A stretch of DNA of 64,000 nt from Xanthomonas sp. (GTDB taxonomy: Bacteria; Pseudomonadota; Gammaproteobacteria; Xanthomonadales; Xanthomonadaceae): assembly GCA_018262705.1 (NCBI GenBank), contig JADFDQ010000013.1, forward strand, positions 1 to 64,000, written 5' to 3'. The first letter of the stretch is position 1, and every line of letters begins with the position of its first letter. This document shows, one piece after another, positions 1 through 64,000 of this stretch. The translations under genes and the position numbers were made by a program. The notes beneath the pieces are model-generated. The model saw only the letters and a program-made list of their open reading frames with translations. It did no database searches and was not told the origin of the DNA.

Positions 1-76
1 ACCCCTGACCCCTGACCCCTGACCCCTGACCCCTGACCCCTGACCCCTGACCCCTGACCCCTGACCCCTGACCCCT
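1..76. repeat. Tandem 7-bp repeat (acccctg)n, about 11 copies
   Basis: Direct reading: acccctg repeated without interruption from the window start; it may extend left of the window. Confidence 0.97.
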
Positions 77-150
77 GTCGCCCGCAATACCCATAGGTAT
101 GTCATGGCCGGCATGTTTACAATCAGACGTCTACTCAACTGTGGCCCAAC

Positions 151-666
151 ATGACCCGCGCTTCCTCGTTCACCCGCGAGCAACTGCTTGCCAGCGCCCG
201 CGGGGAGTTGTTCCCGAACAGCACCGCGCGGCTGCCTTCCGATCCGATGCTGATGTTCGACCGCATCGTCGAAATCAACGACGACGGCGGCAGCCACGGC
301 AAGGGCTTCGTGCGCGCCGAACTCGACATCCATCCGGATCTGTGGTTTTTCCAGTGCCATTTCCTCGGCGATCCGGTGATGCCCGGTTGCCTCGGGCTGG
401 ACGCGATGTGGCAACTGGTCGGCTTTTATCTGACCTGGCTGGGTTCGCCCGGGCGCGGCCGCGCGCTCGGCTGCGGCGAGGTCAAGTTCGCCGGGCAGGT
501 ATTGCCCAGCGCGAAATGCGTCAGCTATGAAATCGACATCACCCGCGTCATCAATCGCAAGCTGGTGGTGGCGCAGGCCGATGCGCGCACCCTGGTCGAC
601 GGCGACGTGATCTACACCGCCAAGGACCTGCGCGTGGGTCTGTTCGATACAACCTCTGGAGCCTGA
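151..666 (+). CDS. fabA: 3-hydroxydecanoyl-ACP dehydratase/isomerase FabA
   Basis: 171 aa; [20 protein letters not shown] motif; directly upstream of fabB. Confidence 0.97.
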
Positions 667-668
667 AC

Positions 669-1877
669 ATGCGTCGCGTCGCCATTACCGGCATGGGTAT
701 CACGTCCTGCCTCGGCAATGATCTCGATAGCGTTTCCAAATCGCTGCGCGAGGGCCGCTCGGGCATCCGGTTGCTGCAGGATGCGGTCGACAATGGTCTG
801 CGCAGCCAGATCGGCGGCGCGGTCGACCTCGATCTCGATGCCGTCATCGACCGCAAGCTCAAGCGCTTCATGAGCGACGCGGCGGCCTACAGCTATCTGG
901 CCATGCGCGATGCGATCAGCGATGCCGGGCTTTCGAACAACGACGTCAGCCATCCGCGCACCGGCCTGATTGCCGGTTCGGGCGGCGGTTCCAGCCACTG
1001 GCAGGTGGAAACCGCCGACATCCTGCGCGCGCGCGGCGTGCGCAAGGTGGGCCCGTACATGGTGCCGCGCACGATGTGCTCGACGGTGTCGGCCAACCTT
1101 GCCACCGCGTTCAAGATTCGCGGCCTGAGCTATTCGATCAGCGCCGCTTGCGCGACTTCGGCGCATTGCATCGGTGCCGCTGCCGACCTGATTCGCCACG
1201 GCGCGCAGGACATCATGTTCGCCGGCGGCGGCGAAGACCTGCACTGGACGATGACGGTGATGTTCGACGCCATGGGCGCGCTGTCCACCGGCAGCAACGC
1301 GCAGCCCGGGAAAGCATCGCGTCCCTACGATGTCGCCCGCGATGGCTTCGTGATCTCCAGCGGCGGCGGCATGCTGGTGCTGGAAGACTGGGATCGTGCG
1401 GTCGCCCGCGGTGCCCATATTCACGCCGAGCTGGTCGGCTACGGCGTCACCTCCGACGGTGCCGACATGGTCGCGCCCAGCGGCGAAGGCGCGGTGCGCT
1501 GCATGCAGATGGCGCTGCAGGCCGTGCTTCGCCCGGTCGATTACCTCAATACGCATGGCACGTCGACGCCACTGGGCGACATCACCGAACTCAACGCCGT
1601 GCGCGAGGTGTTCGGCGAGCGTATACCGCCGATTTCGTCGACCAAGTCGCTGTCCGGTCACTCGCTGGGCGCCGCCAGCGTGCACGAGGCGATCTACAGC
1701 CTGCTGATGCTTCGCGACGGCTTCATCGCCGGTTCGGCCAACATCGACAACCTCGATCCCGGCGCCGAAGGCTTCCCGATCACACGCGCCAGCCGCGATG
1801 CCGATCTCGACGTGGTGATGTCCAACAGCTTCGGCTTCGGCGGCACCAACGCCACGTTGGTGTTCGCGCGGGCCTGA
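669..1877 (+). CDS. fabB: 3-oxoacyl-ACP synthase I FabB
   Basis: 402 aa; ketosynthase motifs [33 protein letters not shown]. Confidence 0.96.
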
Positions 1878-1885
1878 GCTGGCGG

Positions 1886-3583
1886 TCAGTCCGGCGTCTG
1901 CGCGGTCAGCTGCGCCGCCAGTTCCACCGCGGCGTCGAAATCCTGCGTCTGGTGGACGCCCTCGGCGATGCCCATCTGCGCCAGCACCCGCGCCGGCTGG
2001 CCCTGCAGGCCGGACAAGATCAGCGCGATGCCGCGCTTGTGGCAGCGTTCGACCAGGCCTTTCAGCGCGTGCACGCCGCTGGCGTCGATCATCGGCACCA
2101 GCCGCATGCGCAGGATGAAGACTCTGGGCGGGGTGCCGAAGCGCTTGAGCAGATCGTCCAGTCGCCCTGAGGTGCCGAAGAACAGCGGGCCGTTGATCTG
2201 GAAGGCCTCGGTGGCCTCGGGGAGCCGCAGCCGCTGGCGCGCATCGTCCGGGTTGTCGGCTTCGTCGTTGGTAAGCAACTGCAGGCCGGAAGAGACTTCC
2301 ACCGCGTCGGCCATGCGGAACATGAACACGAACGCGGCGACCACCATCCCGACTTCGATGGCGAGGGTCAGGTCGAAGGCCACGGTCAGGAAGAAGGTCA
2401 GCAGCAGCACCAGACGGTCGCCCTTCGGTGCCGACAGGGTGCGCCGGAAGGTTTCGATCTCGCTGATGTTCCAGGCCACGATCAGCAGGATTGCCGCCAG
2501 CGCGGCCAGCGGGATATAGCGCAGCAGTGGCGCCAGCAGCAGCATGAAAGCCAGCAAAAAGACCGCGTGCAGGATGCCCGCCATGGGCGTGCTGCCGCCG
2601 GCGCGGATATTGGTGGCGGTGCGCGCGATCGCTCCGGTGGCGGGCAGGCCGCCGAACAGGGCGGAACCGACGTTGGCCGCGCCCTGCGCGATCAACTCGG
2701 CGTTGGAACGGTGGCGGCGGCCGGTCATGCCGTCGGCGACCACCGCCGACAGCAGCGATTCCACCCCGGCAAGGAAAGCGATGGTGAACGCGCTGGGCAG
2801 CAGCTCGTGGGTGCGCTCCAGCGGGATGTGAGGAAATGAGAATGCGGGCAGCGCGGCGGGGAGATCGCCAAAGCGGCTGCCGATGGTTTCCACCGGCAAC
2901 GCCAGCGCCAGCGTGCCCAGGGTGCAGGCCACCAGCGCGATCAGGAAGCCCGGCCAGTTCGGTCGCCAGCGGCGCAGGAACACGATGGTCGTCACGCCCA
3001 GCGCGGTCAGCGCGATCGTGGCCGGCTGGGCGCTGGACAGATGCGCGAAATAGGCCTGCCAGCGCGCCAGGAACTCGCCAGGAACGGTGTCCATTTGCAG
3101 CCCCAGCGCGTCCTTGATCTGGCTGGAAAAAATGCTGACGGCAATGCCGGCGGTGAAGCCAGTGATGACCGGCTGCGGCATGAATTTCATCAGCGCGCCC
3201 AGCCGCAGCAGGCCGGCCGCGATTAGCATCAGTCCGGCGAGCAAGGTGCACAGGATCAGGCCGCCGTAGCCTTGATTCTGAATGACGGAAAACACCACGG
3301 GGATGAAGGCCGCGGTCGGTCCGCCGATCTGGACCCGCGAGCCGCCCAGCACTGAAATCAGGAAGCCGGCGATGATCGCGGTGTGCAGGCCCTTCTCGGG
3401 CGATGCGCCGCTGGCGATCGCCAGCGCCATGGCCAGCGGCAGCGCGACCACGGCGACGGTCAATCCGGCGATGGCATCGTTGCGCAGCGCGGCAAGCGAA
3501 TACCCTTCGCGCAGCACCGTCACCAGCTTGGGTTCGAACTGCCGCAGCCCTGTGCTTGCAGCGGACTCAGGCACCACAACCAT
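1886..3583 (-). CDS. SulP-family anion transporter with C-terminal STAS domain
   Basis: 565 aa; N-terminal GLTVAVVALPLAMALAIASG, C-terminal STAS-like FILRMRLVPMIDASGVHAL. Confidence 0.93.
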   Translation of the reverse strand: MVVVPESAASTGLRQFEPKLVTVLREGYSLAALRNDAIAGLTVAVVALPLAMALAIASGASPEKGLHTAIIAGFLISVLGGSRVQIGGPTAAFIPVVFSVIQNQGYGGLILCTLLAGLMLIAAGLLRLGALMKFMPQPVITGFTAGIAVSIFSSQIKDALGLQMDTVPGEFLARWQAYFAHLSSAQPATIALTALGVTTIVFLRRWRPNWPGFLIALVACTLGTLALALPVETIGSRFGDLPAALPAFSFPHIPLERTHELLPSAFTIAFLAGVESLLSAVVADGMTGRRHRSNAELIAQGAANVGSALFGGLPATGAIARTATNIRAGGSTPMAGILHAVFLLAFMLLLAPLLRYIPLAALAAILLIVAWNISEIETFRRTLSAPKGDRLVLLLTFFLTVAFDLTLAIEVGMVVAAFVFMFRMADAVEVSSGLQLLTNDEADNPDDARQRLRLPEATEAFQINGPLFFGTSGRLDDLLKRFGTPPRVFILRMRLVPMIDASGVHALKGLVERCHKRGIALILSGLQGQPARVLAQMGIAEGVHQTQDFDAAVELAAQLTAQTPD

Positions 3584-3837
3584 CAGCTCGGATCCTTCAG
3601 GCGCACGCCGCGTCCGTGGCCGCGGCTGGGCTGGGCGTTGCCGATCATCTCGATGCCGGCGGCATCCAGCGCTTCAATGACGCGGGTCAAGGTCGAAATG
3701 ACGCCACGCACGTGCTCGTCCTTACTCGCCTCCATGCGCTGGATGGTGGGTAGCGAGACGCCGGCCATCGACGCCAGCTTGCGCTGGTCGATATCGAGCA
3801 GAGCGCGCGCGGCGCGCAGTTGGACAGCGGAAATCAT
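3583..3837 (-). CDS. XRE-family HTH regulator
   Basis: 84 aa; QLRAARALLDIDQRKLASMAGVSLPTIQRMEA; stop overlaps the SulP start codon. Confidence 0.85.
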   Translation of the reverse strand: MISAVQLRAARALLDIDQRKLASMAGVSLPTIQRMEASKDEHVRGVISTLTRVIEALDAAGIEMIGNAQPSRGHGRGVRLKDPS

Positions 3838-3853
3838 CCGTGAATTTCACAGG

Positions 3854-3880
3854 ATTTCAACTTGAAATTCAATCTTGAAA
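3854..3880. promoter_or_regulatory. Candidate operator: palindrome ATTTCAACTTGAAAT followed by TTCAATCTTGAA, just upstream of the XRE-SulP start
   Basis: Direct reading of inverted repeats 17 bp upstream of the XRE ATG. Confidence 0.5.
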
Positions 3881-3972
3881 TATCTGAATTGATGTTTAAT
3901 GCATCATATTTCCAATTTGTGAAGCGCAGCGCTCCAGCCAGCCCCTTCGCGGCTGGAATCCGGATCGAAAGC

Positions 3973-4812
3973 TCAATCGCGGAGCAACTGAGCAACGACG
4001 GCGGCTGGCTGCTGCATCCATGCGTAGTGGTCGGCGCGGGCGCCAAGCTGCGTGGAATCCAGCGTGTCCAGATCGACCCGCGCGCTTTTCAGCTTGTCGG
4101 TCAGGTGCCGCAGCGAGGCGACCGGCCCGAGCCAGTCGTCGGCCAGCGCGAGGCCGCGCACCGGGCCTGAAAAGCGCGTCATGCCGGTTTCCAGATCGAT
4201 GTTGATTCCGCTGGGCGCATAGCGCCCGCTCAGGCCGCTGCGGCCCCAGTCGGCCATCACGCCGGCGGCCTCGTTGCCGCCAAAACCAATCCTTCGACCC
4301 GGCAAATAGCCCACGCGCTGCGCCAGCCACGGCAGGAAGCGGTAGGCCAGCGGCAGCCACCAGCGTTTGGAAGGCGCAAAGTTGCGCCAGTACGGGGTGC
4401 CGCTGGAGATGAGCCAGACCGCATCGGCCGCTTCGGGCGCCATCCCCAATCGGCAGCAGGCGAGCTGCCCGCCGAGGCTGTGTCCGCCGATGATTCGCGT
4501 CGCAGCGGGCGCCTGCGCAGTGGCGGCGGCTTCGCTGGCGCGAATATCGTCGAGCAGTTCGCGGTAGCCCCAATTGCTGCCGCGGTTCGTGCGCAGATTG
4601 CTGCTGCCGTGGCCGCGCCATTCGTGCAGGAAGATGGCCACTCCGCGCGCGGCGAGCGCTTCGGCAAACGGACGGTAGTGGCGTGCGGACACGCCCAGCG
4701 CCGGCAGCCAGAGCAGGCGCGCGTGGGCGCGTTCCGGCAACAACGCTTCCAGCGTGAAACGGTGATCGTCGCTGGTCGCGACCGGCAGTTCGACCATGCG
4801 CACTTCGCCCAT
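3973..4812 (-). CDS. Alpha/beta hydrolase
   Basis: 279 aa; GHSLGGQLA nucleophile elbow, HEWRGHG. Confidence 0.85.
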   Translation of the reverse strand: MGEVRMVELPVATSDDHRFTLEALLPERAHARLLWLPALGVSARHYRPFAEALAARGVAIFLHEWRGHGSSNLRTNRGSNWGYRELLDDIRASEAAATAQAPAATRIIGGHSLGGQLACCRLGMAPEAADAVWLISSGTPYWRNFAPSKRWWLPLAYRFLPWLAQRVGYLPGRRIGFGGNEAAGVMADWGRSGLSGRYAPSGINIDLETGMTRFSGPVRGLALADDWLGPVASLRHLTDKLKSARVDLDTLDSTQLGARADHYAWMQQPAAVVAQLLRD

Positions 4813-4821
4813 GCTGCGGCG

Positions 4822-6222
4822 CTACAGCAGCGCCTCGGAGGCGTAGTCGGCCAGCCGCGAGCGCTCGCCGCGGCGCAGCGTGACGTGGGCGCTGTGCTGC
4901 CAGTTCTTGAAGCGGTCCACCGCGTAGGTCAGGCCCGAGGTGGTTTCGGTCAGGTAGGGCGTGTCGATCTGCTGCACGTTGCCGAGGCAGACGATCTTGG
5001 TGCCCGGGCCGGCGCGGGTGATCAGGGTCTTCATCTGCTTTGGCGACAGGTTCTGCGCCTCGTCAAGAATCAGATAGCGCGACAGGAAGGTGCGCCCGCG
5101 CATGAAGTTCAGCGATCGGATCTTGATCCGCGAGGCGAGCAGGTCGTTGGTCGCCGCGCGGCCCCAGCTGCCGCCTTCCTGGTTGTGGGTGAGCACTTCG
5201 AGGTTGTCGGTCAGCGCGCCCATCCACGGCGTCATCTTTTCTTCCTCGGTGCCGGGCAGGAAGCCGATGTCCTCGCCGACGCTGACGGTGGCGCGTGTCA
5301 TCACGATCTCGCGGTAGCGCTGCACGTCCATGGTCTGCGCCAGTCCCGCGGCCAGGGTCAGCAGGGTCTTGCCGGTGCCGGCGGTGCCCAGCAGCGTCAC
5401 GAAATCGATTTCCGGATCCATCAGCGCGTTGAGCGCGAAGTTCTGCTCGCGGTTGCGGGCGTTGATGCCCCACACCGAATGCTGGCTGTGGCGGAAGTCG
5501 TCGACGATCTGCAGCGTGATCTTGCCCTCGTCGAGCTTGACCACCTTCAGCTCGGACTGATCGTCGCCGGGCAGGAAGGCGAACTGGTTCGGATGCCAGT
5601 CCTCGTCCTCCAGACGCGTGATCTCGTAGCAGGTGCGGCCCTTGTCGGTCCACGAGCGCAGGTCATTGCCGTGACGCTGCCAGAAGTCTTCCGGCAGCTG
5701 GGTGGCGCCGGTGTAGAGTAGGTTGAAGTCGTCGAGCGCACGGTCGTTTTCGTAGTCTTCGCTGACGATTCCGGCGATCGAGGCCTTGATCCGCAGGTTG
5801 ATGTCCTTGGAGACGAACACCACCGGCGCGCCGGGGTCGGATTCCTTCAGGACGAGAATCGCGCCGAGGATGTTGTTGTCCGGGATCACGGTGCCGAAAC
5901 GCTTGCCGGCGTCGAAGTCCGAAGTCTGGAAACGCAGCAGTCCGGCGCTTTCAGCGCCGCGCAGCCGCAGACCATGCGGGCGCAGCAGCGGGATGCCGGC
6001 GTGGATGTCGGTCTTGCCTGCCGCTTCGATCAGTTCGTTGAGGAAGCGGCTGACCTGGCGCGCGTTGCGGCTGGCCTCGCTGGTGCCCTTCTTGCCGTTG
6101 TCCAGTTCTTCCATCACCTGCATTGGAAGGTAGACGTCGTGTTCTTCGAATTTGAACAGCGCGGTCGGATCGTGCATCAGCACATTGGTGTCAAGGACGT
6201 AGATGCGCTTGCCGTGCGTCAT
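4822..6222 (-). CDS. PhoH-family protein, PIN domain plus PhoH ATPase
   Basis: Start trimmed to MTHGKRIYVLDTNVLMHD; Walker A LGTAGTGKTLL, LILDEAQNL. Confidence 0.93.
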   Translation of the reverse strand: MTHGKRIYVLDTNVLMHDPTALFKFEEHDVYLPMQVMEELDNGKKGTSEASRNARQVSRFLNELIEAAGKTDIHAGIPLLRPHGLRLRGAESAGLLRFQTSDFDAGKRFGTVIPDNNILGAILVLKESDPGAPVVFVSKDINLRIKASIAGIVSEDYENDRALDDFNLLYTGATQLPEDFWQRHGNDLRSWTDKGRTCYEITRLEDEDWHPNQFAFLPGDDQSELKVVKLDEGKITLQIVDDFRHSQHSVWGINARNREQNFALNALMDPEIDFVTLLGTAGTGKTLLTLAAGLAQTMDVQRYREIVMTRATVSVGEDIGFLPGTEEEKMTPWMGALTDNLEVLTHNQEGGSWGRAATNDLLASRIKIRSLNFMRGRTFLSRYLILDEAQNLSPKQMKTLITRAGPGTKIVCLGNVQQIDTPYLTETTSGLTYAVDRFKNWQHSAHVTLRRGERSRLADYASEALL

Positions 6223-6340
6223 GCGGGCGGTCTCGGTGGCTGGGTCGGGTGAAAGAGGGCGAAAGGCATGCGCTTCCTTCAACCCGCGAGGCGGGGAGAA
6301 GGTGGCGCGCAGCGCCGGATGCGGGGCGCGCGGCTGGCAT

Positions 6341-6811
6341 TCATCCGGCCGGCTCCGCCTGGAGCGCGTCGAGCACGGCTTGCGCATGACCGGACACCTT
6401 CACCAGCTGCCATTTTTTCCGGACGGTACCGGCAGGGTCGATCAGGAACGTGCTGCGAACGATGCCGACGTATTCGCGGCCATAGAGTTTCTTCGGCTTG
6501 ATCACGTCGAAGGCATTGCACAGCGCGCCTTCGGGGTCGCTGGCCAGATCGAACCGGAAACCCTGTTTGGCGCAGAAATTTTCGTGCGACTTGAGCGAAT
6601 CCTTCGACACGCCCAGTACCTCGGCGCCGGCTTGCCGGAACATTGGCAGGAGTGCGTTGAAGTCCTGTCCTTCCAGCGTGCAGCCCGGGGTGCTGTCCTT
6701 CGGATAGAAGTAGAGCACCAGCCATTTGCCGGCGTAGTCGGACAGTTTGGCGGATTGGCCGCCGGTCAGGGCGAGGGGCAGGTCGGGGATGCGGTCGCCG
6801 GGGTCGATCAT
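6341..6811 (-). CDS. bcp: Thioredoxin-dependent peroxiredoxin (BCP type)
   Basis: 156 aa; LYFYPKDSTPGCTLEGQDF. Confidence 0.95.
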   Translation of the reverse strand: MIDPGDRIPDLPLALTGGQSAKLSDYAGKWLVLYFYPKDSTPGCTLEGQDFNALLPMFRQAGAEVLGVSKDSLKSHENFCAKQGFRFDLASDPEGALCNAFDVIKPKKLYGREYVGIVRSTFLIDPAGTVRKKWQLVKVSGHAQAVLDALQAEPAG

Positions 6812-6815
6812 CGGT

Positions 6816-7451
6816 TCAATACTTCATGGGATCCATGATCGCATCGAGATTGAGATGGTCGCAGAACTCGAGGAAGTCGTCGCGCAAGGTCGCGATGTGC
6901 ATGTCCGCGGGAATGCCGATGGTGAGCTGCGCCGAGAACATGTCGGCGCCGGTTTGCATCGCGCGGTAGCGCGCACAGTGCAGGCTTTCGATGGTGATGC
7001 TCTGCTGGTCGAAGAAATCCGCAAGCTGGAACAGGATGCCCGGCTTGTCGGCGGCGATCACCTCGACCACGTAGGGCAGCAGGCTGGATTGCTGCGGCTT
7101 GGGTCCGGTGCGGTACCAGACCAGCTTCAGCCCGTCTTCGCGTTCGAGCTTGGTCAGCATGGTTTCGAGCTTGGCCACCGCGTCCCAAGAGCCGGACACC
7201 AGCGCCGTGACCGAGACGTCGCGACCCACGGTCGCCAGCCTTGTGTCGACCAGATTGCAGCCGGAATCGGCGATTCGGCGGGTGACGGCGAGCAGGGGCG
7301 ACTGCGGGTGCGTGGTGTACGCGTTGATCAGCAGGTGGTTTTCGGTCGGCGCGGGCCGGGCGGCGGTCTTGCTCAAAGCGTTGTTCCGAAGCGAGTGGGC
7401 ACCGCAACCGGGGTGCGACCTGATGCGCAGCATACACTGGCCGCGCCCCAA
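6816..7451 (-). CDS. gcvR: ACT-domain protein, GcvR-like
   Basis: Two ACT-like halves; next to bcp and dapA. Start uncertain; a TTG near 7376 is possible. Confidence 0.75.
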   Translation of the reverse strand: MGRGQCMLRIRSHPGCGAHSLRNNALSKTAARPAPTENHLLINAYTTHPQSPLLAVTRRIADSGCNLVDTRLATVGRDVSVTALVSGSWDAVAKLETMLTKLEREDGLKLVWYRTGPKPQQSSLLPYVVEVIAADKPGILFQLADFFDQQSITIESLHCARYRAMQTGADMFSAQLTIGIPADMHIATLRDDFLEFCDHLNLDAIMDPMKY

Positions 7452-7558
7452 CCGCCGGCGCTAGGCGCGGCCTGCATCCGGTTTCGCTTCGAGCCGCGCT
7501 CCGCTAAGATTCAGCCACAAACGCGAACCTTCCCTGCGGTCGCCATCCGGCGCCGCGC

Positions 7559-8479
7559 TTGATCCAGGCCATCCCCTTGCGACTTTTCGGAAGCATCACC
7601 GCGCTGGCAACGCCGTTCACGGCAGCGGGCGACATCGACGTTCAAGCATGGGAGCGGCTGCTGCACGCGCAGCTGGACGCCGGTACCCAGGCCGTGGTGG
7701 TGGCCGGTTCGACCGGCGAAGCGGCGGCGCTGGTCGACGAGGAATACGACCGCCTGCTGCGCATTGCGGTGGAACTCTGCCGTGGCCGGGTGCCGGTGGT
7801 GGCCGGAACCGGGCAGTCCAACACCGCCAAGACCATCCGTTTCAATCGCCGCGTGGCTGCGTTGGGGGCCGATGCTGCGCTGGTGGTGACGCCGCCCTAC
7901 GTGCGCCCCACGCAGGCTGGATTGCTTGCGCATTTCCGCGCCGTCGCCGACGAAGGCGGCCTGCCGGTCGTGCTCTATAACGTCCCCAGCCGCACCGGCT
8001 GCGACATGCAGCCCGAGACCACGGGCGCGCTGGCCGAGCATTCCGAAATCATCGGGGTGAAGGAAGCGCGGCCGGAAGCGGAGCGCATGCGCGCACTGCT
8101 GGCGTTTCGCAGCGAGAAATTTTCGGTGCTGAGCGGTGACGATCCCAGCGCGGCGCGCTCGATGCTGATGGGCGCCGACGGGCTGGTGTCGGTGGCGTCC
8201 AACGTGATTCCACGTTCGATGCGCCGTCTGTGCGACCTGGCGCGCGCCGGCAACAGCGGCGCTGCCAATGCGCTGGACGCCGCCCTTGCCGACGTGTTTC
8301 ATTTCCTTTCGGTCGAACCCAATCCGATCCCACTCAAGGCGCTGCTGGCGCTGGATGGAATCGGCCATGGTCTGCGCCTGCCCCTGCAACCGTTATCATC
8401 GGCACATTCCGCGCAGGCTGCCACCCTGCATGCGGCCATCTTGGAACTTGAACAACGCCACCGCGCCAGCGCGGCCTGA
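7559..8479 (+). CDS. dapA: 4-hydroxy-tetrahydrodipicolinate synthase
   Basis: 306 aa; [39 protein letters not shown] start. Confidence 0.96.
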
Positions 8480-8490
8480 CAGGAGACACC

Positions 8491-9003
8491 ATGCACCGTA
8501 CCGCCCGCGCGACCCGCACCATCGCCCCGCTTGCCGCAGTTTTCCTGGCCGTGAGCCTGTCGGGATGCCACTGGTTCAAGAAAACCGACGAGATGTACCT
8601 GCAGAGCGCGGAAAGCCGTCCGCTGGAAGTGCCGCCGGATCTCGATCGCCCGGCCGCGGATCGCGCGATGGCGCTGCCGTCAGCAGCCACGGCATCGGCC
8701 ACCGCCAGCGGCGCGCCCGTTGTCGCGGCACCGATCGGCTTCAACGTGGCCGCCGACCGCGATGCCGTGTTCGCCCGCGTCGGCGAAGCGCTGGCGACGA
8801 TTCCGGGTGTGCGAATCGCGAGCAAGGCTCAGATTCTTGGCACCTACGATGTCGATTACATGGACACCAAGTTCCTCGTTCGCGTCACCCGCGCCGGCAA
8901 CGGAACCTGGGTGTCTGCGGTCGATCCGCGCGGCCTGCCGCCGACCGGCGAGGCGGCGAGCAAGCTGATCAGCACCCTCAAGACGGCGCTGGGCGGACAG
9001 TAA
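8491..9003 (+). CDS. Lipoprotein, possible BamC-like
   Basis: Lipobox LSGC; LQSAESRPLEVPPDL resembles the BamC N-terminus; located after dapA as nlpB/bamC is in E. coli. Confidence 0.7.
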   Translation: MHRTARATRTIAPLAAVFLAVSLSGCHWFKKTDEMYLQSAESRPLEVPPDLDRPAADRAMALPSAATASATASGAPVVAAPIGFNVAADRDAVFARVGEALATIPGVRIASKAQILGTYDVDYMDTKFLVRVTRAGNGTWVSAVDPRGLPPTGEAASKLISTLKTALGGQ

Positions 9004-9022
9004 GTACGAAGCGGTTTTCTCA

Positions 9023-9055
9023 GCCGGATGCCGAATTGTCGGCGTCCGGCTTTTT
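9023..9055 (+). terminator. Rho-independent terminator
   Basis: GCCGGATGCCGA-ATTG-TCGGCGTCCGGC-TTTTT. Confidence 0.85.
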
Positions 9056-9274
9056 CATGGCCCGGGCCTGACCGGCATCAGTAGGGTTGAGGTGTGCCGG
9101 GGGCCGCGGTGCGGCTTCAGTGGCGTGCCGGGTCGCGTCGCTGTGGTTGGCCTTTTCCGAGGCCTTGCCGTTGCTTTCGAAGTCCTTGCAGACAATGCAG
9201 TTGGCGGTGACGACGAAGGGCATGGGTGGGATGACGCGGGCTGCGGAAGTTGTGAGTTTAACTCTGGGCGTATT

Positions 9275-9311
9275 ACGAAAAACCCCCGTGCCGTAGCACG
9301 AGGGTTTTCGT
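9275..9311 (-). terminator. Rho-independent terminator of tRNA-Glu
   Basis: Hairpin CGTGC-CGTA-GCACG flanked by CCC/GGG and A/T tracts, just downstream of the tRNA. Confidence 0.75.
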
Positions 9312-9315
9312 TATA

Positions 9316-9391
9316 TGGCGCTCCCTACGGGATTCGAACCCGTGTTTTAGCCTTGAGAGGGCCACGTCCTGGGCCTCTAGACGAAGGGAGC
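9316..9391 (-). tRNA. tRNA-Glu(CTC)
   Basis: Minus strand GCTCCCTTCGTCTAGAGGCCCAGGACGTGGCCCTCTCAAGGCTAAAACACGGGTTCGAATCCCGTAGGGAGCGCCA; 7 bp acceptor, anticodon loop CTCTCAA, encoded CCA. Confidence 0.93.
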
Positions 9392-9431
9392 ATGGATCGT
9401 CGGGACGGCGATTCTACCCTACGGGATAGAC

Positions 9432-9508
9432 GCGGCACATCCTGTGCCGCGCCTCGCGCTTTGCGCGAGGCAACCTGCGGTTGTCCGGATTCGCTCCCGG
9501 CGAATCCG
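9432..9508. repeat. Three consecutive short hairpins between tRNA-Glu and its partial copy
   Basis: gcggcaca-tcc-tgtgccgc (9432-9450), gcctcgcgctttgcgcgaggc (9451-9471), cggattcgctcccggcgaatccg (9486-9508). Confidence 0.8.
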
Positions 9509-9566
9509 TCGAACCCGTGTTTTAGCCTTGAGAAGGCCACGTCCTGGGCCTCCAGGCGAAGGGAGC
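9508..9566 (-). pseudogene. Partial tRNA-Glu copy, degenerate from the T arm
   Basis: Same acceptor 5' strand, D arm and anticodon arm as 9316-9391 with few changes; T arm replaced by TTCGACGGATTCGCC. Confidence 0.7.
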
Positions 9567-9708
9567 ATTGAAATGTGGGAGGGCGATTGTGGCGGAGGCA
9601 AACCCGGGGCGCATCCACTGCCGCCCGGCCAACGATGGAATTTTCTTCGACTTGCTACCATGCGCGCCAGATATCCTGTTGGCAGTCTTGGAACTCTTTA
9701 CCTTTCGC

Positions 9709-11013
9709 ATGACCGAACCCCAGAACATGGATGTCGACACGCTGCGCGTGATTTCGCGCGACGTGCACGGCGTTTCGCGCAAACAAATGAGCCGCAACGC
9801 GCTGCGGGTGCTCTATCACCTGCGCGAATCCGGCTATTCGGCCTATCTGGTCGGCGGCGCGGTACGCGATTTGCTGGTTGGCAGGGCGCCCAAGGATTTC
9901 GACATTGCCACCGACGCCACCCCCGAGCAGGTCAAGGCGGCCTTCCGCAATTGTCGCCTGATTGGCCGCCGCTTCCGGCTGGCGCACGTGGTGTTCGGGC
10001 GCGAAATCATCGAAGTGGCGACCTTCCGCGCCAACGGCGGCAACGACGACGAGGACGCTGCGCGCGAGGTGCTGGCCAGCGGCCGGCTGGTGCGCGACAA
10101 CCTGTATGGCAACATCGAAGAAGACGCGCTGCGCCGCGATTTCACTGCCAACGCTTTGTACTACTCAATCGCCGATTTCGGGATTCACGACTATGTCGGC
10201 GGGTTCGATGACGTCAGGGCGCGTGTGCTGAGGCTGATTGGCGAACCCGAGGCGCGCTATCGCGAGGATCCGGTGAGGATGCTGCGTGCGGCACGCCTTG
10301 CGGCCAAGCTGGGTTTTTCGATTGAACCGGCGACGGCTGAACCGATCCCGCGACTGGCTGGCCTGCTGACGGAATCCGCGCCGGCGCGGCTGTTCGAAGA
10401 GACCATGAAGCTGTTTCTGTCCGGGCACGCGCTGGCCAGCTTCGAGCAGTTGGAACGGCTGGGCCTGCTTCCGGTTCTGCTTCCGGAAACCGCGCAAGCG
10501 CTGACATCGAACAAGACCGGCGCTTTGCGACGAATGCTGGTGCAGGGCTTGCGCAACACCGATGCGCGGATTGCCGAAGGCGAATCGACTTCTCCGGCGT
10601 TTCTGTTCGCGGTGCTGCTGTGGCCGGCCTATTGCCGCGCGCTGGCGCAGCTGCAGGCACAGGGCGTGCAGGCAGCTGAAGCCCAGCGCCGCGCGGCCGA
10701 TCGGGTGACCATGCGGCAAGTGGCGCGCACCGCGTTGCCGCGCCGATTCTCGCTGCCGATGCAGGAGATCTGGCTGCTGCAGCCGCGGTTTGCGCTGCGC
10801 CAGAACAAGCGCGTGACCCGGTTGCTGGCGCACCCGCGTTTTCGTGCCACCTTCGATTTTCTCGAACTGCGGCTGACGGCTTCGGATTCGCATGCCGCAG
10901 ATGTCGCATTCTGGAAGCAGGCACAGCGCGATGCGGCATCGGCGCTGGCCTCGGCGCCGCATCCTGCAAGTCCGGAATCGTGGGATGATGACGCAGAGAA
11001 CGCGGGCGGTTAA
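9709..11013 (+). CDS. pcnB: Polynucleotide adenylyltransferase
   Basis: YLVGGAVRDLLVGRAPKDFDIATDATPEQV, RRDFTANALYY; start trimmed to MTEPQN. Confidence 0.93.
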   Translation: MTEPQNMDVDTLRVISRDVHGVSRKQMSRNALRVLYHLRESGYSAYLVGGAVRDLLVGRAPKDFDIATDATPEQVKAAFRNCRLIGRRFRLAHVVFGREIIEVATFRANGGNDDEDAAREVLASGRLVRDNLYGNIEEDALRRDFTANALYYSIADFGIHDYVGGFDDVRARVLRLIGEPEARYREDPVRMLRAARLAAKLGFSIEPATAEPIPRLAGLLTESAPARLFEETMKLFLSGHALASFEQLERLGLLPVLLPETAQALTSNKTGALRRMLVQGLRNTDARIAEGESTSPAFLFAVLLWPAYCRALAQLQAQGVQAAEAQRRAADRVTMRQVARTALPRRFSLPMQEIWLLQPRFALRQNKRVTRLLAHPRFRATFDFLELRLTASDSHAADVAFWKQAQRDAASALASAPHPASPESWDDDAENAGG

Positions 11014-11043
11014 TGCGGCGCGGCTCTCGCCAAGAGGTGGCCA

Positions 11044-11601
11044 ATGACGAACAAGGTTCAGGCCTGCATCGGCCTCGGCGCCAATATCGGACATCCGGTT
11101 GTCGCGGTGCGCAACGCGATCGCGGCGCTCGCAGAGCTTCCCGACTGTCGCCTGTTGGCTGCCTCGAAGCTGTACCGAACCCCGGCTTGGGGTGGGATCG
11201 ATCAGCCCGATTTCATCAACGCAGCCGTTGTTCTTGAAACCCAACTGGCGCCCACGAGCCTGCTTCGGCAGCTGCTGGATATCGAACGCCGCGTCGGTCG
11301 CCAGCGCGATGTCGAGACGGCATCGATGAAATGGGGGCCGCGGGTGCTCGACCTCGACCTGCTGCTGTTTGGCACATCCAAAATCAACGAGCCAGGCCTG
11401 CGCGTGCCGCACCCGCACCTGCACGAGCGTGCGTTTGCGCTGGTTCCGCTGGCGGAAATCGCGCCGGAAATGGAGTTCCCCGGCCATGGCCGGGTGGCCG
11501 ATGCGCTGCGTCAAGTCGATGCCGGCGACATCGTGCCGCTCACGCCCACGGCGCTGGGCGTGGATGAAAATACGCTGCCGCGCAAGCGCGATGAGGGATA
11601 A
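11044..11601 (+). CDS. folK: 2-amino-4-hydroxy-6-hydroxymethyldihydropteridine diphosphokinase
   Basis: [49 protein letters not shown]. Confidence 0.96.
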
Positions 11602-11629
11602 TCCGGACTCGAACGAACCCGGGATTGCG

Positions 11630-12445
11630 ATGAGCGTGCATTCGGAAATCAAATCCGTCAGCGTTCCACAGCTGGCACAGGCGCGCAGCGAGGGCCGCAA
11701 GCTGGTGATGCTGACCAGCTACGACGCCAGTTTTGCGCGGGTGCTGGACGATGCCGGCGTCGACCTGATCCTGATCGGCGATTCGCTGGGCATGGTGGTG
11801 CAGGGGCATGAGTCCACATTGCCGGTGCGGGTCGATGACGTCGTTTACCACACCGCCGCCGTCGCCCGAGGCGCCAAGCGCGCCCTGAAAATTTCCGATT
11901 TCCCGTTTGGGTCGGATGCGTCGCCCGAACAGGCGCACGCCGCGGCGGTGCGCTTCATTCAGGCCGGTGCGGCGATGGTCAAACTGGAAGGCGCCGGCCA
12001 CAAGCTGGAGACGATTCGCTACCTCGTCGAACGCGAAATTCCGGTTTGCGCCCACTTGGGGCTGACGCCGCAATCGGTGCTGCGCATGGGTGGCTTCAAG
12101 GTGCAGGGCCGCGAACAGTCGGCGGCCGAAAGCCTGCGCGCCGCTGCGCTGGCCGTTGCCGAAGCCGGCGCGTCGCTGCTGGTGCTGGAAGGCGTTCCTG
12201 CGGGTCTTGCCGCCGAGATCACCGCCGCCAGCCCGATTCCGACCATAGGCATCGGCGCTGGTTCCGGCTGCGACGGACAGGTGCTGGTGCTGCACGACCT
12301 GCTCGGGATCGACACCGGCCACCGCAAGCCGAAGTTCGTCAAGGATTTCCTTGCCGAAGGCGGCTCGATTGCGGGTGCGATCCGCGCCTACGTCGAGGCG
12401 GTGCGCGCCGGCAGCTTCCCCGATGGGACGCACTCCTACAGCTAG
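11630..12445 (+). CDS. panB: 3-methyl-2-oxobutanoate hydroxymethyltransferase
   Basis: [34 protein letters not shown]; followed by panC and panD. Confidence 0.96.
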
Positions 12446-12509
12446 CACGATGCGGTTCCGGCATGGAACGAAACCGCATCCAGAACCGTGCGCTACCCCC
12501 GGATTCCCG

Positions 12510-13364
12510 ATGATCGAAACCATCACTCGTCTTCAGGCACTGCGCGGCAGGGTGGCCGAATGGAAGCGCGAAGGGCTGTCAATCGGCTTCGTGCCGACCA
12601 TGGGCAACCTGCATGCCGGACACCACTCGCTGGTTGCGCTGGCGCGTCAGCGCGCCGATCGCGTGGTCGCCAGTGTGTTCGTCAATCCTACCCAGTTCGG
12701 GCCGAACGAAGACTACACGCGCTACCCGCGCACGCCCGATGAGGATGCAGCTGGTCTTGCAGCCGCAGGCTGCGACGCGCTGTGGCTGCCGGATGTGTCG
12801 ACGATGTATCCGTTCGGGCCGGAAGCGTCCACGCGCATCCGCGTGCCGGACCTGACCGAGGTGCTGGAAGGCGCGCGCCGCCCCGGCCATTTCGACGGCG
12901 TGTGCACGGTGGTGGCGCGGCTGTTCCTTCAGGTGCAGCCGGACGTGGCCGCGTTCGGAAGAAAGGATTTCCAGCAGCTGAAAATAGTGCAGCGGATGAC
13001 GCGCGATCTGGCGTTTCCGATCGAAATTCTGCCCGGCGCGATCATACGCGAGGACGATGGACTGGCGCACAGTTCGCGCAACCGCTACCTGTCGTCCGAG
13101 GAGCGCGCGCTGGCGCCAACGCTGCATCAGGTGCTGCTTGAAATGCGCGCTGCGGCGCAGGCAGATGAGCCGCATGCGCTGATCGAGGAAAAGGCCGGTG
13201 CGCGTCTGCGCGCGGCCGGATTCGAGCCCGACTATGCGGTGCTGCGCACGCCCGAGTTGACGATGCCGGAAGATGGCGCATGCGGCTCGCGCGTTGCCCT
13301 GATCGCCGCCCACCTCGGCAAGACGCGGCTGATCGACAACCTTGAATTCGAACTGGGCGTTTGA
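12510..13364 (+). CDS. panC: Pantoate-beta-alanine ligase
   Basis: GFVPTMGNLHAGHHSLV, VFVNPTQFGPNEDYTRYPRT, AFGRKDFQQL. Confidence 0.97.
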   Translation: MIETITRLQALRGRVAEWKREGLSIGFVPTMGNLHAGHHSLVALARQRADRVVASVFVNPTQFGPNEDYTRYPRTPDEDAAGLAAAGCDALWLPDVSTMYPFGPEASTRIRVPDLTEVLEGARRPGHFDGVCTVVARLFLQVQPDVAAFGRKDFQQLKIVQRMTRDLAFPIEILPGAIIREDDGLAHSSRNRYLSSEERALAPTLHQVLLEMRAAAQADEPHALIEEKAGARLRAAGFEPDYAVLRTPELTMPEDGACGSRVALIAAHLGKTRLIDNLEFELGV

Positions 13365-13463
13365 ACCGCGGCTGCGACATCGCTCCGCATTTGTTGCAGT
13401 GCGCAAGATGCGCCCTATACTTCTTCTGTTTGGCAATCGCGCCGCTTTTCCGGATTCGCTGCA

Positions 13464-13844
13464 ATGCTGTTGACCCTGCTCAAGTGCAAGATTCACCGCG
13501 CCACCGTCACCCACGCCGAGCTGCACTATGAAGGTTCGTGCGCGATCGACGGTCGCCTGTTGGACATCGCCGGCATCCGCGAATACGAGCGCATCGACAT
13601 CTACGACGTCACCAGCGGCGAGCGCTTTTCGACCTACGCGATCCGCGCCGACGAGGGCAGCGGCGTGATCTCGATCAACGGTGCGGCGGCGCACAAGGCG
13701 CGCGTTGGCGATCTCATCATCATCTGCGCCTACGGACAGTGCGACGAGGCCGAAGCGGCGCGCTTCAAGCCGACGCTGGTGTACGTCGATGCCGACAACC
13801 GGCTGACCCACACCACCCGCTCGACGGCCAAGCAGGCGGCGTGA
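13464..13844 (+). CDS. panD: Aspartate 1-decarboxylase
   Basis: 126 aa; [15 protein letters not shown] with Gly-Ser processing site; [20 protein letters not shown]. Confidence 0.96.
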
Positions 13845-15355
13845 GCGTGGCCGGCCTGCTGGACGGGCTGGAAGACCACGCGCGGCGGCTGGCGACCGTG
13901 CCGTTGAAGCGGTTGCTGGCGGATAATCCGGCCCGTGCGAACGCGTTTGCGCTGCGCGTTGGCCCGCTGTACGCAAATTTCGCGCGCCAGCGCTACGACC
14001 GTGCGGCGCTGGATGCGCTGTTTGCGATGGCACGGCAGGCCGATCTGACCGGCGCGCTGCGCCGTCTGTTCGATGGCGAACGGGTCAACGTGACCGAAAT
14101 CCGCGCCGCGCTGCACAGCGCGCTGCGCGGCGATATTTCGCCACATCCCGCAGCGCAAAAAGCCTACGCGCTGGCGCAGCAGGCCCTGCAGCGAATGCGC
14201 GCACTGCAGGCCGAACTGGCGGGAAGCGAAATCACCGATATCGTCAGCGTCGGGATCGGCGGCTCCGACCTCGGTCCGCGGCTGGCGGTCGATGCGCTGG
14301 CGCAGCCCGATGCGCGCTTTCGCGTGCACTTCCTGTCCAACCTCGACGGGCACGCGGCGCAGCGGCTGCTGTCCGGGCTGGATCCGAAGCGCACCGCAGC
14401 GGTCGTCATTTCCAAGAGCTTCGGCACCCGCGAAACCCTGCTCAACGGACGCATCGTGCGCGAGTGGCTGGACGACGATGCGCGGCTGTACGCGGTGAGC
14501 GCCGCGCCGGACAAGGTGGCCGCGTTCGGAATTGCGCCGGAACGAGCCCTGCCGGTGTGGGACTGGGTGGGTGGGCGCTATTCGCTGTGGTCTGCCGTGG
14601 GCTTTCCGGTGCTGCTGGCGCTGGGTCCGAAGGCGTTCGAACGGTTGCTGCAAGGCGCGTCGGCGATGGATGCGCACGCTGCCGGCGCGCCGCTGCAGAA
14701 GAACCTTGTCGTCTGGCACGCGCTGACCGCGGTCTGGAACCGCAACGCCCTGAACGCTTCCACGCAGGCGGTCATGCCCTACGACGAGCGCCTGCGGCTG
14801 TTGCCCGCGCACCTGCAGCAGGTGGTCATGGAGAGCCTCGGCAAGTCGGTGCGCAGCGATGGCGCCGAAGTTGCCGTCAAGACGGTTCCGGTGTGGTGGG
14901 GAAGCGTGGGTTCCGACGCCCAGCACAGCTTTTTTCAGGCCTTGCATCAAGGCACGCAGGTGGTGCCGGTCGATTTCATCGGCGTCGCGCATTGCGACCA
15001 TCCGCATGCCGAGAACCACGCCTCGCAGCTGGCCAATCTGCTGGCGCAGGCCGAGGCGCTGGCCAATGGCGAGGACAGTGCGGATCCGCATCGCCATCAT
15101 CGGGGCAACCGTCCCAGCACCCTGCTGCTGCTGGATGCGTTGACTCCGGAATCGCTGGGAATGCTGGTTGCGCTGTACGAGCACAGCGTCTACCTGCAGT
15201 CGGTGCTGTGGGGCATCAACGCCTTCGACCAGTTTGGCGTCGAGCTGGGCAAGACGCTGGCGGATCGGCTGCTGCCGGCCATTGCCGGACAGGTCGATGC
15301 CGACGATTCGGTCACGCGCGCGCTGCTGGCGGAGCTGCACGGCAGCCGTTTGTAG
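13841..15355 (+). CDS. pgi: Glucose-6-phosphate isomerase
   Basis: GTG start overlapping the panD stop; [34 protein letters not shown]. Confidence 0.95.
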
Positions 15356-15530
15356 GAGCGCAGCGAAGGGGCGCGATCGATGCCGATGCTGGCCTCATCG
15401 CACCTCTCGGCCTGCGGCCTCAATGTGCTCCTACAAAATTGGCATCCAGCCGTAGGAGCGCACCGCAGAGCGCGTTCCGGTACGGTCATCGCCAGGATTT
15501 CGTTGGAGCGCAGCGAAGGGGCGCGATTCA
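15352..15530. repeat. REP-like elements (gtaggagcgcagcgaaggggcgcgat and variants, both orientations)
   Basis: Motif at 15352, inverted gtgctcctac near 15424, again near 15450 and 15502. Confidence 0.8.
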
Positions 15531-15553
15531 AAGAGTCGGCTCAGCCCTGCGAC

Positions 15554-16249
15554 TTAGCTCGGCGATCCCAGCAGCTTGTCCATCGCCGCCTCCAGCGCGC
15601 ACAGCGAAACCGAATCCAGTGGCGCGGCACGCATTTGACGCACTACGTCCGCCAATTGCGATGCGCCGACGAAGCCGCAGCTCGCGCTCAATCGGTGCAG
15701 CTCGTCACACACTGCCGTTGCATCGCTGCGGTCGAAGGCCGCACCGATCCGCGCGCGCTGTATCGGTAGCTCATCGAGGAACAACTTGCGCAATGCGGCG
15801 ACCTGTTCGGGGTGTCCGCCCAACGCGGCCAGTGCGACGGCATCGTCCCAACAGGGGGCGATGCGATCCGCTTCCAGATGGCGGCGCAGCGCGGCGTGAA
15901 GTTCGCGGATCGAGAGCGGCTTGTGCAGCACTTCGCGGAATCCGGCGTCCAGAAGCTGTTCGTGCAAGCGGTGGTCGTGTTCGGCGGTATGGGCCAGCGC
16001 CGGGGCGTCTTGTCCGTCGCCGCGCAGCGCATGCAGCAGATCGATGCCCAGACCGTCAGGAAGATGCGCATCGATCAACAGCAGGTCGAAACGCCGATCG
16101 CAGCTAACCTGGCGTGCCTCGACCATGCTGCCGGCACAGCGCACGCACATCGACAGCAGCGCTGCGGCATCGGACAGGAACGTCGCGCTGACCGGATCGT
16201 CTTCGACCAGCAGCAGGATCGGAACCGTGGTGGTGTGGGGATCGTTCAT
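15554..16249 (-). CDS. Response regulator receiver plus Hpt domain protein
   Basis: REC: LLVEDDP, LLIDAHLPDG, LHKPLS; Hpt: LHRLSASCGFVGA. Confidence 0.85.
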   Translation of the reverse strand: MNDPHTTTVPILLLVEDDPVSATFLSDAAALLSMCVRCAGSMVEARQVSCDRRFDLLLIDAHLPDGLGIDLLHALRGDGQDAPALAHTAEHDHRLHEQLLDAGFREVLHKPLSIRELHAALRRHLEADRIAPCWDDAVALAALGGHPEQVAALRKLFLDELPIQRARIGAAFDRSDATAVCDELHRLSASCGFVGASQLADVVRQMRAAPLDSVSLCALEAAMDKLLGSPS

Positions 16250-16281
16250 CGCCGGGCTTCCTCGCCTTGTATCCTGCGCCC

Positions 16282-18315
16282 ATGCGCCGTCCGCTTCCAA
16301 CCCTGTGCCTGTGTATCGCGGCCGCGCTGGCCGCGCAATCGGCGCAGGCGCGGGTGGCGCGGGCGAAGATCGACCGAATGACCACGCCGGTGGCGACCCT
16401 GGAGCGCGTACAGGTGCGCTTGCAGTGGTCGGACGCCGCCGACTCGGGCGAACTGCAGATCGACGCAGGACGCATTGACGCGCCCAGCCTCGGCTACCAC
16501 TTCCGCGACCTGCGTTGGACCTGTCCGCTGCATCGGCTCGATCAAGACGGCTGGCGCTGCGAAGGCGAGCTGCGCAGCGGGACGTTGAAACCGCTGCGTC
16601 TGGAGCTTCGGTTTGATGCAAAAGCGCTGGTCGCAACGCTCGGACAGGGCGGTTCGAAGCTGACGCTGGAGCGGCGGACGGCCACCCCGGATCTGACCAC
16701 GCTGGTCTTGACCCGGGTGCCGCTGCTGTGGGCGCAGGCGCTGTTGACCCAAGCCTGGCCGGATGCGCAATTCGACGCAGGTACCCTAGATGGACGGCTG
16801 GTGATCGAAGCTCCCGCTGCCGCGCCGCTGCAGGTTTCCGGCCCGCTGCAACTGCACGGCGCGTCTTTGCACAACGCCGACAGCAGCATCGCCGGAGAAG
16901 GGCTGGGTGGACGCTTCACGCTGGCCTATGCGACTGCCGCCGAGTCGCATATCACTGTCGATGGCGCGCTGCAGGGCGGCGAATTTCTGGTCGGCTCGAC
17001 CTATGTCGCATTGCCTGCGACGCCGGTCGAACTGCGCATCGAGGCGCGCAGCGTCGGCGCTTCCGGCTGGGAATTACCGCGCATCGCGTGGAGCGATGGC
17101 GATGTCTTGACCGGCTCCGGCAGCGCCAAACTGGCGTCCGACGGCACGTTGCAGGATCTGGACCTGCAAGCGCACAGCGGCGATCTCGGGCCGCTGCGCC
17201 CGCGCTATCTGTCCGGCTGGCTGGGTTTGCTTGGGCTGAGCGATCTCGAATTGAAAGGAGGCGTGGACGTCAGCACGCGGATGGAAGACGGCGAGCTTGC
17301 CGAACTGACCGCGGTCGTGCGCAATGCGTCGCTGCGCGATCCCGCCGGGCGTTTTGCGTTCGAAGGGTTGCGCGGCGATCTGCGCTATTCGGCCCATGCG
17401 CCGATGGACAGCGCGCTGCAGTGGGATTCAGGCGAACTCTACGGGCTGGAATTCGGCGCGGCACAACTGCCGTTTTCCAGCGCGGATGGCACGCTGCGCG
17501 GGCGCGCCGATTGGGTGGTGCCGATGCAGGGTGGGACGCTGAAGCTGGGCGACGTGGCGATCCGCCCCGCGCGCGGCGAGACCGGCGCCGATATCCGGTT
17601 CGGAATGACGCTGGCGGGCATCGATTTCGGGAAAGTCTCGAAAGCGCTCGGTCTGCCGGCGTTTACCGGCGTGCTCGGCGGCGAAATCCCGCGCGCCCAC
17701 TATGCCAACGACCGCATTGATTTCGACGGCGGGCTGACCCTGCACCTGTTCGACGGCACCGTGCGGTTTTCGGCGCTGGCGCTGGAGCGCCCGTTCGGCA
17801 GCGCGCCCAGCCTGAGCGCGGACATCGCGCTGAAGGGGCTGGATCTGGCGCGACTGACCGAAGTGCTGGGCTTCGGCACGATCACCGGCCGGCTGGACGG
17901 CTCGATCGAGGATCTGCGTCTGGTCGACTGGACGCCGGTGGCGTTCGATGCCCGCTTCGTCAGTCATCAGGAGCCGGGCGTGAAGCAAAGGATCAGCCAG
18001 CGCGCGGTGCAGGACATCGGCAGCGTCGGTGATTCCTCGTTCATGGCCAGCCTGCAGGGCAAGCTGATCGGGCTGTTTTCTGACTTTGGTTATCGTCGGA
18101 TCGGAATTGGCTGCCGGCTGGAGAACCAGATCTGCACGATGAGCGGACTGTCGGGTTCAGCCCCGGCTCAGGACGCAAACGCCTTTACTATTGTCCAGGG
18201 CAGCGGCCTGCCGCGGCTCGACGTGATCGGCTTCAACCGCGCGGTTGACTGGAACACCCTGGTGGAGCGGCTGGTTGCGGCGGGCAAGGGCGAAGTGGCG
18301 CCCGTCATCGAATGA
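16282..18315 (+). CDS. YdbH-like (AsmA-like/dicarboxylate-transport-domain) intermembrane protein
   Basis: About 677 aa, repetitive beta-rich sequence; C-terminal region IGIGCRLENQICTMSGL; 4 nt overlap with a YdbL-like gene. Start chosen at MRRPLP. Confidence 0.7.
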   Translation: MRRPLPTLCLCIAAALAAQSAQARVARAKIDRMTTPVATLERVQVRLQWSDAADSGELQIDAGRIDAPSLGYHFRDLRWTCPLHRLDQDGWRCEGELRSGTLKPLRLELRFDAKALVATLGQGGSKLTLERRTATPDLTTLVLTRVPLLWAQALLTQAWPDAQFDAGTLDGRLVIEAPAAAPLQVSGPLQLHGASLHNADSSIAGEGLGGRFTLAYATAAESHITVDGALQGGEFLVGSTYVALPATPVELRIEARSVGASGWELPRIAWSDGDVLTGSGSAKLASDGTLQDLDLQAHSGDLGPLRPRYLSGWLGLLGLSDLELKGGVDVSTRMEDGELAELTAVVRNASLRDPAGRFAFEGLRGDLRYSAHAPMDSALQWDSGELYGLEFGAAQLPFSSADGTLRGRADWVVPMQGGTLKLGDVAIRPARGETGADIRFGMTLAGIDFGKVSKALGLPAFTGVLGGEIPRAHYANDRIDFDGGLTLHLFDGTVRFSALALERPFGSAPSLSADIALKGLDLARLTEVLGFGTITGRLDGSIEDLRLVDWTPVAFDARFVSHQEPGVKQRISQRAVQDIGSVGDSSFMASLQGKLIGLFSDFGYRRIGIGCRLENQICTMSGLSGSAPAQDANAFTIVQGSGLPRLDVIGFNRAVDWNTLVERLVAAGKGEVAPVIE

Positions 18316-18956
18316 CACATGAGGGAGTGGAAGCAATGCGCAAGTGGATGGGACTACCGATGGCGAGCGGGCTGTTGTTGACGGCCTGCGTGACGATCAA
18401 TGTCTATTTTCCGGCGGCCGAAGCCCGCGACGCGGCGCGCGAATTCGTCGAGAAGGTCATCAGCGAGCCGGATGCAAAGCCGGTCGAGGAACCCGCCGGT
18501 GGCGGCGGCATGGCGATGCTCCAGCGGCGGCTGGATCTCGGCAGCGCACGCTTCGATCCGTGGATGCTGCTTGGCATCGGCAGCGCGCAGGCGCAGTCGG
18601 CGGTGCCCGACATCACCATCAAGACGCCAGCGATCCAGGCGATCCAGGGTCGCATGGAAGCGCGCTTCAACAGCACGCTGCGGGCGGGCTTCGACAGCGG
18701 TGCGCTGGGCTTTACCGACGACGGGCTGGTCAGCGTGCGCGATCCGGCGAAGATCGAACTCAAGGACCGGGTGGCGATGAATGCCGCCGTGGCCGATGAC
18801 AACCGCGACCGCAAGGCGGTCTACCGCGAGGTGGCGGTGGCCAACGGCCATCCGGAGTGGGAGGATCAGATCCGCAGCGTGTTCGCCAAACAGTGGATCA
18901 GCAGCGCACGGCCGGGTTGGTGGTATCGGATGGGCGGGGCCTGGAAGCAGAAATAG
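18312..18956 (+). CDS. YdbL-family (DUF1318) lipoprotein
   Basis: Lipobox LLTAC followed by VTINVYFPAAEA; C-terminal VADDNRDRKAVYREVAVANG...ARPGWWYRMGGAWKQK resembles YdbL. Confidence 0.8.
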   Translation: MTHEGVEAMRKWMGLPMASGLLLTACVTINVYFPAAEARDAAREFVEKVISEPDAKPVEEPAGGGGMAMLQRRLDLGSARFDPWMLLGIGSAQAQSAVPDITIKTPAIQAIQGRMEARFNSTLRAGFDSGALGFTDDGLVSVRDPAKIELKDRVAMNAAVADDNRDRKAVYREVAVANGHPEWEDQIRSVFAKQWISSARPGWWYRMGGAWKQK

Positions 18957-19036
18957 GCGGTAAAAATCTGCGCATTCACGCGGCATATTCGCATCACGAA
19001 TTACCTTGGCACGGTCTTTCTTGATGTGCGTTTTCA

Positions 19037-20194
19037 ATGCCACGCAAACAGGCCAATCCTCGCAAACCGGCGGTTGAACTTCCTTTCACGGCGCTGGTGC
19101 TGCAGGGCGGCGGCGCGCTGGGCGCCTATCAGGCCGGCGCCTTCGAGTCGCTGGCGCCGCACACCGGCGAAATCGACTGGGTGGCCGGGGTGTCGATTGG
19201 CGCGATCAACGCCGCGCTGATCGCCGGCAATCCCCCGGAACGGCGGGTCGAGCGCCTGCATGCGTTCTGGGAACGGGTGAGCCTGCCGGTATCTGCGCCC
19301 GGGGTCGCGATGAACGAAAACGATCCGTCGCGATCTTTGTGGAACAACGGCGCTGCGCTGTGGGGAATGTTGCTGGGTGTTCCGGGCTTTTTCAGCCCAC
19401 GCCCTTGGTGGGAGTGGTGGCCGCAGCCACCGGCCAGCGTTTACGACACGGCGCCGCTACGCGAGACCCTGCTAGATCTGGTCGACTTCGACCGCATCAA
19501 CGACGGGCCGATGCGCTTTTCGGTGGAAGCCGTGGACGTGGAAACCGGCAACCTCATCCACTTCGACAACCGCAACCAGAAAATTCTTCCCGAGCACGTG
19601 ATGGCCAGCGGCGCGCTGCCGCCGGGTTTCCCTGCGATCGAAATCGAGGGTCGCCACTACTGGGACGGCGGGCTGGTGTCCAACACGCCGCTGGCGCGGG
19701 TGATGGAGCAACTTGAAGGCCGTCCTGGCAGGCATGCGACGATCTTTCAGATCGACCTGTTCAGCGCCCGCGGCCAGGTGCCGGACAGCCTCGATGCGGT
19801 TGCCGAGCGCGAAAAGGACATTCGCTTTTCCAGCCGCACCCGCCTTGTCAGCGATCTGGTGCGCGAGCGTCACCAGTTGCGCAAGAGCATTCGCGACATG
19901 GCCAGCGTGCTGACCGACAAGCAGCGCGCGCAACCGGAAATAACGGCGCTGCTGGCTCACAGCCAGATGCCGGCGGTGACGCTGGTGCACGTCATCCATC
20001 GGCGCAAGCCCTACGAATCGCAGAACAAGGACTACGAATTCTCGCTGCGCTCCATGCGCGAGCACTGGATGGCCGGAATGAGCGACATGCAGGCGTCCCT
20101 GGCGCTGCTGGATGCACACCACGCGCCATGCGAAGGCGGTTTTTGCGTCCTCGACCACCACGCCGCCGAGCCGGAGCGCTATTTCGCCGGTTGA
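19037..20194 (+). CDS. Patatin-like phospholipase (DUF3734 type)
   Basis: [38 protein letters not shown]. Confidence 0.92.
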
Positions 20195-20237
20195 GCGCGG
20201 CAACAGTTTTTCTTCTCCACATCGAAAGGACACGACC

Positions 20238-21062
20238 ATGAGTCAGACGACACCGACGCCTATCATCGCCAGCCACATTCTCAGCCTGAAGGGAAAACTC
20301 GCCCTCGTCACCGGCGCGGCCAGCGGTCTGGGCAAGCGCATTGCCGAGGTCTATGCCGACGCCGGCGCCGACGTCGTCATCGCCGATCTCAAGCAGGAGA
20401 TCGCGCAGGCGACGGCCGACGAGATCGCGAAGAAAGGCGTGCGCACGCTGGGCGTGGCGATGGACGTCACCGACGAAGCGGCGGTCGACGCCGGCTTTGC
20501 GCAGGTGGAAAAAGCGCTCGGTCAGGTCGACATCTTGGTCAGCAACGCCGGCATCCAGATCGTCGCGCCGATCCAGGACTTCAAGTTCTCCGACTGGAAG
20601 AAGCTCCTCGCTGTGCATCTGGACGGCGGTTTCCTGACTTCGCGCGCGGCAGTGCGGCAGATGATCGCCTCGGGGCGCGGCGGCAGCATCATCTTCATGG
20701 GTTCGGTGCACTCCAAGGAAGCCTCGAAGCTCAAGAGCCCCTACGTGGCCGCCAAGCACGGCCTCGAAGGACTGGCCAAGGTCATCGCCAAGGAAGGCGC
20801 GGTGCACAACATCCGCAGCAATGTCATCTGCCCGGGTTTCGTGCGCACGCCGTTGGTGGAAAAGCAGATCCCCGAGCAGGCGCAGGAGCTTGGCATCAGC
20901 GAGGACGACGTCATCAGGAACGTGATGCTCAAGGACACCGTGGACGCCCAGTTCACCAGCGTCGACGACGTCGCACAGGCGGCGTTGACCTTCGCGGCCT
21001 GGCCGAGCAACGCGCTGACCGGCCAGTCGCTGGTGGTCAGCCACGGTTGGTTCATGCAGTAG
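20238..21062 (+). CDS. 3-hydroxybutyrate dehydrogenase
   Basis: SDR family; [49 protein letters not shown]. Confidence 0.92.
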
Positions 21063-21066
21063 CTGG

Positions 21067-22842
21067 TTACGTCGACGCGGTGGCGTCGAGAAACTGCAGT
21101 TTCGCCAACTCCGAATACAGCCCGCCTTGAGCCAACAGCTCGGCGTGGCTGCCCTCGGCGACCACCCGGCCATGCTCCATCACGACGATGCGGTCGGCCT
21201 TGAGCACGGTCGCCAGCCGGTGCGCCACTACCAGCGTGGTGCGTCCGGCCATCAGGTTTTCTAGCGCTTCTTGCACTGCGCGCTCGCTTTGCGCGTCGAG
21301 CGCCGAGGTGGCTTCGTCCAGCAGCAGGATCGGCGCGTCCTTGAGCAGCGCGCGGGCGATGGCGATGCGCTGCTGCTGGCCGCCGGACAGGCGGGCGCCG
21401 CGTTCGCCCAGCTCGCTGTCGAAGCCCTGCGGCAGTGCATCCAGAAACTCCGTCGCCTTGGCCGAATCGGCAGCGCGCCGGATTTCGGCGTCGCTGGCTT
21501 CGAGCCGGCCGTAGCGGATGTTGTCGGCAGCGCTGGCGGCGAAGATCACCGGCGACTGCGCCACCAGCGCCAGCGCGCCGCGCAGCTGGGTCGGATCAAA
21601 CCCGCGGATGTCGACCCCGTCCAGGCTGATGGCGCCTTTGCGCGGATCGTGGAAGCGCAGCAGCATCGCGATCACCGTGCTCTTGCCGGCGCCGGACGGC
21701 CCGACCAGCGCCACGGTCTCGCCCGGGCGCACGCGCAGGCTGAAATCTTCCAGCGCGGCCTGGTCGGGGCGCTGCGGATAGTGGAAGGTGACGTGGTCGA
21801 AGATGATTTCGCCGCGCACCGGCACCGGCAGCGGCTTGGGTTGAGCGGGCGCGGCGATCGCCGACGTTTCATCCAGCAGCTCGTGGATCCGGCCCATGCC
21901 GCCGGCGGCTTTCTGCAGCTCGTTCCAGACTTCGGCCAATGAGCCGACCGAACCGCCGCCGATCATGGCGTACATCACGAACTGCCCGAGCAGCCCGGCG
22001 CTGAGCTTGCCGCTGATGACGTCGTGCGCGCCCGACCACAGCACCACGATCACCGCGCCGAAAATCAGGCTGATGGCCACGCCGGTGACGATCGCCTGCG
22101 CGCCGATCCGGCGGCGGGCGGTGGCGACGGCGATGCTCATGGCCTCGCCGTAGCGCCGACTTTCGTAGGCTTCGCGGGCATCGGCCTGCACTGTGCGCAC
22201 CGCGCCCAGCGACTCGGTGGCCAGCGCGTTGGCGTCGGCGATTCGGTCCTGGCTCGCGCGCGAGGTTTTCTGGATGCGGCGCGCGCCCATCACGATCGGC
22301 ACCACGGCGGCGGGAATGCCGATCACCGCCCACGCCGCGAGCTTGGGGCTGGTGACGAACAACATCGCCAGCGAACCGATCACCGTCACGCTGCTGCGCA
22401 GGGCCACCGACATGCTCGAGGCGACCACGCTGCGCAGCAGTTCGGCGTCGGCGGTCAGGCGCGAGACCAGTTCGCCGCTGCGGCTGCGGTCGTAGAAGCC
22501 GGCGTCCAGTCCCAGCAGATGCGCGTACAAGCCGGTGCGCAGGTCGGCCACGACCTTTTCGCCGAGCAGGGTCACGAAGAAGTAGCGCGCCGCGGTGGCC
22601 AGCGCCAGCACCACGATCACGGCCAGCACGAACATGAACACGCGATCGACGTTGGCACCGCTGCTGAAACCCTGATCGATCATCTGCCGGAACGCGATGG
22701 GCAGGCTCAGGGTGGCGGCGGACGAGCAGACCAGCGCCAGCAGCCAGGCCACAAACAGGCCGAAGTGGCGGCGGATGAAGGGCCACAGCGCACGCAGCGA
22801 GCCGAGCGGCGCTTTGGTTTGCGCCTGTTCACGAGAATTCAT
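21067..22842 (-). CDS. ABC exporter, fused permease/ATPase (MsbA-like)
   Basis: 591 aa; GPSGAGKSTV, LSGGQQQRIAIARALL, LLLDEATSALD. Confidence 0.92.
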   Translation of the reverse strand: MNSREQAQTKAPLGSLRALWPFIRRHFGLFVAWLLALVCSSAATLSLPIAFRQMIDQGFSSGANVDRVFMFVLAVIVVLALATAARYFFVTLLGEKVVADLRTGLYAHLLGLDAGFYDRSRSGELVSRLTADAELLRSVVASSMSVALRSSVTVIGSLAMLFVTSPKLAAWAVIGIPAAVVPIVMGARRIQKTSRASQDRIADANALATESLGAVRTVQADAREAYESRRYGEAMSIAVATARRRIGAQAIVTGVAISLIFGAVIVVLWSGAHDVISGKLSAGLLGQFVMYAMIGGGSVGSLAEVWNELQKAAGGMGRIHELLDETSAIAAPAQPKPLPVPVRGEIIFDHVTFHYPQRPDQAALEDFSLRVRPGETVALVGPSGAGKSTVIAMLLRFHDPRKGAISLDGVDIRGFDPTQLRGALALVAQSPVIFAASAADNIRYGRLEASDAEIRRAADSAKATEFLDALPQGFDSELGERGARLSGGQQQRIAIARALLKDAPILLLDEATSALDAQSERAVQEALENLMAGRTTLVVAHRLATVLKADRIVVMEHGRVVAEGSHAELLAQGGLYSELAKLQFLDATAST

Positions 22843-22924
22843 CCGTGCATTTTACTTGTGTGCGGCCTGCGTCGTGTCGATCTGGATCAGGTCGGGTTGC
22901 AAGAGGTCGATGGCCATGTCGCCA

Positions 22925-23905
22925 TCAGGGGTCGGTCGAGGTTTCCAGAACCTTCAACTCGGCGGGAATCCGCTCGTTCGGATAGCGCCTGCGGAATTCG
23001 GCAAGGCTTGCGCGGGCTTCCTCGTTGCGCCCGGCGTGGACAAGTTCGCTGATTCGGCGCAGCCAGGCCTTGCGCGCGGAAGGCGAATTCATCGTTGCGG
23101 GCGGCTCGTCGACTTCGACGGCATCCGCTGCGGATGCCGCGCGTGCGGGAGCCGCAGCGCCGGAGCGCTGCATCGAGGCAGGCGGTGCGGCAACCGGTGC
23201 GGGCGCGGGCGCCGGCGCCGGTTGGAGCAGCGGCTTGGGTGCGGGTGGCGGTGGCGCCGTCGCTTTCATCGCAGCTCCGCCCTGCGGCGCGTCGAGCGCG
23301 CGCTCGGCGCGGCTGCGTCGTTCTCCCGGTATCGGCTCGATGGGGCGGGCTTCGTCAACTACCGCAGGCCGGGCCGTGGATTCTGCAGGGAAGGCGGAAA
23401 CTGGCGGCGGCGGAAGCGGCGGCGCATTTTCGCGCGATAGAGCCGGTGACGGCGTCGGTACGGCGGCTTGCGGCGCCTCGACCGCCCCGGAGCCAGCGGC
23501 CATCGGCGAAGCCTGCTCAGGCGGTGGGGCCAGCGCGGCGTCCTGTCGCAGATTTTCCGAGGCCTGGCCCGATGCCGGAGCGGCGTTCACGCTGGGCGGC
23601 GCGTGTGGTTCGCCCCGAATTGCGGCCGGCGTGGCTGCGTCGATGCGCGCGTGGCGGGTGGGCGCGTTGCGCAATTGCCAACTGAGGCCCACGGCAAGAC
23701 ACAGCGTGGCGGCCAGTGCAGCCGGAACCTGCCAGCGGCGGCTGGGTCGGCTGTGTTGGACAGGTGCGGCCATCGCAGCGCGTGCAGCGGCAAGAATCCT
23801 GGCGTCGATCCCGGCGCCCGGTTCGCTGCGGCCAGACGTGCGCGGAAGCCGCGCGGCGAGGACGCGCTCTTCGTCGGTCAGCGGTTCGCGGGGGTCGTGA
23901 TTCAT
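22925..23905 (-). CDS. Anti-sigma-factor-like membrane protein with Pro/Ala-rich region
   Basis: 4 nt overlap with ECF sigma gene; single TM VPAALAATLCLAVGLSW; Pro/Ala-rich middle. Confidence 0.65.
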   Translation of the reverse strand: MNHDPREPLTDEERVLAARLPRTSGRSEPGAGIDARILAAARAAMAAPVQHSRPSRRWQVPAALAATLCLAVGLSWQLRNAPTRHARIDAATPAAIRGEPHAPPSVNAAPASGQASENLRQDAALAPPPEQASPMAAGSGAVEAPQAAVPTPSPALSRENAPPLPPPPVSAFPAESTARPAVVDEARPIEPIPGERRSRAERALDAPQGGAAMKATAPPPPAPKPLLQPAPAPAPAPVAAPPASMQRSGAAAPARAASAADAVEVDEPPATMNSPSARKAWLRRISELVHAGRNEEARASLAEFRRRYPNERIPAELKVLETSTDP

Positions 23906-24531
23906 GGCGACAACCTCGCGCGCAGCTTGTCCATGGCGTAGCGCAGACGGGATTTGACCGTTTCCCGTCCGCTGCCGACGATCTGGCCGATTTCCTCCAG
24001 CGTCATCTCCTGTTCCAGCCGCAGCATCAGCACTTCGCGCTGCTCCGCCGGCAATTCGTCCAGCGCCAGCTGCAGTTGCCGACGGCGCTGGAATTCCGAC
24101 AGCTCCAATTCCGGGGTCAGCGCGTCGGCGATCTGCGCCATCCTTTCCTCGGCATCGTCGGGCGCCGATGGGCGATGCGCGCTGCGCCGCCAGTGGTCGC
24201 CCAGCCGGTTGTGGGCAATGGAAAACAGCCAACTGGCAAAGCTGCCGTCCGGACGCCATTGCGACCGCGCAACGATGACCTTCTGCCAGACGTCCTGGAA
24301 CAATTCGTCGGCCAGTGCGTTGTCGCGCAGGTGGCGCAGCAGGTGCCGGTACAGGCGCAGGCGGTATCGGGCATACAGCTGCTCGAAGGCGCCAGCGGTT
24401 CCGGCCGCCCACGCCAGCATCAGATCCTCGTCGCTGTCGCTGACCACGTCCACACGCACCAGACTAAGCGCAGGATCGGCATTCGTGAAGGGGTGCCGTG
24501 GATTCCGGGAGAGGGCGACGGCGGAAGGCAT
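23902..24531 (-). CDS. ECF-family RNA polymerase sigma factor
   Basis: AFEQLYARYRLRLYRHLLRHL, LFQDVWQKVI, LPAEQREVLMLRLEQEMTLEEIGQIVGSGRETVKSRLRYA. Confidence 0.93.
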   Translation of the reverse strand: MPSAVALSRNPRHPFTNADPALSLVRVDVVSDSDEDLMLAWAAGTAGAFEQLYARYRLRLYRHLLRHLRDNALADELFQDVWQKVIVARSQWRPDGSFASWLFSIAHNRLGDHWRRSAHRPSAPDDAEERMAQIADALTPELELSEFQRRRQLQLALDELPAEQREVLMLRLEQEMTLEEIGQIVGSGRETVKSRLRYAMDKLRARLSP

Positions 24532-24615
24532 GTCGTGGTCAACGCGCCAAGGCGACGATCGGGGTTGTCGATCCGCGGCGGGGCGGGATGGCATCACCCG
24601 CCGGATAGGGGCACT

Positions 24616-27495
24616 ATGTCGAGGACGATGAACGTTCCATCGACTGCTGCCAGGCCGCCCAACCTCGATACTGCCGGAAAGCAGCGTCGGGGTCTGTTGG
24701 CCGGGGTGGCGGAACGCCTGGCAAAGACCCTGCCGATCGGTGCAAGGGTGCGGCTGTCGTGGCAGCACCCGACCCTGGGCGCGGGCAGTGAAACCGCGGC
24801 GACCGGCGAGCCGGTCACGGTCGGGGCGCTGCGCCTGGGCTGGACCGGTCAGGATGGCATCATCCTCAATGTCGTCGCCAGCCATGTGCGCCCCTGGCCC
24901 GAGGGGATCGAGCAGTTCTGGCCGGAGAGCGCGCGGCAATTGGTGGACATGGCGGCGCAGGCGGTGTTCACCGCGCGCCGGATCGAATCGCTGCAGCGTT
25001 CCGAATTGCTGCGCCAGGCATTGTTTGAAATCGCCGATCTGGCCAGCGGCACGCTCGACCTGCCGATCATGCTGCGCAAGGTGCATTCGATCGTCGGCGA
25101 GCTGATGTACGCCGAGAATTTCTACATCGTCCTGTACGACGACGTGCGGCAGACGATGCGCTTCCTCTATTTCGTCGACCAGCTCGATCCGTGGGTCAAC
25201 GATCCGGATCAGGAAATTCCGGTCACCGAAGAAGAGAACACGCTGACCATGCACCTGCTGCGCAGCGGAGAGACGCTGCGCGGGCCGTCGACGATGCTGC
25301 GCGAGATGTTCGGCGTCCCCGATCAGCCCGAGAACGGGCCGGACAGCGCCGATTGGCTGGGCGTGCCGATGAGCCGCGATGAGCGGGTCGCCGGAGCGCT
25401 GGTTGTCCAGAACTACCGTCAGGCCAACGTCTACAGCGAGGACGATCGCATCCTGCTGGCGTTCGTCGCCCAACATGTGTTGACCGCGCTGGAACGCCGC
25501 GAGACCCGCAAGCAGCTGGAGCTGCGCGTGGCCGAGCGCACCGCCGAACTGCGAAGCGCCAACGAGGAGCTGCAGGTCGAGATCATCGAGCGCAAACGGG
25601 TGCAGGAAATCCAGCGTGCCCTGTACCGGATCGCCGAGCTGTCGCTGATCAGCGAGAGCGTCGGGCACTTTTACGCGGAAGTCCATGACATCGTCAGCGG
25701 CCTGCTGTACGCGCGCAATTTCTACATCGCGATGCTGTCCGAAGACGGGAAGATGATCGAGTTCCCGTATTCGGTGGACGAACGCGATCCCGATCGCAAA
25801 CCGCGCAAACCCTCGCAGGGTTTGACCGAATACGTGCTGGAAAGCGGCAAGCCTCTGCTGGCCGACCGCAAGCGGATTATCGAACTCGAGGCCGAGGGCA
25901 AGCTGCGCAGCCACGGCGCGCACGCGACATGCTGGTTGGGCGTTCCGCTGACCCACGACGACAGGGTGGTCGGCGTGATCGCCGTGCAAAGCTATTCGGA
26001 GGAGTTCAAGTTCAGCCCCGGCGACCAGGACCTGCTGACCTTCGTGGCCATGCACATCGGCAGCAGCCTGGCGCGCAAGCAGGCGCAGGATCGGCTGCTG
26101 CAGGCCCACGCCGGGCTGGAGCAGCGCGTCAGCGAGCGCACCCGCGAACTGGCCGAGGCCAACGTCGAACTGGTCGAACAGATCAGCGAGCGGATGCGCG
26201 CCGAACGCAAGCTCATCCACCAGGCGATGCACGATGCGCTGACCGGGCTGCCCAACCGCCTGCAGCTGCTGGATCGGCTCGGGCGCGCGATTGTTGGCGC
26301 CAAGCGCGATCCGAACGTCTGTTTTGCGGTGCTGTTCATGGATCTGGATCGCTTCAAATTGGTCAACGACAGCGTCGGCCACGCCGTGGGCGATGAGCTG
26401 CTGATCGAAGCCGGGCGCCGGATCGTCGGCTGCGTGCGCGGCAGCGACGTGGTGGCTCGGCTGGGAGGCGACGAATTCGCCATCCTTGCCGAACAACTGG
26501 AAAGCCCGGAAAAGGCCGAAGAGCTGGCGCATCGCGTGCTGGCCTCGCTGTCGGCGCCGGTCTGGGTGGCCGGGCGCGAGCTGTTCCCCAGCGCCAGTAT
26601 CGGTATTGCCGTCTGGCATCCGCGCTACCACAGCGGCGAGGAAATGCTGCGCGACGCCGATGCCGCCATGTACCGTGCCAAGCAGGATGGGCGCGATCGC
26701 TGCGCCTTGTTCGACGAACAGATGCATCGCGAAGCCACCCGCAGCCTCGACCTCGAAGCGGACATGCGGCGGGCGATCCAGTCCGAGCAATTCCTGCCGT
26801 ACTACCAGCCGATCGTCGATATCCTCGGCGGTCGGATCTTCGGGCACGAAGCGCTGCTGCGCTGGCAACACGAGCAACTCGGTCTGCTGCTGCCGGGTCA
26901 GTTCCTGGACATCGGCGAAGACAGCGGCTTGATCGAACAGGTCGATTGGCAAATATACGCCCGCGTCATCGCGGACATGGCCAGACATCCGGAAATGCCG
27001 GGATATGTCGCGGTCAACGTGTCGCCGCGACATTTTCGGGTTGCCGATTTTGCTGCCCGCCTGTTGGCGCTGGTTGAAGGTGCGGGACTGGCGCCGGAGC
27101 GGCTGCGCGTGGAGATCACCGAAGTGGCGCTGCTGGACGATGCGCCGCGCACCCGCGAGTGTCTCGACTTGCTGAAGCAACGTGGAATTTTGGCGCAGCT
27201 GGACGATTTCGGGACCGGATTCTCCGCGCTGTCGTACCTGCACCGGTTCCCGATCGCCAGCTTGAAGATCGACCGCAGCTTCGTCGCCGGGCTGGAAGGC
27301 AAGGTGCGCCACGAGAGCATCGCGGTGATCCGCGCGATCATCGCGCTGGCCGGCAGCCTCAACATCGAGCTGATCGCCGAGGGCGTTGAGACCGAAGGCC
27401 AGCGCCAGACCTTGATCGAACTGGGCTGCACCCACGCTCAGGGGTTTTTGTTCGGGCGTCCCGCACCGCTGCTGGAGCAAGCGACCGGGGAGTGA
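24616..27495 (+). CDS. GAF-GAF-GGDEF-EAL cyclic-di-GMP protein
   Basis: 959 aa; two GAF-like modules, RLGGDEFAIL, GHEALLRW, VEITEVA, DDFGTGFSALSYL, AEGVET. Confidence 0.93.
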   Translation: MSRTMNVPSTAARPPNLDTAGKQRRGLLAGVAERLAKTLPIGARVRLSWQHPTLGAGSETAATGEPVTVGALRLGWTGQDGIILNVVASHVRPWPEGIEQFWPESARQLVDMAAQAVFTARRIESLQRSELLRQALFEIADLASGTLDLPIMLRKVHSIVGELMYAENFYIVLYDDVRQTMRFLYFVDQLDPWVNDPDQEIPVTEEENTLTMHLLRSGETLRGPSTMLREMFGVPDQPENGPDSADWLGVPMSRDERVAGALVVQNYRQANVYSEDDRILLAFVAQHVLTALERRETRKQLELRVAERTAELRSANEELQVEIIERKRVQEIQRALYRIAELSLISESVGHFYAEVHDIVSGLLYARNFYIAMLSEDGKMIEFPYSVDERDPDRKPRKPSQGLTEYVLESGKPLLADRKRIIELEAEGKLRSHGAHATCWLGVPLTHDDRVVGVIAVQSYSEEFKFSPGDQDLLTFVAMHIGSSLARKQAQDRLLQAHAGLEQRVSERTRELAEANVELVEQISERMRAERKLIHQAMHDALTGLPNRLQLLDRLGRAIVGAKRDPNVCFAVLFMDLDRFKLVNDSVGHAVGDELLIEAGRRIVGCVRGSDVVARLGGDEFAILAEQLESPEKAEELAHRVLASLSAPVWVAGRELFPSASIGIAVWHPRYHSGEEMLRDADAAMYRAKQDGRDRCALFDEQMHREATRSLDLEADMRRAIQSEQFLPYYQPIVDILGGRIFGHEALLRWQHEQLGLLLPGQFLDIGEDSGLIEQVDWQIYARVIADMARHPEMPGYVAVNVSPRHFRVADFAARLLALVEGAGLAPERLRVEITEVALLDDAPRTRECLDLLKQRGILAQLDDFGTGFSALSYLHRFPIASLKIDRSFVAGLEGKVRHESIAVIRAIIALAGSLNIELIAEGVETEGQRQTLIELGCTHAQGFLFGRPAPLLEQATGE

Positions 27496-27532
27496 GCCTG
27501 CGCCCGGATTGTGATCGCAATCCTCGGGAACC

Positions 27533-28945
27533 TCAATCCTCGGGAATTGCGCCGGTAACGAGAAGTTGCAGTTGGCCGTCGCCGACGCGCGCGCTGGCGC
27601 GCTCGCCGATCGCGACATCGGTCAGCGTGCGCACGATTGTGCCGTCCACCCGCTGCAGGATGCTGTAGCCGCGTGCGATCGTGGCCAGCGGGCTGATGGC
27701 GTGCAGGGAGCGCGCCAGTGCCGCCAGATGCAGCGCGTCATGCTGCAGGCGCTGGCCGATCAGCGAGCGTGGTCGGTCGGCCAGGAACCCCAAGCGCTCG
27801 TGCAGGCGTTGCAGACGATGACGCGGATGATTGGCGCGCAGCTGCGCCGCCAGTGCCTGCAGCCGCTGGCGCGAATGGCTGACGCGCTGGCGCGGATGCT
27901 GTGCCTGCAGCCGCAGCGTCAGTCCTTGCAGGCGACTGCTTGCCAGCTGCAGCCGACGCTGCTGAAGGTTGTCCAACTGCGATCGGGTGCGTTCGACGCG
28001 CTGCTGCCACAGTTCCAACCGCGCCTGCGGCCGCAGCGCGTGCAGGCGCAGGAAGGCGCGGTCGGCGCGCTGCGCGCGTTCGCGCAGGCCGGTTGCCGAC
28101 AGAGCCTGCAGGCGCCGGTGCAGGGCGGACAGCCGCAAGCGCAGATCGCTGGCATCGGGAACCAGCAGTTCAGCCGCAGCCGAGGGCGCCGGCGCGCGCA
28201 GATCGGCGGCAAAATCGGCCAGGGTGAAATCGGTTTCATGGCCGACCGCGGAGATCACCGGCGTCGCGCAGGCCGCGATACTCCGAGCCAGCGCTTCGTC
28301 ATTGAACGCCCACAGGTCTTCCAGCGAACCGCCACCGCGCGCCAGCACCAACACGTCGTAGCGCGCGCTGGCGTCAGCCTTCAGGAGCAGCGTGCGGATC
28401 TGCGCCGCAGCGGTTGTGCCCTGCACCGGCACCGGCAGCAATTCGACTTCAACCAGCGGAAAACGCCGACGCAGCACGCTGAGGATGTCGCGGATCACCG
28501 CGCCGGACGGTGAAGTCAGCACGCCCAGTCGGCGTGGAAAGGCGGGCAGGGCGCGCTTGCGTGCGTCGTCGAACAGGCCTTCCGCGGCAAGCCTGGCCTT
28601 GAGCTGGTCGAATGCCCGCCGCAGCGCGCCTTCACCGGCTTCTTCCATGGTGTCCAGCACCAGCTGGTAGTCGCCGCGCGGTTCGTACAGGGTCAGCCGG
28701 CCGCGCACCCGCACCTGCATGCCGTCGCGCGGAACGAATTTCAACCATTGGCTCTTGGGCTTGAACAGCGCGCAGCGCACCGCCGCGCGTGCATCCTTGA
28801 GGCTGAAATAAATGTGCCCCGAAGCCGGACGGGTGAGGCCGCTGAGTTCGCCTTCGACCAGCACCGCGGGAAAGCTGCCTTCGAGCAAATCGCGGGCGAG
28901 CGCGTTGAGCTGGCTGGGGGTAAGGGTGGCGTCGCTGCGTTGCAT
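27533..28945 (-). CDS. xseA: Exodeoxyribonuclease VII large subunit
   Basis: [51 protein letters not shown]. Confidence 0.96.
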
Positions 28946-29013
28946 CTGCGCATGTTAGCGCGCGAACTGGCACAGGCCATGTCGGCAAGGCTCGAACGGC
29001 ATAAAATGCGCGG

Positions 29014-30285
<1,272 letters not shown>

Positions 30286-30621
30286 TCGGGCGTTTTGCTA
30301 CTCGCCAAAGGCACGGCTTTCCCGGATGCAAATGTCGTGAGCGGGGCCGGGTCGGGCGTCCTAGGGCGCGAATGTCCTCCGGCGCCGACCTGCGGCCGAC
30401 GCCTCCCCCTTGACTTCGCGCCCAAGGGCATTCGCCCTGGCCTTTCGAATCGACTGTTAGGACAGCCGCGTTCCTCCGTCCAGCCGGAATTTTCTGTTCG
30501 GCCCGCCCGCTGTCTTGGCTGAGCCCATCAGCCACGAAAGCTGCGCGACAAGAACGCCGACCATCCCTGGCCGGCGCGAAGTCCAGCGGCTTGCGTGCAA
30601 GCAGCACGCAGCCCGGAGCAT

Positions 30622-31581
30622 TCAGCCCTGCGCGGCCAGCCAGTCGTCGTCGCTGCCTTCGTTGAGCTCGCCCCACAGCGGCGAAGAGAAATAGCGCTCG
30701 CCGGTGTCCGGCAGCACCGCCAGTAGAACCGTGCCTTCCGGCGCGGTTTCGGCGATCTTGATCGCCGTGGCGGCGGTGGCACCCGATGAAATGCCGACGA
30801 AAATGCCTTCCTCGGCGGCCAGCCGGCGCGAGGTGGCGATGGCTTCCTCGTCGGTGACGGTGCGCAGTTCGTCATAGGCCTTGCGGTTGATGACCGCCGG
30901 CACGAAATCCGGAGTCCAGCCCTGGATCTTGTGCGGATGCCACTCGTCGCCCTTGAGCAGCGCCGCGCCGGCCGGCTCGGTGCCGATGATCCGGGTGTCA
31001 GGACGGGCGACTTTCAGCACTTCTCCAACGCCGGTCAGGGTGCCGCCGCTGCCCCAGCCGCTGACGAAATAATCAAGGCGCTTGCCGGCGAAGTCGCTCA
31101 GGATTTCCGCGGCCGTGGTCTGCCGGTGGTAGGCCGGATTGGCCGGGTTGGTGAACTGGCTGGCCCAGAACCAGCCGTGCTTTTCGGACAGTTCCTTGGC
31201 CTTTTCCACCATGCCCACGCCGCGCGCCGCGGCCGGGGTCAGGATGACCTTGGCGCCGTAGGCGCGCATCGCCTTGCGGCGTTCGATCGAAAAGGTTTCC
31301 GTCATCACCGCCACGAACTTGTAGCCGCGCGCGGCGGCGATCATGGCCAGCGCGATGCCAGTGTTGCCGGAAGTCGCTTCAACGATGGTGTCGCCGGGCT
31401 TGAGCAGGCCGCGGCGTTCGGCGTCGAGGATCACGCCGAGGCCTAGGCGGTCCTTGACCGAGCCGCCGGGGTTGAAGGATTCGGCCTTGACATAGACGAT
31501 CGCGTGCTTCGGCGCGAGACGCTGCAGTTTGATGACCGGGGTGTTGCCGACGGCTTCGAGAATATTGTTGTAGATAGCCAT
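30622..31581 (-). CDS. cysK: Cysteine synthase A
   Basis: ESFNPGGSVKDRLGLG, EATSGNTGIALAM, GWGSGGTLTGVGE, GISSGATAATA. Confidence 0.96.
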   Translation of the reverse strand: MAIYNNILEAVGNTPVIKLQRLAPKHAIVYVKAESFNPGGSVKDRLGLGVILDAERRGLLKPGDTIVEATSGNTGIALAMIAAARGYKFVAVMTETFSIERRKAMRAYGAKVILTPAAARGVGMVEKAKELSEKHGWFWASQFTNPANPAYHRQTTAAEILSDFAGKRLDYFVSGWGSGGTLTGVGEVLKVARPDTRIIGTEPAGAALLKGDEWHPHKIQGWTPDFVPAVINRKAYDELRTVTDEEAIATSRRLAAEEGIFVGISSGATAATAIKIAETAPEGTVLLAVLPDTGERYFSSPLWGELNEGSDDDWLAAQG

Positions 31582-31611
31582 TGTTTCGGATCCTTGGGTT
31601 TGAAATTGAAT

Positions 31612-31854
31612 TCATGCGGCTTGGGCGAAGTCATGATGGCGACATCGTTCGTGTGTCGATGTGATGGCTGCGTCGCCGAACCAGTGCAGCGCGTTGGCAT
31701 AAGCAGCAACAGCGCCGACGATCAGCAGGGCAGGCGCTTCCAGCAGCGCGTTGACTTTGCGTGCGGCCGCGCCGCCGCTGCCGACCACCAGCACCCGGCC
31801 GCCGCGCAGCTCGAGAAACAGCGGGAACAGCGCTGACGAAAAAGAACCTAGCAT
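31612..31854 (-). pseudogene. Remnant of siroheme synthase N-terminal domain (CysG/precorrin-2 dehydrogenase)
   Basis: LFPLFLELRGGRVLVVGSGGAAARKVNALLEA is the Rossmann start of CysG; no catalytic remainder downstream. Confidence 0.65.
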
Positions 31855-32004
31855 GCGGCCACGGTAGGCCGCGTTTTGACGAATCGGAAATGGTGGCAGG
31901 ATTTCCGCATATGCTTGGATGGCATAAGCGGCCAATGGAATGCATTCCAGAGCCGTGTAAAAAACATCGCGTCATAAAGGTAAAGCGATATATAGGATGC
32001 CGCC

Positions 32005-32967
32005 ATGACCCTGATCCAGCTCCGCTACCTCGTCGCCATCGCCGATTCCGGCTTCAACATCACGCTGGCGGCCGAGCGCGTGCATGCCACCCAGCCAGGT
32101 CTGTCCAAGCAGCTCAAACAGCTTGAGGATGAACTCGGCTTCCAGCTGTTCCGGCGCAAGGGGCGCAGCCTGCTGGGTGTGGCGCCAGCCGGGGTCAAGG
32201 TGATCGACTACGCGCGCCGGATCCTTGCCGAAGCCGCCAACATCCGCAGCTATGCGGCCAACGAGCGCGGCGAATACCGCGGCCGCCTGCGCATCGCCAC
32301 CACCCACACCCAGGCGCGCTACGTCCTGCCCAAGGTGATTGCGGAAGTCACCAAGCAGTATCCGGAAGTCAGCGTGGATTTGTTCGCGGCCGGCGATTCC
32401 GAGGTGCTGACCAAGCTGGATGAAACGGATTTCGCACTGGTCAGCAGCGCCGGCGGCACGCCCGACAGCAACGGCCTTGCGATTCCGCTGTTCCGCTGGA
32501 AACGCGTCCTTCTGGTTCCAAGGGACCATCCGCTGGCGAAGCTTGATGGCGCGCCCAGCGTGGTGGAGCTGGCGCGCTTCCCGCTGATTTCCTACGAATC
32601 CTCGCACCAGCCGGAATCGTCGCTGCAGCGCACGTTTGCTGCTGCCGGGGTGACACCGCAGATCGCGCTGACTGCGCGTGACGCGAACCTGATCGAAGCT
32701 TATGTCCGCGCCGGTCTCGGCGCGGGCCTGCTCGCGGAAATGGCGGTCGGTGAGCGCGAGATCGATGACCTGCGCGTGGTGGAAGCGCCGGCAGAATTGC
32801 CGGAATGCATCACCTGGGCGATCGTCCCGCGCGGGCGCGTGCTGCGCGAATATGCGCTGGCTCTGCTGCACGGGCTGGCGCCGCAGATCGACGCGCGCGA
32901 CCTGCGCCGCATTCTCGAAGGCAACCTGCCGCCGCTGTGGCCGGAGCCGCCGCGCTGGGAGCCGTGA
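32005..32967 (+). CDS. CysB-like LysR-family regulator
   Basis: MTLIQLRYLVAIADSGFNITLAAERVHATQPGLSKQLKQLE, LRIATTHTQARYVLP. Confidence 0.92.
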   Translation: MTLIQLRYLVAIADSGFNITLAAERVHATQPGLSKQLKQLEDELGFQLFRRKGRSLLGVAPAGVKVIDYARRILAEAANIRSYAANERGEYRGRLRIATTHTQARYVLPKVIAEVTKQYPEVSVDLFAAGDSEVLTKLDETDFALVSSAGGTPDSNGLAIPLFRWKRVLLVPRDHPLAKLDGAPSVVELARFPLISYESSHQPESSLQRTFAAAGVTPQIALTARDANLIEAYVRAGLGAGLLAEMAVGEREIDDLRVVEAPAELPECITWAIVPRGRVLREYALALLHGLAPQIDARDLRRILEGNLPPLWPEPPRWEP

Positions 32968-33202
32968 ACGTCGGCCTCGGCCGATCGTTTCTGTCTACCG
33001 ATCAAAGTGCAGTCCGCACTCGCGGCGCAATCCGAAGCAGCGCGTTTGCGACGGCGTCATGCCGGGCTGCAGCGGGCGGGTGGTGTGAAGCATGTGCATT
33101 CATTGGTTCATGCTGGCCGCGCATGGCGACCAATCGGCATAACGACATGCCGATAGAAGCTGCCGCAGGCGGCACGTCCCTGTGCCGGAATCCGCTGCAA
33201 AT

Positions 33203-33907
33203 TCAGCGCTGCGGTGCAAACGTGATCGGAACCAGTCCGTAGGCCTGTACCGCCGTTCCATTGCGCACGGCGGGCTGGAACAGCCAGCGCGCCAGCACTT
33301 GCTCGCGCGCCGCATCGTCCAGTTCGCGGTAGCCGCTGCTGCGTTCGATCATCACATGCAGCGGTTGGCCATCGACGTCGACAAGGATGCGCAGCAGCAC
33401 GGTGCCACCGAGGCCGCGGCGCATGGCGTTGCGTGGATAGGCCGGCGGCGGCGCGCTGCGATAGGCCAGTTGCACCGGAGTGGACTCGATGCCGGATCCG
33501 AAATCGGTGACAGGGCCGGAACCGGTCGCCGTGTCGTCGATCGGTGTGGTGACTTCGGCGTTGGACAGCGCGTTGCTGGAGGTCGTGTACGTTGGGGTGG
33601 CGACGCGCGGAGGCGTCACGATGTCGCGGACGACCGGCGCCGGCCTGGGCTTGATCGGATCGCTGCGAATCGGCGCGGTCATGATCGGCGGCGTCTTCGG
33701 GATGATCCGCAGGGTGATTCGCGGCGGGGCCGTCAGCGCCGCGGGAGGCGGCAGCGAGATCGGCACCATGACGAGGCCGAACAGCAGCAGGTTGAGCGCG
33801 ATCGCGGTACTGAGAGCGGCGATCCGGATCGGCTGCGGGTGCGGGCGTTCGGCCGGGGATGCCAGCGCGAAGCCGCCGGCGGTTGCGTGGGCGAGAGTCT
33901 GGATCAT
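33203..33907 (-). CDS. TonB-family energy transducer
   Basis: N-terminal TM, Pro-rich region, C-terminal YPRNAMRRGLGGTVLLRILVDVDGQP. Confidence 0.9.
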   Translation of the reverse strand: MIQTLAHATAGGFALASPAERPHPQPIRIAALSTAIALNLLLFGLVMVPISLPPPAALTAPPRITLRIIPKTPPIMTAPIRSDPIKPRPAPVVRDIVTPPRVATPTYTTSSNALSNAEVTTPIDDTATGSGPVTDFGSGIESTPVQLAYRSAPPPAYPRNAMRRGLGGTVLLRILVDVDGQPLHVMIERSSGYRELDDAAREQVLARWLFQPAVRNGTAVQAYGLVPITFAPQR

Positions 33908-34181
33908 GGTCGACCTCCTTCCGGAACGGATGCGGGAACCTCAAACCATGCAACGCACGGACGGCCGTGGTGGGGTTGCGATTTCGGCTCGGTCGTGGCG
34001 CGGCTTCAACTTGCCGCCGGTTCGTTTCTTATCGCAAGTCAGGGGACTGCACGCATCGATGGATGCAGTTCCCGGTCTGCTTGCGTGATGCAAGCGCAAT
34101 GGCTTGATTTGCCGTTGAAAATCGGAATTGTCCAGGCTTGCGACTTGGCTGAACGAAACGGAAACGTCGAAATTTCGCTGC

Positions 34182-34913
34182 TCAGTTGCCCAGTTCAAAC
34201 GCCACTTCGATGTGCACGCTCAGCGTGGTTTCGCCGCCGGCGATCGGCGTTGGAGCGGCGGCAGCGGACGCAACCCCCAGCATCCGCCTCCGCGGGACGG
34301 GTGCATCATCGCTGGTGCTGCCTTCCTGAATGCTGACGATGCGGCGCACCTTCGTGCCCAGTGCGTCTGCGTAAGTTTTCGCCTGTTCCATTGCGGCCTT
34401 GACCGCTGCGCGCCGTGCTTCGTCGTAAGCGGCGTCCGGATGTTCGATCCCGAAACTGGGCCCATTGATCTGGTTGGCACCATGGGCGATCAGGGCGTCG
34501 AGCACGGAGCCGAGTCGAGGCAGTTCGCGCAGCTTGACCGACACCGTGTTGGACGCCTGATAGCCGGTGATGACGGGCGGCTGGTTTTGTTCGTAACGGT
34601 ACTGCGGGCTTAGCGTGACGCTGCTGGTGCGGATGTCGCGTTCGGCGATTCCGGCGCTGCGCAGGGCGGCCAGCACTTGGGTCATTCGCGTGGCGTTCTC
34701 GCGCATGGCGGCGTCGGCTGCGCTTGCCTGCGTCACCACCCCCGCCGACACGGTGGCGAAATCGGGCGCGCGCGTGGACTGCCCGCTGGCCGAGACGTGG
34801 AGCATGGTGCCCTGCGCGGCGCTGGCGGTGGCGGGGGCGATTTGTTGTGCGGACGTGGTCATTGGCGCTGCGGCTGCGAGGAGAAGGGCCAGAAACAAGG
34901 ATCGCTTGGACAT
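34182..34913 (-). CDS. SIMPL-domain (DUF541) periplasmic protein
   Basis: Signal peptide; ISASGQSTRAPDFATVSAGVVTQ-type start, SVTLSPQYRYEQNQPPVITGYQASN. Confidence 0.9.
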   Translation of the reverse strand: MSKRSLFLALLLAAAAPMTTSAQQIAPATASAAQGTMLHVSASGQSTRAPDFATVSAGVVTQASAADAAMRENATRMTQVLAALRSAGIAERDIRTSSVTLSPQYRYEQNQPPVITGYQASNTVSVKLRELPRLGSVLDALIAHGANQINGPSFGIEHPDAAYDEARRAAVKAAMEQAKTYADALGTKVRRIVSIQEGSTSDDAPVPRRRMLGVASAAAAPTPIAGGETTLSVHIEVAFELGN

Positions 34914-35125
34914 GGTGGACTTCCTGGATGGCGATAAAAAAAAGGAATTGCAAGGGTGAACTTCAGGGTTGATGCAGCTGTCAACGCGCCATGCCGCAGT
35001 TTGGGGTCAACGGCGCAAGGGACTGTGCGCTGCGTCAATAACCTGCATCTACCGGCCTGAACCGCGCCTGCCCCTGCGAAGCGCCCACGAGCGGAACGCT
35101 GAGCGTGTTGCCTTAGACTGCACGG

Positions 35126-35695
35126 ATGCTGCATCTTGCCTCGCGTTCCCCCCGCCGCGCCGAATTGCTGGCCCGCCTTGGCCTCGATTTCGGAGTGCTT
35201 GAACTCGACGTGCCGGAAGTTCAGGGCGCGAGCGAGCCGGCCTGCGATTACGTGCAGCGGGTGGCCCGTGAAAAAGCCGGCGCCGGCCTGCTCAAGGTGA
35301 TGGCGGTTTCGGGGGCGGTGGTTCTCGGCGCCGATACCGAAGTCATCCTCGATGGACAGGTGTTCGGCAAGCCGGCGGATGCGGAAGCTGCCGCAGCGAT
35401 GCTGTGCCGCTTGTCCGGCCGAACCCACGAGGTGCTGACTGCGCTGTCGCTGGTCTCGGCGGAGCGTGAAGCGCGGGCAAGCTCCATCACCCGGGTGACG
35501 GTTGAAGCGCTGTCGGAGGCCGGAATTGCGCGCTATCTGGCCGGCGGCGAGTGGCAGGGCAAGGCCGGCGCGTATGCGATCCAGGGGCGCTTCGAGGCGC
35601 ATGTCCCGCGCATCGACGGCAGCTATTCCGGGGTCATGGGCCTGCCGCTGAATGAAACCGCCGGCTTGCTGCGCCAATTTGGCGTGCTGCCATGA
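35126..35695 (+). CDS. Maf-family nucleotide pyrophosphatase
   Basis: LASRSPRRAELLARLGL, GADTEVILDGQVFGKP, YAIQGRFEAHVPRIDGSYSGVMGLPL. Confidence 0.96.
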   Translation: MLHLASRSPRRAELLARLGLDFGVLELDVPEVQGASEPACDYVQRVAREKAGAGLLKVMAVSGAVVLGADTEVILDGQVFGKPADAEAAAAMLCRLSGRTHEVLTALSLVSAEREARASSITRVTVEALSEAGIARYLAGGEWQGKAGAYAIQGRFEAHVPRIDGSYSGVMGLPLNETAGLLRQFGVLP

Positions 35696-37179
35696 GCGAG
35701 GAGCTGCTGGTCAACGTCACACCGCGCGAGACCCGGGTGGCCGTGGTCGAAAACGGCATGCTGCAGGAGCTGCACATCGAGCGCGGCAGCCAGCGCGGCG
35801 TGGTCGGCAATATCTACAAGGGCAAGGTGCAGCGGGTGATGCCGGGCATGCAGGCCGCGTTCGTCGACATCGGTCTGGATCGCGCCGCCTTTCTTCACGC
35901 CAGCGACGTGTTCCACGCGCCGCCGCTGGAGGCTGTCGAAGGCGACGACGGCGCCGCGACCGCGGCCCCCGCGCACCCGCCGATCACCGAGTTGCTGCGC
36001 GACGGGGCAGACGTCGTCGTGCAGGTCGTCAAGGATCCGATCGGCAGCAAGGGCGCGCGCCTGACCACCCAAATCAGCATTCCTTCGCGCTATCTGGTGC
36101 TGCTGCCGCGGTCGAAGGTGGTGGGAATTTCGGCACGCATCGAAGACGAGGCGGAGCGCACGCGCCTGCGCGAACAGGTCGCGGGGCTGGCGAGCGGCAC
36201 CGGACACGGCTACATCGTGCGCACCAATGCCGAAGGCCAGCCGGTCGAAGCGCTGGCGGAGGATGTCGCCTACCTTGGCCGGGTCTGGGACCTGATCGAA
36301 AAGTCGTCGAGCGCGGCGGTGGTCGGTCAGCGGATCTACGAAGACCTCAACCTGCCGCTGCGCGCGGTGCGCGACCTGATTCGGCGCGATGTCGACAAGG
36401 TCAAGGTTGATTCGCGCGAAACCTGCGAGCGCCTGCGCGAATTCGCTGCGCGCTACATGCCGACGCTGGCCGACAAGATCGAGCATTACTCCGGTTCGCG
36501 TCCGGTGTTCGACATGTACGGGGTCGAGGACGAAATCCAGCGGGCGCTGGACAAGGAAGTGCCGCTCAAGTCGGGTGGCTATCTGGTCATCGACCAGACC
36601 GAAGCGATGACCACGGTGGACGTGAACACCGGCAGCTTCCTCGGCCAGCGCAATCTTGAAGAGACGGTGTACCGCACCAATCTGGAGGCGGCGCAGGCGG
36701 TGGCGAGGCAATTGCGGCTGCGCAATCTGGGCGGGATCATCATCATCGATTTCATCGACATGCAGGATCTCGAACATCGCCGCCAGGTCCTGCGCACGCT
36801 GGAAAAGTCGCTGACGAAAGATCACGCGAAGACGACGGTGTACGACTTCTCGCCGCTGGGGCTGGTCGAGATGACCCGCAAGCGCACGGTGGAAAGTCTT
36901 GAGCGCCGGCTGTGCGAGCCCTGCCACGAGTGCGGCGGGCGCGGCATGGTGCGTACCGTGGAAACCGTCACCTACGAGATATTCCGCGAAATCGTGCGCG
37001 CCGTGCGCCAGTTCGATGCGGCGCGCCTGCTGGTCATCGCTTCGCCCAAGGTGGTGGCGCGGATCACCGATGAAGAGTCGAGTGCGGTCGCCGAACTGGA
37101 GGAATTCATCGGCAAATCGATCCGCTTCCAGGTGGACGAGCAATACCTGCAGGAGCAGTTCGATGTCGTGCTGCTCTAG
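35692..37179 (+). CDS. rng: Ribonuclease G
   Basis: MSEELLVNVTPRETRVAVVENG, VVGNIYKGKVQRVMPGMQAAFVDIG, CHECGGRG. Confidence 0.97.
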   Translation: MSEELLVNVTPRETRVAVVENGMLQELHIERGSQRGVVGNIYKGKVQRVMPGMQAAFVDIGLDRAAFLHASDVFHAPPLEAVEGDDGAATAAPAHPPITELLRDGADVVVQVVKDPIGSKGARLTTQISIPSRYLVLLPRSKVVGISARIEDEAERTRLREQVAGLASGTGHGYIVRTNAEGQPVEALAEDVAYLGRVWDLIEKSSSAAVVGQRIYEDLNLPLRAVRDLIRRDVDKVKVDSRETCERLREFAARYMPTLADKIEHYSGSRPVFDMYGVEDEIQRALDKEVPLKSGGYLVIDQTEAMTTVDVNTGSFLGQRNLEETVYRTNLEAAQAVARQLRLRNLGGIIIIDFIDMQDLEHRRQVLRTLEKSLTKDHAKTTVYDFSPLGLVEMTRKRTVESLERRLCEPCHECGGRGMVRTVETVTYEIFREIVRAVRQFDAARLLVIASPKVVARITDEESSAVAELEEFIGKSIRFQVDEQYLQEQFDVVLL

Positions 37180-37230
37180 AGCGCCCACCGGCAAGAGCGT
37201 CCGTGCGCCCGTCATCGGGATCGACCGTTC

Positions 37231-40200
37231 ATGACAACCTGGCGCGAGCGGTTGGCCAAGTTGCGTCCCCACGTTACCCATGCGTTCGTGGCGCTGTTGC
37301 TGCTGCTGGCCTTGGGCAACGGCATCGGTGCGCTGCTGCTGCCGCTGGCGCAGCGTCATCCCGAGCGCATCGCGGCCTGGCTCGGCGCGCGCGCCGGGCG
37401 ACCGGTGGCCTTCGATCACGTCGCCACCCGCTGGACCAGTCGCGGGCCGTTGCTGCGCCTGGATGGGCTGCGGGTGGGCAATCCCGCCGATCCGGTTCGG
37501 ATTGGTTCTGCCGAAGTGTTGATTGCGCAATACACCGGCTTGTTGCCGGGACGTTCGTTCACCGAAGTTCGACTGCGTGGGCTGGATCTGACCCTGCAGC
37601 GCGCGGCCAACGGCCAGTGGCAGGTGCGCGGACTGCCCGGCCAGCAGGAGGGTGACGATCCGCTGGATGCATTGGAACACCTTGGCGAATTGCAGCTGCC
37701 GCAGACCCGGCTACGGGTGCTTGCTCCGGAGCTTGGCGTCGACCTGCGGGTGCCGCGGATCGACGTGCGTCTGCAGGTGAACGGAATGCGGCTGCGTGCC
37801 GGAGCGCTGGCATGGTTGCGCGGTGCGCCGGAACCGGTCGCGGTGACCGTGGATTTCGATCGCGGCAGTGGCGATGGGCGGGTGTATGTGGGAACGCGTC
37901 GCGCAGATCTGGGCGCGTTGGCCGGAGCGTTCGCCGTGGCCGGAGTGTCGCCGGCGGCCGGCAGCGGGCGCTTGCAGACCTGGGGCGTGCTGCGCGATCA
38001 CCGGATCGTCGGAATTCGCGCCGATGCGTCCTTGCACGATGTCGTTTTTCACGGCACGGCGAACCGGGGACAGCCGGTTCCGACCCTGCGCTGGTCTGCG
38101 CTAGAGCTGGATGCAGCGTGGTCCGGAACCGTCGAGGACTGGTGGCTGCGAATCCCGAAGCTGCGCATCGACTCCGGCAGCCGCTGGACGCTGGACGGCA
38201 TTGGCGTGGCCGGCGGACGCCACTACGCGCTGTTGGCGCGACGGATTCAGGCCAAGCCTCTGCTGCAAATCGCCACCTTCAGCGATGCGTTGCCGCCTGC
38301 CCTGCGCCACTGGCTGCAAACCGCGACGCCGGATGCGCTGCTCGAGAACGTGGACGTTCGCGGCTTGCGGGGCGGCGCGATGCGCGCCAGCGCGCGGGTC
38401 AGCGGGTTCCGCTTCAATGCCGTTGGCCATGAGCCGGGCATGCGCGGTGTTGCCGGCTGGATCCAGGGCGATCAGGACGGGCTGCGCATGCGCTTCGATC
38501 GCAATGCTCGGGTGGCCTTCGATTGGCCGGCGGGATTCGGCGTGGTGCATGCCTTCCGAATGGACGGCGAGGCGGTGCTCTGGCGCGAGTCCGACGGCTG
38601 GACCGCGCGCACGCCGGGGCTGCGCATCGATGGCGGCCAGCTGCAGGCGCAGGTGCGCGGCGGGATCAGCTTCCGCAATGATGGCCGGATGCCGCATCTG
38701 GATATCGCGGCCAATATCGGCGACACGCCGATGGCCATGGCGCACGGATTCTGGCTCCATCACCTGATGCCGAAGGCCACGGTGCAATGGCTGGATGCGG
38801 CGTTGCAAGGCGGCACCCTGCGCCGGGTCCATGCGGTTGTCGCCGGCGATCTCGGCGACTGGCCGTTCCGCAACGAACCGATGCTGGCCGGTGCCGGCGT
38901 GTTCCGCGCCGATGCGCAGATCGAAAACGGAACCGTGAAGTTCCAGCCGGATTGGCCGGCTGCGGAACACATGCAGGCCAACCTCAGCTTCGTGGCCGAT
39001 GGATTCACCGTCAGCGGTCTGGCCCAGCTTGGGGGAGTCCGGATCGGTGCGCTGCAGGCCGGAATCCGGCATTTCAATCAGGCCGAGCTCAAAGTCGGAG
39101 CGGTGGCTGAATCCGATGCATCGCGGTTCCTGTCGATGCTCGTCGCCAGTCCGCTGCACAAGGATTACGGCGAAGTGATGGACAACCTGCGCGGCGAGGG
39201 GCCGGCGCGCGCCACGTTCGAAATGACGCTGCCGTTGGCTGTCGGCCACTCCGATGCGACCAAGGTCGACGGGGTTGTCGTTCTGGAGGGTGTCCGCTTG
39301 CGCGAGCAGCGCTGGAGCCTCGATTTCCAGCAGGTTCACGGGCAGGTGCGTTATGACCAGGGCGGTTTCGTGGCCGACGCGCTGCAGGTCAAAAACGAGG
39401 GCAGTCCGGGCACCTTGTCCTTGCGCGCCGGATCGCACGTGCGCGATCCCGCCCAATCTTTCGAGGCGCAACTGCAGATCAATGCCGAAATCGACGGCCT
39501 GTTGTCCAAGGCGGGCAGCGGTCTGGATTGGTTGAAACCGTATCTGCGCGGCAGTTCGGTCTGGACGGCTGCGATCGCGGTCCCGCGCGGATCGACGTCG
39601 GCGGGCGCTGCGCCCGGCAGCCTGCGTCTGCACTCGAATCTGGTCGGCACCCAGTTCGACCTTCCGCAGCCGCTGCGCAAACCGGCGGCGCAGGCGATGG
39701 CCACGGACGTCTCGATCCGGCTGCCGCTGGAAAACGGCGACATCGCGGCAAGTCTCGGCAATGTGCTCGCATTGCGCGCGCGCAGCCGCGACGACAAGAC
39801 CGGATTGCGAATCGAGCTTGGCGGCGGAGAAGTTGGCGAACCGCCCGCCAACGGGCTGTCGGTGGCCGGCAGCGCTGACCAGCTCGATGCGCTGGGATGG
39901 ATCGGCGTCGCGGCATCGGGGAAGAGCGACGCCGGCTCTCCGCTGTTGGGGGCAAACCTGAGCGTTCGGCGATTGCGGCTTCTCGGTGCGGATTTCACCG
40001 ATGCCGTCGTCCAGATGGCCCCTGCGGATCGGGAAACCGGCGTGCGTATCCAGGCGGCGGGGGTCAGCGGAAGATTGCAGGTGCCGAAACGCGATGGCGC
40101 CGTGGTGAGCGGTCGCTTCGATCGGCTGTTCTGGCCGACGGTTGCAACCGGCGTGGCTGCGGAGGCGAGCGCGACAGCGGCGACGGATTCGGGCAGCGGC

Positions 40201-41073
40201 GTGCGGATCGATCCGGCCAAGATCCCTCCGCTGGCGCTGGATGTGGACGACCTCCGAATCGGAACGACGCAGTTCGGTCGGGCGCGCTTCCGCAGCGTGC
40301 CGGTTGCCGGGGGGCTGCGGGTTGACGAATTCACCACCGCCGGAGGCAAGCAGCGAATCAAGGCGAGCGGATCCTGGATCGGACGGGGTTCGGGCGAACG
40401 CAGCGAGGTGAAACTCAGCGTGGACAGTGACGATATCGGCGCTCTGCTCACCGGATTCGGGCTGGGCGGGCAGGTGGCCGGCGGCAAGGGAAAGTTCGGC
40501 ATCGTCGCGAATTGGCGCGGTGGTCCCGAACGATTCGGCCTTCTGGAAACCAATGCGGCATTGACCCTGGATGCACGCGATGGTCGGCTTCTTGAAGTCG
40601 AACCCGGGGCCGGGCGCGTGCTTGGTTTGCTGGGCGTTGCCCAGCTGCGCCGCCGCCTGATGCTGGATTTCAGCGATTTTTTTGCAAAAGGCTTTGCTTT
40701 CGATCGCATCAAGGGGGAAGCCAAGCTGTCCAATGGACAGCTGCAAACCGACGACTTGAACATTCGCGGCCCGGCGGCAGACATGGCGATCCGCGGCAGC
40801 ACCGATTTACGCGCTCAGCGTTTTGACCAGACCGTAGAGGTCAGGCCGCATTCCGGAAGCCTGCTGACCGCAGTGGGCGCGCTGGCCGGCGGGCCGATCG
40901 GCGCTGCGGTCGGCGCGGTTGCCGGTACCGTGCTCGACAAGCCGATGCGCGGCATCGGCGCCAAAACCTACCGCGTCACCGGGCCGTGGTCGCAGCCGAA
41001 AGTCGAAGAGCTTCCGCGCGCAGCGGCCGCGCGGCCTTCAGCGGATGCCGATGCGGTCGAAGCTCGCGATTGA
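37231..41073 (+). CDS. yhdP: YhdP-family AsmA-like protein
   Basis: 1280 aa; follows maf-rng and precedes tldD as in E. coli; C-terminal LLTAVGALAGGPIGAAVGAVAGTVLDKPM. Confidence 0.9.
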   Translation: MTTWRERLAKLRPHVTHAFVALLLLLALGNGIGALLLPLAQRHPERIAAWLGARAGRPVAFDHVATRWTSRGPLLRLDGLRVGNPADPVRIGSAEVLIAQYTGLLPGRSFTEVRLRGLDLTLQRAANGQWQVRGLPGQQEGDDPLDALEHLGELQLPQTRLRVLAPELGVDLRVPRIDVRLQVNGMRLRAGALAWLRGAPEPVAVTVDFDRGSGDGRVYVGTRRADLGALAGAFAVAGVSPAAGSGRLQTWGVLRDHRIVGIRADASLHDVVFHGTANRGQPVPTLRWSALELDAAWSGTVEDWWLRIPKLRIDSGSRWTLDGIGVAGGRHYALLARRIQAKPLLQIATFSDALPPALRHWLQTATPDALLENVDVRGLRGGAMRASARVSGFRFNAVGHEPGMRGVAGWIQGDQDGLRMRFDRNARVAFDWPAGFGVVHAFRMDGEAVLWRESDGWTARTPGLRIDGGQLQAQVRGGISFRNDGRMPHLDIAANIGDTPMAMAHGFWLHHLMPKATVQWLDAALQGGTLRRVHAVVAGDLGDWPFRNEPMLAGAGVFRADAQIENGTVKFQPDWPAAEHMQANLSFVADGFTVSGLAQLGGVRIGALQAGIRHFNQAELKVGAVAESDASRFLSMLVASPLHKDYGEVMDNLRGEGPARATFEMTLPLAVGHSDATKVDGVVVLEGVRLREQRWSLDFQQVHGQVRYDQGGFVADALQVKNEGSPGTLSLRAGSHVRDPAQSFEAQLQINAEIDGLLSKAGSGLDWLKPYLRGSSVWTAAIAVPRGSTSAGAAPGSLRLHSNLVGTQFDLPQPLRKPAAQAMATDVSIRLPLENGDIAASLGNVLALRARSRDDKTGLRIELGGGEVGEPPANGLSVAGSADQLDALGWIGVAASGKSDAGSPLLGANLSVRRLRLLGADFTDAVVQMAPADRETGVRIQAAGVSGRLQVPKRDGAVVSGRFDRLFWPTVATGVAAEASATAATDSGSGVRIDPAKIPPLALDVDDLRIGTTQFGRARFRSVPVAGGLRVDEFTTAGGKQRIKASGSWIGRGSGERSEVKLSVDSDDIGALLTGFGLGGQVAGGKGKFGIVANWRGGPERFGLLETNAALTLDARDGRLLEVEPGAGRVLGLLGVAQLRRRLMLDFSDFFAKGFAFDRIKGEAKLSNGQLQTDDLNIRGPAADMAIRGSTDLRAQRFDQTVEVRPHSGSLLTAVGALAGGPIGAAVGAVAGTVLDKPMRGIGAKTYRVTGPWSQPKVEELPRAAAARPSADADAVEARD

Positions 41074-41130
41074 TCTTTCACCGATCGTTGCCATTACTTT
41101 CACTGGCAATTGAATTTGAGAACGCGCTGC

Positions 41131-42570
41131 ATGAATGCATTGACCCTTGCCGAATCCCGCCTGCTGGCCCCCACCGGGCTGGATGCCTCCGCGTTGACGC
41201 GCGCTTTCGATGCGCTGCTGGGGCCGGGCATTGATTTTGGCGACCTGTATTTCCAGCATGCCCGCCGCGAGGCGTGGAGCATGGAAGACGGCATCGTCAA
41301 GGATGGATCACACAGCATCGAACAAGGCGTGGGCGTGCGTGCAATCTCCGGCGAAAAAACCGGGTTTGCCTATTCCGATGCGCTTGATGCGTCGGCTCTA
41401 CTGGCCTCTGCGCAATCTGCTAGGGCGATTGCGCGCGATGGCCGCAACCACGGCGCGCATGCCTTGCAACGGACGAATGGCCATGCGCTCTACCCGGCAT
41501 TGGATCCGGTGGATGCGCTCGACAACGCCGCCAAAGTGGACGCACTGCGCCGCGTGGACGGTCTGCTGCGGGCGCTGGATCCGCGTGTGCAACAGGTGAT
41601 GGTGAGTGTCACCGGCGGCGTGGACACGGTGCTGGTGGCGCGCAGTGACGGCGTGCTGGCGGGCGACGTGCGGCCGCTGGTGCGGATGAATATCCAGGTG
41701 ATCGTGGAACAAAACGGCCGCCGCGAATCGGGCTTTGCCGGGTTTGGCGGGCGCTATGGCTATCTCGAATTGTTGGCCGACGACAAGCCGGAAAAATTTG
41801 CGCGCGAAGCACTGCGCCAAGCCTTGGTGAATCTGGATGCGATTGATGCCCCCGCCGGGGTGATGCCGGTGGTGCTCGGTCACGGCTGGCCGGGCGTGTT
41901 GTTGCACGAAGCGGTGGGCCACGGTTTGGAAGGCGATTTCAACCGCAAGGGCACCAGCACCTTCGCCGGCCGCATCGGTCAGCGCGTGGCCTCCAAAGGC
42001 GTCACCATCGTCGATGACGGCACCCTGGAAGGCCGCCGTGGTTCGCTCAACATCGACGATGAAGGCACGCCGACCGCCTGCACCACGCTGATCGAGGACG
42101 GCATCCTGGTCGGCTACATGCAAGACACCCACAACGCCCGCCTGATGGGCATGGCCCCCACCGGCAATGGCCGCCGCGAATCGTTCGCGCATCTGGTGAT
42201 GCCGCGCATGACCAACACCTACATGCGCGCCGGCACGCATGACCCCGAGGAGATGATTCGTTCGGTCAAAAAAGGCCTGTACGCGGTCAACTTCGGCGGT
42301 GGGCAGGTGGACATCACCAGCGGCAAATACGTGTTCTCGGCCACCGAGGCGTATCTGATCGAAGACGGCAAAATCACCGCGCCGGTGAAGGGTGCCACCT
42401 TGATCGGCAACGGCCCGGACACCATGCAGAAAGTGGCGATGATTGGCCACGATCTGGCGCTGGACGACGGCGTGGGCATCTGCGGCAAGGACGGCCAAAG
42501 CGTGCCGGTGGGCGTGGGTCAGCCGTCGCTGCTGATTTCAGAGATCACCGTGGGCGGGACGCAGGCGTGA
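41131..42570 (+). CDS. tldD: Metalloprotease TldD
   Basis: [20 protein letters not shown] (HExxxH), [15 protein letters not shown]. Confidence 0.97.
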
Positions 42571-42581
42571 TCGCCCTTGCT

Positions 42582-42736
42582 CGTCATCCCGGCGAAAGCC
42601 GGGATCCAGCGGTTGCTCTTGCTCGTCATCTCGGCGAAAGCCGGGATCCAGCGGTTGCTCTTGTTCGTCATCCCGGCGAAAGCCGGGATCCAGCGGTTGC
42701 TCTTGCTCGTCATCTCGGCGAAAGCCGGGATCCAGT
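42582..42736. repeat. Four 42-bp tandem units of an interspersed palindromic repeat, arranged as two 84-bp dimers
   Basis: cgtcatcccggcgaaagccgggatccagcggttgctcttgct starting at 42582, 42624, 42666, 42708; copies 1 and 3 read ccc, copies 2 and 4 read ctc. Confidence 0.95.
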
Positions 42737-42769
42737 TCTTGCCGTCGCTTTTTGCTTCAGGAACGAAAG

Positions 42770-42797
42770 CTGGATCCCGGCTTTCGCCGGGATGACG
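42770..42797. repeat. Inverted copy of the same palindromic repeat
   Basis: ctggatcccggctttcgccgggatgacg. Confidence 0.9.
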
Positions 42798-42800
42798 CGA

Positions 42801-43379
42801 TCAAATCCCTTCGTCGTCCGGCGCATCGGCGCTGGCATCATCCCCCGCCAACACATCCCGCAATTCCCGAAACAGCTCGCGGAACGCGCGCGGCGGTTTG
42901 TTGCGCTTGCGTTCCTCATGGGTATTGCGCACCAGTTGGCGCAATTTCTGGCGGTCGGCTTGCGGGTGCTGCGCCAGCAAGTCGGTCATCGCGCTGTCGC
43001 CGTCTTCGCCCAGCAGCGCATCGCGCAGCACTTCCGCCCGGTGCAGCACGGCAGTGTCGCGGCGCGCCGCTTCGCCGTCTTTGCTCATCGCATCGCGAAT
43101 GGCGTCCACTTGCGCGTCGTCCAGCTTGCGCATCTGCTTGGCCAAAAAGGCCAATTGCCGCTTGCGCGCCCCGTGCGAGGTCATGCGCTGGGTATCGTGG
43201 ATATGGGGCAGCAGCTCTTCCGGAATCGGCAACTTGCCCAACTGGGTGGCGGTCAGCGCCACCAACACTTCGCCCAATTCCAGCACGTCCAACGCCGCAC
43301 GGCGTTGCGCGCTGCGGCTGGGGCTGAAAAATTCGCCGGTCTCTTCGTCATGTCCTCGCATTGCCACAGGATAAGCCAT
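42801..43379 (-). CDS. darP: Ribosome-associated protein DarP (YjgA, DUF615)
   Basis: 192 aa; [22 protein letters not shown], adjacent to pmbA. Confidence 0.92.
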
Positions 43380-44749
43380 TGAACAACACCCTCACACAGG
43401 CCCTGCCCACCGATGACAGCGTGCAGCGTCAGCAGCGGCTGGCCGGCATCGCCCAACAATTGCTGGAGCGCGCCCGCAGCGCCGGGGCCAGCCAGTGCGA
43501 AGTGACCTGCAACGAAGACGCCGGGCTTGCCGTCAATGTGCGCATGGGTGAAGTGGAAACGGTGGAAGCCACCCGCGACCGTGGCGTGAGCATCACCGTG
43601 TATTTCGGCCAGCGCAAAGGCAGCGCCAGCAGCGCCGATCTGCGCGAAGACAGCTTGGCGGCAACCGTGGCGCAGGCCTGCGCGATTGCCCAACATACTG
43701 AGGCAGACCCGGCCTCCGGCTTGGCCGATGCGGCGTTGATGGCGCACACCCTGCGCGAGTTCGATAGCTGGCACCCCACTGCATTCGATGCCGACCGCGC
43801 CATCGATCTGGCGTTGGCCTGCGAAGCTGCGGGGCGCAGTGTGGATGCGCGCATCGGCAATTCCGATGGCGCATCGATGAATGCCAATGCGTCGGTCAGC
43901 GTGTACGCCAATTCGCATGGATTTTTGGGTGCCGAACGCAGCACCTCCTACAGCGCGGGCTGCGCCTTGATCGCGGGGGAGGGCGATGCCATGCAGCTCG
44001 ACGGCTGGTTCAGCGTGGCCTTGGCGCAGGACGATCTGGAATCGCCCGAAGCCATCGGCCGCAAAGCCGCGCAGCGCACTTTGCAACGGCTCGATCCCCG
44101 GCAATTGCCCACCGGGCAGGTGCCGGTGCTGTTTTGCGCGGAAATGGCACGCTCATTGATTGGCAGCTTCATCGGTGCGGTGTCGGGCGGCGCGTTGTAT
44201 CGCCGCGCCAGCTTCCTGCTGGATAGCATGAACACACGCGTATTTCCTGAGTGGTTTGCAATTGAAGAAGACCCATTCTTGCCACGCGGGTTTCGCTCCG
44301 CATCGTTCGATGCTGAAGGTGTGGCCACCCGCAAATCGATGTTGGTGGATGCCGGCATCGTGCAGCGCTATGTGCTGGGCAGTTATTCGGCGCGCAAGTT
44401 GGGGCTTGCCACCACCGCCAATGCCGGCGGCGTGCACAACCTGCACGTGAAGGCCAATGCCGGCGATCTGGCCTCGCAAATCCAGGCGATGGGGCGCGGC
44501 TTGCTGGTGACTGAATTGATGGGTCAAGGTGTGAATGCGATTACCGGCGACTATTCGCGCGGCGCGGCCGGGTTCTGGGTGGAAAACGGCGAAATCGCGT
44601 TTCCGGTCGATGGCATCACCATTGCCGGCAATCTCAAAACCATGTTTGCAGCCATCGAGACCGTAGGCACTGATGTGGATGTGCGCTCGCATGTGCGCAC
44701 CGGCTCGATCTTGATCGGCAAGATGACAGTGGCGGGTGCCGGCGAATGA
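43361..44749 (+). CDS. pmbA: Metalloprotease PmbA/TldE
   Basis: [34 protein letters not shown]; TldD partner. Start approximate (TTG). Confidence 0.95.
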
Positions 44750-44826
44750 CGAATCTGTAATCTTTCTCATGTCAACGTGCCCGTGTCCTGCCGCGTTTTC
44801 GGGAGGGTTCAACACGGAGCAAGGCC

Positions 44827-46254
44827 ATGGCGACAGGGCAGGCGGCATCGGCAGTCAATCGATTCGGCTTGGGCGCACGCGCCGGTGAGCTGGCCGGTAT
44901 CGGGCAGGATCCGCGTGGTTGGCTGCAGGCACAGTTGGGCGGGCCGCCGCATATTGCGGCCTTCGAAGGCCTGCCGGGCAGCCGCGAGTACCTGACGCTG
45001 TATACGCAAGTCCAGCAGCAGCGGCGCGCAGCGCGCGAACGCATGGCGGCCGAGGGCGGTGCGGGCGCGAACAACGACGGCCCGAAACGGGTCGGCGGGC
45101 GCGGCGAATTACGCCAGGCGCTCTTGAACGAACTGGTGCTGCGGCAAGGCGTGGCGGTGGCCAGCAGCGACGGGTTCCGCGAGCGGCTGGTGCGGTTCTG
45201 GTCGAACCACTTCGCCATTTCGGTGGACAAGCGCATCGCCTCGCTGTTTGCCGCGCCGATGGAGCGCGAGGCGATTCGACCGAACGCCACCGGACGGTTC
45301 GGCGACCTGCTGTTGGCGGTGGAACGGCATCCGGGCATGTTGCTGTATCTGGACAACGCGCAATCGGTTGGCGCCGATTCCCGGCAGGCGCAGCGTGCAG
45401 CGCAGCGGACCCAGGATCGACCCAATGCGCGCAGGCGTGGGCTGAACGAAAACCTGGCCCGCGAAATCATGGAGCTGCACACGCTGGGCGTGAACGCCGG
45501 CTACAGCCAGGCCGATGTCATCGAGTTCGCCAAGGCGATCACCGGCTGGAGCGTGCCGCGCCCGAACGAGGCAGGCGACGGTGATGGCTTCGTGTTCCGC
45601 GCCGTTGCCCATGAGCCCGGCGAGCGCAGGGTGTTCGGTCGCACCTATCGGCAAACCGGGGAGCAACAAGGGGTTGCGATCCTGCACGCGCTGGCGGTGC
45701 ATCCGGCCACGGCGCAGCATGTGTCGTTGAAGCTGGCCCGGCATTTCGTGGCCGACCAGCCGCCGGCAGCGCTGGTGGATCGGATGGCGCGCACCTGGGT
45801 CGCCAGCGATGGCGACTTGTCGCGCGTTTGCAGTGTCATGCTCGACGACCCGCTTTCCTGGGGCGATGCCTGTCGCAAGTTCAAGACGCCGGATGATTTC
45901 TGCCTGTCCGCGCTGCGCGCCTGCGGATTGGAGGACAAGGCGGACCTGGCCATGGCCATGCAGATGCAAGGACAGCTGGGGCAGCCGGTGTTCCAGCCGC
46001 GTTCGCCGGCCGGGTTTGGCGACGTGGCCGCCGATTGGGGTGGGCCGGACGCACTTTTCAAGCGCGTGCAGGCCGCACAACGATTGGCGGATCGGTTGCA
46101 GTCGATGCCGGATGCCACGCCGCTTGCCATGGGGCAGGCGGCGCTGGGGACGGCATTGGACACGCAGACCGCTACCGCGCTGCGGCGTGCCGAATCGGTG
46201 CATCAGGGGGTCGCGCTGCTGCTGGGTAGCCCCGCGTTCCAATGGAGGATTTGA
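44827..46254 (+). CDS. DUF1800-family protein
   Basis: NRFGLGARAGEL, FWSNHFAIS, NENLAREIMELHTLGVNAGYSQADVIEFAKAITGW. Confidence 0.92.
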   Translation: MATGQAASAVNRFGLGARAGELAGIGQDPRGWLQAQLGGPPHIAAFEGLPGSREYLTLYTQVQQQRRAARERMAAEGGAGANNDGPKRVGGRGELRQALLNELVLRQGVAVASSDGFRERLVRFWSNHFAISVDKRIASLFAAPMEREAIRPNATGRFGDLLLAVERHPGMLLYLDNAQSVGADSRQAQRAAQRTQDRPNARRRGLNENLAREIMELHTLGVNAGYSQADVIEFAKAITGWSVPRPNEAGDGDGFVFRAVAHEPGERRVFGRTYRQTGEQQGVAILHALAVHPATAQHVSLKLARHFVADQPPAALVDRMARTWVASDGDLSRVCSVMLDDPLSWGDACRKFKTPDDFCLSALRACGLEDKADLAMAMQMQGQLGQPVFQPRSPAGFGDVAADWGGPDALFKRVQAAQRLADRLQSMPDATPLAMGQAALGTALDTQTATALRRAESVHQGVALLLGSPAFQWRI

Positions 46255-46255
46255 C

Positions 46256-47413
46256 ATGCAACTGAATCGACGCGGTTTCCTCGGTTTCGGTGCCGGCGCG
46301 CTGGCCTGCGCCAGCTTGCCGAGGTTCGCGCTGGCCGCTTCGTCAGCAGCGGACACCCGCTTCCTGCTGGTGCTGCTGCGCGGCGGGCTGGACGGCTTGC
46401 ATGCGTTGCAACCGATCGGTGACCCGGCGTTTGCGGGATTGCGCGGCACGTTCTCCCAAGCCCCGGGCCAGCCGCAGCCGTTGCGCCTGGACAGCGATTT
46501 CGCCCTGCACGGCAAGCTGCAGTTCTGCGCCGACCTGTTTGCCGGCAAGCAGTTTTTGCCGGTGCTGGCGGTGGCGCCGCCGTATCGGCAACGCTCGCAC
46601 TTCGAAGCGCAAGATTGCGTGGAAAACGGGACTGCCGGCACCAGCGGCACGACCGGCTGGCTCAATCGCTGCGTGGCCGCGCTGCCGGGCAGCAAAGGCC
46701 TGGCGCTGTCGGCGGTGATGCCGCTGGCGATGCGTGGCAGCGGCGATGTGTCGACCTGGTCGCCGCCCTTGACCCGTGGCGTGGATCCGATCCTGTGGCA
46801 GCAATTGCAGCAACTGTATGCGGCCGATCCCGCCCTGGCGCCAACCTTCGCCGCCATCGATACCCGGATGGAATCGATGGGGGCGACCGCTGGCGGCGGT
46901 GGCATGCGGTTGCCACAGGCGATGGCCGCTGCGGCCAAGTTCATGGCGGCGCCCACCGGGCCGAGGATCGGATTCGTCGAGGACACCGGTTGGGACACCC
47001 ACGGTGGCGAACTGGCGGTGCTGGATCGCAAGCTGGCCGAGCTGGATGCCGGGCTCAAGGGCTTTCATGACGGCGCCGCACCGATCTGGGGCAATACCGT
47101 GGTCGCGATCGTGACTGAGTTCGGGCGCACCGCCGCGATCAACGGCACCGGCGGCACCGATCACGGCACCGGCGGCGTGGCGTTCCTGGCCGGCGGTGCA
47201 GTCAAGGGCGGGCGGGTGGCCGGCAGTTGGCCGGGGATGGGCAAAGCCCAGCTCAACGACGGCCGCGACCTGCTGGCCACCACCGACATGCGCGCGCTGT
47301 TCAAAGGCGTGCTGCGTGAGCATTTGGAAGTGGGGGCCGCCGCTTTGTCTGGCAGCGTGTTTCCCGACAGCGCGGCGCTACCCCCAATTTCAGGATTGAT
47401 ACGGGCGGGATGA
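46256..47413 (+). CDS. DUF1501-family protein, Tat-like signal
   Basis: NRRGFLGFGAGALA; GGLDGLHALQP, DTGWDTHGGE, VTEFGRTAAINGTGGTDHGTGG. Confidence 0.93.
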   Translation: MQLNRRGFLGFGAGALACASLPRFALAASSAADTRFLLVLLRGGLDGLHALQPIGDPAFAGLRGTFSQAPGQPQPLRLDSDFALHGKLQFCADLFAGKQFLPVLAVAPPYRQRSHFEAQDCVENGTAGTSGTTGWLNRCVAALPGSKGLALSAVMPLAMRGSGDVSTWSPPLTRGVDPILWQQLQQLYAADPALAPTFAAIDTRMESMGATAGGGGMRLPQAMAAAAKFMAAPTGPRIGFVEDTGWDTHGGELAVLDRKLAELDAGLKGFHDGAAPIWGNTVVAIVTEFGRTAAINGTGGTDHGTGGVAFLAGGAVKGGRVAGSWPGMGKAQLNDGRDLLATTDMRALFKGVLREHLEVGAAALSGSVFPDSAALPPISGLIRAG

Positions 47414-47486
47414 CCGCTTTTCGCCAAAATCCGCGTTATCCTCAGCAACGTGCATCCCCGCACCTTGATCGAGGGAAACCGACGCT

Positions 47487-47828
47487 ATGAACGAGATCAC
47501 CGCCCCCAGCGAAGATCGCCAGCTGGCCATGCTGACCCACCTGTCCGGCATTCTGCTGGGCTTCATTGTCCCGCTGATCATCTGGCTGACCAACAAGGAC
47601 AAAGCCGAAAAAGCCTGGCTCAACGAGCAGGCCAAGGAAGCGCTGAACTTCCAGATCATGGTCGCGATTGCCTACGTTGCCTGCATGATCCTGGCGTTCA
47701 TCATCATCGGCGGCCTGCTGATGCCCGTGGTCTGGATCGTCAACCTGATTTTCTGCATCCTCGCCGGCATGGCCGCCAACAAGGGCGAAAACTACCGCTA
47801 TCCGTTCTCGCTGCGCCTGATCAAGTAA
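47487..47828 (+). CDS. DUF4870-like small membrane protein
   Basis: AMLTHLSGILLGFIVPLIIWLTNKDK, EALNFQI. Confidence 0.85.
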   Translation: MNEITAPSEDRQLAMLTHLSGILLGFIVPLIIWLTNKDKAEKAWLNEQAKEALNFQIMVAIAYVACMILAFIIIGGLLMPVVWIVNLIFCILAGMAANKGENYRYPFSLRLIK

Positions 47829-47856
47829 TCCGTTCGGCCAGACGCAAAGCTCCCGG

Positions 47857-47891
47857 CCGCCGGCGATCGAATGATCGTCGGCGGTTTTTTT
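47857..47891 (+). terminator. Rho-independent terminator
   Basis: CCGCCGGCGATC-GAAT-GATCGTCGGCGG-TTTTTTT. Confidence 0.92.
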
Positions 47892-47920
47892 GTGCCGATG
47901 GAATGTGCTTGCGAGACCCC

Positions 47921-47947
47921 GTAGGAGCGCACCACAGGGGCGCGATC
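47921..47947. repeat. REP-like gtaggagcgcaccacaggggcgcgatc
   Basis: Same family as the 15352-15530 elements. Confidence 0.75.
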
Positions 47948-48015
47948 GGCAAACAACAGGGCAGGCTCTCTTGCGAAAGCCTGCCCCGCGAGGGCTCGAA
48001 AACGGTCGATCCCGG

Positions 48016-49374
48016 TCAGCGATCCAGGTAGGCCTGCAGATTCTTGTAGCCGCTCTTGTCGAGCGCATCCAACCGTTTGTCCAGCGGCGGATGGGTCTTG
48101 TACAGATTGGCGAGACTTGCCGAAGATGAACCGTACGACGCCATCTTCTGCAGCACCGCGTACAGCTCCAGCGGGTTGAAGCCGCCGCGAGCCAGATAGA
48201 TGCTGGCGGCCTGATCGGCGCGGTACTCAGCGTTGCGGTCGAGCTGGGTCAGCATGATCGCCGCGCCGTTCCTTGCAATGAAATCCTTGGCCATGCTGCC
48301 GGCCACGCCGCCGCCAACGTTGACTCGGCTCATGGCGATCTCGGTTCCGGCCTGGGTCAGTTCCTGCTTGCGGATGACCTCGTAATGGTCGCGTTGGACC
48401 ACGTGGCTGAGCTCGTGGCCGAGCACGGCGGCAACTTCGGCATCGCTGGCCAACAGGTCATAGAGGCCGCGGGTGATCAGGATGTAGCCACCGGGGGCGG
48501 CGAAGGCGTTGAGTTCGCCGTCGTCGATCACGCCGAAGGTCCACGGCAGGTCCGGCCGGCTGGTTTGCGATGCCAGCCAGCGGCCGATCAGGTTGACCCG
48601 ATGCTGCATGGCGGAATCGTTGACCAAGGGCGCGGCGCCGAGGATACGGCCGGCGATCATCGGGCCGAGTTCCAGTTCTTCCTGCAGGACTTCGGTCTCG
48701 GACTTGCCGACCAGGGCGTCGCTGTGCTCGGCGGCGGTGCCGGCGGCGGTGCCGGCGGTACCGGGGATGAGAGCGGACAGCGCTCCGCCGAGCGCGCGCA
48801 GACCGCCGCGGCGTTGGCGCTGGGACGGGCCGCTGGGCGCACCCTGATCCGCCTTGGGCTTGAATTCCTGCGGGTAGGCCACGCTGGTGGCGACCCAGTG
48901 GTTGCGCGCCGCCGCCTGCTCGGCCTCCTGCGCACTGACCCGGTAGGATTCCATGCGTGAAAGCTGGGCAGCGTCGAAACTGGCCGCCTTGAGCTGGCTT
49001 TCGTTGAGACCGCGCACGCTCGCGGTTTCGGTCGTCCGGCCCTGTCCGCCGCGTCCGGTGAACAATGCGGCACCGATGCCGCCACCGCTGTTGTTGCTTT
49101 GGCTGGATGCCATGCGTATTTCATTGACGCGCACAAAGCCGGACTGGCCGCCGTCGAGGGCCACCTTGAACCACAGGCCTTCCTGGCCGGTGACGTTGAC
49201 GCTGGCGTTGTTCTTCAGCGTTGCCAACGTCGGCGAGCCGAACGATGCCGCCGCGTGGACGTCCACCTTCGGTTTGGCCACGGTGGCCGGGGAGCTGCCG
49301 TTGGCGGCCATCAGCAGGCCTGAAAAGGCCAGCGTCAGGGTCGCGGCGACCATTCGCAATATGGCGTGGTTCAT
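48016..49374 (-). CDS. M48-family metalloprotease with N-terminal SH3-like domain
   Basis: VLGHELSHVVQRDH (HExxH); N-terminal VHAAASFGSPTLATLKNNASVNVTGQEGLWFKV. Confidence 0.9.
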   Translation of the reverse strand: MNHAILRMVAATLTLAFSGLLMAANGSSPATVAKPKVDVHAAASFGSPTLATLKNNASVNVTGQEGLWFKVALDGGQSGFVRVNEIRMASSQSNNSGGGIGAALFTGRGGQGRTTETASVRGLNESQLKAASFDAAQLSRMESYRVSAQEAEQAAARNHWVATSVAYPQEFKPKADQGAPSGPSQRQRRGGLRALGGALSALIPGTAGTAAGTAAEHSDALVGKSETEVLQEELELGPMIAGRILGAAPLVNDSAMQHRVNLIGRWLASQTSRPDLPWTFGVIDDGELNAFAAPGGYILITRGLYDLLASDAEVAAVLGHELSHVVQRDHYEVIRKQELTQAGTEIAMSRVNVGGGVAGSMAKDFIARNGAAIMLTQLDRNAEYRADQAASIYLARGGFNPLELYAVLQKMASYGSSSASLANLYKTHPPLDKRLDALDKSGYKNLQAYLDR

Positions 49375-51251
49375 GGGTCTTCCTTGCCTTGGGGCGGGTC
49401 TTGGTCGAAGTCGATGGTGTGGGCGGAGCGAATCATGAAGCTGTTGTCGGCGACCAGCGGCGATTCGTCATTATTGTGCAAATCCTGTCCGAGCAGTTCG
49501 CGCAGGCGCAGCCGCTCGCCGCGGGTCGTATCGTCGTCGTCGTCATCTATTTCAGCAACGGAAATACAGACCAGAACCCGGCCATAATCTTCCAGTCGCA
49601 GATCGCCCGCATTCAGGAGCCGGTGGAGTTCGTCCAGTTCGCCCTTGGCGGTGGCCAGGGTGCTGTCGTGATCGGCTCCGGTCCAGACCAGAACCATCAG
49701 ATCGTCGAGGATTTCGTGCAGCCAGCTCTTGCGCTCGACGATGCCTTCGATCATCACCGCTTCGCCGCCGCCGTAGAGCTGGCGCCGCAGCAGGCGCCGG
49801 TATTCGCGCCGACCGCGCACCGCCGCGAAGTCGTTCAGATCCGGCGCGGCAACAAAGCGCAGTCGCGCCATCGCCATGCAGGGCGTCGTCCTAGGGTCGT
49901 ATTCCGCGCGGTAGTCGTTGTTGCCGATCGCGCGACCGCGCTGCAGGGCGGCGTACATTCGGCAGATCCCGAAGCACAGGCTGACAAAACCAATGGTGGC
50001 GAAAATATCGAGAAAAACTCCAAAATAGCTAAGACCGATGACGGCGGCGAGCAGGATCAGCCCGTTGACCGCGACGAAAACGGCGTCCATGTCTTCGTGC
50101 GGCTCGCCGCGCCAGAACGCGTAGGTCGTCAGCAGCAACAGAATCGAAGCCAGCAGGTACTTGAACTCCGTCGGCGGCATCCAGATCGCACTGTCATGCA
50201 GCAAGGCATCGGTGGCCTCGGCCCAGACTTCGACCCCGGGCATGGCGGAATTGAGCGGGGTTGGTTTGCTGTCGCTGATTCCAGAAGCGGTGTAGCCGAC
50301 CAGCGCGACGGCGCCGTTCAGGTCCGGAAGCACGGCTTTCCGGTCGCCGCAGACGCGTTCTCCGGCCAGCAGGTCGGCCGCGCTGATGTAGGGAATCTTG
50401 TTGTGTTTGCTGCGCCAGTTGATCCGGATTACGGCCGGATAGGAGGCGGGCGCGCGGTTCTGGAGTTGGGCGGCAATTCGCAAGGGCAGCGTCGGAAGCC
50501 CCCAATCGCCGGCATCTTCGCGCAGCGGCACGTCGCGCAGGATACCGTCCTTGCCGCGACTGACGTTGGTCAGCGCCGACCAATGCGCCATCGACTTGCC
50601 GAAGGGCAGAAACACGGCGATCTTCGGGCCCGGGGGTGCGGCTTCCGGCGTCAGCCTGAACGCGCCGGGCACTTGCGCGGCGTGCAGCGGCGAAGCCGCA
50701 TCGAAGTCTTCGTTCTGACGGGCAGAGGCGAACAGGAACCGCCCTTTGCCGCCGGCGGCGACCGCATCCAGCATGGCGTCGCCGTCCGGGTCGTTCGGGT
50801 TGGGGTCGACGAATTGCACGTCCATGCCGACCGCCTTGACGCCGGCGCGGTCGAGCGTGTCCAGCAGATCGGCGTGGATCGAGCGCGGCCAGGGCCAGCC
50901 GCCGACGCCCTGCGCGCGGGTCCATTCCAGCGAACAGTCGTCGATTTCCACCACCACGGTCCTGCCGGAAGGCTTCGGCTCCGCCGGGCGCCAGCGGACG
51001 ATGGTGTCGAACACGCTGTCTTCGGCCGAACTCAGGCTGCCGCTGTGGCTGTAGTCCCAGCCGAGCCAACCCAGCGCTGCGATGGCGAGCAGGGGGTAGA
51101 AGGCGAATTTCAGTTTGAGCGCGACCCGCGTCATCGGCCGCCGGTAGCCGCGTTCGACCAGCGACCAGGTGTCCATGAACCAGACCGCCAGCGACGCCGT
51201 TGAAGCGTCAAAACGGTCGAGCAAGCGGCGTATGGGCTTGTTTTGCCCCAT
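49371..51251 (-). CDS. CHASE2-domain membrane protein with uncharacterised C-terminal region
   Basis: EDSVFDTIVRWRPAEPKPSGRTVVVEIDDCSLEW, GGWPWPRSIHADLLDTLDRAGVKAVGMDVQF; TM helices; no recognisable kinase, cyclase or GGDEF output. Confidence 0.85.
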   Translation of the reverse strand: MGQNKPIRRLLDRFDASTASLAVWFMDTWSLVERGYRRPMTRVALKLKFAFYPLLAIAALGWLGWDYSHSGSLSSAEDSVFDTIVRWRPAEPKPSGRTVVVEIDDCSLEWTRAQGVGGWPWPRSIHADLLDTLDRAGVKAVGMDVQFVDPNPNDPDGDAMLDAVAAGGKGRFLFASARQNEDFDAASPLHAAQVPGAFRLTPEAAPPGPKIAVFLPFGKSMAHWSALTNVSRGKDGILRDVPLREDAGDWGLPTLPLRIAAQLQNRAPASYPAVIRINWRSKHNKIPYISAADLLAGERVCGDRKAVLPDLNGAVALVGYTASGISDSKPTPLNSAMPGVEVWAEATDALLHDSAIWMPPTEFKYLLASILLLLTTYAFWRGEPHEDMDAVFVAVNGLILLAAVIGLSYFGVFLDIFATIGFVSLCFGICRMYAALQRGRAIGNNDYRAEYDPRTTPCMAMARLRFVAAPDLNDFAAVRGRREYRRLLRRQLYGGGEAVMIEGIVERKSWLHEILDDLMVLVWTGADHDSTLATAKGELDELHRLLNAGDLRLEDYGRVLVCISVAEIDDDDDDTTRGERLRLRELLGQDLHNNDESPLVADNSFMIRSAHTIDFDQDPPQGKEDP

Positions 51252-51262
51252 GGAACGCTCCG

Positions 51263-52150
51263 TCAGTGGTCGCGCTCGATCACTCTGCGTGCGAGCGAGG
51301 TCAGGGGGCCAGTCTGCGCGTCCAGTTCGCCGAGCGCATCCTGCATTTGCGAAAAAAGCGCCGCAAGCCGGACGCGGCTGGCGTCGATCCCGAGCAGGGC
51401 AGGGAACGTTGCCTTGTGCTGATCGACGTCCTTGCCGGCGGTTTTTCCGAGCGTGGCCGAATCGCCTTCGACATCAAGCAGATCATCGCGGATCTGGAAC
51501 GCCAGTCCCAGTGCGTCGGCGAAACGGTCCAGCGCCTCGCGAGTGAGCGCGTTGGCGCCGGCAGCCAAAGTCGCCAACCGCACCGAACAGCGCAGCAGCG
51601 CGCCGGTTTTCATGGCGTGCAGGCGCTCGAGCGCGGACAGTGCGCTTTGCCCAGCCGATTGCCCGGTGGCTTCGATGTCGAGTGCCTGCCCGCCGCACAT
51701 GCCGGCAGCGCCTGCGGCATGCGCCAGTTCCGCAAGCATGGCGATTTTTGCGTCGGCGGGCAGCGGCGCCAGGGCCAACGTTTCGAAGGCCAGAGTTTGC
51801 AGCGCATCGCCGGCGAGGATGGCGGTGGCTTCGTCGAAGGCAACGTGGACGGTCGGACGTCCGCGCCGCAGCGCGTCGTTATCCATCGCCGGCAGGTCGT
51901 CGTGAACCAGCGAATAGCAGTGGATCAGCTCGACGGCGGCCGCCGCGTGATCGAGTTCCGGCTCGGACAGGCCGAGCGCCGTGCCGGTGGCATACACCAG
52001 CAGCGGGCGCATGCACTTGCCGCCGCCCAGCGCCGCGTGACGCATTGCGGCGTGCAGCCGCTGCGACGCCGCAAGTCCGGGATCGGCCAGGACGCGCTCC
52101 AGCGTCGCTTCGCTGCGGGCGCGCCAGCGCTCGAACGCAGGTTCAGCCAT
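51263..52150 (-). CDS. ispA: Farnesyl diphosphate synthase
   Basis: [43 protein letters not shown]. Confidence 0.95.
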
Positions 52151-52406
52151 TGCGCTCGGGATCGAAATCGGTGGCGTCCTCGGGCGCGGCCGGATCGACC
52201 AGCGCGCGAACCCGCAGTTCGGCCTGTTCGAGCGCGGTCTGGCAGCGGCGGTACAGCCCGACCCCGCTTTCGTAGGCGGCCAGTGATTGTTCGAGCGACA
52301 TGCCGCCGGTTTCCATTCTTGCGACCAGCGCTTCCAGCGCCTGCATCGAAGTCTCGAAGTCGGCAACAGCCGAGGCGTCCTGCGTTGGTTTCGGTGTTTT
52401 GGCCAT
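52143..52406 (-). CDS. xseB: Exodeoxyribonuclease VII small subunit
   Basis: 87 aa; [39 protein letters not shown]; upstream of ispA. Confidence 0.95.
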
Positions 52407-52415
52407 GCCGCCAGT

Positions 52416-53717
52416 TTACGCTAGGCCGACCCACCGCAAGCGGGCCTCGTGCCCGCTCAGCCAGGCCTGCATCCGCGCGGAAACGATCCGCTCTCCGGCA
52501 GCCAGCAATTCGATTTCGTCGAACAGCAGCGGCAGCCGTTCGCGCTGCCACGGCGGCACGGCGAGATCCTGCAGAACGTGCTTGAGCGCGTGCGAATGCG
52601 TTCGTCCCGGCAATACGATGCGCTCGCCGCCTCGGCGGTAACGCACCTGCAGCCGGGTGTCGAAGCGCGCCGCACCGATCAGGGCCAGCGTGTCGCCGCC
52701 GGGAAGGACCAGCGCCGATGCCCCATCCCAGTCCTGCTGCCAGTGGGCAGGCGGCTGGGCCGGGATGGACGCCGCGTGCAGCAGATCGCGCCAACGCGCG
52801 ATGCGTGCGCCCGACCAGTCGCAGCACGACCGGGCGTCGGGGCGTGCGCGCAGCAGTTCCGCTTCGATCCGGTCGATGACTCGGGGCGGAAGCGGCGGCA
52901 GGCCGAGCTGCGTCGTCCATAGCCGCAGCACCCGTGCGCGACGCGGTGGCGCCAGTGCGGTCAACGCGGACACGGACAGCAGCGAAGCGTTCGCCGCTCC
53001 GGTTTCGACGCCATGGCTGCGCTCCAGCACGGCGGCATCTTCTTCGGTGAGCAGATCGCTGGCCTGCGCGCACAGCGCCGCGCTGCGCGCCAGCGCGGCA
53101 TCCGTCTTTGGCCAGCGCTCGCGCAATGCCGGAAGCACGCGATGGCGCAGAAAATTGCGGTCGAACGTGTCGCTGGCGTTGCTCGGGTCATCGATCCAGC
53201 GCAGGCCGCGTTCGCTGGCGTAGCGTTCGAGTTCGGCGCGGGAGACGTCCAGCAGCGGCCGCCACATCCAGCCGCTTGCGTAGCGCCGCCACGGCCGCAT
53301 CGCCGCCAGCCCGTCCGCGCCGGAACCGCGCAGCGCGCGCAGCAGAAAAGTTTCCGCCTGATCTTCAAGGTGGTGGGCGAGGGCGAGGATTTCGTCGTCG
53401 CCCAGCGCCTCGGCGAAGGCAGCACGTCGCGCCGCGCGTGCGGCACCTTCGACACCCAGACCGCTGGAGCGGTCGACTGCCACGCGCACGACGGTCAGCG
53501 GAACACCGAGTGCTTCGCACACGGCCCGACAGTGTGCCGCCCAACTGTCCGCTTCGACCTGCAGGCCGTGATGGGCGTGGATTGCGCGCAGATCGGCGTG
53601 GGCGTGTTTGAGCAGATGCAGCAGCACCGTCGAATCGAGTCCGCCGCTGAAACCGACGAGAACGGGACGCTCCGGCTTGCCGGCAAGGCAACGAAGCCGA
53701 TCAAATGCGCCGTTCAT
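52416..53717 (-). CDS. tilS: tRNA(Ile)-lysidine synthase
   Basis: VGFSGGLDSTVLLHLL, LAHHLEDQAETFLLRALRGSGADGLAAM. Confidence 0.95.
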   Translation of the reverse strand: MNGAFDRLRCLAGKPERPVLVGFSGGLDSTVLLHLLKHAHADLRAIHAHHGLQVEADSWAAHCRAVCEALGVPLTVVRVAVDRSSGLGVEGAARAARRAAFAEALGDDEILALAHHLEDQAETFLLRALRGSGADGLAAMRPWRRYASGWMWRPLLDVSRAELERYASERGLRWIDDPSNASDTFDRNFLRHRVLPALRERWPKTDAALARSAALCAQASDLLTEEDAAVLERSHGVETGAANASLLSVSALTALAPPRRARVLRLWTTQLGLPPLPPRVIDRIEAELLRARPDARSCCDWSGARIARWRDLLHAASIPAQPPAHWQQDWDGASALVLPGGDTLALIGAARFDTRLQVRYRRGGERIVLPGRTHSHALKHVLQDLAVPPWQRERLPLLFDEIELLAAGERIVSARMQAWLSGHEARLRWVGLA

Positions 53718-53757
53718 GCAATGCTCCGCGCGCTGGGCCGTCGCGGAGCGGAATGCG

Positions 53758-54045
53758 TCATTCGGTTTCGATCCGGATGCCGCCGACGAAACCCGAGGCC
53801 AGGTTGTAGATGAAGGCCTGGAGGATGCCGCCGATGAAACCGAAGATGCCGTAGAGGATCGGCAGGGCGATGATGCCCATGACCCCTCCGAACATTGCCA
53901 TGGCACCCCCCTGGTGGTTGCCCAACGCGGCGCCGAACAAGCTGCTGAAGAGGAAGAAGATGACGCCGGCGAACAGGCCGAAGGCAGCCGCGATGATGCC
54001 GGTGATCTTGCCGGCGGAAAAAACGTCGATGTGCTTGATGACCAT
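53758..54045 (-). CDS. Small hypothetical membrane protein
   Basis: 95 aa, two or more hydrophobic segments. Confidence 0.7.
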   Translation of the reverse strand: MVIKHIDVFSAGKITGIIAAAFGLFAGVIFFLFSSLFGAALGNHQGGAMAMFGGVMGIIALPILYGIFGFIGGILQAFIYNLASGFVGGIRIETE

Positions 54046-54117
54046 GGTTGTCCCCGGTTGCGTTGGGCCGGCGGAGTGCCGACTTCACGATTCTAGGGCA
54101 GAACCGGCGCGATCGAA

Positions 54118-55077
54118 TCAGACGGTTTCGTAGGTCCCGTAGCCGCGCAAGCGGCGGTAGCGGCGTTCCAGCAGTTCCGGAACCGGCACGTCCTGCAGGG
54201 CATCCAGTTCGTTCAACAGCACCGCTTTCAGGCGCTTGGCCATTTGCACCGGGTTGCGGTGGGCGCCGCCGGTGGGCTCGCGCACCACCTTGTCGATCAG
54301 GCCCAGGGCAAGCAGGCGCTTGGCGGTCATGCCCAGTTGCTCGGCGGCGTCCTTGGCCTTGGCCGCGTCGCGCCACAGGATCGAGGCGCAGCCTTCCGGG
54401 CTGATCACCGAATAGGTGCTGTATTCGAGCATGAGCGTGCGGTCGCCGACGCCGATGGCGAGCGCGCCGCCGCTGCCGCCTTCGCCGATCACGGTGCAGA
54501 TGATCGGCACCTTGAGTTCGGCCATTTCCAGCAGATTGCGGGCGATGGCTTCGGATTGCCCGCGCTCCTCGGCGTCGATGCCGGGCCAGGCGCCGGGGGT
54601 GTCGATGAAGGTCAGGATCGGCAGGCCGAAGCGCTCGGCCAGCTTCATCAGTCGCAGCGCCTTGCGGTAGCCCTCGGGCTTGGGCATGCCGAAGTTGCGC
54701 TTGACCTTGGCGCGGGTGTCGCGGCCTTTTTCATGGCCGATCACCAGCAGCGGACGGCCGTCGATGCGGGCCAACCCGCCGACGATGGCGGCGTCGTCGG
54801 CAAAGGCGCGGTCGCCGGCGAGTTCCTGGAATTCTTCGCAGATCACCCGCAGATAATCCAGCGTGTACGGCCGCTGCGGGTGGCGCGAGAGCTGCGAAAT
54901 CTGCCATGGGGTCAGATCGCGGAAAATGGTGGCGGTGCGCTTGCGCAGCTTTTCCTGCAGCGCGCGCACCTCGGCATCGATATTCACCGCGGTGCCGTTG
55001 CCGGCATCGCGCAGCTCCTGGATCTTGGCGTCCAGGTCGGCGATCGGCTGTTCGAAGTCGAGGTGGTTCTGGCTCAT
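54118..55077 (-). CDS. accA: Acetyl-CoA carboxylase carboxyltransferase subunit alpha
   Basis: [49 protein letters not shown]. Confidence 0.97.
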
Positions 55078-55131
55078 TGCGGGGATTTTAGCAGTCGGCC
55101 GGTGCGACACGCCGATGGGGTGCGAACGCCG

Positions 55132-58100
55132 TCAATGCGTCGTTGCCCACGGTTTGTTGAAACGCAGGCTGACCCGGGCGACGCCCGGCAGGCTGCGCAG
55201 CAAGCCGGGCAGACGCTCGTCCACGCGCAGACCGCGGCCGCCGTTGAGCATCAGACGGCCGACGCCCGCCTGGGTCATGGCTTCGAACAGGACCGGCGTG
55301 GTGCCGGCGTGCGCCTGCAGCACCTGCTCCACCCGCGACAGTGCACCTTTCGTGCGCAGGTCGATGCGGATGGCCAGGCCGCGCACCTGCTCGCTGCAAA
55401 GGGTCGAAAAATCCCAGCAACGGCTGGCGCGCAGCGATAAACCTTCGTTGAACCTGTCCTCGCGCAGGTCGCCTTCGATGACGAGGATGCGATCGCGGGT
55501 GAGCAGCGGCGCGAATTCCTGCCACTGTTCGGCAAAGAACCCGCATTCGAGTCGGCCATGGCCGTCTTCCAACTGCACGAAGGCCTGCGACTCGCCGCGC
55601 CTGCGCACGCCGGTGACCAGGCCGGCAAAGACCGCCTGCACCTGCGGTCGCCAGCTGCGTCCTTCCTGCCCGCCGTTGCCGCCGTTGCCGCGCTCCAGGA
55701 TTTCGGGGGCCGCGCTCAGGTCGTGCCCGACCAGCGCCAGCACGTCGTCGCGCCATGGATCCATCGGGTGACCGCTGAGGTAGTGCCCCAGCGTTTCGCG
55801 CTCGCCCTGCAGCCGCTGCGCCAGCGGCCATTCCGTGGTTTCCGGAAGCTCGATGCGGATATCGGCGCTGTCGCCGCCGCCGCCGAACATGTCGAACATG
55901 CCGGAGGCGCGGTTGCGCGCCATCTGCTCGGTGGCCTTCATCGCTTCCGGAAGCTGCAGCATCAGCGAAGCGCGATTGTTCGCCAAGGCGTCCATCGCGC
56001 CGGCGTGGATCAGCGCTTCCAGCGTGCGCTTGTTCATGCCGCCGGCGGACACGCGCTGGCAGAAATCCAGCAGATCGCGGAACCGGCCGCCCTCGCTGCG
56101 CGCGGCCGCGATCGCCTCGCACACGCCGTGGCCCACGCCCTTGATCGCGCCCAGCCCGTAGCGGAGGGTGTCGGACGTGGTTGCTTCGAACAGATAGCCC
56201 GAGGCGTTCACGTCCGGCGGCAGCACGGCAATGTTCAGCGCATAGGCTTCTTCAAGGAAGCCCACCACCTTGTCGGTGTTGTCCATGTCCGATGACAGCA
56301 CCGCGGCCATGAATTCGGCCGGGTAGTGGGTCTTCAGCCAGGCGGTCTGGTAGGCGACCAGCGCGTAGCCGGCAGCGTGCGATTTGTTGAAGCCGTAGCC
56401 GGCGAATTTTTCCAGCAGATCGAAGACCGGGCCGGAAATTTTCGGTTCGATGCCGTGGTGCGCAAGCGCGCCGGCCTCGAACTTGGCACGCTCCTTGGCC
56501 ATTTCCTCGACTTTCTTCTTGCCCATCGCCCGCCGCAACAGGTCGGCGCCGCCCAGCGAATAGCCGGCCAGCACCTGCGCCGTCTGCATCACCTGTTCCT
56601 GATAGACCACCACGCCGTAGGTGGGCTTGAGGACGGGTTCCAGCAGCGGGTGCGGGTACACGACCCGCTCGCGACCGTGCTTGCGTGCGACGAAATCCGG
56701 GATCAGATCCATCGGGCCGGGCCGGTACAGCGACACCAGCGCGATCAGGTCCTCGAACCGGTCCGGTTTGGCATCCTTGAGCAGTCGCCGCATGCCGCCG
56801 GATTCGAACTGGAACACCGCCACCGTGTCGCCGCGGGCGAACAGCCGGTAGGTGTCAGGATCGTCGAGCGGGATGGTGGAGATGTTGAGGTTGGGGACCG
56901 GGTACCGGGGACCGGGAACCGGAGAAGCGGTTTTACCGCCACCGCCACTCTTGCTTTTTTCCGATCCCTGGTCCCCAGTCCCCGGTTCCGAAGTTTTTCC
57001 CGGTTCCCAAGCCTCGCTGTCCGGTTCCCGGTTCCCGGTCCCTGACCCCCGCAAATTCACCGCCTTCACCGCCCAATCGATGATCGTGAGCGTGCGCAGG
57101 CCGAGGAAGTCGAACTTGACCAGACCGACGGCCTCCACGTCGTCCTTGTCGAACTGGGTCACCGGATGCTGGCCGCGGCCGTCGCCGGCGCCCGCGCTTT
57201 CGGCGTACAGCGGGCAGAAGTCGGACAGTGGGCTGGGCGCAATCACTACGCCGCCGGCGTGCTTGCCGGCGTTGCGGGTCAGGTCTTCCAGCTGCAACGC
57301 CAGATCGACCAGTTCACGCACCTCGCCTTCGCTATCGTAGCGCGCGATCAACTCGTCCGAGCGCCAGTTCTCGCTGCCCTTGACCGAAGGTTGCGAGCGC
57401 TCGCTGCGGCCCAATGCGTCGTCCAGACCGATGCCCAGCGTCAGCGGCACCAGCTTGGCGATGCCGTCCACGAAGCCGTAGCCGAGGCCGAGCACGCGGC
57501 CGGTGTCGCGCAGCACCGCCTTGGCCGCCATCGTGCCGTAGGTGATAATCTGGGAAACGCGGTCGCGCCCGTATTTGCAGGCGACGTAGTCGATCACCTC
57601 GTCGCGGCGATCCATGCAGAAGTCGATGTCGAAGTCCGGCATCGACACCCGTTCCGGATTGAGAAAACGCTCGAACAGCAGGTCGTAGGGCAGCGGGTCG
57701 AGATCGGTGATGCCCAGCGCCCAGGCCACCAGCGAGCCCGCGCCGGAGCCACGGCCGGGGCCGACGGGAATGCCGTTCTGCTTGGCCCAGTTGATGAAGT
57801 CGGCCACGATCAGGAAGTAGCCGGGGAAGCCCATCTTGACGATGACGGCGAGCTCGGCCTGCAGTCGCGCCTCGTAGTCCGCGCGGGTCTTGCCCGGCGC
57901 CAGCGGCGCGGTTTCCAGACGGTTTTCGAGCCCGCTATGCGCCTGGCCGTGGATCCAGCTGTCCAGCGTTTCGTCGGAAGGCACCGGAAACGCCGGCAGG
58001 TGGTAGGTGCCCAGCCGCAGCTGCAGATTGCAGCGCTGGGCCAGCGCCAGCGCGTTGTCGATGGCGTCGGGGATGTCGGCGAACAGCGCTGCCATCTCCT

Positions 58101-58818
58101 CGGCGGTTTTCAGGGATTGCGCCTGGCTGTAGTCGTGCGGGCGGCGCGGGTCGTCGAGCACGCGCCCGCTGGCGATGCACACCCGCGCCTCGTGCGCCTC
58201 GAAGCCGTCGGCGTCCTTGAAGCGCACGTCGTTGCTGGCGACGACCGGAATGCCCAGGCGCGCGGACGCGTCCAGCGCGAACCCCAGCCATTCTTCTTCA
58301 CCGGGGCGGCCGGTGCGCAGCAATTCCAGATGCAGGCCATCGTCGAAGCGCGACTGCAGATCGCGCAGCGCCTGCTCGGCCAGATCAACTCGACCCGAGG
58401 CAAGCAGCAGGCCGGGCGTGGAATGCGGCCCGGCGATGGCGAACAGACCGCCGGTGACGCCGTGCAGCCAGTGCGGGCGCAGCACCACGCCGTCGTTGCG
58501 GTGGCCTTCCATCCACATCCGCGTCAGCAGACGCGACAGGTTCAGATAGCCGTCGTAATCGCGGCACAGCAGCGTCAGCCGACTGGCGTTTTCGTTGCCT
58601 TCGGCAAGCGTGACGTCGGCACCGGCGACCGGCTTGATCCCGGCCCCTTCCGCCGCCTTCCAGAACTTGACCAGCGCGAACAGATTGTTCTGGTCGGTGA
58701 TGGCGACCGCAGGCAGATTGCGCTGCGCGCACGCGGCAACCAGCTCCTTGATCCGGAGCGTCGAGTCGGCCAGCGAGTATTCGCTGTGCAGATGGAGATG
58801 CGCGAAACGGGCGGGCAT
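55132..58818 (-). CDS. dnaE: DNA polymerase III alpha subunit
   Basis: MPARFAHLHLHSEYSLADS (PHP), SMPDFDIDFCMDRRDEV, VKFDFLGLRTLTIIDWA, FNKSHAAGYALVAYQTAWLK. Confidence 0.97.
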   Translation of the reverse strand: MPARFAHLHLHSEYSLADSTLRIKELVAACAQRNLPAVAITDQNNLFALVKFWKAAEGAGIKPVAGADVTLAEGNENASRLTLLCRDYDGYLNLSRLLTRMWMEGHRNDGVVLRPHWLHGVTGGLFAIAGPHSTPGLLLASGRVDLAEQALRDLQSRFDDGLHLELLRTGRPGEEEWLGFALDASARLGIPVVASNDVRFKDADGFEAHEARVCIASGRVLDDPRRPHDYSQAQSLKTAEEMAALFADIPDAIDNALALAQRCNLQLRLGTYHLPAFPVPSDETLDSWIHGQAHSGLENRLETAPLAPGKTRADYEARLQAELAVIVKMGFPGYFLIVADFINWAKQNGIPVGPGRGSGAGSLVAWALGITDLDPLPYDLLFERFLNPERVSMPDFDIDFCMDRRDEVIDYVACKYGRDRVSQIITYGTMAAKAVLRDTGRVLGLGYGFVDGIAKLVPLTLGIGLDDALGRSERSQPSVKGSENWRSDELIARYDSEGEVRELVDLALQLEDLTRNAGKHAGGVVIAPSPLSDFCPLYAESAGAGDGRGQHPVTQFDKDDVEAVGLVKFDFLGLRTLTIIDWAVKAVNLRGSGTGNREPDSEAWEPGKTSEPGTGDQGSEKSKSGGGGKTASPVPGPRYPVPNLNISTIPLDDPDTYRLFARGDTVAVFQFESGGMRRLLKDAKPDRFEDLIALVSLYRPGPMDLIPDFVARKHGRERVVYPHPLLEPVLKPTYGVVVYQEQVMQTAQVLAGYSLGGADLLRRAMGKKKVEEMAKERAKFEAGALAHHGIEPKISGPVFDLLEKFAGYGFNKSHAAGYALVAYQTAWLKTHYPAEFMAAVLSSDMDNTDKVVGFLEEAYALNIAVLPPDVNASGYLFEATTSDTLRYGLGAIKGVGHGVCEAIAAARSEGGRFRDLLDFCQRVSAGGMNKRTLEALIHAGAMDALANNRASLMLQLPEAMKATEQMARNRASGMFDMFGGGGDSADIRIELPETTEWPLAQRLQGERETLGHYLSGHPMDPWRDDVLALVGHDLSAAPEILERGNGGNGGQEGRSWRPQVQAVFAGLVTGVRRRGESQAFVQLEDGHGRLECGFFAEQWQEFAPLLTRDRILVIEGDLREDRFNEGLSLRASRCWDFSTLCSEQVRGLAIRIDLRTKGALSRVEQVLQAHAGTTPVLFEAMTQAGVGRLMLNGGRGLRVDERLPGLLRSLPGVARVSLRFNKPWATTH
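56890..57058 (-). repeat. In-frame insertion built of 7-bp-type GGGAACC/GGGGACC repeats inside dnaE
   Basis: ggttggggaccgggtaccggggaccgggaacc...ccggttcccggttcccggtccctgacccccgc; encodes SGTGNREPDSEAWEPGKTSEPGTGDQGSEKSKSGGGGKTASPVPGPRYPVPN. Confidence 0.85.
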
Positions 58819-59021
58819 GGAACTTCCGCGGTTGAAGACCTCAGGGTAGGGCGGGCGCCGCGCAGGGGCAAGGCTTGACAGCGGCGATCTCCGGTAGCGG
58901 CGCGCCGAGGTCCGGAATTGCCGCATCGTCAATGCTGCGAGCATCGACCGCAGGCGTCGATCAATATTGACTATTGATTTTGAAATCAGCTATTTTCACG
59001 ACTTGTGCCTGAATTCGCGTC

Positions 59022-59387
59022 ATGGGGAAGGCACTCGCAGGTCGGCGGCAATCCGTCCTGCGAAGCATCCGCGTCGGACACCTGTTCCTGAATCAATACG
59101 GACAACCCCTGTCTCCTGATGGGTTGAGCTGGCGCGTGCGCGATTACTTCACGCAGGCCGGCATCACCAAGCGCGGCGCGTGTCACCTGTTCCGACACAC
59201 GATGGCGACGGCCATGCTCGACAACGGCGCGGACATCCGCCACGTGCAGGAGATCCTCGGGCACGGGCAGATCACCAGCACGCAGCGCTACACGCACGTG
59301 TCCATTGCGCGCTTGCACGCGGTGCATGCGGCGACGCATCCGGCGGCAAAGCTCACCCGTTCATCCACCCCTGATCCAGAGGTCTAG
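59022..59387 (+). pseudogene. Truncated tyrosine recombinase/integrase, C-terminal catalytic part only
   Basis: ACHLFRHTMATAMLDNGADIRHVQEILGHGQITSTQRYTHVS; no N-terminal core-binding domain. Confidence 0.85.
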
Positions 59388-59388
59388 A

Positions 59389-59625
59389 ATGCAGCTAACC
59401 CTTCACGAGGTTCCGGTCATGTCCGCCGTCAAACAGGAAGCGCACAAGCTGATCGACACGCTGCCCGAAGCGGCCAGCTGGAACGATGTGGTGCGCGCCG
59501 TGGATGAAGCCCGGTTCCACGAGGCGGTGCGGGAAGGGATCGCGGCGGCGGATCGAGGCGACTTTGCCAGCCCGGAACGGGTCAAGGCGATGTTCGCCAA
59601 ATGGGGCGTCGATGTTGCGGCTTGA
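59389..59625 (+). CDS. Putative type II antitoxin
   Basis: MSAVKQEAHKLIDTLPEAASWNDVVRAVDEARFHEAVREGIAAADRG; overlaps the toxin start. Start may be 59419. Confidence 0.75.
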   Translation: MQLTLHEVPVMSAVKQEAHKLIDTLPEAASWNDVVRAVDEARFHEAVREGIAAADRGDFASPERVKAMFAKWGVDVAA

Positions 59626-59902
59626 GTGGACGACGCCCGCCGCCGACCAGCTCGAACACGCGCAGACCTACTATCACGCCCTCAACCCGATGGCGGCCAC
59701 GTTGATGGCCATGCGGATCGTGGAAGCAGCGCAGCGATTATGCGATCAGCCGAGCATGGGACGGCTTGGGCGCGTGCCCGGTACGCGGGAGTGGGTGGTG
59801 TCTCGGACGCCGTATCTGCTGGTGTACCGCGCCAGTGGTGATGCGTTGGAAGTGCTGCATGTGTGGCACGAGGCGCAGGACTGGGCATCGCACACCGAAT
59901 GA
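59612..59902 (+). CDS. RelE/ParE-superfamily toxin
   Basis: LEWTTPAADQLEHAQTYYHALNP, GRLGRVPGTREWVVSRTPYLLVYR, LEVLHVWHEAQDW. Confidence 0.88.
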   Translation: MLRLEWTTPAADQLEHAQTYYHALNPMAATLMAMRIVEAAQRLCDQPSMGRLGRVPGTREWVVSRTPYLLVYRASGDALEVLHVWHEAQDWASHTE

Positions 59903-59919
59903 AGCTGCTGGCCGGCGCG

Positions 59920-60411
59920 GCTTAACGCTGCGCGTTCAAGCCGACGCCGAATCGCCACACCGACCATCCTCGCGATCCGACCGGCGAGCACGAGCGGCAG
60001 CAGTGCGTGACCGATCACCCCGTTGCGGCCATCCCTGGCCGCGCTCGCGCCACGCGGCCCAACCCGCTGCGCGTGTTGCAGTCCCAACATAACGCCGGAT
60101 TATGCAAACCGCCGGTCTGTCACGGCGCGTGCGCAAGAGCTGCGCGCCAAAGAGCCGATGCGCAGCACGCGCCGCGCCAGCCCGTCGCTTCGCATAATCA
60201 GCGTTGATGTTGGCTGGCCTGCCGGCGCGTTGCGCCGGGGCCGCGTGGCCCAACCACGCTCGCTCACCGGCGCGCACATCCCTGTGCGCGCAGTGCGCGT
60301 GCTGCGCACGCCCACAGAGCCGCGTGCGCGCTACGCGCCCACGCTACGCGCCCACGCAAGAGCGCCTGGCACGTCCACATGTGCGGGCGGCGCGGCTCAA
60401 CTGCGTTGGAG
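59920..60411 (+). other. attC-like palindromic array (candidates near 59920-60081, 60084-60214, 60248-60411)
   Basis: RYYYAAC boxes gcttaac, gcccaac, gcccaac, gctcaac at 59920, 60057, 60248, 60395; long imperfect dyads such as CAACATAACGCCGGATTATGC / GCATAATCAGCGTTGATGTTG. Confidence 0.45.
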
Positions 60412-60534
60412 CCGACGCCGCTTCGGGTTGCTCGCAGAGAAGCAACAGCGGGTCAGCAGGACGAGACCGAATCGCTTCCCCAACGATGCCGCGACCTGTG
60501 CGATCCCGCTTCGGCGAGCCTCCAGAGCGTCACC

Positions 60535-60589
60535 GTTGGGGCTCCGCCCCAACACCCCGGAGCGTGCGCTTGGTGGGCCGCAGGCCCAC
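60535..60589. repeat. Two adjacent perfect short hairpins
   Basis: gttggggctccgccccaac (60535-60553) and gtgggccgcaggcccac (60573-60589). Confidence 0.85.
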
Positions 60590-60752
60590 GCTGACCGCGA
60601 CTGGAAGGAGCGTTCTCTGCCCGTCGTTGCCCGATCCGCCGCGATACTGATCGGACGTTCGACACGATGTGCACGCCGAACCCCCTTCATGCAAAACCGC
60701 TTTTACTTGACGCGCAGGCACAGGTGCGCGAAAAAGCGCATCAAGGGATTTT

Positions 60753-61568
60753 TTGAGGATCGCCGAACCCGTGTCAGAGCTCACCGCACTCGCAAAGCCG
60801 CGCCGCATCAAGGCCTCGCACCGTCGGCGAGGCAAAGTCGCGTCGGGTCAGAGTGTTCAGCGCTATTACGATCCGGCGCTGGGCGTGTTCCTGTCAGTCG
60901 ATCCGGTGACGGCTTACAGCAATCCGGTGGGGGCGTTTAATCGGTATTGGTACGCCAGCGGGAATCCGTATCGGTTTGTGGATCCGGATGGACGAACTGC
61001 AAACAGGGTTAATCCAAAGCCAGGCGCTGGTTCAGATGGATCCTCTGAGCCTCCTGAGCATGACCAAAATCGTCCTAATGGGTGTGGTACAGCGCGAGTT
61101 TGTTGGCGTGATTCGAATAATAACTGGCACGTTACACCTATTCCGCTGTATCTCTACGCGCAGAACCGAGCAAATGTTGGTGCAATTGTCGGCGCTTGGT
61201 CAGTAATAAGGGGTAATTATCGAGCAGTGCGGCAAGCTGCTCGCATAAATGGACTTCTTGGACAACAAGAAAAGGCAGATGCGCAGATCGAAAGTCAGAT
61301 CTTCGATAGAGCAATTGAGGAGCTCGCAGCGAATCCAGAATTACAAGAGGCACTTTACCGCGAGTTAAAGGATAAGTTACGACGTACTGATTTATCAGAT
61401 CCATATTTACAGGGATACATCGCTGGCAGGCTCGCGGCAGGCGCATACCTTCGACCCTTAGGTGTGTCGGCGGCGATCGGTGACGCTCTTCAAGGTGTTG
61501 AGAATGGCTTACACGAGGTCGCTGATCTCGTTTGGCATGGCGCATTTGGGAGCGATATTTCTAAATGA
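60753..61568 (+). CDS. Orphan Rhs core tip with variable C-terminal toxin domain (Rhs-CT)
   Basis: QRYYDPALGVFLSVDPVTAYSNPVGAFNRYWYASGNPYRFVDPDGR core end, then an unrelated roughly 190 aa tail; no upstream Rhs repeats. Confidence 0.82.
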   Translation: MRIAEPVSELTALAKPRRIKASHRRRGKVASGQSVQRYYDPALGVFLSVDPVTAYSNPVGAFNRYWYASGNPYRFVDPDGRTANRVNPKPGAGSDGSSEPPEHDQNRPNGCGTARVCWRDSNNNWHVTPIPLYLYAQNRANVGAIVGAWSVIRGNYRAVRQAARINGLLGQQEKADAQIESQIFDRAIEELAANPELQEALYRELKDKLRRTDLSDPYLQGYIAGRLAAGAYLRPLGVSAAIGDALQGVENGLHEVADLVWHGAFGSDISK

Positions 61569-61810
61569 ATATGATTACGTTGCCCCGGCTGATTTTTGCT
61601 GCATTTTCCATCGCGGTCGGTTCAGTGTTGATGGGGGCGCTGTTTCGATTCAGGCCTTTATTTTTTTCGATAACGCTTATTCTTATTTTTATGTCAGGCT
61701 ATCCATTTGTTTGGTTAGTTACTGGAGAGGTAAAGCGAAAAATGATTAGTCTAATTTTGATAATGAGTTCAATCGGGGGCGGTATAGTTGGGTGGTATTG
61801 GAGTCACTGA
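61565..61810 (+). CDS. Small membrane protein, candidate Rhs immunity protein
   Basis: 81 aa with about three hydrophobic segments; ATGA overlap with the Rhs-CT stop. Confidence 0.6.
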   Translation: MNMITLPRLIFAAFSIAVGSVLMGALFRFRPLFFSITLILIFMSGYPFVWLVTGEVKRKMISLILIMSSIGGGIVGWYWSH

Positions 61811-61823
61811 GTCACCATTTCGC

Positions 61824-61895
61824 GAGTCTGTAAATTGAACTGTGTATCTGCCCTTTGAGACGATGCGGCGATAGCCGCGAGGAGCAGGTACATGG
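61824..61895 (+). mobile_element. IS-end-like direct repeat A, copy 1
   Basis: gagtctgtaaattgaactgtgtatctgccctttgagacgatgcggcgatagccgcgaggagcaggtacatgg. Confidence 0.7.
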
Positions 61896-61935
61896 GGCGA
61901 GAACAAGGAAAAAATGGTGCCAGGGACAATTATCG

Positions 61936-62058
61936 GAGTCTGTAAATTGAACTGTGTATCTGTCCTTTGAGACGATGCGGCGATAGCCGCGAGGAGCAGG
62001 TACATGGCACTGACAAAAGCGCAGTTGGACGCATTGACGGCAGGCTACAGCACGCCGC
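61936..62058 (+). mobile_element. IS-end-like direct repeat A, copy 2, with truncated transposase start
   Basis: Same roughly 72 bp as copy 1, then atggcactgacaaaagcgcagttggacgca (MALTKAQLDALTAGY). Confidence 0.65.
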
Positions 62059-62096
62059 GGGTCTGTCAAACCAACTGTGTATCTGAGTTTCATCAC
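62059..62096 (+). mobile_element. IS-end-like direct repeat B, copy 1
   Basis: gggtctgtcaaaccaactgtgtatctgagtttcatcac. Confidence 0.7.
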
Positions 62097-62159
62097 GGCG
62101 CATCCAGTGGGACGCGCTCCTCACCGAACATCAGCTGGAAGCTCTGCAGCGCAGGTTTC

Positions 62160-62197
62160 GGGTCTGTCAAACCAACTGTGTATCTGAGTTTCATCAC
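62160..62197 (+). mobile_element. IS-end-like direct repeat B, copy 2
   Basis: gggtctgtcaaaccaactgtgtatctgagtttcatcac, 101 bp after copy 1. Confidence 0.7.
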
Positions 62198-62299
62198 AGC
62201 GCACGGTTCGCAGCAAAATCAAGACACCCACCATTCAAAAACAAGGACACCCGCCATTCGAACATTCCCTGATTCCAAACCGAGGGTTTACCTGAACCT

Positions 62300-63817
62300 C
62301 ATGACACCGCCGATGGCCTGCCGGCCACCGTCACCACGGCCATCAATGGCGCGACCGTCACCAACACCTGGAGCTACAACCACCGCCGCCTGCCCACCCT
62401 CGAGCGCGTGCAGCCGGACGCCAGCCAGACCTTCAGCTTGAGCTACGGCTACAACGCCCTCGGCCAGGTCATCACTGAAACCCTCAGCGATGGGGTCATC
62501 CTGAGCTACGCCGTCAATGCGCTGGGGCAGGTGGCGCAGGTCAACGCCCAAGTGGCGGGTGCCACCACCCCGCTGGCCAGCAATGCCCGCTACTACCCCA
62601 ACGGCGCGCTGGCCCAGTTCACCTACGGCAACGGCATCGTCCACACCCTGACCCAGAACGCCAGACAACTGCCGGCCCGCAGCGTGGATGGCAGCGTGCT
62701 CGACCTGAGCACCGCCTTCGATGCCAACGGCAATGTCGCCGCCATCACCGACAACACGCCAAGCGCACGCCAGACCCGCGCCATGACCTACGACGGGCTG
62801 GACCGGCTCACCGGCACCACCTCGCCAATGTTTGGCAGCGCCGGCTATGCCTATGACGCCCAGGACAACCTGACCCGGGTGCAGGTGACCGGCGGCAGCC
62901 AGCCGCGCGATCACACCTACTGCTACAACGCAACAAACCAACTGACCTTCGTGCGCAGCGGCCCCAACTGCAGCGGCAGCGCCAGCCCGGCGGTGACCGC
63001 GCTGGGCTATGACCTGCAGGGCAACCTGAGCTTCAAGAACAACGCCAGCTACGCCTTCGACTTCGGCAACCGCCTGCGAGCCACTGCGAACCAGAGCTAC
63101 CGCTACGACGCCCAAGGCCGGCGGGTGCGGCAGGACGTGGCCGGCAGCCAACTGCAATACAGCCAGTACGCCGCCGATGGCCGGCTGATGTGGCAACGGG
63201 ATGAAACAACCAACCAGCGCATCGCCAATGTCTATCTGGCCGGCAGCCTGCTGGCGGAAATCAGCCGGCCGCTGACCGGCAACACGACCACCATCCGCTA
63301 CCTGCACACCGACGCCCTCGGCAGCCCGATTGCCAAGACCAACGCCAGCGGCGCTATCATCGAAACCAGCGAGTACGAACCGTATGGGAGGCTGCTGAAC
63401 CGAGCCAACGACAACCGCGCGGGGTATACCGGGCATGTGATGGATGCGGCGAGCGGGCTGGTGTATATGCAGCAGCGCTATTACGATCCGGCGCTGGGTG
63501 TGTTTCTGAGTGTTGATCCGGTGGCGTCAAACATGAACAACGCCTGGAACTTCAATCGCTATAACTACGCGGCGAATAATCCATATAGGTTTACGGATCC
63601 CGATGGGAGAGTAGTGAAATCAGAAGATGCTTCTGATAATCAAGATCTTCTGACGCATATCAATATAGATTCGCGCACGCAGTACAAATTTGACGATAAC
63701 AATCGGCTAACGAAAGACGAAAATGCCAATGACAACGATCATGGGTCAAGTTATTACTCGGAAAGGCTTGACGCAGCGATAGCGAGCGAGAAGACGCTTA
63801 GCCTAGCAGGCCGCTGA
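62300..63817 (+). pseudogene. 5'-truncated Rhs protein, C-terminal part, 3' end cut by an IS
   Basis: YGYNALGQVITETLSDG, YRYDAQGRRVRQDV, YLHTDALGSPIAKTNASG, QQRYYDPALGVFLSVDPVASN; reading frame is open upstream of the called ORF to about 62282. Confidence 0.85.
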
Positions 63818-63875
63818 AATACCTCCCGCCCGCATAGACTTGTCCCATCGCCGTTTTACTTGACCGAGTCCTTCG

Positions 63876-64000
63876 ATGCGTGGTGCCGACGTACTGCAAG
63901 AAAGTCTGTTCAACGTCCGCAAGCTGGACGACTTCGTTCCGTCGACGCATCCGCTGCGGCCGATCCGCGAGCGGGTGAACCAAGCGCTGGTGCGGCTGGA
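63876..64000 (+). CDS. Transposase N-terminus (IS5-like/DUF772 type), cut by window end
   Basis: MRGADVLQESLFNVRKLDDFVPSTHPLRPIRERVNQALVRL. Confidence 0.8.
   Translation, partial: MRGADVLQESLFNVRKLDDFVPSTHPLRPIRERVNQALVRL

Follow-up and report, generated by a model that had tools for sequence, protein, structure and literature searches.

The window, a 64,000 nt stretch of Xanthomonas sp. DNA, harbors a small Rhs-type module close to its end, consisting of two overlapping reading frames on the forward strand. In brief, the first frame (60753-61568) encodes a leader of 35 codons (60753-60857), the tip of an Rhs core, QRYYDP...DPDGR, of 46 codons (60858-60995), and a variable C-terminal region (CT) of 190 amino acids followed by the stop codon (60996-61568), the candidate toxin, which is without a family match. 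The second frame (61565-61810) encodes a protein of 81 amino acids with three predicted membrane segments, the candidate immunity protein. The leader is in frame with the tip and is not of Rhs origin, as no Rhs similarity is found 5' of position 60858. It offers two possible starts, a TTG at 60753 and a GTG at 60771 preceded by AGGA, and the start codon of the tip-CT frame is presumably one of these.

The residues of the tip, QRYYDPALGVFLSVDPVTAYSNPVGAFNRYWYASGNPYRFVDPDGR, match the curated model TIGR03696, Rhs_assc_core, with 46.7 bits (E 3.4e-12) against a cutoff of 32.5 bits. These 46 residues are the only Rhs part of the frame; the carrier is otherwise absent and the upstream sequence is non-Rhs. 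The reading frame is unbroken across the junction between tip and CT. The stop codon of the CT and the start codon of the 81 amino acid ORF share the sequence ATGA, giving a 4 nt overlap at 61565-61568. The sequence-only reading of this DNA had described a short Rhs core tip fused to a tail of roughly 190 amino acids, and an 81 amino acid protein with about three hydrophobic segments overlapping the toxin stop by 4 nt; each of these details was found again.

The same reading had seen the locus as AT-richer than its flanks, and this agrees with the base composition. The CT has a GC content of 0.50 and the 81 amino acid ORF one of 0.41, compared with 0.656 for the window. The module is the most AT-rich part of the window, and an equal AT content is reached in 4 of 1264 segments of 810 nt, all of them lying over the locus. 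We used 3000 dinucleotide shuffles to estimate what is expected by chance downstream of the CT. Any ORF of at least 81 codons beginning at most 25 nt from the CT stop was found in 3.3% of the shuffles, and such an ORF with at least three predicted membrane segments in none of the 3000.

The tip was found in 122 of the 199 genomes sampled from the family, and in the loci that were read out the tails behind it are mutually unrelated. The tail is accordingly a variable one and not a segment of the conserved core, which was one of the outcomes that the sequence-only reading had named as refuting its proposal. DNA similarity between the module and other Rhs loci begins exactly at 60858 and mostly stops near 60994, with almost nothing beyond. 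The 38 distinct CTs, including the one described here, fall into 30 clusters, 23 of which are singletons, and this CT is one of the singletons. Many of the CTs in the family have an ORF directly 3' of them, and a 4 nt overlap is the commonest spacing. Because the same tip in relatives precedes unrelated tails, frequently with a following ORF in 4 nt overlap, we read the locus as an Rhs-CT/immunity pair that has been displaced (an orphan), which is a known type of element and in which the immunity partner is a candidate. The sequence-only reading had already proposed an orphan Rhs-CT accompanied by a membrane protein as immunity candidate, and the tip, the variable tail and the three-segment ORF linked by ATGA support this. 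By eye, the tip itself appears to be a mosaic, the first part resembling the neighbouring rhs fragment and the second part an rhs gene from the same genus (L013). This suggests recombination inside the tip in the past.

The neighbouring rhs fragment (62273-63817) is truncated at its 5' end, lies downstream of the module on the same strand, and carries a tip of the same kind at 63473-63610. Its CT breaks off after 68 residues, adjoining transposase and insertion sequence DNA. Two pairs of direct repeats, of 72 nt at 61824/61936 and of 45 nt at 62058/62159, occupy the region between the module and the rhs fragment (61824-62203, forward strand). They are probably remnants of mobile element ends, and a search against plasmids gave no match. 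The third Rhs tip of the genome, on contig C9, is followed shortly by a transposase gene and the contig end. No full-length rhs gene was recognised in the 24 contigs of the assembly. The earlier suggestion that the module lies behind an active rhs gene is not supported, as the only rhs sequence nearby is this downstream fragment, which has lost its 5' part and continues into insertion sequence DNA.

As judged from these features, the surroundings of the module look decayed. We found no promoter above chance level that is placed to serve the module, which is probably silent or vestigial in this genome; missing pieces of the assembly could alter this picture. The truncated genes and mobile element repeats around the module, the loss of the carrier part and the missing promoter would all fit a dead remnant, in which the CT and the 81 amino acid ORF are decaying and have no function at present. 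We nevertheless consider this quite improbable, given that the frame is intact over tip and tail, that none of the shuffles produced a three-segment ORF at that position, and that the arrangement is the commonest one among the relatives.

A very stable hairpin (-55.7 kcal/mol, z -8.05) with imperfect arms of 49 nt, resembling an integron attC site, is located upstream on the negative strand at 60080-60218. It follows a ParE toxin gene at 59486-59902 (PF05016, 1.2e-16), and the C-terminal fragment of a tyrosine recombinase, at 59022-59387, also precedes it. We rejected an integron cassette, as the attC-like hairpin is found upstream only, with no second one flanking the module, and there is no other copy of the sequence in the genome.

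The orphan rhs-CT/rhsI of Salmonella LT2 and other polymorphic toxin cassettes resemble the module in having the end of an Rhs core, a variable CT and a small 3' gene, with most of the Rhs protein missing (PMC3967940, PMC3482391). In LT2 the orphan follows an intact main rhs gene and has 522 bp in common with it at 95% identity, and this provides a recombination route for its activation (PMC3967940). Here, in contrast, approximately 134 nt are shared at 73% identity with the downstream fragment, and no intact rhs was recognised. It should be noted that a position behind an intact main rhs with long near-identity is typical of LT2 and is not needed for every orphan.

The toxin domain had not been recognised in the sequence-only reading, which called for profile searches of the CT; these gave no match in Pfam or in NCBIfam, PADLOC, PHROGs and the PDB. 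Nor was there a match to any enzyme or nuclease family at E values up to 1. Plasmids, phages, viral contigs (three viral scans) and E. coli genomes gave no hits. The same was true for a collection of genomes from 84,980 species, covered in two scans with twelve patterns of 8 residues that detect close relatives only. HMM searches of samples from the genus, family, order, class and phylum returned only matches that look like chance (L004, L005 and L010). For the 81 amino acid protein, no relative was found in the viral, plasmid and family searches. The missing matches of the CT deserve little weight because most of the CTs sampled from the family are equally isolated, with one of ten others reaching the Pfam cutoff. 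As far as can be told from sequence, the CT is an unclassified toxin domain with no detectable relative in any of the collections searched.

The 81 amino acid protein is strongly hydrophobic (GRAVY 1.18). This sets it apart from most of the partners sampled, which are either soluble or carry no more than a single segment at the N-terminus. The only other clearly polytopic partners are found in a family member (L050) that carries two Rhs-CT modules, ending at 835 and 4242. These partners are proteins of 77 amino acids with two and of 124 amino acids with four predicted segments, and the toxins of these two modules are candidates for membrane action. The target of the CT described here is plausibly linked to the membrane, because its partner is polytopic, a property that almost none of the other sampled partners has.

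A full-length Rhs protein of the family (L047, 6605-10702) has an N-terminus resembling a secretion signal as well as bacterial Ig domains, and gave no match to PAAR. Behind the same tip in another relative (L040), the CT matches Peptidase_M15_3 (1e-14). Several downstream partners have lipobox-like N-termini with a cysteine (L013, L023, L024, L029 and L036). Since the full-length protein combines a signal and Ig domains with no PAAR match, and since one CT is an M15 peptidase, toxin action outside the cytoplasm is plausible, and the lipoprotein-like partners also point there. We suggest that the Rhs toxins of this family plausibly work mainly outside the cytoplasm, and a membrane-embedded immunity protein makes sense for such a toxin. 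Together, the membrane-embedded partner and the likelihood that these Rhs proteins work outside the cytoplasm point to the inner membrane as the place where the CT may act.

Immunity proteins of the membrane can equally protect from enzymes that work outside the cytoplasm, and this counts against a pore. The toxin of the orphan pair may then be an enzyme that attacks an envelope or membrane-linked substrate without forming a pore, the membrane protein shielding either the toxin or its target. The peptidase-type CTs behind the same tip and the soluble character of the CT argue for such an enzyme. We consider it somewhat unlikely, as no enzyme family was matched and as the peptidase-type CTs are not accompanied by polytopic membrane partners. 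The toxin of the pair could also work in the cytoplasm, as a nuclease or similar, with the membrane partner blocking its entry or not being an immunity protein at all. Nucleases are numerous among the Rhs and CDI toxins (PMC11630599, table 2), and several of the sampled CTs have soluble partners. The strong hydrophobicity of the partner and the failure to match any nuclease family make a cytoplasmic toxin quite improbable here.

Membrane depolarisation by pairs whose immunity protein is small and hydrophobic has been published for the CDI ionophores (PMC11630599) and for Tse5/Tsi5 (PMC9637101). The alpha-helical CDI ionophores of type 10, CdiA-CT EC93 and its relatives, have very hydrophobic immunity proteins of 72-100 amino acids that form a two-helix hairpin, and their toxins end in a five-helix bundle and have a GxxxGxxxG zipper in common (PMC11630599). 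The family has no database designation (PMC11630599). Compared by published description, our module is similar in its partner of 81 amino acids with high GRAVY. Five long helices are seen in both AlphaFold models of the CT, which were made from single sequences and have very low confidence (pLDDT 43). The module differs in having an Rhs and not a CdiA carrier, a partial zipper, and three instead of two predicted helices in the partner. The partial glycine zipper, GYIAGRLAA, spans residues 140-148 of the CT; the full GxxxGxxxG is absent, and GxxxGxxx[GAS] patterns are frequent in unrelated CTs. Because the zipper is incomplete and helices at this pLDDT are no evidence, we say only that the CT may work like the CDI ionophores, and not that it is a member of them.

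In the pair Tse5/Tsi5, an Rhs pore-former that a type VI secretion system (T6SS) delivers is countered by a small immunity protein of the membrane; Tse5 contains a PAAR-like domain, and membrane helices are predicted for its CT (PMC9637101). The module is similar in that its CT is borne by Rhs and its immunity candidate is a small membrane protein. Unlike Tse5, it lies in a genome in which no T6SS sheath gene was found, as no match to T6SS_VipA was obtained, and we rejected a T6SS effector in this genome for the same reason. A further difference is that the CT has no predicted membrane helix. Its 19-residue Kyte-Doolittle mean peaks at 0.95, which places it in the bottom third among 43 CTs, and the hydropathy scan found no segment of membrane-helix grade, so that the fairly hydrophobic tail of the first reading is not supported. 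Hydrophobicity of the tail and the glycine zipper were discarded as signs of membrane action, as unrelated CTs score equal or higher.

We propose, with a probability of about 0.45, that the locus is an orphan Rhs-CT/immunity module whose CT dissipates the membrane potential as a pore or ionophore, and membrane depolarisation is our leading single guess for the mechanism. The CT not being hydrophobic for its class, the very low confidence of its models and the absence of a homologue of known function from the collections searched count against a pore. It is rather unlikely that the CT is the first member of a new toxin family that depolarises membranes in the manner of the CDI ionophores, with exported Rhs proteins with Ig domains as carriers and a three-helix immunity protein as partner.

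The conserved tip would serve as the stretch over which such modules can be swapped into full-length rhs genes at their 3' end. Fusion to one of the exported Rhs carriers of the family would set the CT free beyond the cytoplasm, where its site of action would be the inner membrane of an adjacent cell and its effect most probably the loss of the membrane potential. The 81 amino acid protein, situated in the inner membrane of the producer, would block the CT. In the present genome the module would perhaps be mainly an immunity reserve. The sequence itself shows how the module is built, that its tail varies, that the partner is of membrane type and that the surroundings are decayed, whereas toxicity, immunity, the target and the recombination with a carrier are inferred from it.

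Characterised examples of membrane-acting pairs carried by Rhs proteins are few, and CT/immunity pairs without a match are a source from which new antibacterial activities can be drawn. The pair described here is real but ordinary in kind, and its toxin domain is unclassified. The more useful wider result is that the Rhs proteins of this family bear a large and mostly unclassified repertoire of CTs, and a single unclassified tail should therefore not be taken as exceptional.
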